Source: Xenophilus sp. E41 (GTDB lineage Bacteria; Pseudomonadota; Gammaproteobacteria; Burkholderiales; Burkholderiaceae_C). Taken from it: a stretch of DNA of 64,000 nt. The translations under genes were made by a program, and so were the position numbers. Positions 1 to 64,000 of the stretch are shown piece after piece (the first letter of the stretch is position 1; each line of letters starts with the position of its first letter). Location of the stretch: contig NZ_QPIB01000001.1 of assembly GCF_003671765.1 (NCBI RefSeq), positions 372,001 through 436,000 on the forward strand. Reading direction: 5' to 3'. The notes beneath the pieces were generated by a model, which saw only the letters and a program-made list of their open reading frames with translations, did no database searches and was not told the DNA's origin.

Positions 1-646
<646 letters not shown>

Positions 647-650
<4 letters not shown>

Positions 651-2380
651 GAAGTGGACCTTTCAGGCGTGCGCGTGCGTTCTGCAAAACGGTGCGACGC
701 CCAGGTGCCCAGCGCCACGACCACCACGGCCAGCACCCCCAGCGCCGCGCCCGGCCCGCGCCCCGACACGCTCTGCATGTAGAGGTAGATGCCGTAGCTC
801 ATCGGCGCCTGGCTCTCGGCGGAGGTGAGCAGGATGGTGGCCGACAGCTCCACCGCCGCCGTGATGAAGCTGGTGACGAAGCCGGCCAGGATGCCCCCGG
901 CCATGAGCGGCACCATCACGCGGCGCACGGTGCGCCAGCGCGTGGCGCCCAGGCTCTGCGCCACCTCTTCCAGCGACAGGTGCACCTGCTGCAGCGCCGC
1001 CATGCAGGCGCGCAGCGCATAGGGCAGCCGGCGTACCGCGTAGGCCAGCATGATCAGCACCCAGCTCGTGACCACCGGCGAATCGGTGAACGGGATGTTC
1101 ACGCCCTTGAAGAGCCGCAGGTAGCCGATGGCCAGCACCAGGCCCGGAATCGCCAGGGCAATGGAGGCCAGCGAATCGAGCCAGCGCCGCGCCGGCAGCG
1201 CCGTGCGCAGGATGAGCCAGGCGATCGCCGTGCCGATGAGCACGTCCAGCCCCGCGGCCAGCAGGCAGTACAGCAGCGTGTTGCCGATCATGTGCTGCGC
1301 GTCGCTGAACACCGCCGCATAGTGGTCGAGCGTGTACGCATCGGGCAGGACCGAGAAGCTCCACACCTTGGCAAAGGACATCAGCAGGATCGCCAGGTGC
1401 GGCGCCAGCACGATCGCCAGCACCAGGCCGATCCAGCCATAGGCCAGCACCGATTCCCAGCCCGCGAGTCGCCGGCGCTGCAGGCTGCTGCCGCCCTTCT
1501 GCAGGGTGGCGTAGTCGCGCCCCTGCGTCATGCGGGCAGCCAGCCACAGCGCGAGGATCGAGAAGCCGATCATCAGCACGCTGATGACGTAGCCCATCGG
1601 GTCGTCGATGCCCACCGAGGTGATGCGCAGGTAAGCCTGCGGCGCCAGCATGTTGGTCACGCCCATGACCAGCGGCGTGCCCAGGTCGTCGAACACCTTG
1701 ACGAAGACCAGCGCCGCGCCGGCCAGGAAGCCCGGCATCGCGAGCGGAAAGATGATGCGGCGAAAGAGCCGGAAGCCCCGCGCGCCGAGGTTCTGCGCGG
1801 ACTCCTCCATCGCGCCGTCGATGTTGCGCAGCGCGGCCACCAGGTTCAGCAGGATGAACGGAAAGTAATGGATGCTTTCGACGAAGGTGACGCCCACCAG
1901 CCCGTCCATGATCGGCACCTTGAAGCCGAACCACTGGTCGAGCAGCAGGTTGACGCTGCCGTTGCGCCCGAAGATGAGCTGCAGCGCCACCGCGCCGACG
2001 AAGGGCGGCATCACCAGCGGCAGCACGCCCAGCGTCTGGATCAGCAGCGCGCCGCGGAACTCGAAGCGCACCGTGAGGTAGGCCAGCGGCACGGCGATCA
2101 GCGAGGCGAAGAACACGCTCGCGAGCGCCACGACCAGGCTGTTGAGAAAGGCCTCGGTGAACAGGCTCTGGCCGAAGAAGTTGCCGAAGTGGCCCAGCGT
2201 GAAGCCGCCTGAGCCGTCGACGAAAGCCGTGTAGACCACCAGCCCCACGGGCACCAGCAGGAACACGAGCAGGAAGGCCAGCACCGCGCCGGCCACCGCC
2301 CAGGCTCCCCAGCCCGCGCCTTCGCGGCGGCGCAGCGCCGGCACCGACCCGCCCGGCGCCGGGACCGTCGCGGGCGTCAC
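647..2380 (-). CDS. ABC transporter permease, fused two-domain (FbpB-like)
   Basis: This inner-membrane permease of 577 residues contains two binding-protein-dependent transport domains in tandem, as in the FbpB class where one polypeptide replaces a homodimer. About twelve hydrophobic segments are visible. Each half carries an EAA coupling loop: EESAQNLGARG near residue 190 and EEVAQSLGATRW near residue 470. These loops contact the ATPase. The start is GTG at 2380, which overlaps the upstream binding-protein stop as GTGA. The stop overlaps the ATPase start as ATGA, so all three genes appear translationally coupled. Ferric iron is the usual substrate of this architecture, but 2-aminoethylphosphonate and thiamine systems look similar. 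Confidence 0.92.
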
Positions 2381-3711
2381 TTCGCCAGCGCCGCGGCCTG
2401 CCTGGCCAGTTCGGTCGCCTTGGCGTAGTTGGCCTTCGCCTTGCCGGCCCAGAGTTCCTCCTGGCCGGTGAGCTGCTTGCTCACGGCGACGTCACGCCGG
2501 TTCTTGCGGAAGAGCTCGAGGAACTGCTCGTTCTTCACCGTGTCCGCGCCGACCAGCGAGGCGTACGCGAAGCCCCTTGCCTGCTTGACCAGCTCGCTGC
2601 CCTGCGCGTTCGGCCTGGCCTTGAGCTTCTTCTCGGCTTCGTGGATGGCCTGGGTCGCGGCCTGCAATTCCTTGAGGCGGAAGGTCACCATCTGGTCGAA
2701 CAGGCTCACCACCACCTGGTAGCGCGACTCCGACAGTTCGGAGTCGAACTGCACCTTGGCCTTCTTCGCCACGGCCTGGATGTCGGGGTAGCCGGCGGGC
2801 ACCTTCAGGTCGGCGTAGGGCAGCACCGGCAGGCGGCTGATCTTGGGTTCGAGCAGCAGCTGCTGGCCGTCCTTGCTCAGCGTGAAGGCGATGAACTTCT
2901 TCGCCTCGTCGGCGTTCTTCGCGCCCGTCACCAGGCCGATGTTGGCCGGCACCACGGCCGTCACGCTGGGGTAGGCGAACTCGACCGGGAAGCCCGAGTA
3001 CTTGCCCGCGAGGCCGAAGAAGTCGATCACCAGGCCGATGCCGAACTGGCCGCTGTTCACGCCGTCGGGCACGCCGAAGCTGCGGTCGGTCACGGCCGCG
3101 CAGTTGCCCATGATCTCGAGCAGCTGCGTCCAGCCCTTGTCCCAGCCCTCGCCCTGCAGCAGCGTCTCGACCGTGAGGTGCGTGGTGCCCGAACGCGAGG
3201 GCGAGCTGATGGCGACGTGGCCGAAGTACTCGGGCCGCGCGAGGTCGCTCCATTCCTTCGGCGCCGGCAGCTTGTTGGCCTGCAGGTACCGGGTGTTCCA
3301 CATCATCCCGTAGCCCGCGAGCGCCTGGCCGTAGTACAGGCCCTGCGGGTCGTTGATGGGGTAGTTGCCGATCTTGGCCGGCACGTGCGGGTTCTTCACC
3401 TCGGGCGCGGCGGTGAGCAGCTTGTCGCGGGCCAGCACTTCGAAGGCGTCGGGCGCGCTGGCCCACATCACGTCGGGCCGCTGGCCCGCGGGCAACTCCT
3501 TGATGTAGGCGATGGAGGCCGTGGTGTTCTTGTTCAGCACCTCCAGCTTGATGCCCGCGTTCGCTGCCTCGAAGGCCTTCTTGTAGGCGTCGGTCAGCTC
3601 CTTGGGAAAGGAGGTGATCACGGTCACGGTGCCGGCCGGGGCCAGCGTGCCGAAGGCGGCCAGCAGGCTCGCGGCGAGCAGGCCGCGCGCGGCGCGAAAG
3701 GGGGTGGGCAT
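2377..3711 (-). CDS. Periplasmic solute-binding protein, family 1 (ABC importer)
   Basis: This is the periplasmic receptor of the importer. A Sec signal peptide occupies about residues 1-27 (hydrophobic LLAASLLAAFGTLAPAG), and the mature protein opens with TVTVITSFPKELTDAYKKAFE, typical of FbpA-like binding proteins. The whole protein has 444 residues, about 100 longer than usual FbpA proteins. The excess is a C-terminal, Lys/Ala/Gln-rich, probably helical extension from about residue 325, absent from ordinary members. The stop overlaps the permease start. No ligand-binding tyrosine pair can be assigned by eye, so iron is an inference from the permease class. The upstream region (3712-3933) separates it from a divergent hydrolase gene. 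Confidence 0.88.
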   Translation of the reverse strand: MPTPFRAARGLLAASLLAAFGTLAPAGTVTVITSFPKELTDAYKKAFEAANAGIKLEVLNKNTTASIAYIKELPAGQRPDVMWASAPDAFEVLARDKLLTAAPEVKNPHVPAKIGNYPINDPQGLYYGQALAGYGMMWNTRYLQANKLPAPKEWSDLARPEYFGHVAISSPSRSGTTHLTVETLLQGEGWDKGWTQLLEIMGNCAAVTDRSFGVPDGVNSGQFGIGLVIDFFGLAGKYSGFPVEFAYPSVTAVVPANIGLVTGAKNADEAKKFIAFTLSKDGQQLLLEPKISRLPVLPYADLKVPAGYPDIQAVAKKAKVQFDSELSESRYQVVVSLFDQMVTFRLKELQAATQAIHEAEKKLKARPNAQGSELVKQARGFAYASLVGADTVKNEQFLELFRKNRRDVAVSKQLTGQEELWAGKAKANYAKATELARQAAALAK

Positions 3712-3857
3712 GGGCGTCTCCTGGGTCCGTCGTTCTGTTCGAAGGCGGCGACTCTAGCCCGCACCCGCGCCGGACCGCAGCAGGAATTTCCTTCACAGGG
3801 TTGACCCCCAATCCAAGAAGAAATCGGGCTGCAGCGCCCGCCCCGCCTGCGCAGGCA

Positions 3858-3874
3858 GCTACGTTTTTCATAGC
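3858..3874. repeat. 17-bp palindrome, GCTAC-N7-ATAGC (copy 1)
   Basis: This intergenic palindrome of five plus seven plus five bases lies between the divergent binding-protein and hydrolase genes. It has one mismatch relative to the GCTAT-N7-ATAGC form seen elsewhere in this window and is preceded by a GCGCAGGCA flank. Confidence 0.6.
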
Positions 3875-3933
3875 AGACGCCCTGTCCTGCGCCGGACTGG
3901 CCCGGGCGCGCGCACTGCCTATGATCGGCCGCC

Positions 3934-4851
3934 ATGTACGTCCCCCGCCGCCCTGCCCGCTCCGAGTTCGTCCCCGTGCGCAATCTGCGCTACCACGTGC
4001 TGACCTGGGGCGAGCCCGCCGACGCCCGCCCACCGCTGGTGCTGCTGCACGGCTGGATGGACGTGGGCGCGTCGTGGCAGTTCGTGGTCGACGCGATGCG
4101 CGAGGAGCGCTTCATCGTCGCGCCCGACTGGCGCGGCTACGGCCTGACCGAAGGCGGCGGCGTCGACAACTACTGGCTGCCCGACTACCTGGCCGACCTC
4201 GACTGGTTGCTCGACCACTATGCGGGCGATCGCGCCGTCGACCTGGTGGGCCACAGCATGGGCGGCAACGTGGCCATGCACTACGCCGGCGTGCGGCCCA
4301 AGCGGCTGCGCCGCGTGGTCAATCTCGAAGGCTTCGGCATGCCCGCCTACCGCGCCGACGAAGCGCCGGCGCGCTACGGCCGCTGGATCGACGAACTCAA
4401 GCGCCTGCACGCCGGCGGCATGGACCTGGCCAGCTACCCGGCGGCCGAGGGCGTGGCGCGCCGGCTCATGAAAACCAATCCGCGGCTCACGCAGGACAAG
4501 GCCGACTGGCTGGCCCGCCAGTGGGCGAGCTGCACGAAGGATGGCGAAGGCGCCGAGCGCTGGAACATCCTCGGCGACCCGGCGCACAAGGTGATCAACG
4601 CCAACCTGTTCCGCGTCGACGAGGCGCTGGCGCTGTACGCCGCGATCGAGGCGCCGGTGCTGGCCGTGGAGGCCAGCGACGACAGCCTGCGCGGCTGGTG
4701 GGGCAAGCGCTACTCGCTCGAGGAATACCACGAGCGGCTCAAGTCGGTGCGCGACGTGCGCATCGCGCAGGTCGACGACGCGGCCCACATGCTGCACCAC
4801 GACCAGCCCGAGCGCGTGGCCGGGCTGATCGAGGACTTCCTGGCCGGCTGA
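3934..4851 (+). CDS. Alpha/beta-fold hydrolase
   Basis: A cytoplasmic alpha/beta hydrolase of 305 residues without signal peptide. An HGW oxyanion motif (VLLHGWMDVGASW) comes early. The nucleophile elbow GHSMGG places the catalytic serine at residue 108. A plausible acid lies in the EASDDSLRG segment near residue 250, and a histidine in DDAAHMLHHDQPE near residue 287. Length and order fit the epoxide hydrolase/dehalogenase/esterase fold group, and the substrate cannot be told from the sequence. It is transcribed away from the ABC operon and towards the small convergent gene that follows 16 bp later, so it is probably monocistronic. Confidence 0.9.
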   Translation: MYVPRRPARSEFVPVRNLRYHVLTWGEPADARPPLVLLHGWMDVGASWQFVVDAMREERFIVAPDWRGYGLTEGGGVDNYWLPDYLADLDWLLDHYAGDRAVDLVGHSMGGNVAMHYAGVRPKRLRRVVNLEGFGMPAYRADEAPARYGRWIDELKRLHAGGMDLASYPAAEGVARRLMKTNPRLTQDKADWLARQWASCTKDGEGAERWNILGDPAHKVINANLFRVDEALALYAAIEAPVLAVEASDDSLRGWWGKRYSLEEYHERLKSVRDVRIAQVDDAAHMLHHDQPERVAGLIEDFLAG

Positions 4852-4867
4852 AGCCGGCGCCGCGTTC

Positions 4868-5143
4868 TCAGAGGCGCGGGTCTTCCTCGGCCTCCAGCTC
4901 GGGCTGCGACTCGCCCAGGCGCGTGTCGGCGTCGTGCGCGGGCACCTCGGGCGCGGCCTCGTCGGCGCGGCGCTCCTCATGCTCGGCCAATGCCGCTTCG
5001 CCCGCGGCGCGCGCGGCATCGGCGGTGTCGAAGCGCTCGCCACCCACGTGCGCGGTGCCGGTGCCGGTCTCGCCCACGGGCACATGCCGCCACTGGTAGC
5101 GGTCGTCGTCGGTCGGTTCGATTTCCACGGTCCATCGGCTCAT
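4868..5143 (-). CDS. Small acidic hypothetical protein
   Basis: A 91-residue protein beginning MSRWTVEIEPTDDDRYQWRH. A strong AAGGAG ribosome-binding site lies about seven bases before the ATG at 5143, which supports both the start and the coding strand. The N-terminal half is mixed in charge. The C-terminal half is Ala/Glu/Asp-rich and probably helical or disordered (AALAEHEERRADEAA, then QPELEAEEDPRL at the end). It has no signal peptide, membrane segment or recognisable domain. It is divergent from the large kinase gene at 5360 and convergent with the hydrolase. A real gene of unknown function is the best reading. Confidence 0.7.
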   Translation of the reverse strand: MSRWTVEIEPTDDDRYQWRHVPVGETGTGTAHVGGERFDTADAARAAGEAALAEHEERRADEAAPEVPAHDADTRLGESQPELEAEEDPRL

Positions 5144-5359
5144 GAAGTGCTCCTTTGCAAGATCTGGATGTGATCGACGCGCGAGCTTCCCGCGCGGCGA
5201 GCGCACGCCCTGGCGGCCAAGCCAGCGTCGCGTTGCAGGAGGAGCCCCACACGCGGGCGCGCTTCGTTCGCCGATCGCGCCTTTTTCCGACACGCGTGCG
5301 GCCACGCTTCGGGCAGACTGCGTCGGTTTTGCCCCGACGCCCACCCTGCGCGAGCGCCC

Positions 5360-8859
<3,500 letters not shown>

Positions 8860-8863
<4 letters not shown>

Positions 8864-9732
8864 GCAACGCGGCACGCGGGGCGCCCGCCTCGCCCAAGGC
8901 CCCTGCGGCCCCGCCGCCGAGCGCCGGCGACATCGAGCTGCGCCTGCTGATGGAGGCGATCTACCTGCGCTACAACCACGACTTCCGCGACTACACCGGC
9001 GCCTCGCAGAAGCGGCGCGTGGCCTACGCGCTGGAGCAGATGCAGTTCCGCAGCATCTCGGCCCTGCAGGAGCAGGTGCTGCGCGACCCCGAGGTGTTCG
9101 CGCGGCTGCTGCAGTACCTCACCATCCCGGTGAGCGAGATGTTCCGCGACCCCTCGTACTTTTTGGCGCTGCGCGAGCACGTGGTGCCCGTGCTGCACAC
9201 CTACCCGTCGATCAAGGTGTGGATCGCGGGCTGCAGCACCGGCGAGGAGGTCTACTCGATGGCCATCCTGCTCAAGGAAGAGGGCCTGCTCGAGCGTGCG
9301 CTGATCTACGCCACCGACATCAACCCGCAGTCGCTCGAGAAGGCGCGCCAGGGCATCTTCCCGGCCGAGGCGGTGCGCGACTACACCGCCAACTACCAGC
9401 GCAGCGGGGGGCGCCAGGCCTTTTCCGACTACTACACGGCAGCCTACGGCGGCGCGCGCTTCGACCCGGCGCTGCGGGCCAACGTGATCTTTGCCGACCA
9501 CAGCCTGGCCACCGACAGCGTGTTCGCCGAGACCCAGCTCGTGTCGTGCCGCAACGTGCTCATCTACTTCAACCGCCGCCTGCAGGACCGGGCGCTGGGC
9601 CTGTTCCACGACTCGCTGTGCTACCGCGGCTTCCTCGGGCTGGGCAGCAAGGAGAGCATCGATTTCTCTGCCTACGGCGAGCGCTTCGAGGCCGTGAGCC
9701 GGCCCGACCGCATCTACCGGAGGGCGACATGA
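8860..9732 (+). CDS. cheR: CheR-type protein-glutamate O-methyltransferase
   Basis: An S-adenosylmethionine-dependent methyltransferase of 290 residues that would methylate glutamate side chains on a receptor-like protein. After an Ala/Pro-rich tail come the CheR N-terminal helical domain ([16 protein letters not shown]), the [14 protein letters not shown] segment, the SAM-binding motif [16 protein letters not shown], and [16 protein letters not shown], all hallmarks of CheR. I chose the GTG at 8860, which overlaps the kinase stop as GTGA and keeps the family start position. An upstream in-frame ATG would lie deep inside the kinase gene. The stop overlaps the cheB ATG. No methyl-accepting chemotaxis protein is encoded nearby. 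Confidence 0.93.
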
Positions 9733-10328
9733 GGGGCGCGTCCCTGCCCGAGGTCGACCTCGTCGCGGTGGGTGCCTCGGCCGGCGGCATCGATGCGCTG
9801 ATGCGCCTGTTCCAGGCGCTGCCCCAGCCCTGGCACCTGCCGATGGTGGCCGTGCTGCACCTGCCCGAGGGGCGCGAGAGCCGGCTGGTGGAGATCTTCG
9901 CGCGTCGGCTGCAGATGCCGGTGTGCGAGGCGCAGGACAAGGCCGACGTGGCCCCCGGCACGTTGCACTTCGCGCCGCCGGGGTACCACCTGTTCGTCGA
10001 GCGCGACCGCCGCTTCTCGCTCAGCTGCGAGCCGCCTGTGCTCTACTCCCGCCCTTCGATCGACCTGATGATGAGTTCCGCGGCCGATGCCTACGGGCCG
10101 CGCCTGGCCGGGATCGTGCTGACCGGCGCCAACGAGGACGGCGCGCGCGGCCTGGCCGACATCGGCGCGGCGGGCGGCCTGACGGCCGTGCAGTCCCCCC
10201 AGGAGGCCGCGACACCCATGATGCCGCAGGCCGCGATCGCGGCCCGTCCCCCCGACCATGTGCTTCCCCTGGCCGACCTTCGCGAACTGCTGATGCAACT
10301 GGACGCCCTGCATGCCGCCACCCACTGA
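9729..10328 (+). CDS. cheB: CheB-type protein-glutamate methylesterase without receiver domain
   Basis: This 199-residue protein consists only of the CheB methylesterase domain. The catalytic triad is visible: Ser17 in VGASAGG, His44 in VLHLPEG and Asp137 in LTGANEDGA. It would hydrolyse the glutamyl methyl esters made by the adjacent CheR. Classical CheB carries an N-terminal receiver that activates it, and that receiver is missing here. Regulation must therefore be constitutive or through partner proteins, possibly the receivers of the flanking kinases. The ATG at 9729 overlaps the cheR stop (ATGA), and the 3' end overlaps the next gene by 17 bp. Confidence 0.93.
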   Translation: MRGASLPEVDLVAVGASAGGIDALMRLFQALPQPWHLPMVAVLHLPEGRESRLVEIFARRLQMPVCEAQDKADVAPGTLHFAPPGYHLFVERDRRFSLSCEPPVLYSRPSIDLMMSSAADAYGPRLAGIVLTGANEDGARGLADIGAAGGLTAVQSPQEAATPMMPQAAIAARPPDHVLPLADLRELLMQLDALHAATH

Positions 10329-11499
10329 CATCGAGAGCAAGCTCCTCCTGGTCGACGACCTGAAGGAGAACCTCGTCGCCCTCGACGCGCTGGTGCGCGG
10401 GCCTGGCCGGCGGGTGTTCCAGGCCGGCTCCGGCGACGCGGCGCTGGCGCTGATGCTCGAGCACGAATTCGCGCTGGCGCTGGTCGACGTGCAGATGCCC
10501 GGGATGAACGGCTTCGAGCTGGCCGAGCTGATGCGCGGCACCGAGCGCACGCGGCACATCCCGATCATCTTCGTGAGCGCGGCGGGCTCGGAACTCAATT
10601 ACGCCTTCAAAGGCTACGAAAGCGGCGCGGTCGATTTCCTGCAGAAGCCGTTGGACGCCCAGGTGGTGCGCAGCAAGGTGAACGTGTTCGTCGACCTGTT
10701 CGCCAGCCGCAAGGCGCTGAAGCAGGAGATGGAGGCGCAGCAGGCGCTGGTGACGGAGCTGCAGGCCGCGCGGCGGGACCTGGAGCGCGCGGTGCGCATG
10801 CGCGACGATTTCATGTCGATGGTGTCGCACGAGCTGCGCACGCCGCTGAACACGCTGTTCCTGGAGACGCAGGTGCGCAAGCTGCATCTGGCGCGCGGCA
10901 ACACGCAGTCGTTCACGCCCGAGAAGCTGAGGGAGATGACCGAGCGCGACCAGCGGCAGATCCAGAGCATGGTGCGGCTGATCGACGACATGCTGGACGT
11001 AACGCGCATGCGCAGCGGCCGGCTGTCGATGAAGCCCCAGGCCTTCGACCTGGCCGTGCTGGCGCGGCGCGTGGTGGAAGGCCTGACGCAGCAGGCCGAG
11101 GCGGCGGGCGCGAGCTTCCGGCTGGAGGCGGCGCAGGCGGTCGACGGGGTGTGGGACGAATTCCGCATCGAGCAGGTGCTGACGAACCTGCTGACCAACG
11201 CGCTGCGCTACGGCGGCGGCCACCCGGTGGACGTGCGGGTGGCCAACGCGGGCGAGGAGGCCGTGCTGAGCGTGCGCGACCGCGGCATCGGCATTGCGCC
11301 GGCCGACCAGGCGCGGATCTTCGAGCAGTTCGAGCGCACCGACTCGGGCCGCAGTCAGGCGGCTGGCGGCCTCGGGCTGGGGCTGTTCATTACGCGGCAG
11401 ATCGTCGAGGCCCATGGCGGGCGGATCGAGGTGAGCAGTTCGCCGGGCGAGGGGTCGACCTTCACGGTGACTCTGCCGCGGGAGCCTGCGCCGGCCTGA
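10312..11499 (+). CDS. Receiver domain-histidine kinase hybrid
   Basis: A cytoplasmic protein of 395 residues with an N-terminal receiver (acid pocket VDD at 14-16, phospho-Asp59 in LVDVQMPGMNG), a coiled linker (about 130-165), a HisKA domain with SHELRTPLN (His173) and an HATPase domain with DRGIGIAP and GLGLGLFI. It has no membrane segment. The receiver-first order suggests that phosphorylation by the large kinase gates its own kinase activity. The ATG at 10312 lies 17 bp inside cheB, so coupling continues. It is the last gene of the four-gene operon. No clear terminator follows, but the long inverted elements at 11561-11897 could fold in the transcript. Confidence 0.93.
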   Translation: MPPPTDIESKLLLVDDLKENLVALDALVRGPGRRVFQAGSGDAALALMLEHEFALALVDVQMPGMNGFELAELMRGTERTRHIPIIFVSAAGSELNYAFKGYESGAVDFLQKPLDAQVVRSKVNVFVDLFASRKALKQEMEAQQALVTELQAARRDLERAVRMRDDFMSMVSHELRTPLNTLFLETQVRKLHLARGNTQSFTPEKLREMTERDQRQIQSMVRLIDDMLDVTRMRSGRLSMKPQAFDLAVLARRVVEGLTQQAEAAGASFRLEAAQAVDGVWDEFRIEQVLTNLLTNALRYGGGHPVDVRVANAGEEAVLSVRDRGIGIAPADQARIFEQFERTDSGRSQAAGGLGLGLFITRQIVEAHGGRIEVSSSPGEGSTFTVTLPREPAPA

Positions 11500-11560
11500 G
11501 GACTGGTTGGTTCTGCGGGGTTCGGTGCCGTGGGCCTGAACCCGGCCGGCGGCGCCGGTG

Positions 11561-11674
11561 TGCGTTCTCCGGCTCAGGCTCGCGCTGACCGTCGTGCGGC
11601 ACGACGGATGTGCTCGCCTGGAATCGACGTGCTTTGGGCACTGCACGGCGCCGCGAATGGCGCCTGCGCCCGCA
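11561..11674 (+). repeat. 114-bp element, left arm of an inverted pair
   Basis: The reverse complement of this element recurs at 11784-11897. Its first 31 bases (11561-11591) and its last 38 (11637-11674, one mismatch) match the partner almost perfectly. The central 45 bases have diverged but kept their length. The centre contains a near-perfect palindrome CGTCGTGCGGCACGACG at 11589-11605. Confidence 0.8.
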
Positions 11675-11783
11675 CACCGGCACCACCGGCCTGGACGGTG
11701 GGGTGGATCGGCCGGCATGGCGCGGGCGCGTCCGGTTTGCCTGTCCACTCAGGCGCAGCGGTTCAGGGCGGTGGTCGTGGGCC

Positions 11784-11897
11784 TGCGGGCGCAGGCTCCA
11801 TTCGCGGCGCCGTGCAGTGCCGCAGGCGCGTCGATGGACAGCGAGCACGCAGGCAGCACGACAAGCCGGTCAGCGCGAGCCTGAGCCGGAGAACGCA
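11784..11897 (-). repeat. 114-bp element, right arm of the inverted pair
   Basis: Reverse-complement partner of 11561-11674, separated by a 109-bp spacer. The conserved blocks are 11784-11821 and 11867-11897. In RNA the two arms could form a large stem. In DNA they look like two copies of one small element with conserved ends and a variable middle. Confidence 0.8.
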
Positions 11898-12213
11898 GGC
11901 CCGCGGCCGCCGCCAGCGACCCCGCCCGTCGTGCCGGCCGATCCGCAGCAACGCCGGAGCAGGCCCCCGTCGAGAGCCTCAATAAGCCAACAGCAAAGAA
12001 AGTAACGAACGTGACGATTTCTGCCGGAACGCAAGCACAGCAAGCGCCACAGCCCGATCGCACCTTCCACCCGCCCCTGGAGCCGCCAAGAACTTGCCTC
12101 CGGGCAGGGCAAGCCCCACATGAGAAAATCGCGGGTTTTCCCCGGACGCCCTTGCTCGACGGCATGGCTCCTCGCGCTCCGGCACCCCCCGCACCACAGA
12201 ACAGGACACCACC

Positions 12214-13318
12214 ATGGACGCAGAACGCATCAACCAGATCGGCACCACCCTGAGCGACCTGAGCGCACGCACGGTCGATCTCCGGAGGTATCTTTGACTT
12301 CGATGCCAAAGCCGAACGCCTGAGGACCGTCAACGCCTCGCTGGAAGACCCGGCGGTCTGGAACGACCCCAAGAAGGCCCAGGAGCTGGGCAAGGAAAAG
12401 AAGGCGCTCGACGGCGTCGTCGTCACCCTCGACAAGCTCACGCGCGACCTGGCCGACAACACCGAGCTCTACGAGATGAGCAAGGAAGAAGGCGACGAGG
12501 CCGGCCTGCAGGCCATCGCCGACGAGGTTGCCGCGCTGCAGAAGGACGTCGAGGCGCTCGAGTTCCGCCGCATGTTCAACAACCCGGCCGACCCGCTGAA
12601 CGCCTTCGTCGACATCCAGGCCGGCGCTGGCGGCACCGAGGCGCAGGACTGGGCCAGCATGCTGCTGCGCCAGTACCTCAAGTACGCCGAGCGCAAGGGC
12701 TTCAGCACCACCGTCGAGGACGAATCGCCCGGCGACACGGCCGGCATCAAGAGCGCGACCATCAAGGTCGACGGTGAGTACGCCTACGGCCTGCTGCGCA
12801 CCGAGACCGGCGTGCACCGCCTGGTGCGCAAGTCGCCCTTCGACTCCTCGGGCGGGCGCCACACCAGCTTCGCGTCGATCTTCGTGTATCCCGAGGTCGA
12901 CGATTCGATCGAGATCGAGATCAACCCCTCGGACGTGCGCGTGGACACCTACCGCGCCAGCGGTGCCGGCGGCCAGCACATCAACAAGACCGACTCGGCC
13001 GTGCGCCTGACGCACATCCCGACCGGCATCGTGGTGCAGTGCCAGGACGGCCGCAGCCAGCACAGCAACCGCGACGTGGCCTGGAAGCGCCTGCGCTCGC
13101 GCCTGTACGACCACGAGATGCGCAAGCGCCAGGAAGAGCAGCAGAAGCTCGAGGACAGCAAGACCGACGTCGGCTGGGGCCACCAGATCCGCAGCTACGT
13201 GCTGGACAACAGCCGCATCAAGGACCTGCGCACCAACGTCGAGATCTCGGCCACGCAGAAGGTGCTGGACGGCGACCTCGACGCCTTCATCGAGGCCTCG
13301 CTCAAGCAGGGGGTCTGA
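12214..13318 (+). CDS. prfB: Peptide chain release factor 2, programmed +1 frameshift
   Basis: RF2 terminates translation at UGA and UAA by catalysing peptidyl-tRNA hydrolysis. Translation from the ATG at 12214 gives 27 codons and then meets an in-frame TGA at 12295-12297. Reading continues only if the ribosome slips forward one base on CTT TGA, so the coding path is 12214-12294 joined to 12296-13318, 367 residues in all. The class signatures are the stop-recognising SPF motif ([14 protein letters not shown]) and the catalytic GGQ ([10 protein letters not shown]). Length and motifs match ordinary RF2. The feedback logic is that low RF2 favours the shift. The gene usually precedes lysS, but here a lipoprotein gene follows within 4 bp. 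Confidence 0.97.
12284..12298 (+). promoter_or_regulatory. prfB: prfB programmed frameshift site
   Basis: The sequence CGGAGGTATCTTTGAC contains a Shine-Dalgarno-like GGAGG just before TAT CTT TGA C. This is the canonical RF2 autoregulatory slip site: an internal SD three bases before the CUU slippery codon, a poor UGA C terminator, and then the +1 frame. Confidence 0.96.
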
Positions 13319-13321
13319 GGC

Positions 13322-14380
13322 GTGCGAGCCGCCCGTCGCCTGGCTGCGTGCCGGTGGCTGCCCCTGCTGGCAGCCGGCCTGCTGCTGGGCGCGTGCGGCC
13401 GCCCGGCCCCCGACGCGGACGAGGCCGGCGACGATGCGCCCCCTGCCGCCGCGGCGGCACCCTCGGTCAACACGGCGCTGTCGCCGCCGGTCCCGGCGCC
13501 GGCACTGATCCGGGTGTCCGTCACCGGCCCGGCCGCCACGCAGAAGCTGCGCACCTACATCGACTGCTTCAATGACCTGGACGACCGCACCCGCGGCAGC
13601 GTGACCCAGTACTTCCTCAGCTTCGATGCCAATGGCCTGGGCGCCGGCCGGCCCGTGCCCGTGGCGCCGTCGGCCCTCGACGCGGGCGCCCTGGTGGCGT
13701 GCAGGAAGCGCTTCGACCAGGTGGCCGCGCAAACGCCGCGCATGGAACGGATCGACGCTGCGGGCGCCGACTACATCGCGCGGCTCACGGCCCTGGCATC
13801 GCCACTGAACGACGCCGCCACCTACTACCGCCAGCAGGACTACCGCGACGACGATTTCGCCAAGGGCCGCGTGCTGCATCCGCAGCTGCTCGCGGCTTTC
13901 CAGGCCTTCATCCGCGCCAGCCGCACGCTGGCCGACGCCGTCGAGCTCGAGGAGCAGGAGGCCCTGCCCGCCCAGCTCGCGCGCCTCGAGAAGAAGGAAG
14001 GCCGCAAGGCGGCCTACTGGAACCTCGCCATCGCCCTGGAAGCCCAGCGCGCGGTGCGGGTGATCGCCGGCGAGCGCTTCGACCCCGAGGCCGCGAAGCA
14101 GCAGCTGGACGCCTTCGAGCGCGTGGCCGCCGATGCCATGGCCTACATGGACGCGCACCCGCGCGAGCGGCCGCCGAGCTGGAACATCGTGGCCGAATAC
14201 ACCGATTCGCTACGCCGCGCGGGCAAGGCCCGGGTGCGGCGCGTGCGGGACGCCGCCCCCTACACCGAGGGCGAGCGCGGACTCATCGAGTCCGGCTCGG
14301 CCCGCCATGTGGCCGGCACGCCGCACCAGGTCATGCAGGCGTACAACGGGCTCGTTGGCATGGTCAACACCGCCATCTGA
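13322..14380 (+). CDS. DUF3829 (YiiG-like) lipoprotein
   Basis: A probable envelope lipoprotein of 352 residues. The signal peptide is followed by a lipobox, LLGACGRPAP, near residue 25, so Cys would be lipidated. The mature part has a low-complexity Ala/Pro/Asp linker and then a helical domain starting LRTYIDCFNDLDDRTRGSVTQY, the DUF3829/YiiG pattern, ending with the conserved QAYNGLVGMVN. The start is a GTG at 13322, three bases after the prfB stop, so it is probably co-transcribed with prfB. Its biochemical role is unknown. Confidence 0.85.
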   Translation: MRAARRLAACRWLPLLAAGLLLGACGRPAPDADEAGDDAPPAAAAAPSVNTALSPPVPAPALIRVSVTGPAATQKLRTYIDCFNDLDDRTRGSVTQYFLSFDANGLGAGRPVPVAPSALDAGALVACRKRFDQVAAQTPRMERIDAAGADYIARLTALASPLNDAATYYRQQDYRDDDFAKGRVLHPQLLAAFQAFIRASRTLADAVELEEQEALPAQLARLEKKEGRKAAYWNLAIALEAQRAVRVIAGERFDPEAAKQQLDAFERVAADAMAYMDAHPRERPPSWNIVAEYTDSLRRAGKARVRRVRDAAPYTEGERGLIESGSARHVAGTPHQVMQAYNGLVGMVNTAI

Positions 14381-14442
14381 AGGGCGCGCATGCCCACCCT
14401 CCCCGCCTCTTCTTCCAATCCCTTCCGGAGCACCCGAACCCG

Positions 14443-15117
14443 ATGCGCATTGAAGCCCTGATCTTCGACATGGACGGCACCATGATCGACTCCATGCCCT
14501 GGCATGCGAAGTCGTGGGTGGCCTTCGCCCGCCAGCACGGCATCGACATGGACGTGTCGGAAATCCTCGCGCGCACCACCGGCCGCACCGGCGTGGAATG
14601 CATGCGCGAGGTCTTCGGCCGGCCGCTCACCGACGCGGAATGCGTCAAGCTCGTGCACCAAAAGGAGGTGCTCTACCGCGACCTTTTCGGCGCCCAGTTC
14701 ACCGAGGTGGCCGGCTTCACCGCTTTCGCGAAGCGCGCCGCCGCGATGGGCCTGAAGATCGCCGTCGGCACCGCCGGCGACCGGCACAACATCGAATTCG
14801 CGATGTCGCGCCTGGCCATGGACCCGCTGCCGCTGGCCATCGTCGGCGGCGACGAAGGCTTCAGCGGCAAGCCGACGCCCGCCATCTTTCTCGAAGCGGC
14901 ACGCCGCATCGGCGTGGCGCCGGAGCGCTGCATCGTGTTCGAGGATGCGCCCTTCGGCATCGAGGCCGCCCGCCGTGGCGGCATGCGCGCCGTGGCCGTG
15001 TGCAGCACGCACACGCCCGAAGAACTCGCCGGCCCCCACGTGATGGCGGCCGTGCGCGACTACAACGAACTCGCCCAATCGAATTTTCTGGAGACCCTCG
15101 ATGTTGCTATCGCGTGA
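14443..15117 (+). CDS. HAD-superfamily phosphatase (beta-phosphoglucomutase-like)
   Basis: A cytoplasmic HAD hydrolase of 224 residues. Motif I is FDMDGTMIDS near residues 8-17, where the first Asp is the phosphorylated nucleophile and the second the acid/base. Motif II is the Thr of VGTAGDRHN, motif III the Lys of GFSGKPTPAIF, and motif IV FEDAPFGIEAARRGG. The alpha-helical cap between motifs I and II places it with subfamily IA phosphosugar phosphatases and beta-phosphoglucomutases. The start at 14443 is chosen because motif I must lie close to the N-terminus. The 3' end overlaps pepN by 17 bp. The substrate is unknown, with small sugar phosphates the likely class. Confidence 0.9.
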   Translation: MRIEALIFDMDGTMIDSMPWHAKSWVAFARQHGIDMDVSEILARTTGRTGVECMREVFGRPLTDAECVKLVHQKEVLYRDLFGAQFTEVAGFTAFAKRAAAMGLKIAVGTAGDRHNIEFAMSRLAMDPLPLAIVGGDEGFSGKPTPAIFLEAARRIGVAPERCIVFEDAPFGIEAARRGGMRAVAVCSTHTPEELAGPHVMAAVRDYNELAQSNFLETLDVAIA

Positions 15118-17797
15118 CGCACAAGGCCAGCCGGTCGCCATCCGCCGCGAGGACTATGCCCCGCCGGCCTGGTGGATCGACACGGTGGACCTCACCTTCG
15201 ACCTCGACCCGGCCAAGACCCGCGTGCTCAACCGCATGCAGATCCGCCGCAACGCCGACCTGGCACCGCAGCCGCTGCGCCTGGACGGCGACGAGCTGAA
15301 CCTGGCACGCGTGCTGGTCAACGGCCAGGGCGCCTCCTTCCGCATGGAGGGCGAGCAGCTGGTGCTCGACGGCCTGCCCGACAGCTTCGAGCTGGAGATC
15401 TTCACCACCTGCTGCCCGGTGAAGAACACCAAGCTCATGGGCCTGTTCGTGAGCCAGGACACCTTCTTCACCCAGTGCGAGGCCGAGGGCTTCCGCCGCA
15501 TCACGTACTTCCTCGACCGCCCGGACGTGATGGCCAGCTACACCGTGACGCTGCGCGCCGACAAGGCCGCCTACCCGGTGCTGCTGTCCAACGGCAACCT
15601 GGTCGAGCAGGGTGACCTGGCCGAAGGCCGGCACTTCGCGCGCTGGGTCGACCCCTTCCGCAAACCCAGTTACCTGTTCGCGCTGGTGGCCGGCAAGCTG
15701 GTGGCGCGCGAGCAGCGCGTGAAGGCGCGCAACGGCAAGGAACACCTGCTGCAGGTGTACGTGCGTGCCGGCGACCTGGACAAGACCGAGCATGCGATGA
15801 ACTCGCTCATCCACTCGGTGGTGTGGGACGAGGCCCGCTTCGGCCTGCCGCTGGACCTGGACCGCTTCATGATCGTCGCCACCAGCGACTTCAACATGGG
15901 CGCGATGGAGAACAAGGGCCTGAACATCTTCAACACGAAGTACGTTTTGGCCAGCCAGGCCACCGCCACCGACGCCGACTACGCCAACATCGAGAGCGTG
16001 GTGGGCCACGAGTACTTCCACAACTGGACCGGCGACCGCGTGACCTGCCGTGACTGGTTCCAGCTCTCGCTCAAGGAAGGCCTCACCGTCTTTCGCGACC
16101 AGGAGTTCAGCCAGGACCTGTGCGCCGAGGCCTCGGCCCGCGCCGTCAAGCGCATCGAGGACGTGCGCGTGCTGCGCAGCGCCCAGTTCCCCGAGGACGC
16201 GGGCCCGATGGCGCACCCGGTGCGGCCCGACAGCTACATCGAGATCAGCAACTTCTACACCGTCACCATCTACGAGAAGGGGGCGGAGGTGGTGCGCATG
16301 ATGCAGACCCTGGTCGGCCGCGACGGCTTCGCCAGGGGCATGACGCTGTACTTCGAGCGCCACGACGGCCAGGCCGTGACCTGCGACGACTTCGCGCAGG
16401 CGATCGCCGACGCCAATCCCGACAGCCCGCTCGCGCGCCTGCTGCCGCAGTTCAAGCGCTGGTACAGCCAGGCCGGCACGCCGCGTCTGGCCGCCCGCGG
16501 CCATTACGACGCCGCCGAGCGGCGCTACACGCTGAGCTTCGCCCAGAGCTGCCCGCCCACGCCCGGCCAGGCCGTGAAGGAGCCCTTCGTGCTGCCGGTG
16601 AACCTGGGCCTGGTGGCCGCCGACGGCCGCGAGCTGCCCGTGCAGCTGGCCGGCGAACCGGCCGCGGCGCCGGGCACCCGCCTGCTCGTGCTCACGCAGG
16701 CCGAGGAAAGCTTCACCTTCGAGAACCTCGACGCCGAGCCCGTGCCCTCGATCCTGCGCGGCTTCAGCGCCCCGGTGGTGCTGGACTTCGACTTTGGCGA
16801 TACGCAGCTGCTCACGCTGCTGGCGCACGACACCGACCCCTTCAACCGCTGGGAAGCGGCACAGCGCCTGGCCCTGCGCGCCGCCGTCAAGGCCATCACC
16901 GACCCCGCCTCCGTGGCCGGCGTGCCCGTGCTGAGCGAGGCCTTCGTGGCCGCCATGCGCGAGGTGCTGCGCCATCCCCAGCTCGACGCCGCCTTCAAGG
17001 AACTGGTGCTCACGCTGCCCTCGGAGGGCTACATCGCCGAGCAGCTCGAGGTGGTCGACCCGCAGCGCGTGCACGCCGTGCGCGAAGCCATGCGCACCCA
17101 GCTCGCCACCGCCCTGGCCGCCGACTGGGCCTGGGCCTACGAGGAGCACCGCGACACCGGCGCCTACACGCCCGACCCCACGTCGTCGGGCCGCCGCGCG
17201 CTCGCCGGCATGGCCCTTCTGCACCTGTGCATCGCGGCCCGCGAGTCGGGCGACACGGTGTGGCCGGGCAAGACGCTGCAGCGCTTCAAGGACGCGGGCA
17301 ACATGACCGACCGCTTCAACGCGCTCACGGCGCTGGTCGTGTCGGGCCAGGCCCTGGCGGCGCAGGCGCTGGCACGCTTCCACGCCATGTTCAAGGACGA
17401 GGCGCTGGTCATCGACAAGTGGTTCGCGCTGCAGGCGAGCGCACCCGACCGCGGCGGCGACGTGCTGCCGCTGGTGCGCCAGCTCATGAAGCACCCGGAC
17501 TTCTCGATGAAGAACCCGAACCGCGCGCGCTCGGTGATCTTCAGCTACTGCAGCGGCAACCCCGGCGCCTTCCACCGCCTCGATGCAGCCGGCTACGTGT
17601 GGTGGAGCGAGCGCGTAATCGAGCTCGACGCCATCAACCCGCAGGTGGCTGCCCGCCTGGCGCGCGCCATGGACCGCTGGAACAAGCTGGCCGAGCCCTA
17701 CCGCAGCGCCGCGCGCGAGGCCATCGCCCGCGTGGCGGCCAAGCCCGACCTGAGCAAAGACACGCACGAAGTCGTCATGCGAGCCTTATCGAACTAG
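15101..17797 (+). CDS. pepN: Aminopeptidase N (M1 family)
   Basis: A zinc aminopeptidase of 898 residues that removes N-terminal residues from peptides in the cytosol. The exopeptidase motif GAMEN (MGAMENKGLNIFN) precedes the zinc site HEYFH, with His303, Glu304 and His307, and the third ligand Glu326 lies in LKEGLTVFRDQEF. Length and order match the proteobacterial PepN type, including the all-helical C-terminal domain. The start ATG at 15101 sits 17 bp inside the HAD gene, so the two are probably coupled. A noncoding stretch with hairpins separates its end from fbp. Confidence 0.97.
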   Translation: MLLSRDAQGQPVAIRREDYAPPAWWIDTVDLTFDLDPAKTRVLNRMQIRRNADLAPQPLRLDGDELNLARVLVNGQGASFRMEGEQLVLDGLPDSFELEIFTTCCPVKNTKLMGLFVSQDTFFTQCEAEGFRRITYFLDRPDVMASYTVTLRADKAAYPVLLSNGNLVEQGDLAEGRHFARWVDPFRKPSYLFALVAGKLVAREQRVKARNGKEHLLQVYVRAGDLDKTEHAMNSLIHSVVWDEARFGLPLDLDRFMIVATSDFNMGAMENKGLNIFNTKYVLASQATATDADYANIESVVGHEYFHNWTGDRVTCRDWFQLSLKEGLTVFRDQEFSQDLCAEASARAVKRIEDVRVLRSAQFPEDAGPMAHPVRPDSYIEISNFYTVTIYEKGAEVVRMMQTLVGRDGFARGMTLYFERHDGQAVTCDDFAQAIADANPDSPLARLLPQFKRWYSQAGTPRLAARGHYDAAERRYTLSFAQSCPPTPGQAVKEPFVLPVNLGLVAADGRELPVQLAGEPAAAPGTRLLVLTQAEESFTFENLDAEPVPSILRGFSAPVVLDFDFGDTQLLTLLAHDTDPFNRWEAAQRLALRAAVKAITDPASVAGVPVLSEAFVAAMREVLRHPQLDAAFKELVLTLPSEGYIAEQLEVVDPQRVHAVREAMRTQLATALAADWAWAYEEHRDTGAYTPDPTSSGRRALAGMALLHLCIAARESGDTVWPGKTLQRFKDAGNMTDRFNALTALVVSGQALAAQALARFHAMFKDEALVIDKWFALQASAPDRGGDVLPLVRQLMKHPDFSMKNPNRARSVIFSYCSGNPGAFHRLDAAGYVWWSERVIELDAINPQVAARLARAMDRWNKLAEPYRSAAREAIARVAAKPDLSKDTHEVVMRALSN

Positions 17798-17857
17798 CAA
17801 CCCCCAAGCCGCTTGCGAGGAGGCCGCCGCCAGAAGCGTCGACCGTTCGGGCTGTCC

Positions 17858-17881
17858 AAGCCTGCGCCTGCAGGCTTGGAG
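17858..17881. repeat. pepN: Hairpin after pepN
   Basis: An inverted repeat TCCAAGCCTG...CAGGCTTGGA with a short loop lies 60 bp after the pepN stop. No T-run follows, so it is at best a weak or Rho-assisted terminator, or a mRNA 3'-end stabiliser. Confidence 0.45.
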
Positions 17882-17894
17882 CCGCACCCCTCAC

Positions 17895-17960
17895 CCCCCT
17901 TCTGCTCCGCGAAGGGGGCGCACCCGGTGGCCCGGCAAAGCCGGTTCCACGGGTGCCCTG
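17895..17960 (+). repeat. Intergenic repeat element (also at 47743-47797, opposite orientation)
   Basis: The element holds two consecutive hairpins: CCCCCTT...AAGGGGG at 17895-17918 and GCACCCG...CGGGTGC at 17920-17956. The reverse complement of the second half recurs with a few changes at 47743-47797 (GGGCACCC, GGAACCGG, GCCGGGCCG, GGGTGTGCCCC). A dispersed extragenic palindromic repeat is the likely nature. Confidence 0.65.
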
Positions 17961-17997
17961 AAAGAACATCCAAATTCCTGACCTCCGGAGGCCGCCC

Positions 17998-19005
17998 ATG
18001 GCGCAGAAAGTTTCCCTCACCCGCTACCTCGTCGAGCAGCAACGCGTCGACGGGTCCATCCCGGCGCAGCTGCGCCTTCTGCTCGAGGTGGTGGCCCGTG
18101 CCTGCAAAAGCATCAGCATGGCCGTCAACAAGGGCGCGCTCGGCGGCGTGCTCGGCAGTGCCGAGAGCGAGAACGTGCAGGGCGAAGTCCAGAAGAAGCT
18201 GGACATCATCTCCAACGAAGTGCTGATCGAGGCCAACGAATGGGGTGGCCACCTGGCGGCCATGGCCAGCGAGGAGATGGACAGCATCCACCTGGTGCCC
18301 AGCCGCTACCCGCAGGGCGAGTACCTGCTGCTGTTCGACCCGCTCGACGGCTCCAGCAACATCGACGTCAACGTGAGCATCGGCACCATCTTCAGCGTGC
18401 TGAAGAAACCCGACGACCACCCCGGCGTGCAGGAGGCCGACTTCCTCCAGGCCGGCGCCAAGCAGGTGGCGGCGGGCTACTGCGTCTACGGCCCGTCGAC
18501 GACGCTGGTGCTCACCGTGGGCGACGGCGTGGCGATGTTCACGCTCGACCGCGAGCAGGGCAGCTTCGTGCTCACGCAAGAAAACGTGCAGATCCCGGCC
18601 GACACCAAGGAATTCGCCATCAACATGAGCAACATGCGGCACTGGGACGCCCCGGTGAAGCGCTATGTGGACGAATGCCTGGCCGGCAAGGAAGGCCCGC
18701 GCGGCAAGGACTTCAACATGCGCTGGATCGCCAGCATGGTCGCCGACGTGCACCGCATCCTCACCCGCGGCGGCATCTTCATGTACCCCTGGGACAAGCG
18801 CGAGCCCGAGAAGGCCGGCAAGCTGCGCCTGATGTACGAGGCCAATCCCATGGCCTGGCTGGTCGAGCAGGCCGGCGGCGCCGCCACCAACGGCCGGCAG
18901 CGCATCCTCGACCTGCAGCCCACCAAGCTGCACGAGCGCGTGGCCGTGTTCCTGGGCTCGAAGAACGAGGTCGAGCGCGTGACCGAGTACCACACCGGCG
19001 CCTGA
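17998..19005 (+). CDS. fbp: Fructose-1,6-bisphosphatase, class I
   Basis: A cytosolic sugar phosphatase of 335 residues converting fructose 1,6-bisphosphate to fructose 6-phosphate in gluconeogenesis and, in autotrophs, the Calvin cycle. The metal-binding core [20 protein letters not shown] is intact, as are [10 protein letters not shown] before it and the substrate segment GIFMYPWD with [19 protein letters not shown]. Length fits class I. The ATG at 17998 is preceded by CTCCGGAGGCCGCCC, a good ribosome-binding site. No Calvin-cycle genes are adjacent, so a gluconeogenic role is the default. Confidence 0.97.
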
Positions 19006-19030
19006 CGGATACGCTATACTCGCAGGCTTA

Positions 19031-19106
19031 GCCGGTGTAGCTCAGTCGGTAGAGCAGCTCATTCGTAATGAGAAGGTCGGGTGTTCGATTCATCTCTCCG
19101 GCACCA
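19031..19106 (+). tRNA. tRNA-Thr (CGT)
   Basis: A complete 76-nt cloverleaf including an encoded CCA end. The acceptor 5' strand GCCGGTG pairs with CTCCGGC apart from one U:U-type mismatch. The D-loop is AGCTCAGTCGGTAGAGC, the anticodon loop TTCGTAA gives anticodon CGT (reads ACG, threonine), and the T-loop is TTCGATT. A TATACT -10-like box lies at 19015-19020. Accessory DNA begins just downstream, and such tRNA 3' ends are common integration sites. Confidence 0.96.
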
Positions 19107-19118
19107 TTTTTGGTAATA

Positions 19119-19162
19119 AAAACAACGCACTAGCCCTTGCAGGGTAGTGCGTTGTTTTTCTT
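19119..19162 (+). terminator. Strong rho-independent terminator after tRNA-Thr
   Basis: A twelve-base stem AACAACGCACTA (19121-19132) pairs with TAGTGCGTTGTT (19145-19156), extended inward by CCCT/AGGG, and is followed by TTTTTCTTT. A-runs on the other side make it potentially bidirectional. Confidence 0.92.
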
Positions 19163-19632
19163 TGTCGAGCACGGTTTGGCACATCATGTGTGCCAGATTT
19201 GTGCCACGAACGATAGCCAGCCGCACGCCAGCCAGCGCACCCATTGCCGCAGTCTGCACTATCATGCAACTGCGCTGGGGAAACGTAAGAAGATCATCGG
19301 CAGACCTACTAGCGGATCACGGGCAACTGGCAGGTTGCGCGTGGCCCATCAAGCCGATGGCGCGCGCCGTCCAGCAGCCGCCCTGCGTGAAGCGGATGTA
19401 GCAAGGTGGCAAGAAAGGATGCCGAGAGGCAATCGCCCTCGAGAACGAAGCCACCGGTCAGGATGAGGCCGGAGACAAAGTGCAGTGTTCCAGGGAGAGC
19501 AAGACGAAATGGGGCACAACCCCGTCATGGTGAGATCGTCATCGCTTGGCAGAGCCGATGACCAGACAACTAGCGCCATGACTGCCGCGGACTCATTCGA
19601 GCTGCCCCGACTTGCGTCAGGGCGGTCCGGAC
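19163..19632. other. Gene-poor scar region downstream of tRNA-Thr
   Basis: No credible gene can be called. Short frames exist on both strands but lack ribosome-binding sites and recognisable motifs. The repeated GTGTGCCAGATTTGTGCCAC texture at 19188-19207 is the sort of sequence often found by tRNA-targeting integrases, which hints at a decayed integrase or attachment region. No integrase motif (R..H.R.Y) survives. Base composition is lower in GC than the flanking core. Confidence 0.45.
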
Positions 19633-19947
19633 ATGTCACGCCCCATGAATGCTCTGCTCACAGTTGAACAGCTCTCCGCATACATCCACAAATCGGTCAC
19701 CAGCATCCGCAGTGACGCATCGCGCAATCCCACCTCACTGCCCCCGATTTGCCGTCTTCCTGGCACGAAACGGCTCCTCTGGCGCATAGAGGACGTCGAG
19801 GCATGGCTCGCTCACCACGTTCGTGGAGAGCCCACCTCCGCCCCGACTTCGCAGGCGACTGCGATTCCGAAGCCAAAGCGGGGGAGACCTACCAAAGCTG
19901 AACAGACGGCACGGCAGCGTCTCTCAGTAACCTCCGTGCAGGCTTGA
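19633..19947 (+). CDS. AlpA-like helix-turn-helix protein with AT-hook-like tail
   Basis: A 104-residue putative DNA-binding protein. Residues about 5-60 (ALLTVEQLSAYIHKSVTSIR and on to RLLWRIEDVEAWLAHH) follow the winged-helix pattern of AlpA/excisionase-like regulators from prophages and integrative elements. The tail PKPKRGRPTKAEQ contains a GRP core like an AT-hook. ATG 19633 is used, with 19645 as an alternative start. The stop overlaps a TTG of the following remnant as TTGA, as if the two were once co-translated. It is the only intact gene left between the tRNA and the adhesin. Confidence 0.7.
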   Translation: MSRPMNALLTVEQLSAYIHKSVTSIRSDASRNPTSLPPICRLPGTKRLLWRIEDVEAWLAHHVRGEPTSAPTSQATAIPKPKRGRPTKAEQTARQRLSVTSVQA

Positions 19948-20229
19948 CAGATGGCAGACGCAACCACCGGCGCGGCCGCGCCTACCGGCTGGCAACGGCG
20001 CATGTTCAAGTGCTTCACAGCCAGTTCGGGACCGAGCCGCAGCAGGTGCTGGAGTACGCCCTGACCGTCTTCAAGAATGGCGACCGGGAGCGTGGCCTCC
20101 ACGCCCGGGAATTTGACCGCCTCATCGTGGTCTTCGACCGCGACGAGCACATGAGCTACCACGCAGCGCTTGCACAGGCTGCCGCGCAGAGCGGCAAGCT
20201 TCGCAATGACAACGGGGTAGCGGTGCCAG
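19944..20229 (+). pseudogene. Truncated RloB-like (Abi/defence-associated) gene
   Basis: The frame encodes a run resembling the middle of RloB-family proteins: HVQVLHSQFGTEPQQVLEYAL, then FDRLIVVFDRDEHMSYHAAL and SGKLRNDNGVAVPV. The VFDRDEH acidic motif is the recognisable core. The expected N-terminal EG.TE segment is missing, and the C-terminal SVPCFELWLLLHFE block never appears. Instead, the frame passes at about 20229 into sequence antisense to a lipoprotein gene and meets a stop at 20555. RloB proteins are encoded in restriction and abortive-infection islands, often with an AAA ATPase (RloA), which is absent here. A TTG at 19944 is the only plausible start. The family call is from memory of the motif. 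Confidence 0.55.
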
Positions 20230-20356
20230 TCGGACTGGCCGCGACGGCCTTAGCCTCGGCGCTCTTGTCGATGGCCATGCCCGGCGTGCTCGAACACCCC
20301 TGCAGAGCCCAAATGGCGGCGACCAGCACAACGAACGTTGCTTGCTTATTCATCAT
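20156..20356 (-). pseudogene. Truncated lipoprotein gene downstream of the adhesin
   Basis: A strong ribosome-binding site (AGAGGAGAAAG) precedes ATG 20356. The product starts MMNKQATFVVLVAAIWALQGC, a lipoprotein signal with lipobox LQGC, and continues SSTPGMAIDKSAEAKAVAA. At about 20229 the frame enters DNA that is antisense to the RloB remnant and stops at 20156, giving only 66 residues. The gene starts 21 bp after the adhesin stop on the same strand, so it was probably an accessory envelope lipoprotein of the autotransporter (SadB-like or OmpA-like partners are known). The mature domain has been lost. Confidence 0.6.
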
Positions 20357-20377
20357 CTTTCTCCTCTGTTCGTTGCG

Positions 20378-23300
20378 TCAGTTAAAAACCCACTCGGCAC
20401 CGACCGTCGCGGCTGCCCCCGCACGGCTCAGCCCGACGCCACCGGTCAGGCTCCACCCATTGTTTTCGGCGGTTCTGCGGAAGCTCACACCGACGGCGCT
20501 CTCCCCCTTGAACACGCCATATCCGATGCGCATCACCGTCTTTCCGGGCACGTAGGTACCCGGCATCTGCACGGCCATGGCGGCGGCGACGCCGGCATAC
20601 GCGTTCTTCGCAACGCCATCGATGCGATCGTTCAACTGCGCGGCGCGATAGTCCGTGTACGCGCGGTTGGCCGCGCTGGACTGGTTGAGCTGGTTGACGT
20701 TCACCGCATCCGTGCCGTTGACGCCCGGCGCGACATTGGTGATCGTCTGGTTGCCCGCGTTGATGCCGTTGACCGTCATGCTCGGCCCGCCGTTGATCGT
20801 GACGCCGTTGTTGGTGACGCTGGTGTTGCCCACCGTGACGCTGGTGAAGTTCGGGTTGTCGTTGACCGCAAAGGTCATGTTGGTGCCGTTCTGCGTGATG
20901 ACCACGTTGTTACCGGCCGTGTAGGTGGCCGTGCCTCCCGGACCGACCTTGGCCACGCTGGTGCCGACGGCGATGCCGGTGCCCGTCGCCGCGGTGGTCA
21001 CGTTGATGCCGGCACCTGCGGTGGCCGCGACCTGGCTGATGGCCTGGTTGGTGGCATACAGCTGGCTGCCATTGACCGCATCGGTGCTGGTGGCGCTGAG
21101 CTGGCCGGCGGCCACGTTCTGGATCTGCCGCTCGTTGCCCGCGCTGCCCACGCTCACCACGCCCGTCGGATTGCTCCCGGCAAAGCTGTAGCTCGTGCCA
21201 TTGATGGTCGTACCGCTCACGCCCACCGCGTTGCCGGTGGTCGAGCCGTTGCCCAGCGCCACGCTGTTGGCGGTGGTCGCAGCCGCGCCCGTCCCGACGG
21301 CCACGCTGTTGGCCCCGGAGGCCACGGAACCCGAACCCACCGCCGTGCTCTCGACGCCGGTCGCCGAGGGCGCGACGTAGGTTGTCGTCTGCGAGCCCGT
21401 CACCCATTTGTTGGCGGCGATGTTGATGCTGGTGTTGACGTTGTTCTGCAGGGCCTGCAGCTGGGCGACGTTGACGGCATCCGTATCCGCAGTGCCGGCA
21501 GCAACGCCCGTGATCTGGCGCGTACGGTTGGTGGCCGCGTCACCCACGCTGAACGCGCCCAGGGTGCCCTGCCAGGTGGACGAGGTGTTGGTCGAGGCCA
21601 GACCCGTGGTGGGGTCGTAGCCGGCCATCCCCGCGGCCCGGTTGGCCACGGAATAGCTGCCCAGCGCAACACCGTCGGCGACGCTGGCAGATGTGTTTTG
21701 GCCGACAGCCACAGCCCCTGCCCCCGCAGCGCCCGCACCCACGCCCGCCGCCAGCGAGTTGGTCCCCGTAGCGCCGTCGTTGTTGTAGTTGGCCTGCTGC
21801 GTGCCGCCGTCGTTGACGCTGTAGTAGTGCGTCAGCTTGCCTGCCGTCTCGGTGATGGCCTGATTGGTCGCGTACAGCTGCGAGCCGTTGATCGCATCGG
21901 TGCTGGTGGCGCTGATGCGGCCTGCGGCGACGTTGGTGATGGTGCGCTCAGCGCCCACGCTGCCCACACTGACCGTGCTGGTGGGCGTGGTGCCGGCAAA
22001 GTTGTAAGTCACGCCATTGATGGTGGTGCTCGTCGTACCCACGGCGGCGGCCGTGACTGAGTTCGAGCCCAACGCAACGTCATTGGCATTGTTCGCGGTT
22101 GCATCGATGCCAATGGCGACGGCGTTCTCTTTCCATGCAGCGGCGAAGGCCCCGAGCGCAACGGAATAGTCGCCGAAGGAGGACGCCGTCGTGCCTAGCG
22201 CCATCGAACCCGCGCCTCCAGCGATGGTGCCGCTGCCGAAGGCCAGCGATTCGCTGCCTGCGGCCGAAGCAAGATCGCCAATGGCGACGGAGCCACCGCC
22301 CGACGCGCGAGAGCCGGAGCCAATCGCGGTATCACCCCCGTTAAGCGCACGTGCGCTTGCGCCAATGGCGGTGGCATTGGCGCCGGTGGCCGAGGCGGCC
22401 ACGCCTGCGGCCAATGCGTTGCTGCCCGTGGCGCCGTCGTTTTTGTAGTTGGGGCCCTGCACGCCCTTGTCGTTGACGCTGTAGTAGTGCGTCAACTGAC
22501 CTGCCACATTGGTGATCGCCTGGTTGGTCGCATACAGCTGCGAACCGTTGATCGCATCGGTGCTGCTCGCGCTGATTCGACCAGCTGCCACATTGGTGAC
22601 AGTGCGCTCTGCACCCGCGCTGCCCACGCTGACGGTACTGCCGGGGTTGATGCCGGCGAAGGCGTAGGTGGTACCCAGAATCGTCGTGCTGGCGGTGCCC
22701 ACTGCCGCTGCGGTCACGGAGTTTGACCCGAGCGCGACGGCGTTCGCATTGTTCGCCGAGGCGCCTGCACCTACCGCGGTGGACTGGTTGCTCACAGCCT
22801 TTGCGTTGGTGCCGACGGCGATGGTGTCGGTCGCTGTCACGCCTTGGCCTGCATATTTGCCGACTGCGACGTTGCCCGTGCCCACGACCTGGATGCCGGC
22901 TGAAGTGCCGAGGGCCGTGTTGTCGGTGCCATTCACGGCAGCGCCGGCATTGGCGCCCACGGCCGTGTTGAAGGTGCCGTTCGTTACCGTCCCGTCGGTA
23001 TAGGTTTCGTTGCGCGCAGCGCCCTGAATTTCGCGGCCGGCCCCCGATCCAATGGCGGTATTAGCGCCCGCCTTCATATTCTGGCCCGAGCGATAGCCGA
23101 TGGCCGTGTTGTCGTCGAACTTACCGAGCACAGTGCCGGTGAAATTCTGGCCCGCCCGCGAGCCCACTGCTGTGTTGTGGTCGCCCTGCACGTTCTGCAA
23201 GGAGAATGCGCCTTGCGCAATGTTGTGGTCGCCCACGATACCTGTTGCCGCGTTGGCTCCAACGCCTACGTTGTAGCTGCCATTGCCACCGAGTCCGGCC

Positions 23301-23819
23301 TGGTAGCCGAACATCATGTTGTTGTAGCCCACGAGGCTTTGGCCGGCGCGCAGCCCGATCGCGACACCACCACCCTGCGAGGAGAACGCACCTGCGGCGT
23401 TGCCCAGGAAGACATTCGGCTCGGCGTTTCGCCGAGATGGCCGTGGCGCCATTTCCAGCCAACGGGCCCAACGCCAGATCGCCCACGTTCACGGTCTGGG
23501 CCGCGCGTCCCCAGGCGATGGAACTGGAAGCCGCCGCACTTGCACCGCAGCCGCCAGCGATGGCATCACTCCCGGCGGCGGTGGCGGGCGTCGCGCACGT
23601 CGTCGGTGACACCGCCGTGGAGTTTGCGCCAGAAGCCACTCCGCCGCCCACGGACTGCGACCAGGCGGCTGGGGCGGTGGCGATGAGCAGAAGGCCTGCC
23701 ACCTGCGTCAGCGCCCTGCGACTGCTCGACCGCTTCACCTCGGAGGTGGCAAGTTCGGAGGCGGCAACCCACGCCCCTAGGGCTTCGTTCCAGATTGTTC
23801 GATACGACTTATTCATCAT
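20378..23819 (-). pseudogene. Trimeric autotransporter adhesin (YadA/Hia type), one frameshift
   Basis: An outer-membrane adhesin of about 1146 residues if read through. The start at 23819 has an AAGGA ribosome-binding site and opens with the extended signal peptide region MNKSYRTIWNEALGAWVAASELA, followed by a Sec core ending AAWSQS. The stalk and head carry many Hep_Hag/YadA-head 14-residue repeats (VALGSNS, AIGSGS, TAVG) and neck motifs DAINGSQLYATNQAI. The C-terminus is a YadA membrane anchor (RIGYGVFKGESAVGVSFRR to AEWVFN). The reading frame breaks at TTT 23427-23429. Removing one base restores GATAISANAEPNVFLGNAAG. The upstream frame 23819-23121 and the main frame ending 20378 are otherwise open. 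GC content is lower than in neighbours. Confidence 0.88.
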
Positions 23820-24033
23820 TCATCCTTCTTGACTGGGGCGTCGGCGCCCTTAGACCGTGCGACCGGTGATCGCTAGCGGGAGCGGATGGTGCGTCGGCGT
23901 GCTACCAAAAAGTAGTAAATGAAAGGATCTGGGAGATTCCGCAGCTCGCCGAGCGTCAATTAATGTCAAAAGTCACACGCGGAACCGAGAACCTTCGATT
24001 TAATCGGCGAACCCTCCCAAACCCCTCATTCGT
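23820..24033. promoter_or_regulatory. Divergent promoter region, adhesin / OmpR operon
   Basis: A 214-bp A/T-richer spacer between the adhesin start and the response-regulator start, so both must be driven from here. CTACCAAAAAGTAG at 23902-23915 is a small palindrome and a possible operator. No confident -35/-10 pairs can be assigned by eye. Confidence 0.45.
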
Positions 24034-24783
24034 ATGCGCATCGCAGTCCTCGACGACGAGCCCGCCCAACTGAGCCACGCCATCCAGGCGATCACGCAGC
24101 ACTGGGCGCCCGCAGACCAGAAGCTCGAATGCCTGCCCTTCGGCAGCGGCGATGCGCTTCGGCGGCAACTGCGCTACGACACCTTCGATCTGCTCGTGCT
24201 GGACTGGAACGTGCCCGACCTCGACGGGGCCGAAATCCTGCGCTGGCTTCGACAGCACCGCGTGGACGAGGTGCCGGTGCTGATGCTGAGTTCACGCTCG
24301 TCCGAGAAGGACGTGGCCGACGCACTGGGAATGGGTGCGGACGACTACGTCATCAAACCGTTCCGAGCCGTGGAGCTCGCTGCGCGCGTGCGTCGTCTGC
24401 TGATGAGAAAGCTGGCGGGCCAATCCACCGGGCTGGAGAGCTTCGGTGACTGGTTGTTCAACCACCACACGATGGAGGCCACCTACGACAACCCCGGGTG
24501 CTCCGACCATGCGCTTCGCTGCACCTTGTCGGAAAGGGAGTTCCGGTTGGCGCTCGGCCTGTTCAGAAACGCGGGCAAACTGATTTCCCGCACGCACCTG
24601 CTCGACTCGCTGGGCTACTCGGTCGCCGACATGACGACGCGCCTGCTGGACAACCACATCTACCGGCTGCGCGCGAAGCTGGGACTGAGCCACGAGCGAG
24701 GCGTGCAACTGCAGACGGTCTACGGCCACGGATATCGCCTGCAACTGCTCCCCCGGGCAACGCAGGATCCAGACGGTGAGTAG
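24034..24783 (+). CDS. OmpR-family response regulator
   Basis: A DNA-binding response regulator of 249 residues. The receiver has the acidic pair DDE at residues 7-9, phospho-Asp57 (LVLDWNVPDLDG), a switch Ser in MLSSRSSEKD and the Lys of VIKPF. The C-terminal winged helix carries LSEREFRLALGLFRNAGKLISRTHLLDSL and ends with the wing VQLQTVYGHGYRLQLL. It is the first gene of a three-gene operon and overlaps the FecR-domain gene by 8 bp. The CHASE2 kinase two genes on is the likely partner. Its position divergent from the adhesin makes that gene the obvious candidate target. Confidence 0.93.
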   Translation: MRIAVLDDEPAQLSHAIQAITQHWAPADQKLECLPFGSGDALRRQLRYDTFDLLVLDWNVPDLDGAEILRWLRQHRVDEVPVLMLSSRSSEKDVADALGMGADDYVIKPFRAVELAARVRRLLMRKLAGQSTGLESFGDWLFNHHTMEATYDNPGCSDHALRCTLSEREFRLALGLFRNAGKLISRTHLLDSLGYSVADMTTRLLDNHIYRLRAKLGLSHERGVQLQTVYGHGYRLQLLPRATQDPDGE

Positions 24784-26011
24784 CCCGGCCGCCAAGGCGC
24801 TGGCCTTCACGACGGCGGTCCTGTGGTGCGCGGCGGCATCGTGTCAGACCGCGCGCTCACACGCCGTGAAACCCGGGGACACGCTGTGGAACATCGCGCG
24901 TGAGCGTCTGCAGTCGCCCGTACGCTGGATCGAGCTTCAGAAGAGAAACGGCATCGCCGTTCCGGAGCAGCTCCAGCCGGGCCAGGTACTGCAGTTGGCG
25001 AGTCGGCAGCCGAGGCTGAAGATCTCGGTGGTGGAACTGAACGGCTCCGCGTGGATCACGCCAGCCCAGGGCGAACAGACCGCACTTCAAGTCGGGACGC
25101 AAGTCCGCGAAGGCGATTTGATCGTCACCGCGCCCGACTCCTTCCTGTGCCTGGCCTTGTCCGACGGCAGCCGCATGGTGCTTCCTTCGAGCAGTGCGAT
25201 CCGACTGGTCGAGAGTGCGTCCAGAGGCATCAGATTCGAACTGCTGTCGGGGCGGGTCGAGTCGTACATCACGAAACAGGGCGCCAGGGGCTTCGAGGTA
25301 CGCACCAGGACCGCAGGCGTCGGCGTGAGGGGGACGCACTTCCGTGTGCGCGACGAATCGGGAATCTCCACCGCGGAGGTGCTGGAAGGCCTCGTCCGGG
25401 TTGAGAATGCAGGAACACGGCGGGATGCGGATCGACTCTCCCTGCCGGGTGGCCAGGGCTCGCTTCTGGGTTCCGCCTTCCTGAAGGCAGAAGAGTTGCT
25501 GCCGGCCGCCGCTTCGGTCGGCAGCGATGCCGAACACAGGACAGTCACGGCAGAGCCGGTGCCGGGCGGAGTGAGCTATCGGTTGCAGCTGGCGCGCGAC
25601 GAGAGGCTGCTGCAGCTGCTTTATGAGGCGCGCAGCGACATGCCGACCTTCCAACTGCCGGAGCTGCCTTGGGGCTTCTACCACTCACGGGTGACCGCCA
25701 TCGATGCGGCGGGCCTCGAAGGTGTTCCCGCGGACGTACCCATCTATGTCCGGCAAACCCCCGAGATCAGACCTCGTGCGAGCGTCCGGGCGGACCGGTC
25801 CGTGCTGCTTGACTGGCCTTCGGCCACCGGCCGGGAGTATGTCGCGGAGGTGGCACTGGACAGCGATTTTCGAAACGTGATTGCCGCGTCCACGATGGCA
25901 GGAGGCCATGCCGTCGTCGGCCCGTTCCCGGGGGCGGGCCTCTACCAATGGCGCGTCGGATCGCAGGGCTCGGTGATTGCGAGCGGATCATTCCGCGTTC
26001 CGGACCAATGA
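24776..26011 (+). CDS. LysM-FecR domain periplasmic protein
   Basis: An exported protein of 411 residues. An N-terminal signal (ALAFTTAVLWCAAASCQTA) is followed by a LysM peptidoglycan-binding module (HAVKPGDTLWNIARERL to LQPGQVLQL, about residues 28-77). Next comes a FecR domain (about 110-215), with VREGDLIVTAPDSFLCLAL and TRTAGVGVRGTHFRV, and C-terminal segments that look like Ig/fibronectin folds (LPWGFYHSRVTAIDAAGLEG). The start is GTG 24776, overlapping the regulator stop by 8 bp. FecR-domain proteins commonly act as envelope sensors or transducers. Here it would sit between the peptidoglycan and the CHASE2 kinase. Confidence 0.88.
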   Translation: MSSPAAKALAFTTAVLWCAAASCQTARSHAVKPGDTLWNIARERLQSPVRWIELQKRNGIAVPEQLQPGQVLQLASRQPRLKISVVELNGSAWITPAQGEQTALQVGTQVREGDLIVTAPDSFLCLALSDGSRMVLPSSSAIRLVESASRGIRFELLSGRVESYITKQGARGFEVRTRTAGVGVRGTHFRVRDESGISTAEVLEGLVRVENAGTRRDADRLSLPGGQGSLLGSAFLKAEELLPAAASVGSDAEHRTVTAEPVPGGVSYRLQLARDERLLQLLYEARSDMPTFQLPELPWGFYHSRVTAIDAAGLEGVPADVPIYVRQTPEIRPRASVRADRSVLLDWPSATGREYVAEVALDSDFRNVIAASTMAGGHAVVGPFPGAGLYQWRVGSQGSVIASGSFRVPDQ

Positions 26012-26012
26012 C

Positions 26013-28364
26013 ATGCGCAGGAAGCTCATCATCGAGTGCACCATCCTGGCTTTCGCGGTTCCGGTGGCGATCGGGTGGTTGTCAGACCGTCCCGGGCTGA
26101 AGAATCTGGACGAGGTCATCTACGACAGGCTGGTGGCCTCCATGCGCCCTGCGCCGTCGAAGGACATTCTCATCGTCTCCATCGACCATCGCAGCCTGGA
26201 GGAGCTGGGGCCCTGGCCCTGGCCGAGATCGTGGCATGCCACCCTGTTGCAACAGCTGGAGCCACACGCCCCCAGGTCCGTGTTTCTGGACATCTTCATG
26301 GATGCGCCGGGGCCACCCGCCGACAACGCCAAGCTGGCCAGGGCGATGCAGGGCGTGCCGGTCTTCCTGCCCATGCGCCCGCACGAGGATCCGCAGTTCG
26401 ACTCGACCTTGGTGCCGCCCGAACCGGTCCTGGCCAGGAATGCCGCGGGGATGGGGCACGCCAGTGTCACGGTCGACGACGATCGGGTGGTTCGCAGGAT
26501 GTACAGGTTCGAAGGGCCGCCGGGCGCTCTCGAGCCGTATGTCGGGCTGGCTTTGCTTGGGAACAAGCAGGACGCCAGGACCGCAGAAAAGTCGGCGAGC
26601 AAACTGAGGCATGGTTGGAAGGCCCAGGGCGAGTTCGGTTTTCCGGTGAGCGGGCCCTCGGGCACCTACCGCAGTGTTCCGTACGTCAGCGTTCTCCTTG
26701 GCGCAGTATCCGATGAATTCCTGCGGGGCAAGGACATCTTCGTCGGGCCGGAGTCCAATACCGGACTGGATCACAGCTGGGCGGTCGCCGGGTTGAAGGC
26801 CGGTGAAAGGCTCGACAGCGTCGAGCTGCATGCCAATGCCATCACTGCCCTGCGCGATGGATCGACCATCGCCGACCTGCCTTCGGTCCACCGCTATGGA
26901 TGGGTGACCATGCCCATCGTTTTCGTGATTTTTCTTTTCTTCAAACTCGGAAGACACGGCTTTGCAGGTGCGGCTGCCACGATGGTCGGGGTTTCGCTGT
27001 TTAGCTATCTGGCGCTGACCCGGTTCAACCTTTGGCTTCCTCCGGCGGCGCCCGTGGTCGGCGTGTTGAGCGCCTACGTTCTGTGGAGCTGGAGGCGCCT
27101 GGCCCTCGTCGCCGCCTATTTGCAGGACCGGGTCGCCCGACTCAACGCGATACCGATCGGCCCCTATCCTCCTGCGGCGTTCGTGCCACGTCCCCACGTC
27201 GACGCCGTGGGCGATCAGACACGGGATCTGGACATCGCGATCAGCCGGCTCGCATCGCTGCAGTCCTTTCTCAGTGCCGGGCTTCGGGAACTGCCGGTCG
27301 CAGCCGTGGTGTGCAATGAGGAAGGGAAGATCCATCGAAGCAATGCGGCCAGCTGGAGTCTCCTGGTCGAGGGCGCAGAACCCGACGGGGGCTCCGAAGC
27401 CGAGGACCCTCTGGCGGGAGTGCACCTGCCCGAACTTCTGAAGGGTTTCCAGCGCAATCCACCGGCCGATGCCTTGCAGGGCTGGAACAGCGAAGCGGAA
27501 TACACGACCAAAACCGGCCGCATCTTCAACCTGCGCGCGGCGGCCTTCACCGACCAGCAAGAGACCAGCGGATGGATCGGGGTGATGCGTGAGCTCACGA
27601 TGGAGAAAAAATCCGAGCAGGAACGAGCACTCTGGCTGCGCTTTCTGTCGCACGACTTGCGCAGCCCGCAGGTCAACATCCTCAGCCTGCTGGCCCTCCA
27701 TCAAGGTCGGAACGCGGAGCCGTCGGTGCAGCGGCTGCTCGACTCGATCACCCGTGAAGTCGAGCGCACGCTCGAATTGTCCGAAGGCTTCATGGACCTC
27801 AGCCATGCCGAATCGGGCAACTACGTGCTTGCAGAAGTGCACGCCGCATCGGTCGCTCAGGAAGCGGTCGACCAGGTGTGGCCCTACGCCAATGCCAAGA
27901 GCATCGCTGTCGACATCAGGATCGGCGATGACGAGGTGTATGTCCACGCGGATGGCGCCTTGCTGACACGCGCGCTTGTCAATCTGTTGAGCAATGCCTT
28001 GCGCCACAGCCCGCCCAACAGCACCCTGGGCCTGTGCCTGGCGAGCACGGCGCGAGAGGTGATCTTTTCGGTCCATGACGAAGGCGAGGGCATGGATGTG
28101 GACACGCTGGAGACCCTGCGCACCGGTCGGGCGCGATCGGGGCTCGGCAACACCGGCAAGACCGACGAGATCACCGCCAAGGTCAAACCGCGCGGTCTGG
28201 GGATGGCGGTGGTGCGAGCCGTGGTTCAGCGCCACCGCGGCTGGCTGGAAGGCTGGAGCGCACCCGGGGCGGGCACCAGCTTCTTCATCGGTTTGCCCCG
28301 GCACGAGTTCGGCCCTGCACATGCGGAAGAGCGCTACTCGGCGTCCAGGTACCTCGAACTGTAG
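26013..28364 (+). CDS. CHASE2-domain sensor histidine kinase
   Basis: An inner-membrane kinase of 783 residues from ATG 26013, one base after the FecR-protein stop. An in-frame ATG at 25977 would add 12 residues. A signal-anchor helix (about 5-24) precedes a CHASE2 extracytoplasmic domain (DEVIYDRLVASMRPAPSKDILIV-type opening, about 30-285), three closely spaced TM helices (about 290-370), a PAS-like region, a HisKA domain with FLSHDLRSPQVNIL (His547) and an HATPase domain (NLLSNALRHS, DEGEGMD, GLGMAVVRAVV). The catalytic elements appear intact, though the G1 box is atypical. The operon order regulator, FecR protein, kinase suggests a single envelope-sensing pathway. Confidence 0.92.
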   Translation: MRRKLIIECTILAFAVPVAIGWLSDRPGLKNLDEVIYDRLVASMRPAPSKDILIVSIDHRSLEELGPWPWPRSWHATLLQQLEPHAPRSVFLDIFMDAPGPPADNAKLARAMQGVPVFLPMRPHEDPQFDSTLVPPEPVLARNAAGMGHASVTVDDDRVVRRMYRFEGPPGALEPYVGLALLGNKQDARTAEKSASKLRHGWKAQGEFGFPVSGPSGTYRSVPYVSVLLGAVSDEFLRGKDIFVGPESNTGLDHSWAVAGLKAGERLDSVELHANAITALRDGSTIADLPSVHRYGWVTMPIVFVIFLFFKLGRHGFAGAAATMVGVSLFSYLALTRFNLWLPPAAPVVGVLSAYVLWSWRRLALVAAYLQDRVARLNAIPIGPYPPAAFVPRPHVDAVGDQTRDLDIAISRLASLQSFLSAGLRELPVAAVVCNEEGKIHRSNAASWSLLVEGAEPDGGSEAEDPLAGVHLPELLKGFQRNPPADALQGWNSEAEYTTKTGRIFNLRAAAFTDQQETSGWIGVMRELTMEKKSEQERALWLRFLSHDLRSPQVNILSLLALHQGRNAEPSVQRLLDSITREVERTLELSEGFMDLSHAESGNYVLAEVHAASVAQEAVDQVWPYANAKSIAVDIRIGDDEVYVHADGALLTRALVNLLSNALRHSPPNSTLGLCLASTAREVIFSVHDEGEGMDVDTLETLRTGRARSGLGNTGKTDEITAKVKPRGLGMAVVRAVVQRHRGWLEGWSAPGAGTSFFIGLPRHEFGPAHAEERYSASRYLEL

Positions 28365-28388
28365 AGTTCCTTCCCGGACCCCGACCCG

Positions 28389-29003
28389 ATGACGACTGCC
28401 AGCACCCCCACGTTGCCCACCAGCCCAGCCTCCGAGCGCAACAAGGCGCCCATCCTGGCCGAACTGCTGCTGCGCTTGCCGCCGACCGGTCATGCGCTGG
28501 AAGTGGCGGCCGGCACGGGCCAGCACGCAGCGCATTTCGCCGCCGCCCTGCCCGGCTGGCAATGGCAGCCCACCGAACCCGAGGCAGCGATGCACGCGGT
28601 GATCGCCGCGCGTTGCGCCGGGCTGCCGAACGTGGCCGCCCCGGTGGCCTTGGACGTGCGCGAGGCCGACTGGCGCATGCCCTCGGCCTCCCTGGACCTG
28701 GTCTACGTCGCCAACATGGTCCACATCTCGCCCTGGGACGCCACCGAGGGCCTGATGCGGGGCGCCGGGCGGGTGCTGCGACCGGGTGCCCGGCTGGTGG
28801 TGTACGGGCCCTTCGTCGTCGACGGCGAAGCGCTGGCGCCGAGCAATGCGGCCTTCGATGCCGACCTGCGCCGGCGCAACGCGGCATGGGGCCTGCGCAC
28901 GCTGGGCGCCGTGGCGGCCTGCGCCGACGCGGCCGGCCTGTCGCTGGCCGAGCGCATCGCGATGCCGGCCAACAACCTGCTGCTGGTGTTCACGCGGCGC
29001 TAG
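28389..29003 (+). CDS. DUF938 class I SAM-dependent methyltransferase
   Basis: A cytosolic methyltransferase-like protein of 204 residues. The N-terminus SERNKAPILAELLLRLPP and the motif-I equivalent ALEVAAGTGQHAAHFA are typical of the DUF938 family. VYVANMVHISPWDATEGLM and RPGARLVVYGPFVVDGE follow as later Rossmann motifs. The substrate is unknown. It marks the return to core-like, GC-rich DNA after the island and starts 24 bp beyond the kinase stop. Confidence 0.9.
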   Translation: MTTASTPTLPTSPASERNKAPILAELLLRLPPTGHALEVAAGTGQHAAHFAAALPGWQWQPTEPEAAMHAVIAARCAGLPNVAAPVALDVREADWRMPSASLDLVYVANMVHISPWDATEGLMRGAGRVLRPGARLVVYGPFVVDGEALAPSNAAFDADLRRRNAAWGLRTLGAVAACADAAGLSLAERIAMPANNLLLVFTRR

Positions 29004-29022
29004 CTGGCGCCGCGCGTTTGGC

Positions 29023-30162
29023 TCAGGCGGCGCGCGGCGCCACCTTGTCGAGGGCGGTGGCGAGGTGGCCGACGGTGCGGTCGACGTTGTGCCACTTCTC
29101 CAGCCCGAAGAGGCCGATGCGGAAGCTCATGAAGTCCGGGCCCTCGTCGCATTGCAGCGGCACGCCGGACGCAGTCTGCAGGCCGGCCTCGATGAACTTC
29201 TTCGCGCTCTGGATGCCAGGGTCGGTGGTGTAGCTCACCACCACGCCGGGCGCCTTGAATCCCTCGGCCGCGACGCTGGGAAAGCCGCGCGATTCGAGCA
29301 GCGCGCGCACCTTCTGGCCCAATTCGACCTGCGCGGCCTTCACCGGCGCGAAGCCCCACTCGCGCGTCTCGCGCATCACGTCGCGCAGGCGCACGAGTGC
29401 GTCGGTCGGCATGGTGGTGTGGTAGGCGTGCTGGCCCTTCTCGTAGCCCTCGGCGATCTGCATCCACTTCTTCAGGTCGCACGAGAAGCTGCTGCTGGTC
29501 GTGCCTTCGATGGCCTGCCGTGCGCGTTCGCTCAGCATGACCATGGCGCAGCAAGGCGAGCCGCTCCAGCCCTTCTGCGGCGCGCTGATGAGCACGTCGA
29601 CGCCGGTGGCCTGCATGTCGACCCACATCGCACCGGAGGCGACGCAGTCGAGCACGAACAGCGCCCCCACCTCGTGCGCCGCGGCGCTCACGGTGCGCAG
29701 GTAGTCGTCGGGCAGCAGGATGCCGCTGGCGGTCTCCACATGCGGCGCGAAGACGACCTTGGGCTTCTCGGCGCGGATCGCAGCCGCGACTTCCTCGGCC
29801 GGGCACGGTGCCCAGGGGGCCTGTGGCCCCTCGCCCTGCTTGCGGGCCTTGCAGACGACGGCGCCGCCGCCGAGGCCACCGGCGTCGAAGATCTGGCTCC
29901 AGCGGTAGCTGAACCAGCCGTTGCGGATGATCAGCACCTTCTCCTTGTTGGCGAACTGGCGCGCGACGGCTTCCATGCCGAAGGTGCCACTGCCCGGCAC
30001 GAGGACCGCGGTGTGGGCGTGGTAGACCTCCTTGAGCATGGCCAGGATGTCCTGCATGACGCCGGTGAAGCGCTTGGACATGTGGTTGAGCGCGCGGTCG
30101 GTGTAGACGACCGAGAACTCGAGCAGGCCATCGGGATCGATGTCGGGAAGCAGACCGGGCAT
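29023..30162 (-). CDS. Class V PLP-dependent aminotransferase
   Basis: A cytosolic fold-type I PLP enzyme of 379 residues, closest in layout to alanine/serine-glyoxylate aminotransferases. The cofactor-contact segment VPGSGTFGMEAVARQF comes early, LFVLDCVASGAMWVDMQ carries the Asp that binds the pyridine nitrogen, and ISAPQKGWSG holds the Schiff-base lysine. The start at 30162 is the family position, and the in-frame upstream extension is GC-rich and unlike the family. A GGAG sits about 9 bases upstream. It is convergent with the methyltransferase gene. The exact amino donor is undetermined. Confidence 0.88.
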   Translation of the reverse strand: MPGLLPDIDPDGLLEFSVVYTDRALNHMSKRFTGVMQDILAMLKEVYHAHTAVLVPGSGTFGMEAVARQFANKEKVLIIRNGWFSYRWSQIFDAGGLGGGAVVCKARKQGEGPQAPWAPCPAEEVAAAIRAEKPKVVFAPHVETASGILLPDDYLRTVSAAAHEVGALFVLDCVASGAMWVDMQATGVDVLISAPQKGWSGSPCCAMVMLSERARQAIEGTTSSSFSCDLKKWMQIAEGYEKGQHAYHTTMPTDALVRLRDVMRETREWGFAPVKAAQVELGQKVRALLESRGFPSVAAEGFKAPGVVVSYTTDPGIQSAKKFIEAGLQTASGVPLQCDEGPDFMSFRIGLFGLEKWHNVDRTVGHLATALDKVAPRAA

Positions 30163-30353
30163 GGGGGGATGTCTCCGTACAGGGGTGAGGTGCAGCCGGG
30201 CCGAAGCGAAACGGGCTGCAACCGGGGCCGAAGCGGCGCATTGCGCCGCGATACTCCGGGGCCGCGACGCGCGCGCCCGTGGGCGATCGACGCGCGGCGC
30301 CATGGGCGCACGAGTGTAGCCACAGGCATCCCGCACCCCAGAGCCTCCCTTCC

Positions 30354-30869
30354 ATGCCACTGGCCGCCACCCTTCTCCTCTGCACCGTACTGACCGTCCA
30401 GGACGGCGACACGCTGCGCGCCCGCTGCGACGCGGGCCGCGGCGCCAAGCAGGAGGTCGTCACCGTGCGGCTGCATGCCGTCGACGCCCCGGAGCACGGG
30501 CAGCCCTACGGCCGACGCGCGCGGCAGGTTCTGTCCTCGCTGGTCGCCCGCCGGCCCGTGCGCCTGGCCTGCGTGGACACGGACCGCTTCGAGCGCCGCG
30601 TGTGCCAGGTGTGGGTGGCGCCGGCCGAGACGCCCGACGCGCCGCCCGCGGTCGATGCCGGACTGGCGCTGGTCGCTGCGGGTCAGGCATGGTGGTACCG
30701 GCATTTCGCATCGGCCCAGACGGCCGACGAGCGCGCGCGCTACGCCGCGGCCGAGGAGGACGCCCGCGAGGCCCGTCGCGGGCTCTGGCGTGACGGTTCG
30801 GCCGCCACGCCGCCCTGGCAGTGGCGGCGGACGCATCCGCGCCACGCCGACGTCGCCGCGGCACCCTGA
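30354..30869 (+). CDS. SNase-like (thermonuclease) protein
   Basis: A small protein of 171 residues with a staphylococcal-nuclease-like fold. The motifs are VQDGDTLRARC (metal-binding Asp), VRLHAVDAPEHGQPYGRRAR (catalytic Arg and Asp region), DTDRFERRVCQVWV and the C-terminal AEEDAREARRGLW. The hydrophobic first 15 residues (MPLAATLLLCTVLTV) could be a short signal or simply the first strand of the barrel. Export is likely for this group but not proven. It is divergent from the aminotransferase gene. Confidence 0.85.
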   Translation: MPLAATLLLCTVLTVQDGDTLRARCDAGRGAKQEVVTVRLHAVDAPEHGQPYGRRARQVLSSLVARRPVRLACVDTDRFERRVCQVWVAPAETPDAPPAVDAGLALVAAGQAWWYRHFASAQTADERARYAAAEEDAREARRGLWRDGSAATPPWQWRRTHPRHADVAAAP

Positions 30870-30897
30870 TGCGCTCCACGGGCATTCGACAACAAAA

Positions 30898-30960
30898 CCC
30901 GTTCAGGCTGAGCCTGTCGAAGCGCGGTGCAGGGCTTCGACAGGCTCAGCCCGAACGGTT
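30898..30960. repeat. Inverted repeat with TTCGACAGGCTCAGCC core
   Basis: The two arms GTTCAGGCTGAGCCTGTCGA and TCGACAGGCTCAGCCCGAAC surround a short spacer between convergent genes. This core is familiar as a dispersed palindromic repeat in proteobacterial genomes, and here it probably also acts as a bidirectional transcription end. Confidence 0.75.
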
Positions 30961-30984
30961 CCGAATGATCGAAGGCTGCCTGCT

Positions 30985-32310
30985 TCAGTCCTGCGTCGAC
31001 AGCCCGGCCTCGGCCGGCTCCTCCAGCGCCCGCGCCCGCACGCGGTCGATGCGGCGGCCGTCGAGCGCCAGCACCTCGAACTGCCAGCCCGCGCAGTCGA
31101 TGCGCTCGCCGACCTCGGGCAGGTGGCCCGACACCGACATCAGCAGGCCGGCCACGGTGTTGTAGCGGCCGCGCTCCTCGTCGGGCAGTTCACGAATCGC
31201 CAGGCGCGCACGCAACTCCGACACCGGCATGAGCCCGTCGAGTTCCCAGCTGCCGTCTTCTCCCGGCGTGGCCCAGGCGTCGGCCGCCATACCGGGCTGC
31301 AGTTCGCCGGTGATGGCTTCGAGCAGGTCGCGCGGCGTCATCAGGCCCTGCACCACGCCATATTCGTCGACCACGAACACCAGCCGCCCGGCACGGGCGC
31401 GGAACTGTTCGAGCAGTTCGAGGCCGGTCAGCGTCTCGGGCACGAAGGACGCGGTCTGCACCGCCGATTCGATCGTGCCCTCGTGGCCGCGGCCCAGCTG
31501 CAGCAGGCGCGCCACGCTGATCACGCCGACAACGTCGTCCAGCGAGTTGCGGCACACCGGGTACCAGGAATGCACGAGGTTGAGCGCCGCGGCGGCGGCC
31601 ACCTTGTCGAGCGCGTCGGCCACGGTGAAACTGGCCTGCATCCATTCGATGTCGGCGCGCGGCACCATGAGCGACGACAGGCGCCGCTCGTCGAGGTGGA
31701 ACACGTTGCGCACCATCTGGTGCTCGTGCAGCTCGATGACGCCGGCGTCCACGCCCTCCTCCAGGCTGGCGGAGATCTCCTCCTCGGTCACGGCCCGCGC
31801 CGCCGACGAGTCGATGCGCAGCAGCTTGAGCACCGTGGCCGTGGCGCCCGAGAGCAGCCACACGAAGGGCTTGGCGACCTTGGCCAGCATCCTCATGGGC
31901 CGCGCGATCCAGCGCGACACCGGCTCGGGATACAGCTGCCCGATGCGCTTGGGCACCAGCTCGCCGAAGATGATGGTGAAGAAGGTGATGGCCGTGACCA
32001 CGAGCGCCGTCGACACCACGCTCGCGGTGCCCGCTCCCATCCCGTGCGCCTCCATCCAGACGGCCAGCGGCCCGGCGAAGGCGGCCTCGCCCACGATGCC
32101 GCTGAGCATGCCGATGGAGGTGATGCCGATCTGCACCGTCGACAGGAACTGCGTCGGCGACTCCATCAGCTTGAGGGCGGCGACGGCGCCGGCATCGCCG
32201 GTTTCGGCCAGGGCGGCAAGGCGGGCGCGCCGGCTGGTGGCCAGCGCCATTTCGGACATCGCGAACAAGGCATTGCACGTCGTCAGCAACGCCAACAGAA
32301 GAACGTCCAT
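30985..32310 (-). CDS. CorC/HlyC-type transporter-associated protein (CNNM, CBS pair)
   Basis: An inner-membrane protein of 441 residues. The N-terminal CNNM domain has about four hydrophobic helices (first MDVLLLALLTTCNALFAMSEMA, with the SEMAL signature) and VQIGITSIGMLSGIVGE. A CBS-domain pair follows (MVPRADIEWMQ and FVVDEYGVVQGLMTPRDLLEAI), and the C-terminal CorC_HlyC domain closes it (DGLMPVSELRARL, YNTVAGLLM). Proteins of this family affect magnesium and other divalent cation efflux. Despite the common name hemolysin, no haemolytic role follows from sequence. The start codon is only 24 bp from the divergent apaH start, and no clear ribosome-binding site is visible. Confidence 0.9.
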   Translation of the reverse strand: MDVLLLALLTTCNALFAMSEMALATSRRARLAALAETGDAGAVAALKLMESPTQFLSTVQIGITSIGMLSGIVGEAAFAGPLAVWMEAHGMGAGTASVVSTALVVTAITFFTIIFGELVPKRIGQLYPEPVSRWIARPMRMLAKVAKPFVWLLSGATATVLKLLRIDSSAARAVTEEEISASLEEGVDAGVIELHEHQMVRNVFHLDERRLSSLMVPRADIEWMQASFTVADALDKVAAAAALNLVHSWYPVCRNSLDDVVGVISVARLLQLGRGHEGTIESAVQTASFVPETLTGLELLEQFRARAGRLVFVVDEYGVVQGLMTPRDLLEAITGELQPGMAADAWATPGEDGSWELDGLMPVSELRARLAIRELPDEERGRYNTVAGLLMSVSGHLPEVGERIDCAGWQFEVLALDGRRIDRVRARALEEPAEAGLSTQD

Positions 32311-32334
32311 CGAGGGCGGGAAGAGAATGAGGGA

Positions 32335-33177
32335 ATGTCACTCTATCTCATCGGCGACGTGCAGGGCTGCGATGACGCACTGGGCCGCCTGCTGGGCGAG
32401 ATCGCCTTCTCCCCCAGCCGCGACCAGCTGGTGCTGCTCGGCGACCTGGTCAACCGCGGCCCCGCTTCGCTGGCCGTGCTGCGCCGCGTGCAGGCGCTGG
32501 GTGGTGCCGCGCAGAGCCTGCTTGGCAACCACGACCTGCACCTGCTGGGCGTGGCGCACGGCGTGCGCAAGCCGGGCCGCCGCGACACGCTGGGGCCGAT
32601 CCTCGACGCGCCCGACCGCGCCGCGCTGCTCGACTGGCTGCGCGCGCAATCCATGGCGCTGCACCGGCGCATCGGCGGGCAGGACCTGCTCATGGTGCAC
32701 GCCGGCGTGCTGCCGAGCTGGGACGTGGCGACGACGATGGCCTGCGCGGCCGAGCTCGAGGCCGTGCTGCGCGGCCCCGCGCTCGGCAGCTTCCTGCGCG
32801 AGATGTACGGCAACGAACCGGCGCGCTGGGACGAGGCCCTCACCGGCAGCGCCCGCCTGCGCGTGATCGTCAATGCCCTCACCCGCCTTCGCTTCTGCAG
32901 CGCCGAAGGCGAGATGGAGTTCGAGACCAAGGACGGCGCCGGCGAGGCGCCCGAGGGCTACCTGCCCTGGTTCGACGTGCCGGGCCGCCGCACGGCCGAT
33001 GCGGTGGTCGCCTTCGGCCACTGGTCGACGCTGGGATGGCTGTCGCGGCCGGACCTGCTGTCTACCGACACGGGCTGCGTCTGGGGCGGTTGCCTCAGCG
33101 CGGTGCGCATCGGCGCCACGCTGGCGGAGCGGGAGCTGCTGCAGGTGCACTGCCCGCAGGCACAGGCGCCCGGCTGA
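32335..33177 (+). CDS. apaH: Symmetrical bis(5'-nucleosyl)-tetraphosphatase
   Basis: A cytosolic metallophosphatase of 280 residues that splits diadenosine tetraphosphate (and NpnN caps on RNA) into nucleoside diphosphates. The metal-site motifs are IGDVQGC at residues 6-12, GDLVNRGP near 40, LGNHD near 63, VHAGVLPSW near 122 and FGHWSTLGW near 228. Length matches ApaH. The ATG at 32335 follows a GAGGGA ribosome-binding site and gives the MSLYLIGDVQGC family start. In many relatives apaH lies in the surA-pdxA-ksgA operon, but here it stands alone. Confidence 0.95.
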   Translation: MSLYLIGDVQGCDDALGRLLGEIAFSPSRDQLVLLGDLVNRGPASLAVLRRVQALGGAAQSLLGNHDLHLLGVAHGVRKPGRRDTLGPILDAPDRAALLDWLRAQSMALHRRIGGQDLLMVHAGVLPSWDVATTMACAAELEAVLRGPALGSFLREMYGNEPARWDEALTGSARLRVIVNALTRLRFCSAEGEMEFETKDGAGEAPEGYLPWFDVPGRRTADAVVAFGHWSTLGWLSRPDLLSTDTGCVWGGCLSAVRIGATLAERELLQVHCPQAQAPG

Positions 33178-33185
33178 CGCCGGTT

Positions 33186-33202
33186 GCTACATTTTCGGTA
33201 GC
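33186..33202. repeat. 17-bp palindrome, GCTAC-N7-GTAGC (copy 2)
   Basis: A perfect five-base inverted repeat with a seven-base spacer in the intergenic gap between the convergent apaH and rhlE genes. It belongs to the same family as the copies near 3858, 34798, 40344 and 52747. Confidence 0.6.
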
Positions 33203-33279
33203 ATCCTGCGCCCACCGCACGGGCGCCGCGGCCCGATTTGGCTTGAAATTTCCGAGAGCCGCCGCCTCGCGTGCGACGC

Positions 33280-34734
33280 TCAGTTGGCCGGCTCGGAGGA
33301 CTTGAACAGCGCCGCCACCTTGCGCTTGCTCTTGATGTTGGTCGACACGCGCGGTGCGGGCGCCTTGGCAGCGGCCTCCCAGGCCGGGGCCTCCTCGCGC
33401 TCGCCGGCCTCGTAGGGCTTGTCGAAGAAGGGGTCGCGCGGCGCCGACGGCGTGCGCTGCGGGCGCGGCGAACGGTAGCCTTCCGAGCGCGAATCGCGCG
33501 GGCGGTCGAGCGCGTCGCGCGCATCGCCCGCCTCGCCGGCTTCGCGCCAGTGGCGGCGCCCGTCGTTGATGCGGCCGCGCGGGCGCTCGTCCTCGAACTC
33601 GATGGCTTCCAGCTCGATCTTCTTCTTGATCAGCTTCTCGATGTCGGCCACCAGGCGCACGTCGTTGCCGCCGCCCGCGAAGGTCACGGCCAGGCCAGAG
33701 GCGCCGGCGCGGCCGGTGCGGCCGATGCGGTGCACGTAGTCCTCGGCATTGAAGGGCACGTCGAAGTTGAAGACCGCGGGCACGTCCTTGATGTCGAGGC
33801 CGCGCGCCGCCACGTCGGTGCACACCAGCAGGTCGACTTCGCCGGCCTTGAAGGCGGCCAGCGCCTTCAGGCGCTCGTCCTGGCTCTTGTCGCCGTGCAG
33901 GGCGGTGCAGCGCAGGCCCTCGCGCTCCAGCGAACGCGCCAGCCGGGCGCAGCCCAGCTTGCTGTTGACGAAGACGAAGGCCTGGGTGATGCCGCGCTGG
34001 CGCACGATCTGCTTGAGCGCGCGGCGCTTGTCGTCGTCGCCCACGCTGTAGAAATGCTGCTCGACGGTGGAGGCCGTCTCGTTGGGCCGCGCCACCTCGA
34101 TGGTGACCGGGTTCTGCAGGTAGCTGCCGGCCAGGCGCTTGATCTCGGGCGAGAAGGTGGCCGAGAAGAGCAGCGTGGTGCGCTGCTTGGGCAGGTACGA
34201 CAGGATGCGCTGCAGGTCGGGCAGGAAGCCGATGTCCAGCATGCGGTCGGCCTCGTCGAGCACCACGTACTCGACCTGGTTCAGCACCGCGTTCTTGGCC
34301 TCGATGTGGTCGAGCAGCCGGCCGGGCGTGGCGACCAGCACCTCGACGCCCTTTTTCAGTTCGGCCGTCTGCGGCTTCATGTCGATGCCGCCGAAGACCA
34401 CGGTGCTGCGCAGCTGCGTGTACTTGGCGTACATCTTGACCTGCTGGGCCACCTGGTCGGCCAGCTCGCGCGTGGGCAGCAACACCAGCGCGCGCACCGG
34501 GTGCCGCGCGGGCGAGGTGGAGGCGTTCTCGTGCTTGAGCAGGCGCTGCAGCAGGGGCAGCGAGAAGGCGGCCGTCTTGCCGGTGCCCGTCTGGGCGGCG
34601 CCCATCACGTCCTGGCCCGACAGCACCACCGGAATGGCCTGCGCCTGGATCGGCGTCATGTTCTCGTAGCCCATGTCGGCCACGGCGCGCTTGAGGGGAT
34701 CCGCCAGCGCGAGGTCGGAATAGAGAGTACTCAT
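33280..34734 (-). CDS. rhlE: DEAD-box ATP-dependent RNA helicase, RhlE type
   Basis: An RNA helicase of 484 residues acting in ribosome assembly and RNA turnover. In order: Q motif GYENMTPIQAQAIP, motif I AAQTGTGKT, Ia LLPTRELADQ, II VLDEADRML, III LLFSATF, IV FVNSKLGCARLA, V CTDVAARGLDI and VI HRIGRTGRAG. A basic Arg/Lys-rich C-terminal tail of about 100 residues (RSEGYRSPRPQRTPSAP, NIKSKRKVAALFKSSEPAN) probably binds RNA. The order and tail fit RhlE. A nine-base-pair hairpin stands 17 bp before the start codon. Confidence 0.94.
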   Translation of the reverse strand: MSTLYSDLALADPLKRAVADMGYENMTPIQAQAIPVVLSGQDVMGAAQTGTGKTAAFSLPLLQRLLKHENASTSPARHPVRALVLLPTRELADQVAQQVKMYAKYTQLRSTVVFGGIDMKPQTAELKKGVEVLVATPGRLLDHIEAKNAVLNQVEYVVLDEADRMLDIGFLPDLQRILSYLPKQRTTLLFSATFSPEIKRLAGSYLQNPVTIEVARPNETASTVEQHFYSVGDDDKRRALKQIVRQRGITQAFVFVNSKLGCARLARSLEREGLRCTALHGDKSQDERLKALAAFKAGEVDLLVCTDVAARGLDIKDVPAVFNFDVPFNAEDYVHRIGRTGRAGASGLAVTFAGGGNDVRLVADIEKLIKKKIELEAIEFEDERPRGRINDGRRHWREAGEAGDARDALDRPRDSRSEGYRSPRPQRTPSAPRDPFFDKPYEAGEREEAPAWEAAAKAPAPRVSTNIKSKRKVAALFKSSEPAN

Positions 34735-34751
34735 GAAGCCCGCGATTGTCG

Positions 34752-34774
34752 CACTGCCGCAAAAAGCGGCAGTG
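34752..34774 (-). promoter_or_regulatory. rhlE: Hairpin in the rhlE 5' leader
   Basis: CACTGCCGC and GCGGCAGTG form a perfect nine-base-pair stem around a five-base T/A loop, located 17 bp upstream of the rhlE ATG on the transcribed strand. No T-run follows on the minus strand, so it is more a leader structure than a terminator. Confidence 0.55.
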
Positions 34775-34797
34775 ACAGTGCGGTTACGGCCCGATGT

Positions 34798-34814
34798 GCT
34801 ATCGCATCGATAGC
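34798..34814. repeat. 17-bp palindrome, GCTAT-N7-ATAGC (copy 3)
   Basis: A perfect five-base inverted repeat with seven-base spacer CGCATCG, upstream of rhlE. It is flanked by GCGCAGGCAG, the same flank as the copy near 3858. Confidence 0.65.
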
Positions 34815-34877
34815 TGTCCGCGCAGGCAGGACGGGCCCTGGAGCCTTGTTCTTCTTCCGGCGCGGGTGGCCTGCCGG

Positions 34878-35762
34878 TCAGAGGCTGCTGGTGTTGAAGG
34901 TGTCGCAGGCCTTGATCGAGCCGGTCTTGAAGCCGGTCGAGAACCAGCGCTGGCGCTGCGCGCTGGTGCCGTGCGTGAAGCTGTCGGGCACCACGGCGCG
35001 GCCGGCGGAGCGCTGCAGGGCGTCGTCGCCGATCTTCGCGGCCGCGTTCATGGCCGACTCGATGTCACCCTGCTCGAGGATCTGGCGCGCGTTGTTGGCC
35101 TTGTTGGCCCACACGCCGGCGAAGCAGTCGGCCTGCAGCTCGACGCGCACCGACAGCGCGTTCTGCTCGCGCTCGCTGACGCGACCCCGCATCGAATCGA
35201 CCTTGCCGGTGATGCCCAGCTGGTTCTGCACGTGGTGACCCACCTCGTGCGCGATGACGTAGGCCCGCGCGAATTCGCCGCCGGCACCCAGCTGGCGCTG
35301 CAGCGTGTCGAAGAAGCTCAGGTCGATGTAGACCTTCTGGTCGCCGGGGCAGTAGAACGGTCCCATCGCGCTCTGCCCGGTGCCGCAGGCGGTGGGCGTC
35401 ATGCCGCGGAACAGGACCAGCTTGGGGTCGCGGTACGTCGCGCCGCCGGCCTGGAAGATCGGCTTCCACACGTCCTCGGTGTCGGCCAGGACGGTGGAGA
35501 CGAAGCGGGCCGCCTCGTCGTTGGCCGGCGGCGGGTGCGCCGGCCCCTGTTGCTGCTGCACCACCGGCGCGCCGTTGCCGGCGAACATGCTCAGCAGCGT
35601 GAGCGGGTTGATGCCGAAGATCCAGCCGGCGATCAGGGCCACGGCGATGGTGCCGAGGCCCACACCGCGCCCGCCGATCGGCAGGCCGCCGAAGCCGCCG
35701 CCACCGCCGTCCGAGCGGCGATCTTCCACGTTGTCGGATTCACGGTTGCCTTCCCATCTCAT
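34878..35762 (-). CDS. Putative neutral zinc metallopeptidase (YpfJ family)
   Basis: A membrane-anchored protein of 294 residues. After a polar, Gly-rich N-terminus (RWEGNRESDNVEDRRSDGGGGG) comes one TM helix (GLGTIAVALIAGWIFGI), a Gln/Pro-rich linker, and a metallopeptidase domain with zinc motif HEVGHHVQNQLG and downstream ELQADCFAGVWAN, which supplies further ligands. Two Cys in TACGTG and FYCPGD are conserved in the family. ATG 35762 gives the family N-terminus MRWEG. Its proteolytic activity is assumed from the motif, and no substrate is known. Confidence 0.9.
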   Translation of the reverse strand: MRWEGNRESDNVEDRRSDGGGGGFGGLPIGGRGVGLGTIAVALIAGWIFGINPLTLLSMFAGNGAPVVQQQQGPAHPPPANDEAARFVSTVLADTEDVWKPIFQAGGATYRDPKLVLFRGMTPTACGTGQSAMGPFYCPGDQKVYIDLSFFDTLQRQLGAGGEFARAYVIAHEVGHHVQNQLGITGKVDSMRGRVSEREQNALSVRVELQADCFAGVWANKANNARQILEQGDIESAMNAAAKIGDDALQRSAGRAVVPDSFTHGTSAQRQRWFSTGFKTGSIKACDTFNTSSL

Positions 35763-35815
35763 GTCGTTCCCCTTGGCGCGACCATCGCCGCGCAACGTGG
35801 CGTGATGGTACGCGT

Positions 35816-36067
35816 TCAGCGCGCCGGCATCTCGCCGCCTGCGACCAGCATGCGCGCAGGAGCGAGTGACGTGTCGGGTGACGGGACGTTGCCCGGCGCC
35901 GCGGCGGCGACGTGCGCCTGCGCATCGCGCTGCGCCGCCTGCAGCACCTGGCCGCGCGTCACCATGAACATGGCCGAGATCTGGGCCAGCACGACGGCCA
36001 GCAATGCCGCGACAAACAGTGCGCGGTAGGGCGAGAACTCGCCGTCGACGTGGAAGGGAGAGGACAT
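35816..36067 (-). CDS. Small single-pass membrane protein
   Basis: A hypothetical protein of 83 residues with one central TM helix (ALFVAALLAVVLAQISAMFMV) preceded by a short polar segment (SSPFHVDGEFSPYR) and followed by an Ala/Gln-rich helical tail. An AAGGAG ribosome-binding site precedes ATG 36067. It lies 53 bp upstream of the metallopeptidase on the same strand and may be co-transcribed with it. No domain is recognised. Confidence 0.65.
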   Translation of the reverse strand: MSSPFHVDGEFSPYRALFVAALLAVVLAQISAMFMVTRGQVLQAAQRDAQAHVAAAAPGNVPSPDTSLAPARMLVAGGEMPAR

Positions 36068-36180
36068 GCCGGCTCCTTGTTGGACTGCCGGCATGGTCGT
36101 CGCGCCGCCCCCGCAGCGCGCACCGGCCCGCCGCGCATCGCCGTGTAGGACGCCGCAGGCCGATCGCCTAGGCTTTTTTT

Positions 36181-36747
36181 TCAGGCCTTGGGCAGCGTCA
36201 CGCCGCGCTGGCCCTGGTATTTGCCGCCACGGTCCTTGTAGCTGGTCTCGCAGACCTCGTCACTCTCGAAGAACAGCACCTGGGCGCACCCCTCGCCGGC
36301 GTAGATGCGCGCGGGCAGCGGCGTGGTGTTGCTGAACTCCAGCGTCACGTAGCCTTCCCACTCGGGCTCGAAGGGCGTGACGTTGACGATGATGCCGCAG
36401 CGCGCGTAGGTGCTCTTGCCCAGGCAGATGGTCAGCACGTTGCGCGGGATGCGGAAGTACTCCACCGTGCGCGCCAGCGCGAAGCTGTTGGGCGGGATGA
36501 TGCAGCTGTCGCCGTGGAAGTCGACAAAACTCTTCTCGTCGAAGTGCTTGGGGTCCACCACCGTGCTGTGGATGTTGGTGAAGACCTTGAATTCCGGCGC
36601 GCAGCGGATGTCGTAGCCGTAGCTGCTGGTGCCGTAGCTGATGAGCTTGTGGCCATCGCGCTCGCGCACCTGGCCCGGCTCGAAGGGCTCGATCATGCCG
36701 TGCTGCTCGGCCATGCGCCGGATCCATTTGTCGCTCTTGATGGACAT
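36181..36747 (-). CDS. dcd: dCTP deaminase
   Basis: A 188-residue cytosolic enzyme that deaminates dCTP to dUTP, the precursor route to dTMP. Signature stretches are [45 protein letters not shown], with the catalytic Glu in [11 protein letters not shown], and the C-terminal [17 protein letters not shown]. Length matches the Gram-negative homotrimeric enzyme. A GAGGGC ribosome-binding site precedes ATG 36747. It is downstream of guaD on the same strand but separated by 134 bp, so a shared transcript is uncertain. Confidence 0.97.
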
Positions 36748-36881
36748 GCCGCCCTCGTGTGTGTGTTCAGTGCTGGTGACGAATGCCCCGCGGTGCGGGG
36801 GCGCCCCGGCGGCACGTGGCGATGGCTGCGACGGCCGCGCGCGAGGGCGGCCATTTTGGCATGCGGCGCGCGCGTGCGACC

Positions 36882-38171
36882 TCAGGCGGCGACGGCCTGC
36901 GAGATCACCGTGCGCTCGACCAGCCGGTCGTCGCCCAGCACGATCATCGAGAACAGCAGTTCCTCGACGTTCTCGGCGCGCGCCGTCTTGCGCGCCAGCA
37001 GCGGCGTGGCCGACGGATCGAGCACCAGGAAGTCCGCCTCGCAGCCGGGCTGCAGGTTGCCCACCACGCCTGCCAGGCCCAGCGCGCGGGCGGCGCCGCC
37101 GGTGTGGCGCCACCACAGCTGCGAGGGCGCGAGGCTCAGGCCCGGCTTGGTCTGGCCCTCGCGGCCGACGTAGTACGCGGCCAGCATGGTGTGGAAGGGG
37201 CTGAAGCTGGTGCCGCCGCCGACGTCGCTGGCCAGGCCATGGTGGTAGCCGATGCGCTGCGCGCCCTCGAAGTCGAAGAAGCCGCTGCCCAGGAAGAGGT
37301 TGCTCGTGGGACTGACCGCCGCCGCCGCGCCGGTCTCGCGCATGAGCGCGCGGTCGGCGTCGTCGAAGTGGATGCAGTGCGCGTACACGGCGCGCTCGCG
37401 CATCAGCCTGAAGCCCACGTACACGTCGAGGTACGACCGCGCCCTGGGAAAGAGCTCGCGCACCCACTTCACCTCGTCGAGGTTCTCGGCCACGTGCGAA
37501 TGGATCCAGGTGTCGCCGTAGGTGGTGGCCAGTTCGCCCGCACCGGCGAGCTGGGCGTCGGTGCAGCTGGGCGCGAAGCGCGGCGTGATCGCGTAGCCCA
37601 GGCGGTCGACCATGTGCCAGCGGCGGATGAGCGCCTCGGTGTCGATCAGGCTCTGCTCGGTCTGGTCGCGCACGCCGTCGGGCGAATGGCGGTCCTGCAG
37701 CACCTTGCCGCCGATCATGCGCAGTTGCCGCCGCTGCGAGGCCTCGAAGAAGGCGTCGACCGAGGCCGGGTGCGAGGTCGCGAAGGTCAGCGCCGTGGTG
37801 ACGCCGTTGCGCATCAGCTCGTCGAGGAAGAACTCGGCCACCTCGGCCGAATGCGCCGGGTCGGCGAAGCGGCTTTCGGCCGGGAAGGTGTAGTTCTCGA
37901 GCCAGGGCAGCAGCCCTTCCGCGGGCGCGCCAATGATGTCGGTCTGCGGAAAGTGGATGTGCATGTCGATGAAGCCCGGCGCCAGGATGCGGCCCGGCAG
38001 GTGCGTCACGGGCGCATCGGGATGGCGCGCCGACACGGCACGGAAGTCGCCGGCATCGAGCACGCGCTGGCGGCCCTGCGCGTCGGCGGCCACGACCAGC
38101 AGCCCGTCCTCGTCGTAGAGGGGGCGTCCGGCATCGTCGAAGCGCAGGAGGGCGGCACGGTAGGCAATCAT
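36882..38171 (-). CDS. guaD: Guanine deaminase
   Basis: An amidohydrolase of 429 residues converting guanine to xanthine and ammonia. The zinc site motif [17 protein letters not shown] lies near residue 65, and later ligands are in [20 protein letters not shown] (His and Glu) and [15 protein letters not shown] (Asp). The sequence pattern and length are those of bacterial GuaD. The xanthine product feeds xanthine dehydrogenase, encoded about 17 kb away in the same orientation with purine importers between them, which supports a purine-utilisation role. Confidence 0.95.
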
Positions 38172-38257
38172 CGGCCCAGCTTAACGAATTGCGCCCCGCT
38201 GGGGATATGCCGTGGCGGATAGCCGGCATCCGGCCGGCGTGTATGCCGGCGCAGGCT

Positions 38258-40180
38258 TCAGGGCCCCTCGATGCGCACCTTGGCCGGCAGGGCCCCGAGC
38301 GAGGCCTCCAGCGCCGCACGCAGCGCGCCTGCCTGGGCGCCGGCCGGCACCGCCACGCGTACGCCGGCCTCGCCCTCCGGCTGCGCCGTCGGCCGTTCGG
38401 CCGCGGGCACGCCCAGCCGCTCGGCGGCCTGCGCGATCAACGCGTCGGCCACGCGGCAGGTCGCCATCTGCCGCAGCTCGGGCTTGAAGATCTTGCCCAC
38501 GTTGGTCATGGGCATGTGGTCGACCAGATAGACGGCCTTGGGCCTGGCCGGCGCCTCGTCCACCCGCTCGGCGGCGAAGGCCAGCAGTTCCTCGGGCGTG
38601 GCCTGCGCGCCGGGCACCAGCGTCGCGAACACGACCGGCAATTCGCCGGCGTAAGCATCGGGCGCACCCACCGCGGCCGTGAGCTGCACCGCGGGGTGCG
38701 CGCCCAGCGCGTCCTCGATGGTCTTGGGGTCGATGTTGTGGCCGCTGCGGATGATCAGGTCCTTGGAACGACCGGTGAGATTGAGCCGCTCGTCGCCGTC
38801 CAGCCAGCCCAGGTCGCCGGTGGCCAGCCAGCCGTCGGGCGTGAAGGCCTTGGCCGTGTCCTTTTCGTCCAGGAAGCCAGAGAAGAGGTTGGGCGACTTG
38901 AAAAGCACCATGCCCGTCTCGCCCGGCGCCACGTCGCGGTCGCTCGCGCCGCCCTGCGCGTCGAGCGCCACGATGCGCAGCTGCGAATACGGCAGGCGAA
39001 AGCCCACGCAGCCCGCTGGCCCCACCACGCCGGGTGGCGTGATGGTCGAGATGCCGGCCATCTCGGTCATGCCCAGGCTCTCGTGCACATGCAGGCCGAA
39101 CTGCCGCTCGAAGCGCTGCCCCAGTTCGGGCGGCAGCACCGCGGCGCCGGTGCGGCAGTAGCGGATGGAGGAGATGTCGGCGCCATCGAGCGGCACATTC
39201 GCCAGCGCGGCCAGCACGGTGGGCACGGCCGAGAGCGAGGTCGGCTTGTATCGGTCGACCAGGCGCCAGTAGCCCGCCAGCACCTCCTTGTTGCGCATCA
39301 GCGCGGTGGTGGGGATGATGACCTCGACCCCGGCCGACAGCGACGCGAGCGAGGCCGGCAGCACGCCCGCGACGTGGAAGAGAGGGTAGCCGTTGATGGT
39401 GATGTCCTGCGGGCCCAGCCCGGTGAGCTGTACGCCGGCCCAGGCGGTGAAGACCTGCGCGCCATGGCTGTGGCGCGCGAGCTTGGGCGCACCGGTGGTG
39501 CCGCCGGTGTGGAAGTAGGCGGCGATGTCGGCCGGCGCGATGTCGCGGCCGCTCACCAGCCGGTCGGCCGGCTGCGCGGCGCGCACGGCCGCGAAATCGG
39601 CTACGCCCTCGGGCAGCGGCGGTGGGGCGGCCTCGTCGAGCGGAGACACGCGCAGCACCTGCACCAGCGTCGGCACCTGGCCGCGGATGCGCATCGCCTT
39701 CGACCACATGCCCGACTCGTCGTCGTTGCCCCAGGCGATCAGCACCTTGGCGCGGGCGGCGTTCATGAGCGACACCAGCTTCTCGTCGGTGAGCAGCGGG
39801 TTGAGCGGCTGCACGATGCCAGCCGCCTCGCCGCCCCACAGGGCCAGGTGGTATTCCAGGCAACCGGGCAGCAGCACGGCGACCGCGTCCTGCGGGCCCA
39901 CGCCGAGGGCGTGCAGCGCATTGGCGGTCTGGTGGATGCCCGCCAGCAACTGCGCGTAGCTCCAGCGCAGCGGCGCGTCGGCCGGGTTGCCGGTGCGCAG
40001 GAAGGTCAGCGCCGGCTTGTCGCCGAAGGCGGCGGCCGAGTTGCGGAAGATCTCGTAGGTGCTGCGCACGGTCAACGCCTCGGCCAGCGGCCTGGCCTCG
40101 AGGCGTCGCACGTCGTCGATGCTGCGGATGGGAGCGGCGGCCGAGAAGGCGGCCGACGGGGTGGCGGGGGCAAGGGGCAT
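38258..40180 (-). CDS. Acyl-CoA synthetase (AMP-forming)
   Basis: An ANL-superfamily ligase of 640 residues that would activate a carboxylic acid to its CoA thioester through an acyl-adenylate. The phosphate-binding loop is [17 protein letters not shown], followed by [34 protein letters not shown] and the C-terminal catalytic Lys in [11 protein letters not shown]. All core motifs look intact. A C-terminal extension of about 75 residues after the catalytic Lys is Ala/Glu-rich and longer than in most members. The substrate cannot be read off. It is not obviously linked to the purine genes around it. Confidence 0.88.
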
Positions 40181-40343
40181 GGGGCGAATCCTTCGGGCGC
40201 CCCGGCCGACGCGCGGGCGGCCTGGCGCCGTGTCATCGTAGCGCCGCGCCGGGCGCCCCTCTCCGCCTGGGAGTCACCCGCGGGTCAGTGCCGATCCTTT
40301 CAAGCCGAATCGGCCTGCAGCGCACGTAGATCGGTCGCCAGCA

Positions 40344-40360
40344 GCTATGAAAACCATAGC
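40344..40360. repeat. 17-bp palindrome, GCTAT-N7-ATAGC (copy 4)
   Basis: A perfect five-base inverted repeat with a seven-base spacer, preceded by GCCAGCA, between the BMP-protein gene end and the acyl-CoA synthetase gene start. Confidence 0.65.
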
Positions 40361-40367
40361 ATCCGGC

Positions 40368-41468
40368 TCAGCGGGCGATGCGTCCCTGCACGCCCTCGGC
40401 CAGCCAGTTCATCTGCAGGATCTGCGGGTCGGTCAACGCGCTGCCCTTGGCGATGGCCACATGGCCCTCGTTGTCGCGCACGTCCTGCGAGCCGGCGCGG
40501 AAGGGCTGCAGCTTGCCATCGGCAATGTCCTGCTGCCGCGCGAGCACCTCCTGGCGCACGGCCTCCGGCACCTTGGGCCCGAAGTCGCCGACGCGCACCA
40601 TGCCTTCCTTCACGCCGCCCCAGGTGTCCTCGCTCTTCCAAGTGCCGTCGAGCACCGCCTTCGCGCGGCGCGTGTCGTAGTCGCCCCAGCGGTGGGTGAC
40701 GGCCACCAGCTGCGCGTCGGGCGCCACCTGGCGCATGTCGGAGTGGTAGGCGACGGCCCAACGGCCGCGGTCCTGCGCGGCCTTCATCACGGCCGTGGAG
40801 CCAGTGTGGAAGGCGATCACGTCGACGCCCTGGTCGAACAGGCGCATGGCGGCATCGCGCTCCTGCGGCGGATCGAACCAGACGTTGAGCCACACCACCT
40901 TGACCTGCGCTTTCGGGTTGACCGAGCGCATCCCCAGCGTGAAGGCATTGAGGCCCTGCAGCACCTCGGGGATCGGGAAGCCCGCGACATAGCCGGCGAT
41001 GTTCGACTTCGTCATGCGGCCCGCCGCCACGCCCGCGAGGTAGCGGCCCTCGTAGTAGCGCGCGTTGGCCGTCGCCACGTTGGGCGCGCGCTTGTAGCCG
41101 GTGATGGACTCGAACTTCACCCCGGGGAAGTCCTTCGCCACCTTCAAGGTCGGCTCCATGTAGCCGAAGCTCGGCGTGAAGATGAGCTGGTGGCCCTGCA
41201 TCGCGAGGTCGCGGATCACGCGCTCGGCGTCGGCGCCCTCGGCGACGTTCTCGACGTAGGTGGTCTTCACCTGGCCCGGCAGCGCCGCCTCGATGGCCTT
41301 GCGGCCCTCGTCGTGCTGGCGCACCCAGCCCGCATCGGACAGCGGCGCCACATAGACGAAGCCGATCTTCAGCGGCTCGGGGGCCGGCTTCTGCGCCAGG
41401 GAGGGGAGACAGAAAAGAGACATCGCGGCGCACGCCAGAACGGCGCGGCCGACGAGGTTTTTGTACAT
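40368..41468 (-). CDS. BMP-family ABC transporter substrate-binding protein (orphan copy)
   Basis: A periplasmic binding protein of 366 residues in the Bmp/Med family, whose members bind nucleosides. The signal peptide MYKNLVGRAVLACAAMSLFC ends around SLAQ and looks like a type I signal without lipobox. The mature protein has the family opening IGFVYVAPLSDAGWVRQHDEGR, then TPSFGYMEPTLKVAKDFP, GRMTKSNIAGYVAGFPIPEVL and WGGVKEGMVRVGDFG. It is a paralogue of the binding protein at 47833 but has no permease or ATPase beside it. A LysR gene lies upstream on the same strand, separated by a strong terminator. Confidence 0.93.
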   Translation of the reverse strand: MYKNLVGRAVLACAAMSLFCLPSLAQKPAPEPLKIGFVYVAPLSDAGWVRQHDEGRKAIEAALPGQVKTTYVENVAEGADAERVIRDLAMQGHQLIFTPSFGYMEPTLKVAKDFPGVKFESITGYKRAPNVATANARYYEGRYLAGVAAGRMTKSNIAGYVAGFPIPEVLQGLNAFTLGMRSVNPKAQVKVVWLNVWFDPPQERDAAMRLFDQGVDVIAFHTGSTAVMKAAQDRGRWAVAYHSDMRQVAPDAQLVAVTHRWGDYDTRRAKAVLDGTWKSEDTWGGVKEGMVRVGDFGPKVPEAVRQEVLARQQDIADGKLQPFRAGSQDVRDNEGHVAIAKGSALTDPQILQMNWLAEGVQGRIAR

Positions 41469-41496
41469 GGTGTTCCTCTACATGGCCCCGGTGGAA

Positions 41497-41532
41497 CAAA
41501 AAAAACGTTGCAGCCGGGACGCCTGCAACGTT
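41497..41532 (-). terminator. Rho-independent terminator of the LysR gene
   Basis: A perfect ten-base stem AACGTTGCAG (41504-41513) with CTGCAACGTT (41523-41532) and a nine-base loop, followed on the minus strand by a run of eight Ts. It ends transcription of the LysR gene just before the orphan BMP gene. Confidence 0.93.
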
Positions 41533-41541
41533 GGGGCGATT

Positions 41542-42552
41542 TTAGGGCTGCATCGACACCCGCCTTCCTGCACGGCGGCCGCCCGGCGCCGGCAACGGCG
41601 CGGGCACGCCCTGCTCCGGCCGCAGCGCCTGCGCCACGGCCTGGCGCAGCAAGGCGGCGAGTCGGTCCACCGGCGCCTGGGCCTCGACCTCGGGGCCGGC
41701 GCGGTAGAGCGTCAGCGTCACCGCCTGCAGTGCCGGCAGGCCGGCCGGGCCGGGCTGGATGGCGGACAACTGCGGCGGCACACCGAAGGGCGTGCGCACG
41801 GTGAGCCCCAGCCCCGCGCCCGTGGCCGCCCACAGCGCCGACAGGCTGCCGCTGGTGAAGGCGTGGCGCCAGGGCACACCGGCCCGGTCGAGGGCGCCGA
41901 TGACGATGCTGCGCAGGGGACAGGGCGCGTCCAGCAGCACCAGGGGCAGCGGCTCGCGCGCGGCGCGTGGGCCCGCATTGCGGGGCGCACGGGCCTGCCA
42001 CCAGGGCGCGTCCTGCGTTTCCGGCGCCGCAGGGCCCAGCCACTGCAAGGGCAGCCGCGCGATGCGCTCGGCGTGCGGCGAGATCGGTTCGTCGCCGACG
42101 TCCCAGGCCAGGGCCAGATCGAGCTCGCGCAGCATCAGGCGCTCCCGCAGCACTGCGCTGCGGGCCACGCAGGCCTCGATGCGCACCTGCGGATGGGCCC
42201 GCGCGAAGCGGCCCAGCACCGCGGGCAGGACCGCCTCGCCGAAGTCCTCCTGCAGCCCCAGGCGCACGCACCCCTGCAGGCCCGTCCCCTGGATCGCCGT
42301 GGCCGCCTCTTCGTTGAGCGCCAGCAGGCGGTGGGCGTACGCCAGCAGCGTCTCGCCGGCGTCCGTGAGCGCCAGGCCCCGGCCCGCCTTGCGGAACAGG
42401 GCCGTGCCCGCCTGCGCCTCCAGCTTCTTGAGCTGCGCACTCACGGCGGAGGTGGAGCGCCCCAGCCGGTCGGCGGCGCGCGCGTAGCTGCCGAGCGCGA
42501 TGCCGGTGGCGAAGCTGCGCAGCACATCCAGGTCGAACATTGTCTGTGCCAT
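41542..42552 (-). CDS. LysR-family transcriptional regulator
   Basis: A regulator of 336 residues with an N-terminal winged helix-turn-helix (VLRSFATGIALGSYARAADRLGRSTSAVSAQLKKLE, about residues 8-45) and a two-lobed effector domain. ATG 42552 is preferred because AGGA lies about eight bases upstream. ATG 42558 would be too close to it. The C-terminal tail is Pro/Arg-rich. It is divergent from the MFS gene at 42637, the usual LysR arrangement, so that transporter is the probable target. Its ligand is unknown. Confidence 0.9.
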   Translation of the reverse strand: MAQTMFDLDVLRSFATGIALGSYARAADRLGRSTSAVSAQLKKLEAQAGTALFRKAGRGLALTDAGETLLAYAHRLLALNEEAATAIQGTGLQGCVRLGLQEDFGEAVLPAVLGRFARAHPQVRIEACVARSAVLRERLMLRELDLALAWDVGDEPISPHAERIARLPLQWLGPAAPETQDAPWWQARAPRNAGPRAAREPLPLVLLDAPCPLRSIVIGALDRAGVPWRHAFTSGSLSALWAATGAGLGLTVRTPFGVPPQLSAIQPGPAGLPALQAVTLTLYRAGPEVEAQAPVDRLAALLRQAVAQALRPEQGVPAPLPAPGGRRAGRRVSMQP

Positions 42553-42591
42553 GGGCATCGTCCTGATTTTTGGGATGGTTGTGTGATTATT

Positions 42592-42606
42592 TTCTGATTT
42601 TCAGAA
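42592..42606. promoter_or_regulatory. Candidate LysR operator between lysR and MFS genes
   Basis: The 15-bp perfect palindrome TTCTGATTTTCAGAA sits in an A/T-rich patch of the 84-bp divergent spacer. Size and T...A ends fit a LysR-type T-N11-A box, and the location is right for control of both genes. Confidence 0.55.
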
Positions 42607-42636
42607 TTGTTCGAGCGACGCACACTGCGTCGCACC

Positions 42637-43932
42637 ATGAGTTCTTCCTCCTCCATCTCGCCACGCCCGGCACGTCACCGCTGGAAGGTGCTGGCCGCGG
42701 GCGTGGCGGCCAACGCCGCCTTCTCCGTCGCCTTCAGCGGCATTCCCATGACCGCGGTGCTGCTGCGCACGGGCTACCGGCTCGACAACGCGTCCCTGGG
42801 ACTGGCGCTCGGCCTGATGGGCCTGGGCATTGCACTCAGCGAACTGCCCTGGGGCCTGTTGACCGATCGCTGGGGCGATCGCCCGGTGCTGCTCATCGGC
42901 CTGGGGAGCACCGCACTCGCGTTGGGCGCAATGGCGCTGTGGGCCGCGCCGCGCGGTGAACACATCCCCGGCCTGGGCGTCCTGGGCGCCGGCCTGCTGG
43001 GCGTGGGCCTGCTCGGCGGCAGCGTCAACGGCGCGAGCGGACGGGCGGTGATGCTGTGGTTCGGCGACGGCGAGCGGGGGCTGGCCATGAGCATCCGCCA
43101 GACCGCGGTGCCGCTGGGCGGCGCGCTGGGGGCCCTGCTGCTCCCGTGGATTGCACTGCACTTCGGCTTTGCGGCGCTGTACGCGGTGCTGGCGCTGCTG
43201 TGCGCCGTGGGCGCGGCCCTCTGCTGGGCCTGGGTGCACGAGCCTTCCTCCAGCGCCCTGGCCGGCAACGCCCCGGCCCATGCGCCGGCGCGGCCGGCCT
43301 CGGCCGCCGGCCCGCTGCGCGACGCACGGGTGTGGCGCATCGTGGGCGGCATCGGCATCCTGTGCGCGCCCCAGTTCGCCGTCCTGTCCTTCGGCACCGT
43401 GTTCCTGCACGATGCCGGCGGCCTCGGCCTGGCGGTCATCACGGCCGCGATGGTCGGGGTGCAGGCCGGTGCCATGGCGGCACGGGTGTGGAGTGGCGGC
43501 TGGACCGACCGGCACCGCAACCGCCCGGCCTATCTCCGTGCCTGCAGCGCCCTGGCCGTGGGACTGTTCGCCGCGCTGGCGCTGCTCGGCAGCGTGGCGT
43601 CTGGGCAGGCCGCACACGCCCTGCCCTGGCAGGCCGCGATGGTGGCGCTGCTCGTGGCCAGCGGCATCTGCGTGTCGGCCTGGCATGGGGTGGCCTACAC
43701 CGAGCTGGCCGTGCTGGCCGGCCCCACCCGCGCCGGCACCGCCCTCGGCATGGCCAACACCTCCGTGTTCCTGGTCTGCTTCGTCACCCCGTTCTCCATC
43801 CCCCACCTGATGGCCGCCGGCGCCTGGCCACTGGTGTGGGCGATGGCCGCCCTGTGCGCCCTGGTCGCCCGCCCGCTGCTGGCACCCAGGCCCGCACCGA
43901 CGGCCCAGGCCGGGTCGCCGAGCCGCGCCTGA
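42637..43932 (+). CDS. Major facilitator superfamily transporter (CynX/NimT-like)
   Basis: An inner-membrane transporter of 431 residues with about twelve hydrophobic segments. The loop 2-3 motif appears as LLTDRWGDRPVLL and the loop 8-9 counterpart as GGWTDRHRNRPAYL, giving the MFS pseudo-symmetry. The N-terminus is Ser-rich (MSSSSSISPRPARHRW). It is divergently paired with the LysR gene and is followed 84 bp later by a second MFS gene in the same direction. Drug or organic-anion transport is possible, and the substrate is unknown. Confidence 0.88.
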   Translation: MSSSSSISPRPARHRWKVLAAGVAANAAFSVAFSGIPMTAVLLRTGYRLDNASLGLALGLMGLGIALSELPWGLLTDRWGDRPVLLIGLGSTALALGAMALWAAPRGEHIPGLGVLGAGLLGVGLLGGSVNGASGRAVMLWFGDGERGLAMSIRQTAVPLGGALGALLLPWIALHFGFAALYAVLALLCAVGAALCWAWVHEPSSSALAGNAPAHAPARPASAAGPLRDARVWRIVGGIGILCAPQFAVLSFGTVFLHDAGGLGLAVITAAMVGVQAGAMAARVWSGGWTDRHRNRPAYLRACSALAVGLFAALALLGSVASGQAAHALPWQAAMVALLVASGICVSAWHGVAYTELAVLAGPTRAGTALGMANTSVFLVCFVTPFSIPHLMAAGAWPLVWAMAALCALVARPLLAPRPAPTAQAGSPSRA

Positions 43933-44016
43933 CACCGACCCGCATCGGCATCCACGAAGCAGGTGCCCGCCAATGGGCACGGGACGCGCCACCGGCGGCA
44001 CCGCAGAATGGGCCGC

Positions 44017-45276
44017 ATGCCCGTGCTGCCTACACCCAACGATGTTCCCGGCACCCGGGCGCCGCCCGCGCCCGACGAGGGCCCCTGGCGCCGCAACCTC
44101 GCGGTGTGCATGTTCGGCTCGTTCACGACCATCGTGGCGATGACCCTGCTGCTGCCCTTCCTGCCGCTGTACGTGGAGCAGCTGGGCGTCAAGGACCACG
44201 CAGCCATCGTGCAGTGGTCGGGCGCCGCCTATGGCGCCACCTTCCTCACGGCCGCGCTGGTGGCGCCGGTGTGGGGCCGGCTGGCCGACCTGTATGGCCG
44301 CAAGCTGATGCTCATCCGCGCCAGCCTCGGCATGGCGGTGGCGATGGCGCTCATCGGCATCGCGCAGGACGTCTGGCAGCTCGTCGGCCTGCGGCTGCTG
44401 GCCGGCCTGCTGGGCGGCTATGCGTCGGGCTCGATGCTGCTGGTCGCCACGCAGACGCCCAAGGCCCGTTCGGGCTGGGCATTGGGCACGATGTCCTCGG
44501 CCATCATGGCGGGCAACCTCGTGGGGCCCCTGGTGGGTGGGGCATTGCCGCCGCTGATCGGCATCCGCGCCACCTTCTTCGCCGCGGGCGCGGTGATCTT
44601 CGTCGCCTTCCTGGCCACCGCGTTGCTGATCCGCGAGGCGCCGCGCCCGCGCGACGCCAGCGGCAAGCCCGTCGGTGCCGGCTGGGCTGCGATCCCGGAC
44701 AAGGGGCCGGTCACGGCCATGTTCGTCACCGGCATGCTGCTGATGCTGGCCAACATGTCGATCGAGCCGATCATCACGGTCTATGTCGCGACGCTGGTGC
44801 GCGACGCGGCCCAGGTCACGCTCGTCGCCGGCGTGGTGATGTCGGCCGCCGCGCTGGGCAGCATCCTTTCGGCCGCCCGCCTGGGCAAGCTGGCCGACCG
44901 CATCGGGCACTGGAACGTGATCGTCGCGTGCCTAGCGGTGTCCGCGCTGCTGCTGGTGCCGCAGGCCTTCGTCACGGCCGGCTGGCAGCTGGTGGCGCTG
45001 CGCTTCCTGATGGGCCTGTCGCTGGGCGGGCTGCTGCCGTGCATCGCGGCCGTGATCCGCCACCGTGTGCCCGAGAACGCCGCAGGGCAGATGCTGGGCT
45101 GGTCGGTGTCGGCACAGTACGTGGGCCAGGTCGCCGGGCCGCTCCTGGGCGGGTACGTCGGCGGGCACATCGGCATGCGGGCGGTGTTTCTCGGCACCTG
45201 CGTGCTGATGGCCCTCGGTGCGCTGGGCAATGCGTGGGTGCAGCGACGCCGCAGGCTGGGCCTCGCCGCGTCGTGA
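44017..45276 (+). CDS. MFS multidrug efflux-type transporter (MdtG/TetA-like)
   Basis: An inner-membrane transporter of 419 residues with twelve predicted helices. Motif A reads APVWGRLADLYGRKLMLIRAS and is repeated in the second half as AARLGKLADRIGHWNV. Motif C-like LLAGLLGGYASGS and GNLVGPLVGGAL suggest a drug:proton antiporter of the MdtG class. ATG 44017 gives MPVLPTPND. ATG 44008 adds three residues, and no ribosome-binding site decides between them. GTGCCC...GGGCAC at 43971-43989 forms a small hairpin between the two MFS genes. Confidence 0.88.
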   Translation: MPVLPTPNDVPGTRAPPAPDEGPWRRNLAVCMFGSFTTIVAMTLLLPFLPLYVEQLGVKDHAAIVQWSGAAYGATFLTAALVAPVWGRLADLYGRKLMLIRASLGMAVAMALIGIAQDVWQLVGLRLLAGLLGGYASGSMLLVATQTPKARSGWALGTMSSAIMAGNLVGPLVGGALPPLIGIRATFFAAGAVIFVAFLATALLIREAPRPRDASGKPVGAGWAAIPDKGPVTAMFVTGMLLMLANMSIEPIITVYVATLVRDAAQVTLVAGVVMSAAALGSILSAARLGKLADRIGHWNVIVACLAVSALLLVPQAFVTAGWQLVALRFLMGLSLGGLLPCIAAVIRHRVPENAAGQMLGWSVSAQYVGQVAGPLLGGYVGGHIGMRAVFLGTCVLMALGALGNAWVQRRRRLGLAAS

Positions 45277-45298
45277 CGCCGCTCCGCCCGCCCAGGAC

Positions 45299-46603
45299 TC
45301 AGGCTGCCAGGCGCGCGGCCAGCTGGCGCGCGCTGCGCGCGCTGGCGCCCTTGCCCGTGATCGCCAGCGCAGGCGGCTGGGCCAGCATGCGTGCGAAGAC
45401 GGCGCGCACTTCGTCGGCACCGATGTCCTCGATCATGGCCAGCGTGTCGGCCACGGGCAGCACGGTGCCGGTCGCCAGCAGCTCCTCCACGGCCTGCTCC
45501 ATCGTGGCGTAGGTCCGTTCGGCGGCGCGCACCCGCGACACGGTCAGCTGGTTCTTCGCGCGCTCCAGGTGCACGGGGTCGATCGCCGTCGCCTGGGCAC
45601 GCAGCAGCTCGCCCGTGGCGGCGACCAGCGCGTCGAGCTTGTCGGGGGTGGTCACCGCGCTGACGATGAAGTTGGCCCAGACGTCGCCCTTGTCGAGCGT
45701 GGCGTCCACCGTGTAGGCCAGGCCGAGCTTTTCCCGAATGGTGTCGGACAGGGGCGAGGACATGCCACTGCCGAACAGGTTGGCGGCCACCGCCGCCGCC
45801 AGGCGCCAGCGCTGCGCCGGCATGGCGTCGGGCTGCACCGGCGCAACGGGATAGGCGATGTTCACGAAGACCTGCGACACCTGGGTGAAGCGACGCGCGA
45901 GGGCCTGGCCGAGGTACGCGGCCGCTGCCGGCGGGCGGGCCATCGACGGATCGGGTGCCGACCGCATGGCACCGAACAGCTCGCCGGCCAGCGTCATCCA
46001 GGCCTCGACGTCGAAATGGCCGGCCGCGGCGACGACCGTCTTGTCGGCCACGTAGTGCGACTGCACGTGGCGCACCAGGTCGCCGCGCGTGAAGCCTTCG
46101 ATGTTGGCCAGGGTGCCGATCACCGGCATGCCCATGGAGGCGTCGCCCCAGATGGCGCGGTCGAGCAGGTCGTCGGCACTGTCCTGCGGGTCCTCGTCGT
46201 ACTCGATCGCCTCCTGGCGGATCACCTCCAGTTCACGCTGCAGCTCGTGCGCGGGAAAGCTGCTGTTGAGCACGATGTCGGCCGTCATGCGCAGCAGCGC
46301 GTCGGCATGGCGGCCCAGGCCGGTCATGAAGTAGGCCGTGGCGTCCTTGCCGGTGAAGGCGTTCACGTCGGCGCCGAGGCGCTCGGCGTCGAGGTTGATC
46401 GCCTGGACCGAACGCGTGGCCGTTCCCTTGAAGGCCATGTGCTCGAGCACGTGGCTGATGCCGTTGTCGGCCGGCGTCTCGTCGCGCGAGCCGACCCGCA
46501 GGAAGACGCCCACGCTGACGCTCTGCACCTGCGGCATGGGCACGGCGAGCAGGCGCACGCCGTTGGGCAGCGTGCGCAGAACGGCGGCCGGATGCTCGGC
46601 CAT
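45299..46603 (-). CDS. M16-family zinc peptidase
   Basis: A pitrilysin/processing-peptidase-like protein of 434 residues. The inverted zinc motif is HVLEHMAFKGT (HxxEH, near residue 50), with the distal Glu in ELEVIRQEAIEYDED. The second half repeats the fold, with EKLGLAYTVDA and the C-terminal Arg/Tyr loop typical of M16B. All catalytic residues are present, so it should be the active type. Its start lies three bases after the adenine deaminase stop, so the two are likely co-transcribed. No inactive M16 partner is encoded beside it. Confidence 0.92.
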   Translation of the reverse strand: MAEHPAAVLRTLPNGVRLLAVPMPQVQSVSVGVFLRVGSRDETPADNGISHVLEHMAFKGTATRSVQAINLDAERLGADVNAFTGKDATAYFMTGLGRHADALLRMTADIVLNSSFPAHELQRELEVIRQEAIEYDEDPQDSADDLLDRAIWGDASMGMPVIGTLANIEGFTRGDLVRHVQSHYVADKTVVAAAGHFDVEAWMTLAGELFGAMRSAPDPSMARPPAAAAYLGQALARRFTQVSQVFVNIAYPVAPVQPDAMPAQRWRLAAAVAANLFGSGMSSPLSDTIREKLGLAYTVDATLDKGDVWANFIVSAVTTPDKLDALVAATGELLRAQATAIDPVHLERAKNQLTVSRVRAAERTYATMEQAVEELLATGTVLPVADTLAMIEDIGADEVRAVFARMLAQPPALAITGKGASARSARQLAARLAA

Positions 46604-46606
46604 GGA

Positions 46607-47803
<1,197 letters not shown>

Positions 47804-47832
47804 CTACACGAAGTGAGCAAGAAACGGGGTGG

Positions 47833-49002
47833 TCAGTTCTTTCCAGGCACCTTGCCTTCGACGCCCTTGACATAGAAGTTCACGCCCGAGAGGAACTTGT
47901 CGTCGGCCGCGGTGCCGGCGGCAATGAGTTCCTTGCCGTCCTGGCCGACGATCGGGCCCTTCCAGATTTGGAAGCTGCCGTCCTTCAGGCCCTTCTTCAC
48001 TTCCTCGACCTTGGCCTTGACGTCGGCCGGCACGTCTTCGGCCAGGGACACGATGTCGATCGCGCCTTCCTTCACGCCCCACCAGGTCTGGCCGGTGGTC
48101 CAGGTGCCTTCCAGCGCATCCTTGGTGGCCTTCACGTAGTACGGGGTCCAGTTGATGATGGCCGAGGCCAGGTGGGCCTTGGGACCGTAAGCGGTCATGT
48201 CCGAGTCCCAGCCGAAGGCGCGCTTGCCCTTTTCCTGCGCGGTCTTGAGCACGGCGGGCGAGTCGGTGTTCTGGAACAGCACGTCGGCGCCGCCGTTGAT
48301 GAGTGCCGTGGCGGCCTCGGTCTCCTTCGGCGGGCTGAACCACTCGTTGACCCAGACCACGTTGGTGGTGATCTTGGGGTTCACCGACTGGGCGCCCAGG
48401 GTGAAGGAGTTGATGTTGCGCAGCACCTCGGGGATCGGCACCGAGCCGACCACGCCCAGCTTGTTCGACTTGGTCATGGCGCCGGCGATGATGCCGGCCA
48501 TGTACGCGCCTTCGTAGGTGCGGCTGTCGTAGGTGCGCATGTTCTCGGCCGTCTTGTAGCCGGTGGCATGCTCGAACTTCACTTCCTTGTTGTCGTTGGC
48601 CACCTTGAGCATCGGCTCCATGTAGCCGAAGGTGGTGCCGAAGACCAGCTTGTTGCCCTGGCCCACGAAGTCGCGGAACACCCGCTCGGCGTCGGCGGAC
48701 TCGGGCACGCTCTCGACGAAGGTGGTCTTGATCTTGTCGCCGAACTCCTTCTCCAGCGCCTTGCGGGCGGTGTCGTGCGCGAAGGTCCAGCCGCCGTCGC
48801 CCACCGGGCCGACGTAGGCAAAGGCGATGTTCAGCGGCGCGGCAGGTGCCGGGGCCGGCGCGGCAGCGGTCGGTGCCGGTGCGGGCGGTGCGGCGGCGGG
48901 CGCCGGGGCCTCCTCCTTCTTGCCGCAGCCCATCAGGGCGGCCGACGCGACGGCCGACAGGGCGGCCAGCTTGAGCAGGGAGCGCTTGTTCAGTGCTTGC
49001 AT
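47833..49002 (-). CDS. BMP-family nucleoside-binding lipoprotein of an ABC importer
   Basis: A binding lipoprotein of 389 residues, the receptor of the importer whose permeases and ATPase lie upstream. The signal ends with lipobox ALMGCGKKEE, so Cys24 would be lipidated. A long Ala/Pro linker (about 30-57) follows and then the BMP fold (IAFAYVGPVGDGGWTFAHD, GTTFGYMEPMLKVAND, GAMTKSNKLGVVGSVPIPEV, WWGVKEGAIDIVS). Order and neighbours match purine-nucleoside importers of the BmpA/NupN type. It is last in the operon, after both permeases. Confidence 0.93.
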   Translation of the reverse strand: MQALNKRSLLKLAALSAVASAALMGCGKKEEAPAPAAAPPAPAPTAAAPAPAPAAPLNIAFAYVGPVGDGGWTFAHDTARKALEKEFGDKIKTTFVESVPESADAERVFRDFVGQGNKLVFGTTFGYMEPMLKVANDNKEVKFEHATGYKTAENMRTYDSRTYEGAYMAGIIAGAMTKSNKLGVVGSVPIPEVLRNINSFTLGAQSVNPKITTNVVWVNEWFSPPKETEAATALINGGADVLFQNTDSPAVLKTAQEKGKRAFGWDSDMTAYGPKAHLASAIINWTPYYVKATKDALEGTWTTGQTWWGVKEGAIDIVSLAEDVPADVKAKVEEVKKGLKDGSFQIWKGPIVGQDGKELIAAGTAADDKFLSGVNFYVKGVEGKVPGKN

Positions 49003-49073
49003 GAAAGAGATCCTCGACAGGACAGTTGGCTGGAAGAAAAAGGGACTCGCGATTATGAATGCCCGGGCCGGCC

Positions 49074-49994
49074 TCAGGACCCCGGGTAGAAGGGCTTGCC
49101 GATCGACGCCGGCATGTTCACGCGGATGAAGGCCGGGTTGCGCGAGATCAAGGCCAGCACCACGATCGTGGCCAGGTACGGCATCATGGCCAGGAACTGG
49201 CTCGGCACTTCGACGCCGGCGCTCTGCAGGTGGAAGCCCAGCTGCGTCACCCCGCCGAAGAGGTAGGCGCCCAGCAGCACCCGCACCGGGCGCCAGGTGG
49301 CGAAGGTGGTCAGTGCCAGCGCGATCCAGCCGCGGCCGGCCACCATGTTCTCGACCCACAGGCCCGTGTACACCACCGACAGGTACGCGCCCGCCAGGCC
49401 GCACAGCGCGCCGCCGGCGACCACGGCCAGCAGGCGGATGCGTCGCACCGGGTAGCCCAGCGCATGGGCCGACTCCGGCGACTCGCCCACCGAGCGAAGC
49501 ACCAGCCCGGCACGGGTGCGATAGAGGAACCACACCAGCGCGAAGGTCAGCACCACCGCGAAGTACACCAGCGGGTGGTGCCGGAACAGCGCGGGCCCGA
49601 CGAAGGGAATGTCGCCCAGCACGGGGATCGCGAAGCCCATGCCGCCCGGCGCCTTGGCCTGCACGTAGTTGATGCCCACGAAGGCCGAGAAGCCGACACC
49701 GAAGAGCGACAGCGCCAGGCCGGTGGCGTACTGGTTGGTGTTGAGCCAGATCACCAGCACGCCGAACACCGCCGCCAGCGCCGCACCGGCCGCCATGCCC
49801 GCCAGGAAACCGACCCACGGGTTGTGCGTGTGCACGTAGCCCGCGAAGCCCGCGATGGCGGCGCACAGCATCATGCCCTCGGCGCCCAGGTTGACGATGC
49901 CGGCCTTCTCGTTGATGAGCAGGCCCAGCGCCGCGATGGCCAGCACGGTGCCGGCGCTGAGCATGGCGCCCAGGAGGAGTGCGTAGTTTTCCAT
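49074..49994 (-). CDS. Nucleoside-type ABC permease, second subunit
   Basis: An inner-membrane permease of 306 residues in the BPD_transp_2/RbsC-like group, as in NupQ/YufQ. It has about eight to nine hydrophobic helices, including LLINEKAGIVNLGAEGMML, which is diagnostic of this subunit, and VVAGGALCGLAGAYLSVVY. ATG 49994 is one base after the stop of the preceding permease, and the longer upstream frame is not needed. It forms the transmembrane pore with the subunit encoded upstream. Confidence 0.93.
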   Translation of the reverse strand: MENYALLLGAMLSAGTVLAIAALGLLINEKAGIVNLGAEGMMLCAAIAGFAGYVHTHNPWVGFLAGMAAGAALAAVFGVLVIWLNTNQYATGLALSLFGVGFSAFVGINYVQAKAPGGMGFAIPVLGDIPFVGPALFRHHPLVYFAVVLTFALVWFLYRTRAGLVLRSVGESPESAHALGYPVRRIRLLAVVAGGALCGLAGAYLSVVYTGLWVENMVAGRGWIALALTTFATWRPVRVLLGAYLFGGVTQLGFHLQSAGVEVPSQFLAMMPYLATIVVLALISRNPAFIRVNMPASIGKPFYPGS

Positions 49995-49995
49995 G

Positions 49996-51135
49996 TCAGG
50001 CCCCCTTTGCCTGGCTGGCGATGTCCGGTGTCGACGCTTGCAAGGACGAGGTGCCCGAGGTAGCGGGCACCGGCCGCGCATTCGCCTTCATGCGGATGCG
50101 GTACGCCACCAGCGTGTCGCAGGCCAGCAGCGTGAACAGCAGCAGGCCCTGGAACACCGCGGTGAGCGATTTGGGCAGGCCCAGGCGCGACTGCGCGAGC
50201 TCGCCGCCGATGTAGAACATGCTCATCAGGATGGCCGAGAAGACCATGCCCACCGGATGCAGCCGGCCGACGAAGGCCACGATGATGGCCGCGAAGCCGT
50301 AGCCCGCCGGCACGTAGGGCGTGAGCTGGCCGATGGGGCCGGCCACTTCGAGCGCGCCGGCCAGGCCTGCCGCCGCGCCCGAGGTCAGCAGCGCGATCCA
50401 CACCGCGCGCCGCGCCGAGAAGCCGGCGTAGCGCGCCGCCGCCGGCGCGAGCCCGCCGACCTGCTGCGCGAAGCCCAGGCGCGTGCGGAACAGGAACACC
50501 CACAGCACCGCCACGCCCACCAGCGCGATCGGCACGCCGATCGACACGCGCGAGCCCTTCATGAGCCGCGGCATCTGCGTCACGGCCTCGAAGGTCTTGG
50601 TCTGCGGGAAGTTGTAGCCCATCGGGTCCTTCCAGGGCCCGCCGACCAGCCACAGCAGCAGCAGCGTGGCCACGTAGACCAGCATCAGGCTGGTGAGGAT
50701 CTCGTTGGCGTTGCACACGTCGCGCAGCCAGGCCACGATGGCGGCCCACAGCATGCCGCCCAGGACGCCGGCCACGAGGATGGCCGGGATGATCCACGGC
50801 CCGGTGCCCTTGTCGGCCAGCAGGGCCACCCCGCCGGCGGCGATCGCCCCCAGCACGAACTGCCCTTCGGCGCCGATGTTCCAGACGTTGGAGCGGAAGC
50901 ACACGGCCAGCCCGAGGGCGATGATGAGCAGCGGCGTCGCCTTCACCAGCAGCTCGCCGATGGCGTAGGGGCTCTTGATCGGCTCCCAGAAGAAGACCTG
51001 CAGCCCGCGCACCGGGTCCTTGCCCAGGGCGGCGAAGAGCGCGATGCCGATCACCACCGTGATCGCCAGCGCCAGGATCGGTGAGCCGTAGCTCCAGAAG
51101 CGCGACAGCTGCGGCCGCAGTTCAAGCTTGAGCAT
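49996..51135 (-). CDS. Nucleoside-type ABC permease, first subunit
   Basis: An inner-membrane permease of 379 residues, the NupP/YufP-like partner. Diagnostic stretches are KATPLLIIALGLAVCFRSNVWNIGAEGQF, CNANEILTSLMLVYVA and VPAGYGFAAIIVAFVGRLHP. About ten helices are predicted. The C-terminal tail of roughly 30 residues is polar and Ser/Ala-rich. ATG 51135 lies 14 bp inside the ATPase gene, and the stop abuts the second permease. Confidence 0.93.
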   Translation of the reverse strand: MLKLELRPQLSRFWSYGSPILALAITVVIGIALFAALGKDPVRGLQVFFWEPIKSPYAIGELLVKATPLLIIALGLAVCFRSNVWNIGAEGQFVLGAIAAGGVALLADKGTGPWIIPAILVAGVLGGMLWAAIVAWLRDVCNANEILTSLMLVYVATLLLLWLVGGPWKDPMGYNFPQTKTFEAVTQMPRLMKGSRVSIGVPIALVGVAVLWVFLFRTRLGFAQQVGGLAPAAARYAGFSARRAVWIALLTSGAAAGLAGALEVAGPIGQLTPYVPAGYGFAAIIVAFVGRLHPVGMVFSAILMSMFYIGGELAQSRLGLPKSLTAVFQGLLLFTLLACDTLVAYRIRMKANARPVPATSGTSSLQASTPDIASQAKGA

Positions 51136-52675
51136 GGCTGCCCTCCTCCTCGTTGTGCACCGGGCGCGCGGCGGCCGCGCCGTCCCACAGCCCGCTCATC
51201 CATTCGCCGATCTGCGGCACGGTGGCCGCCGCGCGGTCGATCGAGGGCGACAGCCGCCCCTTGGCGATCACGTGCAGCCGGTCGCTGATCTCGAAGAGCT
51301 CGTCGAGTTCCTCGCTGACCACCAGCACCGCGCAGCCGGCGTCGCGCAGCGCCAGGATCTCGGCGCGGATGAGGGCCGCGGCGCCGACGTCCACGCCCCA
51401 GGTCGGCTGCGAGACGATGAAGAGCTTCGGCTTGGCGTCGATCTCGCGGCCGACGATGAACTTCTGCAGGTTGCCGCCCGACAGCGACTTGGCCGCGGCG
51501 TTGGGTCCGCCGGCCTTGACCTTGAAGCGCTCGATGATGGCGCGCGCCTGGCGCTCCATCTGGCCGGTGCGCAGCCAGCCGCCCGCGCCCACCGCGTCGT
51601 CGCGCGTGAGCAGCAGGTTGTGCGCGAGGCCGAGCGTGGGCACCGCGCCGCGGCCCAGCCGCTCCTCGGGCACGAAATGCAGCCCCAGCCGGCGCCGCGC
51701 ACGCGGGCGCAGGCGGCCGGCCGGCTGGCCGAAGACCTCGACCATGCCGGGCTCGGCCCGCACGTCCTCGCCCGACAGCGCATAGAGCAGTTCCTTCTGC
51801 CCGTTGCCCGACACCCCGGCCACGCCCACCACCTCGCCGCCGCGTACCTGCATCGCGATGGCCTCGAGGTCGACGCCGAACTGGTCCTCGCGCGCCAGGC
51901 TGAGGCCGTTCACGCGCAGGGCGACGGTGCCGATGTTCGACGGCCGGTGCTGCAGCGGCGGCGGCTCGGCACCGATCATCAGGCGCGACAGCGACTCGTT
52001 GGTCTCCTGCTGCGGGTTGCACACGCCTGTGACCTTGCCGCCGCGCAGCACCGTGCAGGCGGTGCACAGCTCGCGGATCTCGTGCAGCTTGTGGCTGATG
52101 TAGAGGATCGAGCAGCCCTCCGACGCGAGCTGCTTGAGCACCACGAAGAGCTTGAGCACGGCCTGCGGTGTCAGCACCGAGGTCGGCTCGTCGAGGATCA
52201 GCAGCTTGGGGTCCGTCAGCAGGGCGCGGATGATCTCGACGCGCTGCATCTCGCCCACCGACAGCGTATGGACGGGCCGCTGGGGGTCGATCTCCAGCCC
52301 GTACTCGCCGGCCTTGGCGACGATGCGGCGCGTGACCTCGGCGAGCGCCAGGCTCTTGTCCAGCCCCAGCCACACGTTCTCGGCCACCGTGAGCGTGTCG
52401 AACAGGCTGAAGTGCTGGAACACCATGCTGATGCCCAGCGCCCGCGCCTCCTGGGGGTTGCGGATGTGGACCGGCTGGCCGTTGAAGTTCACCGTGCCCT
52501 CGTCGGGCTTGACGGAGCCGTAGATGATCTTCATCAGCGTGGACTTGCCGGCGCCGTTCTCGCCGAGCACGGCGTGGGTCTCGCCCGGCTGCACCGTCAG
52601 CGACACGCCGCTGTTGGCCACCACGGAGGGGTAGCGCTTGGTGATGCCCGCAAGCTGGAGTCTGGGGGTGGACAT
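51122..52675 (-). CDS. Nucleoside-type ABC ATPase with two nucleotide-binding domains
   Basis: A cytoplasmic ATPase of 517 residues with two ABC domains, as in NupO/YufO and RbsA. The first domain has Walker A GENGAGKST, Q-loop VFQHFSLFD, signature LSVGEMQRVEI and Walker B LLILDEPTSVL. The second has a degenerate Walker A (VSGNGQKEL), signature LSGGNLQKFIVGRE and a Walker B ending in IVSQPTWGVD, where the catalytic Glu is replaced by Gln. That asymmetry is normal for this family. It is the first gene of the operon and overlaps the first permease by 14 bp. Confidence 0.94.
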   Translation of the reverse strand: MSTPRLQLAGITKRYPSVVANSGVSLTVQPGETHAVLGENGAGKSTLMKIIYGSVKPDEGTVNFNGQPVHIRNPQEARALGISMVFQHFSLFDTLTVAENVWLGLDKSLALAEVTRRIVAKAGEYGLEIDPQRPVHTLSVGEMQRVEIIRALLTDPKLLILDEPTSVLTPQAVLKLFVVLKQLASEGCSILYISHKLHEIRELCTACTVLRGGKVTGVCNPQQETNESLSRLMIGAEPPPLQHRPSNIGTVALRVNGLSLAREDQFGVDLEAIAMQVRGGEVVGVAGVSGNGQKELLYALSGEDVRAEPGMVEVFGQPAGRLRPRARRRLGLHFVPEERLGRGAVPTLGLAHNLLLTRDDAVGAGGWLRTGQMERQARAIIERFKVKAGGPNAAAKSLSGGNLQKFIVGREIDAKPKLFIVSQPTWGVDVGAAALIRAEILALRDAGCAVLVVSEELDELFEISDRLHVIAKGRLSPSIDRAAATVPQIGEWMSGLWDGAAAARPVHNEEEGSHAQA

Positions 52676-52746
52676 GGGTGGCCTTCGGTCGTCGCTCTGT
52701 TTGTGTGTGAAAAACCCTCGAAACGCCCGCGGGGCGGGCGCCAGCA

Positions 52747-52763
52747 GCTATGAATTCAATAGC
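52747..52763. repeat. 17-bp palindrome, GCTAT-N7-ATAGC (copy 5)
   Basis: A perfect five-base inverted repeat with spacer GAATTCA, preceded by GCCAGCA as at 40344, between the purine permease and ABC ATPase genes. Confidence 0.65.
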
Positions 52764-52811
52764 ATGCAAAGTCTCCGCATTGTCACCGCTCCAGAGCCGG
52801 CTGGCGCCGGC

Positions 52812-54113
52812 TCAATGGCCTTCGATCCAGATGAACTTGAACAGGAAGATCCCGCCGATTACCCACACCATCCAGTGCACTTCGCGGCCCCGGCCCGTGA
52901 ATAGCTTGAGCACCGCGTAGGTGATGAAGCCGAAGGCCAGCCCGTTGGCGATGGAATAGGTGAAGGGCATGGCCAGCGCCGTCACGGCGGCCGGCACGAC
53001 CTCGGTGGTCTCGTCCCAGTTCAGTTCGGTCAGTTCCCTCAGCATCAAACATGCCACGAAGAACAGCGCGGGCGCCGTCGCATAGGCCGGCACCACGCCG
53101 GCCAGGGGCGCGATGAACAGGCAGGCCAGGAACAGCACCGACACCGTGAGCGCCGTGAGCCCCGTGCGGCCGCCCGCCTGCACGCCGGCCGCGCTCTCCA
53201 CGTAGGCCGTGGTGCTCGAGGTGCCCAGCAGCGAGCCGGCGAAGATGGCGGCCGAATCGGCCAGCAGCGACTTGTTGAGCCGGTCCATCTTGCCCGGCAC
53301 CAGCAGCCCCGCCCGCTTGGCGACGCCCATCAGCGTGCCGGTGGCGTCGAAGAGCTCGACCAGGAAGAACACCAGGATCACGTTCAGGATGCCGCCGGCG
53401 AGCGCGGCCTTGATGTCCAGCTGCAGGAAGGTCGGCGCGATCGAGGGCGGCGCCGAGAAGATGCCGCGGTACTCGTTGCCCGCGAAGAAGAAGCTCGCCA
53501 GCGTCACGCTCACGATGCCGATGAGGATCGCGCCGGGCACCTTGAGCCGGTCGAGCACCACGATGAGGAAGAAGCCCAGCACCGCCAGCACCGCCTGCGG
53601 CGTGTGCAGGTCGCCCAGCGTCACGTAGGTCGCCTTCGAGGGCGCCACGATGCCGGCGCTCTTGAGCGCGATCAGCGCCAGGAAGAGCCCGATGCCCACC
53701 GTGATGGCATAGCGCAGCGACAGCGGGATGCCGCGGATGATGAGTTCGCGCAGGCGGAACACCGTGACCAGCAGGAACAGGCAGCCCGACACGAACACCG
53801 CGCCCAGCGCCGCCTGCCAGGTGAAGCCCATGTGCAGCACCACCACGTAGGCGAAGTAGGCGTTGAGCCCCATGCCCGGCGCCAGCGCGATCGGGTAGTT
53901 GGCGTACAGCGCCATGATGGCCGTGCCCAGCGCCGCGATCAGGCAGGTGGCGACGAAGACCGACTCCTTCGGCATCCCCGCGTCGCCCAGGATCGAGGGG
54001 TTGACGAAGATGATGTAGGCCATCGTGAGGAAGGTGGTGATGCCCGCCACCACCTCGGTGCGCACGTTCGTGCCGTGTTCGCGCAGCTTGAAGATGCGCT
54101 CGGTCCAGTTCAT
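52812..54113 (-). CDS. NCS2 purine permease, AzgA-like (guanine/hypoxanthine)
   Basis: An inner-membrane purine:proton symporter of 433 residues with about 13 to 14 helices. The family motifs are NVRTEVVAGITTFLTMAYIIFVNPSIL, NYPIALAPGMGLNAYF and GTSSTTAYVESAAGVQAGGRTGLTAL. These place it in the AzgA/GhxP/PbuG branch for adenine, guanine or hypoxanthine rather than the UraA/XanQ branch. An AAGGAG ribosome-binding site precedes ATG 54113. It is 41 bp downstream of the LysR gene on the same strand and follows the xdh genes. Confidence 0.93.
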   Translation of the reverse strand: MNWTERIFKLREHGTNVRTEVVAGITTFLTMAYIIFVNPSILGDAGMPKESVFVATCLIAALGTAIMALYANYPIALAPGMGLNAYFAYVVVLHMGFTWQAALGAVFVSGCLFLLVTVFRLRELIIRGIPLSLRYAITVGIGLFLALIALKSAGIVAPSKATYVTLGDLHTPQAVLAVLGFFLIVVLDRLKVPGAILIGIVSVTLASFFFAGNEYRGIFSAPPSIAPTFLQLDIKAALAGGILNVILVFFLVELFDATGTLMGVAKRAGLLVPGKMDRLNKSLLADSAAIFAGSLLGTSSTTAYVESAAGVQAGGRTGLTALTVSVLFLACLFIAPLAGVVPAYATAPALFFVACLMLRELTELNWDETTEVVPAAVTALAMPFTYSIANGLAFGFITYAVLKLFTGRGREVHWMVWVIGGIFLFKFIWIEGH

Positions 54114-54154
54114 GGGTTGTCTCCTTTTGTTGTGTGTTCGGGAAGCGCGGGCGC

Positions 54155-55099
54155 TCAGGATGGCGGCGGCGGTGGGCGCAGCGACGCCGCCACGCCCTTG
54201 ACCTGCTCGCGCAGCCACTGCGCCGCACTCGACGAATGGGTGCGCTCGTGCCACAGCTGGTAATAGAGCAGCCGCGGCAGGGTGGCGGGGCAATCGAGGA
54301 TGTGCAGCGGCAGCCGCTCGGCGAAACGCTCGCAGAACTGCCGCCCGGTGGTGAGCACCAGCAGGCTCGATGCGACCATGTCCGGCATCAGGCCGAAGTG
54401 CGCGCAGCGGGCCGTGATGTTGCGCTGGCGCCCGATCGCATCGAGCATCTGGTCGATGATCCCGCGCGCGCCGGGGTGCGTGGGCGTTGGGGCGAGGTGC
54501 TCCGCTTCCAGCCAGGTGTCGAGCGTCCAGCCGCGGCGCACCGCGGGATGTTCCGCACTCACCATCGAAACCACCTCGTCGCCGAACAGGCGCGACATGT
54601 GCAGGTCCTCGGGCGGCTTGAGCCAGTTGCCGATGACCAGGTCGAGCTCGCCCTGCGCGAGATGCGCGTGGTAGTCGCCGTCGGACGAGAGGGGGTGGAT
54701 CTCGATGCGCGCCATGGGCGCCAGGCGCTTGACCTGGGTGACCACCATCGGCAGGAAGAGCGGGTCGAGCGAATCGTTGGCCGCGATGCGAAAGGTCGTG
54801 CCCGCCGTCTGCGGGTCGAAGCCCCGCGCATCGGAGAACAGCATCTCGGCCGCGCGCAGGATGCTGGCCGCCGGCTCGATCATGCGCAGCCCGGCGTCGG
54901 TGGGCACCATGCCCGAGCCCGAGCGCACCAGCAGCGGGTCGCCCGCCAGCTCGCGCAGCCGCTTGAGTGCCGCCGACACGGCCGGCTGGTACATGCCCAG
55001 GCGGATGGCGGCGCGCGAGACGCTGCGGTCGGTCAGCACGGTGTGCAGCACGCGGATGAGATGAAGATCGATCTTGTCGAACAGCGCCTGGTCTCTCAT
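54155..55099 (-). CDS. LysR-family regulator within the purine cluster
   Basis: A regulator of 314 residues from ATG 55099. A GTG six bases earlier is possible. The N-terminal helix-turn-helix (LHLIRVLHTVLTDRSVSRAAIRLGMYQPAVSAALKRL) is NodD/PcaQ-like in length, followed by a periplasmic-binding-like effector domain (AANDSLDPLFLPMVV, DLVIGNW). It lies between xdhB and the purine permease, all on one strand. It is a plausible regulator of xdhAB and the permease. The effector, perhaps a purine or urate, is inferred from context only. Confidence 0.9.
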   Translation of the reverse strand: MRDQALFDKIDLHLIRVLHTVLTDRSVSRAAIRLGMYQPAVSAALKRLRELAGDPLLVRSGSGMVPTDAGLRMIEPAASILRAAEMLFSDARGFDPQTAGTTFRIAANDSLDPLFLPMVVTQVKRLAPMARIEIHPLSSDGDYHAHLAQGELDLVIGNWLKPPEDLHMSRLFGDEVVSMVSAEHPAVRRGWTLDTWLEAEHLAPTPTHPGARGIIDQMLDAIGRQRNITARCAHFGLMPDMVASSLLVLTTGRQFCERFAERLPLHILDCPATLPRLLYYQLWHERTHSSSAAQWLREQVKGVAASLRPPPPPS

Positions 55100-55188
55100 G
55101 GCCACATCCCATTCATCGAAGGAAAGCGGGCGTGGTTATAGCGCGCGCGCGGCCGCAAGGCCCGCGCCACAGGCACGGCGGGACATGG

Positions 55189-57612
55189 TCAGCCGGCGCG
55201 CTGGACGGCGGTGATCGCCGACAGGATGGCCTCGCTGGTGGCCGGCGCACGCAGCGGCGGATCGACCCGGTGCCCGCCCACGGCCGACACGGCGTCGCGG
55301 ATCGCGAACAGCACCGAAAAGGGCAGCAGCAGCGGCGGCTCGCCCACCGCCTTGCTGCGGTGGATCGAGTCCTCGGCGTTCGGGCCGTCGAACAGGCGCA
55401 CGTTGAACACGGGCGGGCAGTCGTTGGCCGTGGGGATCTTGTAGGTGCTCGGTGCGTGCGTCGTGAGCTTGCCGCTCGTGGGGTGCCATACCAGCTCTTC
55501 GGTGGTGAGCCAGCCCATGCCCTGGATGAAGGCCCCTTCCACCTGGCCGATGTCCACCGCGGGGTTGAGCGAGCGGCCGGCGTCGTGCAGCACGTCGGCA
55601 CGCAGCAGCTTCCATTCGCCGGTGAGCGTGTCCACCACCACCTCGCTCAGCGCCGCGCCATAGGCGAAGTAGTAGAAGGGGTGGCCCTGCATGGTCTTGG
55701 AGTCCCAGTGCACCCCGGGCGTGGCGTAGAAGCCGTCGGACCACAGCTGCACGCGGTCCACGTAGGCTTCGCCGACCACGGTCGCGAAGGGCAGCTCGCG
55801 GCCCGCCACATGCACCTTGCCATTGGCGAAGCGCACGTCTTCCGGCTTGCCGCCATGGCGCCTGGCCGCGCAGGCCGCCAGGCGCTCGCGGATCTGGCGC
55901 GCCGCGTCCTGGGCCGCCTTGCCGTTCAGGTCGGCGCCCGTCGACGCCGCGGTGGCCGAGGTGTTGGCGACCTTGGTGGTGTCGGTGGCGCTCGAGCGCA
56001 CCCGCTCGAACTCCACCCCGAGCTCATGCGCGACGACCTGGGCCACCTTGGTGTTCAGGCCCTGGCCCATCTCGGTCCCGCCGTGGTTCACGAGGATGGA
56101 GCCGTCGGTGTAGACATGCACCAGCGCACCGGCCTGGTTGAAGTGCGGCACATTGAAGCTGATGCCGAACTTCAGCGGCGTGAGCGCCAGGCCGCGCTTG
56201 AGCACCGGGCTGCTGGCGTTGAAGGCGTTGACCGCCTCGCGCCGCTGGGCATAGGCGCCGCTCTCGGCCAGTTGGCCGACCAGTGCGTGGATCACGTTGT
56301 CGCTGACCGTCTGCCCGTAGGGCGTGACGTTGCGCTCGGTCGTGCCGTAGAAGTTGGCCTGGCGCACGGCCAGCGCATCGCGGCCGACGGCGCGCGCCAC
56401 CGAGTCCATGATGTATTCGACCGCGATCGCGCCCTGCGGCCCGCCGAAGCCGCGGAACGCCGTGTTGCTCTGCGTGTTGGTGCGGCCCGAGAAGCCGTGC
56501 ATAGCCACCTCGGGCAGCCAGTAGGCATTGTCGAAGTGGCACAGGGCGCGCGTCATGACCGGGCCCGACAGGTCGGCCGAGTGGCCGGCGCGCGAGACCA
56601 TCGTGACTTCCGCGCCGAGGATGCGGCCTTCGTCGTCGTAGCCGACCTCGTACTCGTACCAGAAGCAGTGGCGGCGCCCGGTGATCATGAAGTCGTCGTC
56701 GCGGTCCGGCCGCAGCTTCACCGGCCGGCGCAGCTTGTTGGCGGCCACCGCCGCGATGCAGGCGAACAGGCCGGATTGCGACTCCTTGCCGCCGAAGCCG
56801 CCGCCCATGCGCCGGCACTCCACATGCACCTCGTTCGAATGCAGGTGCAGCGCATGGGCGATCAGGTGCTGCATTTCGCTCGGATGCTGGGTGGAGCAAT
56901 GCACATGCATCGTGCCGCCCTCCTTGGGGATGGCGTAGCTGATCTGCCCCTCCAGGTAGAACTGCTCCTGCCCGCCGACGTCGAGCTCGCCCTTGAGCCG
57001 GTGCGGCGCGGCGTCGATGGCCGCACGCACCTCGATGCCCTGCGCGCTGCGCTTCAGGTGCATCGGCGGCACCACGTACTGGCCGCGCGCATGCGCCTGC
57101 TGGGGCGTGATCACCGGCTCGGCGGCCTCGACCTGCGCCGCCTCCTTGGCGCGTGCCGCGGCGCGGCGGGCCTCGGTCCGGGTGCGGGCGATCACTGCGA
57201 AGATCGGCTGGCCCAGGTAGCGGATCTCGCCGTCGCAGAGCAAGGGGTCGTCATGGACGATCGAGCCGCAGTCGTTGGCGCCCGGCACGTCGGCCGCGGT
57301 GATGACGTCCACCACGCCCGGCATGGCGCGGATGGCGTCGAGCTTCAGCCCGGTGAGCCGGCCCGCGGCCACCGGCGACAGGCCCAGTGCGCAATGCAGG
57401 GTGCCGGCCAGTTCCGGCAGGTCGTCGGTGTAGGTCGCTTCGCCAGCCACGTGCAGGTGGGCGGATTCGTGCGGGCGGCTGATGCCCACGCGCGCGCCGT
57501 TGGCGAGCGCCCGGGCCTCGGCATCGGTGTCGATGCGCGCTGCCGTGTTGGCCAGGTAGTCGGCAAAGGCCTCCGCGGATTGCAGCAAGGCGGGGTCGAT
57601 CGGCTTGTTCAT
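55189..57612 (-). CDS. xdhB: Xanthine dehydrogenase, molybdopterin-binding subunit
   Basis: The large catalytic subunit, 807 residues, hydroxylating hypoxanthine to xanthine and xanthine to urate at a molybdenum cofactor. Visible family motifs are ESAHLHVAGEATYTDDLPE at the start, RMGGGFGGKES, TAFRGFGGPQG (active-site Arg and Phe region), GGTEMGQGLNTK (Gln contacting the cofactor) and KAVGEPPLLLP, which carries the catalytic Glu. Length matches bacterial XdhB. ATG 57612 fits the family start, 16 bp after the xdhA stop. A separate xdhC insertion chaperone is not encoded in the window. Confidence 0.96.
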   Translation of the reverse strand: MNKPIDPALLQSAEAFADYLANTAARIDTDAEARALANGARVGISRPHESAHLHVAGEATYTDDLPELAGTLHCALGLSPVAAGRLTGLKLDAIRAMPGVVDVITAADVPGANDCGSIVHDDPLLCDGEIRYLGQPIFAVIARTRTEARRAAARAKEAAQVEAAEPVITPQQAHARGQYVVPPMHLKRSAQGIEVRAAIDAAPHRLKGELDVGGQEQFYLEGQISYAIPKEGGTMHVHCSTQHPSEMQHLIAHALHLHSNEVHVECRRMGGGFGGKESQSGLFACIAAVAANKLRRPVKLRPDRDDDFMITGRRHCFWYEYEVGYDDEGRILGAEVTMVSRAGHSADLSGPVMTRALCHFDNAYWLPEVAMHGFSGRTNTQSNTAFRGFGGPQGAIAVEYIMDSVARAVGRDALAVRQANFYGTTERNVTPYGQTVSDNVIHALVGQLAESGAYAQRREAVNAFNASSPVLKRGLALTPLKFGISFNVPHFNQAGALVHVYTDGSILVNHGGTEMGQGLNTKVAQVVAHELGVEFERVRSSATDTTKVANTSATAASTGADLNGKAAQDAARQIRERLAACAARRHGGKPEDVRFANGKVHVAGRELPFATVVGEAYVDRVQLWSDGFYATPGVHWDSKTMQGHPFYYFAYGAALSEVVVDTLTGEWKLLRADVLHDAGRSLNPAVDIGQVEGAFIQGMGWLTTEELVWHPTSGKLTTHAPSTYKIPTANDCPPVFNVRLFDGPNAEDSIHRSKAVGEPPLLLPFSVLFAIRDAVSAVGGHRVDPPLRAPATSEAILSAITAVQRAG

Positions 57613-57628
57613 CGTGGGCTCCCGTCGT

Positions 57629-59212
57629 TCAGGCGGCAACGTCGTGGGGCATGACGCTCCACACGCTGGTGGCGTCGGCCGCCAGGGCATCCTGGGTGCG
57701 CGTTTCCAGCCACAGGCGCTGGAGCAGGTTCTGCGCGACCTGCAGGCGGTAGTCGGCGCTGGCGCGCATGTCGGTCAGCGGCTTGAAGTCCTGCGCCAGC
57801 GCGGCCTTCGCGGCATCGACGCTGGCCTGGGTCCAGGGCCGGCCGGTGAGTGCCGCCTCGGCCTGCGCGGCGCGTTTCACCGTCGCGGCCATGCCGCCGT
57901 AGGCCAGGCGCACGCTGCGCACCGTCTCGCCATCGAGCTCGACCGCGAAGCCGGCGCACAGGGCCGAGATGTCGCAGTCGAAGCGCTTGCTGATCTTGTA
58001 GCCGCGCAGCTGGCGCTCGAAGGCCGCCAGCGGAATCGCCAGGCCCTGCACGAACTCGCCCGGCTCGAGCCGGTTCTTCATGTAGTCGACATAGAACTCG
58101 GGCAGCGGCATGCGACGCACGGCATCGCCCTTGCGCAGCACGATCTGCGCATCCAGCGCCATCAGGATCGGTGGCGAATCGCCGATCGGCGAGCCGTTGG
58201 CCACGTTGCCGCCCATGGTGCCGGCGTTGCGGATGGGCGGCGAGGCGAAGCGCAGCCATACGTCCTGCAGCGTCGGCGCCCGCCGCACGATGGCGCGCCA
58301 GGCATCTTCCAGCGAAGCGCCGGCACCGATGTACAGCACGTCGCCTTCCTCGCCGATGCGCTTGAGCTCGGCCACGTCGCCCACATAAAGGATGTCGCCC
58401 AGGTCGCGGAACTGCTTGTTGACCCACAGGCCGACGTCGGTCGAGCCGGCGAGGATGCGTGCCTGGGGGTGGGCTTCGCGCAGCGCCGCGAACGCTTCGA
58501 GGGTGACCGGCGCCATGAAGCGGTCGGTGCGCTGGCCCAGCGGCGCGGCGTAGTCGAAGGTGCTCTCGCGCTTCAGGCCCTGCAGCGCCGCCACGATGGG
58601 CGCGGTGTCAAGCCGGACCGCGGGCAGGTCGAACATCTTCTGCCCGGCGTCGAGGATCGGCCGGTAGCCGGTGCAGCGGCACAGGTTGCCCGACAGCTCG
58701 TCGGCCAGCTGCTGGCGCGTGGGCTCGGTGCCTGCCTCGCTGTGGTGCTCGTACGTCGCCCACAGCGACATCACGAATCCGGGCGTGCAGAAGCCGCATT
58801 GCGAACCGTGGCAGTCCACCATCGCCTGCTGCACCGGGTGCAGCTGGTGCACCGGGTGCTTGGTGTGGCGCTCGCCGTCGTGGACGTGGCCGCACTGGGC
58901 CTTCAGGTCCTCGACGGTGAAGAGGGCCTTGCCGTGCAAGGTCGGCAGGAACTGGATGCAGGCGTTGACGGTCTGCAGCTGCAGGCCGCCCACGGCGCCG
59001 GCCGCGCCCTCGGCCGCCAGCTCGCCGATGACGACGGTGCAGGCGCCGCAGTCACCCTCGTTGCAGCCCTCCTTGGTGCCGGTGCAGTGCGCGTCCTCGC
59101 GCAGCCAGTCGAGCACCGATCGGGTGGGGTGGACGTCCCGGACCTCGACCACCTGGCCGCGGTGGAAGAAGCGGATGGGCTGCGCGGGGCGGGCGTTGGG
59201 CGTGTCGTTCAT
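57629..59212 (-). CDS. xdhA: Xanthine dehydrogenase, iron-sulfur/FAD small subunit
   Basis: The electron-transfer subunit, 527 residues. The N-terminal plant-type [2Fe-2S] domain has the ligands in CTGTKEGCNEGDCGAC. A second [2Fe-2S] helical domain has CHGSQCGFCTPGF and CRCTGYRPI. The FAD domain shows ILAGSTDVGLWV and GGNVANGSPIGDSPP. Electrons from the XdhB molybdenum site pass through the clusters to FAD and NAD+. It precedes xdhB in the operon. A hairpin-forming leader lies 108-142 bases upstream of its start. Confidence 0.96.
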   Translation of the reverse strand: MNDTPNARPAQPIRFFHRGQVVEVRDVHPTRSVLDWLREDAHCTGTKEGCNEGDCGACTVVIGELAAEGAAGAVGGLQLQTVNACIQFLPTLHGKALFTVEDLKAQCGHVHDGERHTKHPVHQLHPVQQAMVDCHGSQCGFCTPGFVMSLWATYEHHSEAGTEPTRQQLADELSGNLCRCTGYRPILDAGQKMFDLPAVRLDTAPIVAALQGLKRESTFDYAAPLGQRTDRFMAPVTLEAFAALREAHPQARILAGSTDVGLWVNKQFRDLGDILYVGDVAELKRIGEEGDVLYIGAGASLEDAWRAIVRRAPTLQDVWLRFASPPIRNAGTMGGNVANGSPIGDSPPILMALDAQIVLRKGDAVRRMPLPEFYVDYMKNRLEPGEFVQGLAIPLAAFERQLRGYKISKRFDCDISALCAGFAVELDGETVRSVRLAYGGMAATVKRAAQAEAALTGRPWTQASVDAAKAALAQDFKPLTDMRASADYRLQVAQNLLQRLWLETRTQDALAADATSVWSVMPHDVAA

Positions 59213-59319
59213 GTGGGCATTCGTGGGCAGGCGGCGGGCCGGCGTGGCATTCGGGCCCTCCCCGGGATGTTCGCCCCTGCATCGGCGCCAGGCATACGCC
59301 CCGGTTCATAGGGCTTATG

Positions 59320-59354
59320 TGCGGGCCGGTATGGAGCATACGGGTAAGCCCGCA
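59320..59354 (-). promoter_or_regulatory. xdhA: Structured element upstream of xdhA
   Basis: A nested inverted repeat: outer stem TGCGGGC (59320-59326) with GCCCGCA (59348-59354), and inner stem GTATG (59329-59333) with CATAC (59337-59341) around a GAG loop, with an asymmetric internal loop between them. A further CATAC half-site lies at 59293-59297. It may be an operator dyad or an RNA element in the xdhA leader. Confidence 0.5.
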
Positions 59355-59454
59355 TGAGCGTCGAGCAATTCTCGCGCCACACACCTCCCCGCGCCCCCGC
59401 GCCGCCCGGTCTTCTGCACCCGCGCGCCGCGCGCGGGTGCGGCGCCCTGCCCTT

Positions 59455-60888
59455 TCAGCGGCCGCCGGCCATCTCGCGCCGCGCCGGCAGCAGCGTCGGC
59501 AGCCCGCAAGGCAGGAACTGGCCCTGGCCGGCCTGGCCGAGGTAGCGCGTGCCGTCCCACACCACCACGCCGCGCGCGATGGTCGTGCCAGGCCAGGCGG
59601 CCAGGCGCATGCCCTCGTAGGGCGTGTAGTCGACGGCATGGTGGAGCATGCCGTTGTCCAGCACGAACTCGCGCTCGTCCCAGATCACCAGGTCGGCGTC
59701 GCCGCCCACGGCGATGGTGCCCTTGCGCGGGTGCAGCCCGTAGGCCTTGGCGGGGTTGGTCGCCGTCAGCTCCACGAACTTCTGCGGCGTGATGCGGCCG
59801 CCCAGCACGCCCTCGGACCACAGCAGAGCCATGCGGGTCTCGATGCCGGGAATGCCGTTGGGGATGTGGTTGAAGGGCACTTCCTCGCCGGCGGGATGCT
59901 TGCCGCCCTCGCCCTCGAAGTTGTAGGGCGCATGGTCGGACGAGATCACGGTGAACAGCCCGTCGGCCAGGCCGTCCCAGATCACCTGCTGGTTGGCCTT
60001 GTCGCGTGGCGGCGGGCTGCAGACGCACTTGGCACCTTCGTAGCTGTCGTCGATGCCCAGGTCCTCGGCCGTCAGGAACAAATACTGCGGGCAGGTCTCG
60101 GCGAAGACCTGCAGGCCGTGCGCCCGGCCCCAGCGGATCTGCTCGACCGCCTCGCGGCCCGACACGTGGACGATGAGGATGGGCACGTCCACCAGCTCCG
60201 ACAGCGCGATCGCCCGGTGCGTGGCCTCGCGCTCCACCAGCAGCGGCCGGGCGTGCGCGTGGTAGCGCGGCGCGGTCTTGCCGGCAGCCTGCAGGCGGCC
60301 GGTCAGCCAGGCGATGCAATCGGAGTTCTCGGCATGGATCATGGCCATGGCGCCGTGCGAGCGGGCCACGTCCAGCACCTCGAGGATCTGCCGGTCGTCC
60401 AGCTTCATGTCGTCGTAGGTCATGTAGATCTTGAACGACGTGTAGCCCTCGGCGATCAGCGCCGGCAGCTCTTCCTTGAGCACCGTCGGCGTGGGGTCGC
60501 TGACGATGAGGTGGAAGGCGTAGTCGATGCACGACTTGCCGCTTGCGCGGCGGTGGTAGTCGTCCACCGCATCGCGAAGCGACTGGCCCTTGTGCTGGGC
60601 CGCGAAGGGGATCACCGTGGTCGTGCCGCCGCAGGCCGCCGAGCGCGAGCCGGTGAGGAAGTCGTCGGCCGACACCACGGGCGGCGCCTGCGGCTGGTCG
60701 AGGTGGCAGTGCGTGTCGACGCCGCCGGGCGTCACGGCGCGGCCGGCCGCATCGATCTCGCGCGTGCCGGCGCCCAGGCCCAGCCCGAGCTGGACCACGC
60801 GACCGTCGCGTACGCCGATGTCGCAGTGGAAGATGTCGCTGGCCGTGACGGCCTGCGCGTTGCGGATGACGAGGTCGAAATCGGCCAT
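59455..60888 (-). CDS. hydA: Dihydropyrimidinase / hydantoinase
   Basis: A zinc amidohydrolase of 477 residues opening 5,6-dihydropyrimidine or hydantoin rings. Metal ligands lie in VDTHCHLDQPQ (near residue 60), the carboxylated Lys in SFKIYMTYDDMK (near 150), His in AMIHAENSD (near 183), His in ILIVHVSG (near 239) and Asp in SSDHAPY (near 315). The Cys between the two early histidines replaces the usual small residue of HxH and is acceptable. It follows an amino-acid-type ABC permease by 18 bp, suggesting import of a ring compound or its product. The exact substrate is not determined. Confidence 0.9.
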   Translation of the reverse strand: MADFDLVIRNAQAVTASDIFHCDIGVRDGRVVQLGLGLGAGTREIDAAGRAVTPGGVDTHCHLDQPQAPPVVSADDFLTGSRSAACGGTTTVIPFAAQHKGQSLRDAVDDYHRRASGKSCIDYAFHLIVSDPTPTVLKEELPALIAEGYTSFKIYMTYDDMKLDDRQILEVLDVARSHGAMAMIHAENSDCIAWLTGRLQAAGKTAPRYHAHARPLLVEREATHRAIALSELVDVPILIVHVSGREAVEQIRWGRAHGLQVFAETCPQYLFLTAEDLGIDDSYEGAKCVCSPPPRDKANQQVIWDGLADGLFTVISSDHAPYNFEGEGGKHPAGEEVPFNHIPNGIPGIETRMALLWSEGVLGGRITPQKFVELTATNPAKAYGLHPRKGTIAVGGDADLVIWDEREFVLDNGMLHHAVDYTPYEGMRLAAWPGTTIARGVVVWDGTRYLGQAGQGQFLPCGLPTLLPARREMAGGR

Positions 60889-60906
60889 GGGGTCTGCGTA
60901 TCGGTA

Positions 60907-61617
60907 TCAGCGCGCCATCGCGACGCGGGGGATCGGAGCCTTCTTGCTGCTTCGGGGCGCATAGCCCTTGCCGTAGTGGCGTTCCAGGCGCACCTGCACC
61001 AGGTTCCACAGCGTCGTGAGCACGAGGTAGTAGCAGGCCGCCACGCAGTACAGCTCCAGCACCTCGAACTTCATCTGCATCAGCACCTGGCTGCGGCGCA
61101 TCAGCTCTTCCATCGAGATCACGGAGGCGAGCGAGGTCGCCTTGAGCAGCCCGTTCACCGAGTTGCCCAGCGGCGGGATGATGATGCGGATCACCTGCGG
61201 CAGCGTGACCAGCCGCAGCGTGGCCACGCGCGACAGGCTCAGCGCCTTGGCCGCCTCGACCTGGCCCTTGGCCACCGCCGAGAAGCCGGCACGGATGGTC
61301 TCCGACAGGTAGGCCGCCTCGTTGAGGCTGAGCGCCAGCACCGCCGAGGTGAGCACGTCCAGCCGGATGCCCAGCTGCGGCAGGCCGGTGTAGATGATGA
61401 CCAGCTGCACCAGCAGCGGCGTGCCGCGGAACACCCACACGTAGAAGCGTGCCGGCGCATTGAACAGCCGGTTGCTCGACATGCTGCCCAGCGCCAGCGG
61501 CAGCGCCAGCACCAGGCCGATGGCGATGGTGGCGACCGTCAGGCCGATCGTGATGCCGACGCCGCCCAGCAGGTACGGGTTGACCAGGTACGACAGGAAT
61601 GCGTCGACGTTGAACAC
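60907..61617 (-). CDS. Polar amino-acid-type ABC permease (HisM/GlnP)
   Basis: An inner-membrane permease of 236 residues with about five helices. The family EAA-like stretch is EAAKALSLSRVATLRLVTLPQVIRIIIPPLGN, and TPLLVQLVIIYTGLPQLGIRL is typical of the HisMQ group. The C-terminal tail is basic (SSKKAPIPRVAMAR). It lies 18 bp after the binding-protein gene and 18 bp before the dihydropyrimidinase gene. The cognate ATPase and any second permease are not encoded in the window. Confidence 0.93.
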   Translation of the reverse strand: MFNVDAFLSYLVNPYLLGGVGITIGLTVATIAIGLVLALPLALGSMSSNRLFNAPARFYVWVFRGTPLLVQLVIIYTGLPQLGIRLDVLTSAVLALSLNEAAYLSETIRAGFSAVAKGQVEAAKALSLSRVATLRLVTLPQVIRIIIPPLGNSVNGLLKATSLASVISMEELMRRSQVLMQMKFEVLELYCVAACYYLVLTTLWNLVQVRLERHYGKGYAPRSSKKAPIPRVAMAR

Positions 61618-61635
61618 GGCCGGTCCCCGGAACGA

Positions 61636-62478
61636 TTACTTGGGTGCCGGGCCGGGGCCGCGGATGGCGAAGTTCTTGACGTCCTTCAGGCGCGTCATCT
61701 TGAACTTGTCGAAGAGCTGGTCGTACACACCCTCGGCCTTCAGCTCGTCCAGTGCCTTGGCGGCCGCGTCGGCCGCGCCTTTGGTGCGGAAGGCCAGCGT
61801 GATGTCGGTGCCGTTGATGCCGCTCAGCCAGATCTTCGCGATGCCGCGCTCCTCGAAGGCCTTGGCGGTCTCGTCGATGTTGATGCCCGCCTCGAGCTGG
61901 CCGGCGCGCAGTGCGGCCGTCGTTTCCGATGCCGTGGCGAAGGTGCGGAAGTCGATAGTCTTCTCGCCCTTGGCGACCATGGCCGCGTTGTACTCGCGCG
62001 CCTTGCGCTCCTGGTAGGTGCCGGTCTCGATGCCCACCACGTGGCCCGCGAGGTCTTCGAACTTCGTGATCTTCAGCTTGCTGGTCGGCACGGTGTAGAT
62101 GCTCATGGCCTGCTGGCCGTAGGGGATCATGAACATGAGCTTGGAACGCTCCTCGGTCCAGAACATGCCGGTGTTGATGAGGTCGAAGCGGCCGGCCTGC
62201 ATGGCGGGAATCATGGGCGGCATGTCCATGCGGATGAAGACGGGCTCCAGGCACAGCTTCTTGGCCACGGCCTTGCCGAGTTCGACGTTCAGGCCCTGCA
62301 ACTCGCCCTTCTCGTCGACGAACTGCTGCGGCGGCAGCGTGGGATTGATGGACATCTGCAGCTTGCCGGGCGTGACCAGCTGATCGGCCGCGACCTTGGG
62401 CGTGCAGCTCTGCGCGAAGGCCGGAAGGGTGGCGGCGACACCGAGCACGAGGCCGGCGATGAGGTGGGTGTGTTTCAT
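61636..62478 (-). CDS. Family-3 (amino-acid-type) periplasmic substrate-binding protein
   Basis: A periplasmic binding protein of 280 residues. The signal peptide MKHTHLIAGLVLGVAATLPAFA is cleaved near AFAQ. The mature protein has SINPTLPPQQFVDEKGELQGLNVELG, AGRFDLINTGMFWTEERSKLM and FEDLAGHVVGIETGTYQE, the SBP_bac_3 pattern. ATG 62478 places the signal peptide correctly. Context with a hydantoinase suggests a nitrogenous ring or N-carbamoyl amino acid as ligand, but that is inference. Confidence 0.92.
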   Translation of the reverse strand: MKHTHLIAGLVLGVAATLPAFAQSCTPKVAADQLVTPGKLQMSINPTLPPQQFVDEKGELQGLNVELGKAVAKKLCLEPVFIRMDMPPMIPAMQAGRFDLINTGMFWTEERSKLMFMIPYGQQAMSIYTVPTSKLKITKFEDLAGHVVGIETGTYQERKAREYNAAMVAKGEKTIDFRTFATASETTAALRAGQLEAGINIDETAKAFEERGIAKIWLSGINGTDITLAFRTKGAADAAAKALDELKAEGVYDQLFDKFKMTRLKDVKNFAIRGPGPAPK

Positions 62479-62569
62479 GATGGAGCGATGGAGCGGGGTT
62501 GTTGAAGAACAGGAGGCAGTTAGCAAGAAGCGGGCACGCAGGAGCGAAAAGGAAGAAAAAGAATTCGAT

Positions 62570-63037
62570 TCAATGCGCTGCGTCGTTGCGGCACGCGACG
62601 AGCGCTGCATGCTGTGCCTCGATGACGCATTCGCCACGTTGATTGACGAGCTGCAGGGCCTCGGTCACCACGCCGCGCCCGCCCTTGGACGACAGGCGCT
62701 TGTCGACGAAGCGGAAGCTCACATGCACCTCGTCGCCGGCGACAACGGGCCGCACGAAGCGCACGCCGTCCCAACCCAGCGAGGCGATGGAGCTGGTCTC
62801 GTACAGGCCCATCGCGGTCTTCAGGCCTTCCATGAGCGACAGGCCGAAGAGGCCGTGTGCAATCACGCCCGGGAAGCCGCGCGACTTCGCATAGGCCGCA
62901 TCGGTGTGCAACGGATGGTGGTCCTGCGTGAGGTCGCAGAACTGCGCGATCGCCTCCGCACTGACGGTGTGCGCATCGCTGCGCATTTCGGTGCCGACGA
63001 CCACGTCCTCGAACCACAGTTCCTTCGACGCGTTCAT
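62570..63037 (-). CDS. MaoC-like hot-dog-fold dehydratase
   Basis: A hot-dog-fold protein of 155 residues of the MaoC/(R)-specific enoyl-CoA hydratase type. The hydratase motif is seen as FCDLTQDHHPLHTDAAYAKSRGFPGVIAHGLF, with catalytic Asp and His, followed by VRFVRPVVAGDEVHVSF. Its ATG overlaps the CoA-transferase stop as ATGA, so the two are coupled and probably act in one acyl-CoA pathway. The next gene, 91 bp on, is the binding protein. Confidence 0.9.
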   Translation of the reverse strand: MNASKELWFEDVVVGTEMRSDAHTVSAEAIAQFCDLTQDHHPLHTDAAYAKSRGFPGVIAHGLFGLSLMEGLKTAMGLYETSSIASLGWDGVRFVRPVVAGDEVHVSFRFVDKRLSSKGGRGVVTEALQLVNQRGECVIEAQHAALVACRNDAAH

Positions 63038-64000
63038 CGTGCGGCCTCCGCTGTTGCCGCATCGCGGGCGACGTGGCGCGGCGGCTGTGCGACGAAGGCA
63101 TCGTGCAGGCCCATCGGCCCGGCGCGGAAGATGCGCGCATCCATCGTCCTGAGCGGCTCGCTCACGCGCACCTCGAAGCCGACGTGGTCGAGCACGTCCT
63201 CCTTCAGCCGTACGCCCGGTGCGATCTCGGTCAGCACGATGCCGTCGGCCTCGAGCTCAAAGACGGCACGGTCGGTGACGAAGCTCACCTGCTGGCCGCG
63301 CTCGCGTGCGAGCTTGCCCGAGAAGCTGATCTGCCCCACGGTGGGCACGAACTTGCGGAACCTGCCGTCGCGATGGATCGCGAGCTGGCCGCCCTCCACC
63401 CGCACGTCGGCGTCGCCGCCGGTGAGCGAGCCGCTGAACACCAGCCGCCGCGTGTTCTGCGTGATGTTGATGAAGCCGCCCGCGCCGTCGTAGCGGCGGC
63501 CGAAGCGCGTCACGTTGACGTTGCCTTCGGCATCGACCTCGGCGAAGGACAGGAAGGCGCAGCTGAGGCCGCCGCCGTCGTAGAAGTCGAACTGGTAGCC
63601 CTGGTCGAGGATGACGCGCGGGTTTACGGCCGTGCCGAACTCGCGGGCATGCCCCGGCACGCCGCCCACCACGCCCGACTCCACGGTGAGCGTGATCAGT
63701 TCGTCGATGCCCTCTTCCGCGGCGACGTTGGGGATCATGGCCGAGATGCCGACGCCCAGGTTGACCACGTCGCCGGGGCGCAGTTCGAAGGCGGCGCGGC
63801 GCGCGATGACGCGGCGCGCGTCCAGCGGGTCGGGCGCGATGCCCGAGGCCGGCAGGCGCGTCTCGCCGCAGCGGGCCGGGTCGTAGCGCGTGGTGTAGGT
63901 CTGCAGCTGTTCGGGCTCGACCACCACGTGATCGATCAGGAAGCCGGGGATCTTCACCATGTGCGGATGGAGCGTGCCGCGGCGCACGCGGCGCTTGACC
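63034..64000 (-). CDS. Acyl-CoA:carboxylate CoA-transferase, family I (partial, runs off the right edge)
   Basis: The visible part (about 320 residues) is the C-terminal half of a propionate/acetoacetate-type CoA-transferase. The catalytic glutamate motif appears as TLTVESGVVGGVPGHA, preceded by VNLGVGISAMIPNVAAEEG, and later NVNVTRFGRRYDGAGGFINITQNTRRLVF. The N-terminal domain lies beyond 64000. An internal ATG at 63987 is inside the frame and not a credible start. It is coupled to the MaoC-like gene. The acyl acceptor and donor cannot be specified. Confidence 0.9.
   Translation of the reverse strand, partial: VKRRVRRGTLHPHMVKIPGFLIDHVVVEPEQLQTYTTRYDPARCGETRLPASGIAPDPLDARRVIARRAAFELRPGDVVNLGVGISAMIPNVAAEEGIDELITLTVESGVVGGVPGHAREFGTAVNPRVILDQGYQFDFYDGGGLSCAFLSFAEVDAEGNVNVTRFGRRYDGAGGFINITQNTRRLVFSGSLTGGDADVRVEGGQLAIHRDGRFRKFVPTVGQISFSGKLARERGQQVSFVTDRAVFELEADGIVLTEIAPGVRLKEDVLDHVGFEVRVSEPLRTMDARIFRAGPMGLHDAFVAQPPRHVARDAATAEAAR

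Follow-up and report, generated by a model that had tools for sequence, protein, structure and literature searches.

The intergenic repeats of bacteria known so far are mostly short hairpins or single palindromes. REPINs are described as doublets of REP sequences that form hairpins (PMC3116915), in which the individual REPs measure 20-40 bp and bear a GTAG or CGTC tag that stays unpaired at the stem base (PMC3733652). The BIME/REP sequences of enterobacteria are reported to act as gyrase and IHF sites, mRNA stabilisers and attenuators (PMC2267715), and the title of a 1988 review in the reference list of that article raises gene conversion for these repeats. From the order to which the present genome belongs, a candidate motif named Burkholderiales-1 was tabulated without an Rfam accession (PMC2864571).

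The element described here, located in a 64,000-nucleotide stretch of the Xenophilus sp. E41 genome (referred to below as the window), is a dispersed inverted repeat pair with a spacer and resembles REPINs, as these are described in PMC3116915, in its two inverted palindromic units, less conserved spacer and intergenic dispersal, as well as in its compensatory changes and the occurrence of single units as remnants. Conversely, its units (here termed modules) are ~144 nt long (133-150 nt in alignment A5, see below) as opposed to the 20-40 bp of REPs, each harbours a covarying fold of its own, and the element is present in tens of copies where REPINs number hundreds. By eye, and for the window copy only, no GTAG or CGTC tag was seen abutting the module ends at 11546 or 11912. 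Since the modules exceed the size that defines a REP and the tags were not seen, the element is not filed as a REPIN. Compared by description (PMC2267715), BIMEs are likewise intergenic mosaic repeats, whereas in the present element a single inverted pair recurs, with a core that is large, conserved and marked by an internal-loop motif; ERIC and the stem-loop families (127-170 bp) are also intergenic, dispersed, foldable and close to the size of one module, but are described there as one unit and not as an inverted pair. Prokaryotic MITEs, a non-coding class of 100-400 bp with inverted repeats (PMC3116915), are similar in these general traits. Inverted outer ends were recognised by eye in the copies of genome G103 and were not clear in this genome, and no target-site duplication was recognised by eye in the G103 flanks or at the prfB site. 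The element is REPIN- or BIME-like in organisation, with much larger, individually folding units.

Comparison of the window with Rfam 15 (4227 models) yielded scores at the gathering threshold for tRNA only, while the region 11480-12100 gave, at E-values up to 5, a single sub-threshold match (Yar_3, 15.6 bits versus 50), and six further loci gave no match. No earlier description of the element was found in the literature, including text matches to CATTCGCGG, among the matches listed. The claim of novelty is limited in that the Rfam comparison does not cover Burkholderiales-1, which has no Rfam accession (PMC2864571).

In the window, the element is situated between a response-regulator/histidine-kinase gene (ending at 11499) and prfB. 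A sequence-only reading had proposed an inverted pair of equal arms with conserved ends and variable centres, and this was borne out by alignment of 11561-11674 with the reverse complement of 11784-11897: the arms, each of 114 bases, are identical at 92 of 114 positions without gaps, with 31/31 matches in the first 31 bases, 24/45 in the middle 45 and 37/38 in the last 38. Among 100 mononucleotide shuffles of 11400-12100, no 114-base inverted match exceeded 67 identical positions. When 11541-11920 was folded as RNA, an energy of -307.9 kcal/mol was obtained, compared with -210.2 (sd 6.0) for 100 dinucleotide shuffles (z -16.3). The 114-base arms are the middles of two larger modules of 144 bases in inverted orientation. 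A covariance model of the arms (R1) and a second model (R2) matched both modules over their full length, the latter with two strong matches of 97.5 and 92.3 bits in the window (third-best, 14.1). The codon-usage gene caller placed no gene inside the element, in agreement with the earlier reading. The features are as follows.

11546-11689, minus strand: left module, 144 nt, outward sense leftward, matched full-length by R1 and R2
11769-11912, plus strand: right module, 144 nt, outward sense rightward, matched full-length by R1 and R2
11671-11689, minus strand: left module, 5' strand of closing stem P1; partner 11546-11564; 15 Watson-Crick and 2 G-U pairs of 17 counted
11546-11564, minus strand: left module, 3' strand of closing stem P1, from the same stem pairing count
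11769-11787, plus strand: right module, 5' strand of closing stem P1; partner 11894-11912; 14 Watson-Crick and 3 G-U pairs of 17 counted
11894-11912, plus strand: right module, 3' strand of closing stem P1, from the same stem pairing count
11652-11658, minus strand: left module, ATTCGCG of stem P2b, invariant across the 47 rows of alignment A5
11800-11806, plus strand: right module, ATTCGCG of stem P2b, invariant across the 47 rows of alignment A5
11565-11570, minus strand: left module, GGAGAA, 3' side of the conserved internal loop (alignment A5)
11888-11893, plus strand: right module, GGAGAA, 3' side of the conserved internal loop (alignment A5)
11690-11768, no strand: inter-module spacer, 79 bases here; REP-like palindromes are often found in the spacers of other copies
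About 11530-11950, no strand: range of similarity among copies in this genome, from the alignment of copies
12002-12067, plus strand: separate ~68-bp repeat flanking this copy, found right and/or left of many element copies and alone elsewhere in the genome

In the outward sense, each module folds back on itself. A closing stem of ~19 bp leads to a conserved internal loop and then to a second stem at ATTCGCGG, topped by an apical part of ~70 nt with a variable sequence. Alignment A5 comprises 47 modules from 15 genera, aligned by sequence (133-150 nt in length), with pairs counted on a hand-drawn structure; its rows, like those of A2 (23) and A3 (25), were hand-picked from the matches, leaving aside opposite-strand rows and many near copies in the case of A5. 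The motif ATTCGCG, the internal loop GGCGCA/GGAGAA and the adjoining stems are invariant features of these modules. In A5, 93.5% of 1403 cells were paired and both-side changes occurred in 25 of 31 pairs, counts that are biased toward structure because the modules from other genera were found with structure models. The covariation score was 0.436 versus 0.132 for shuffled alignments, with none of 500 shuffles equalling the alignment on any measure, and sliding the structure along the alignment left just 27-47% of cells paired (maximum 47.3%). For modules of the genus taken in the outward sense (23, then 25), the consensus structure had an energy of -59 kcal/mol and showed compensatory changes, compared with -25 for the opposite sense.

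Overall, 90% of the closing-stem positions are paired. In 17 elements, the stem's own pairing of 88% fell to 57% when strands were combined with those of the partner module (random swaps: mean 62%, maximum 69%), a count in which five modules of one genus (g2) that pair poorly, through bulges or mis-set anchors, were retained. For 11 modules from genomes outside the R2 set, own pairing was 77.5% against a swapped mean of 50.5% (1000 swaps, highest 70.6%), the 10 of 21 modules without anchor motifs being excluded from this count. As the closing stems of partner modules differ yet pair with themselves, the constrained fold lies within each arm. This supports the view, already put forward from the sequence, that two copies of a small non-coding element and not a simple hairpin are present. 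A long hairpin between the arms was excluded as the selected structure, given that the left and right closing stems mismatch each other and pair within the module. The apical part measured 68-72 nt in 34 modules, with an identity of 0.69 between the two modules of an element and 0.54 between genera; the order was reversed for the closing stem (0.57 and 0.62, respectively). Little of a conserved apical fold across genera was found by RNAalifold. The self-folding shape of the module is kept by selection.

A search of the whole genome with 11541-11914 recovered several full-length places, together with others comprising one arm, or both arms around an insert. Both arms are kept in the aligned copies, while the spacer differs and in several cases carries other palindromic repeats. 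R1 detected 26 module matches in this genome, one truncated by a contig end. Within the genus, copies were found in 11 of 14 members by DNA search and R2, while both methods returned none in G002, G003 and G013. Across the family, R1 placed modules in 19 of 250 genomes (15 of 141 genera) and R2 in 35 of 250 (24 of 141 genera). None was found outside the family: the positives in the order sample (3 of 399) and class sample (2 of 369) all belong to this same family, with 7-8 candidates scored per genome in these samples, such that weak relatives may be missed. Copy numbers (R1, E 0.1) reached 21 in G103, 34 in G014 and 40 in G113, with 4-9 matches in five others. A one-off, meaningless inverted duplication, for which nothing beyond the local sequence speaks and which the sequence-only reading had tied to a lack of further copies and of conservation in relatives, is refuted by these copies across genome, genus and family, and its probability is considered negligible.

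The orientation of the modules proved uniform, with all 68 close pairs facing outward, i.e. 36/36 two-module places in the genus and 32/32 pairs in other genera. Two modules were present at 36 of the 55 genus places fetched (spacers of 78-440 bases), and the 32 close pairs from other genera, a hand-typed list without matches more than about 520 bases apart, have spacers of 51-518 bases. Only one module was seen at the other 19 of these 55 places, of which a few lie at contig ends; a site can thus do without the complete pair. In G216 (L275), two matches lie on the same strand, separated by 696 bases. Unusually long spacers were observed at L273 and L186 (518 and 507 bases, respectively), and the right flanks of L216, L217 and L220 in G014 carry extra partial copies of the module 3' end. 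The outward-facing pair of modules is a recurring dispersed unit in many genera of one family. Beyond bacterial chromosomes, plasmids gave no match to the element, and a phage origin was rejected, the one phage match being short (13% of the query) and located within an annotated protein gene; viral contigs gave one exact 19-mer, with an R2 score of only 11.3 bits. Matches of a 20-mer in three distant bacteria (L108, L112 and L120) were likewise discarded, being 20-21 bases long, with an R2 score of 16.5 bits for L108 and nothing for L112 and L120 among the matches listed.

The fold was shown to be strand-dependent. The closing stem contained 96 G-U against 14 A-C (of 789 positions), and the outward sense had the lower folding energy in 39 of 47 modules, folding better in 21/25 genus modules (one tie) and in 17/21 modules from genomes outside the R2 set. 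An excess of G-U over A-C implies that the fold of one strand is kept, as RNA or single-stranded DNA. The strand bias thus points to RNA or one-sense single-stranded DNA rather than to a double-stranded site, and fits the two equally well.

The history of individual sites was followed within the genus. At the prfB locus, the element is present in G000, G006 and G001, whereas in 7 of 13 genus loci (G004, G005, G007, G010, G011, G012 and G013) the same two genes are adjacent without it; G002 and G003 lack it and have a different upstream sequence, the locus in G009 is interrupted by a contig end and G008 gave no prfB match. Many places in G000 and G001 have common flanks that are 89-94% alike. 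Mean arm identity was 0.915 for orthologous, 0.920 for non-orthologous and 0.943 for within-G000 comparisons, and ortholog identity exceeded the paralog mean in just 5 of 16 comparisons, where 1 of 11 site pairs had no arms of the same type and two (window copy with L161, and L038 with L160) share one flank only. Orthologous copies are therefore no more alike than others across the two species, as expected for concerted evolution. Furthermore, CTCAGG occurs in all 25 G000 modules and CGCAGG in all 21 G001 modules, with three of each in G006. At L165 (2302-2811), the centres of the left and right modules appear to have changed places, suggestive of an exchange between the arms, and in G001 (L160 and L161) the flanks of the window copy and L038 are swapped in comparison with G000, as recombination of the chromosome between the two copies would produce. 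The identities, hexamers and exchanges at L165 and in G001 point to recombination and gene conversion among copies and between arms.

Genomic context was scored after gene calling by a simple codon-usage method, for which four genes of the window served as training set. Among 77 entries, which include orthologous places (inflating the counts) and one module pair entered twice with the same neighbours (L219), 38 were convergent, 29 tandem, 4 divergent and 6 unclassified, compared with 6 convergent, 34 tandem and 6 divergent among 46 gene pairs of the window. Taken alone, G103 gave 8 convergent and 1 tandem (9 places) and G000 gave 6 convergent, 7 tandem, 1 divergent and 1 unclassified (15 places). 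A further 19 loci, mostly from few-copy genomes, were mainly tandem (12, with 5 convergent and 2 unclassified), showing that the convergent excess is not general. The element is mostly found downstream of genes. A specific shared neighbour gene was excluded, the neighbours being various housekeeping genes, among which gcvP (with the element 3' of it in two genera, in genomes G030 and G126) and the mnmG/rsmG stretch recur. One copy lies between ftsA and ftsZ in G102 (L265, between 5882 and 6518) and another between pyruvate kinase and aldolase genes, locations that make a strong terminator role unlikely there. A sequence scan of 11400-12250 identified neither sigma-70-like promoter sites nor terminator-like sites, including intrinsic terminators (GC-rich stem followed by a T run).

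Given a strand-specific fold and a location mostly at the ends of genes, a reading as RNA is put first: a dispersed, non-coding paired repeat acting in read-through transcripts as a structured RNA, a best explanation to which, as a whole, an even chance is given, the RNA reading being about evenly balanced against all other readings together. Like REPINs, the pair would have dispersed as one unit in the distant past; it would now be fixed at its sites, with gene conversion keeping copies and arms alike. Its action in read-through transcripts is the weakest step: a transcript running through the element from either neighbour would end in one module in its favoured sense, and a protein recognising the conserved internal loop could affect the mRNA 3' end through stability or attenuation. 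The three of 14 genus members without the element, the single-module places, the mainly tandem context of the 19 further loci, the same-strand matches of G216, the equal fit of the strand bias to single-stranded DNA, the lean of the pairing counts toward structure and the absence of promoter and terminator sites from the scanned region weigh against this explanation. A more specific proposal is tentative: structured elements of a new class, either RNA or single-stranded DNA, defined by an outward pair of ~144-nt modules with an internal loop read by a dedicated partner, in which arms and copies are kept alike within a genome while closing stems are free to vary.

The main rival of the RNA reading, possible but less probable than that reading, is selfish mobile DNA without host function, i.e. 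single-stranded hairpins mobilised in trans by a transposase (HUH, as for REPINs, or another) and persisting as old insertions. The REPIN-like organisation, the dispersed copies, the seven prfB loci at which the same neighbours lack the element, the inverted outer ends seen by eye in G103 and the tolerance of single-stranded DNA for G-T pairs are all consistent with it, whereas the want of a recognisable target duplication or mobilising gene, the sites common to species with flanks 89-94% alike and the lack of a plasmid match weigh against it. Convergent neighbours (38 versus 4 divergent; 8 of 9 places in G103), along with the gyrase and IHF binding reported for BIMEs (PMC2267715), would instead suit a BIME-like chromosomal DNA element, putatively a gyrase or nucleoid-protein site at gene ends where transcription supercoils accumulate; this is considered doubtful, as a double-stranded site leaves the G-U excess over A-C unexplained. 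The outward orientation of both modules in the pairs counted would suit a pair of divergent small-RNA genes with promoters in the spacer, each transcribed outward, yet no sigma-70-like promoter was detected in 11400-12250 and the spacers range from 51 to 518 bases and host other repeats, rendering this option highly improbable. Each arm of the inverted pair is itself a large selected structure, retained at the ends of genes in many genera and homogenised within each genome. Should the RNA reading be true, the element would be a structured RNA, widespread but without a name, that probably has a protein partner; if a DNA reading is, REPIN-like units would reach a size at which covariation can reveal recognition. 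In either case, the covariance model offers a direct handle for locating the element in transcriptome data.

Other repeats were observed in the vicinity of the element. Many copies are flanked on the left, the right or both sides by a ~68-bp repeat (GATCGTCACGTTYGTGACGA ... CGATTGCRCTT) that keeps one and the same direction and also occurs by itself at many sites of this genome (window 12002-12067; L059-L078). A REP-like palindrome with GCTTCGACAGGCTCAGC forms an inverted pair at 30907-30950 of the window and is also found within many element spacers. Finally, the 5' end of prfB (12214-12300) contains a short frame ending in CTTTGAC downstream of an AGGAGGT-like stretch, which we take to be the usual release-factor-2 frameshift.
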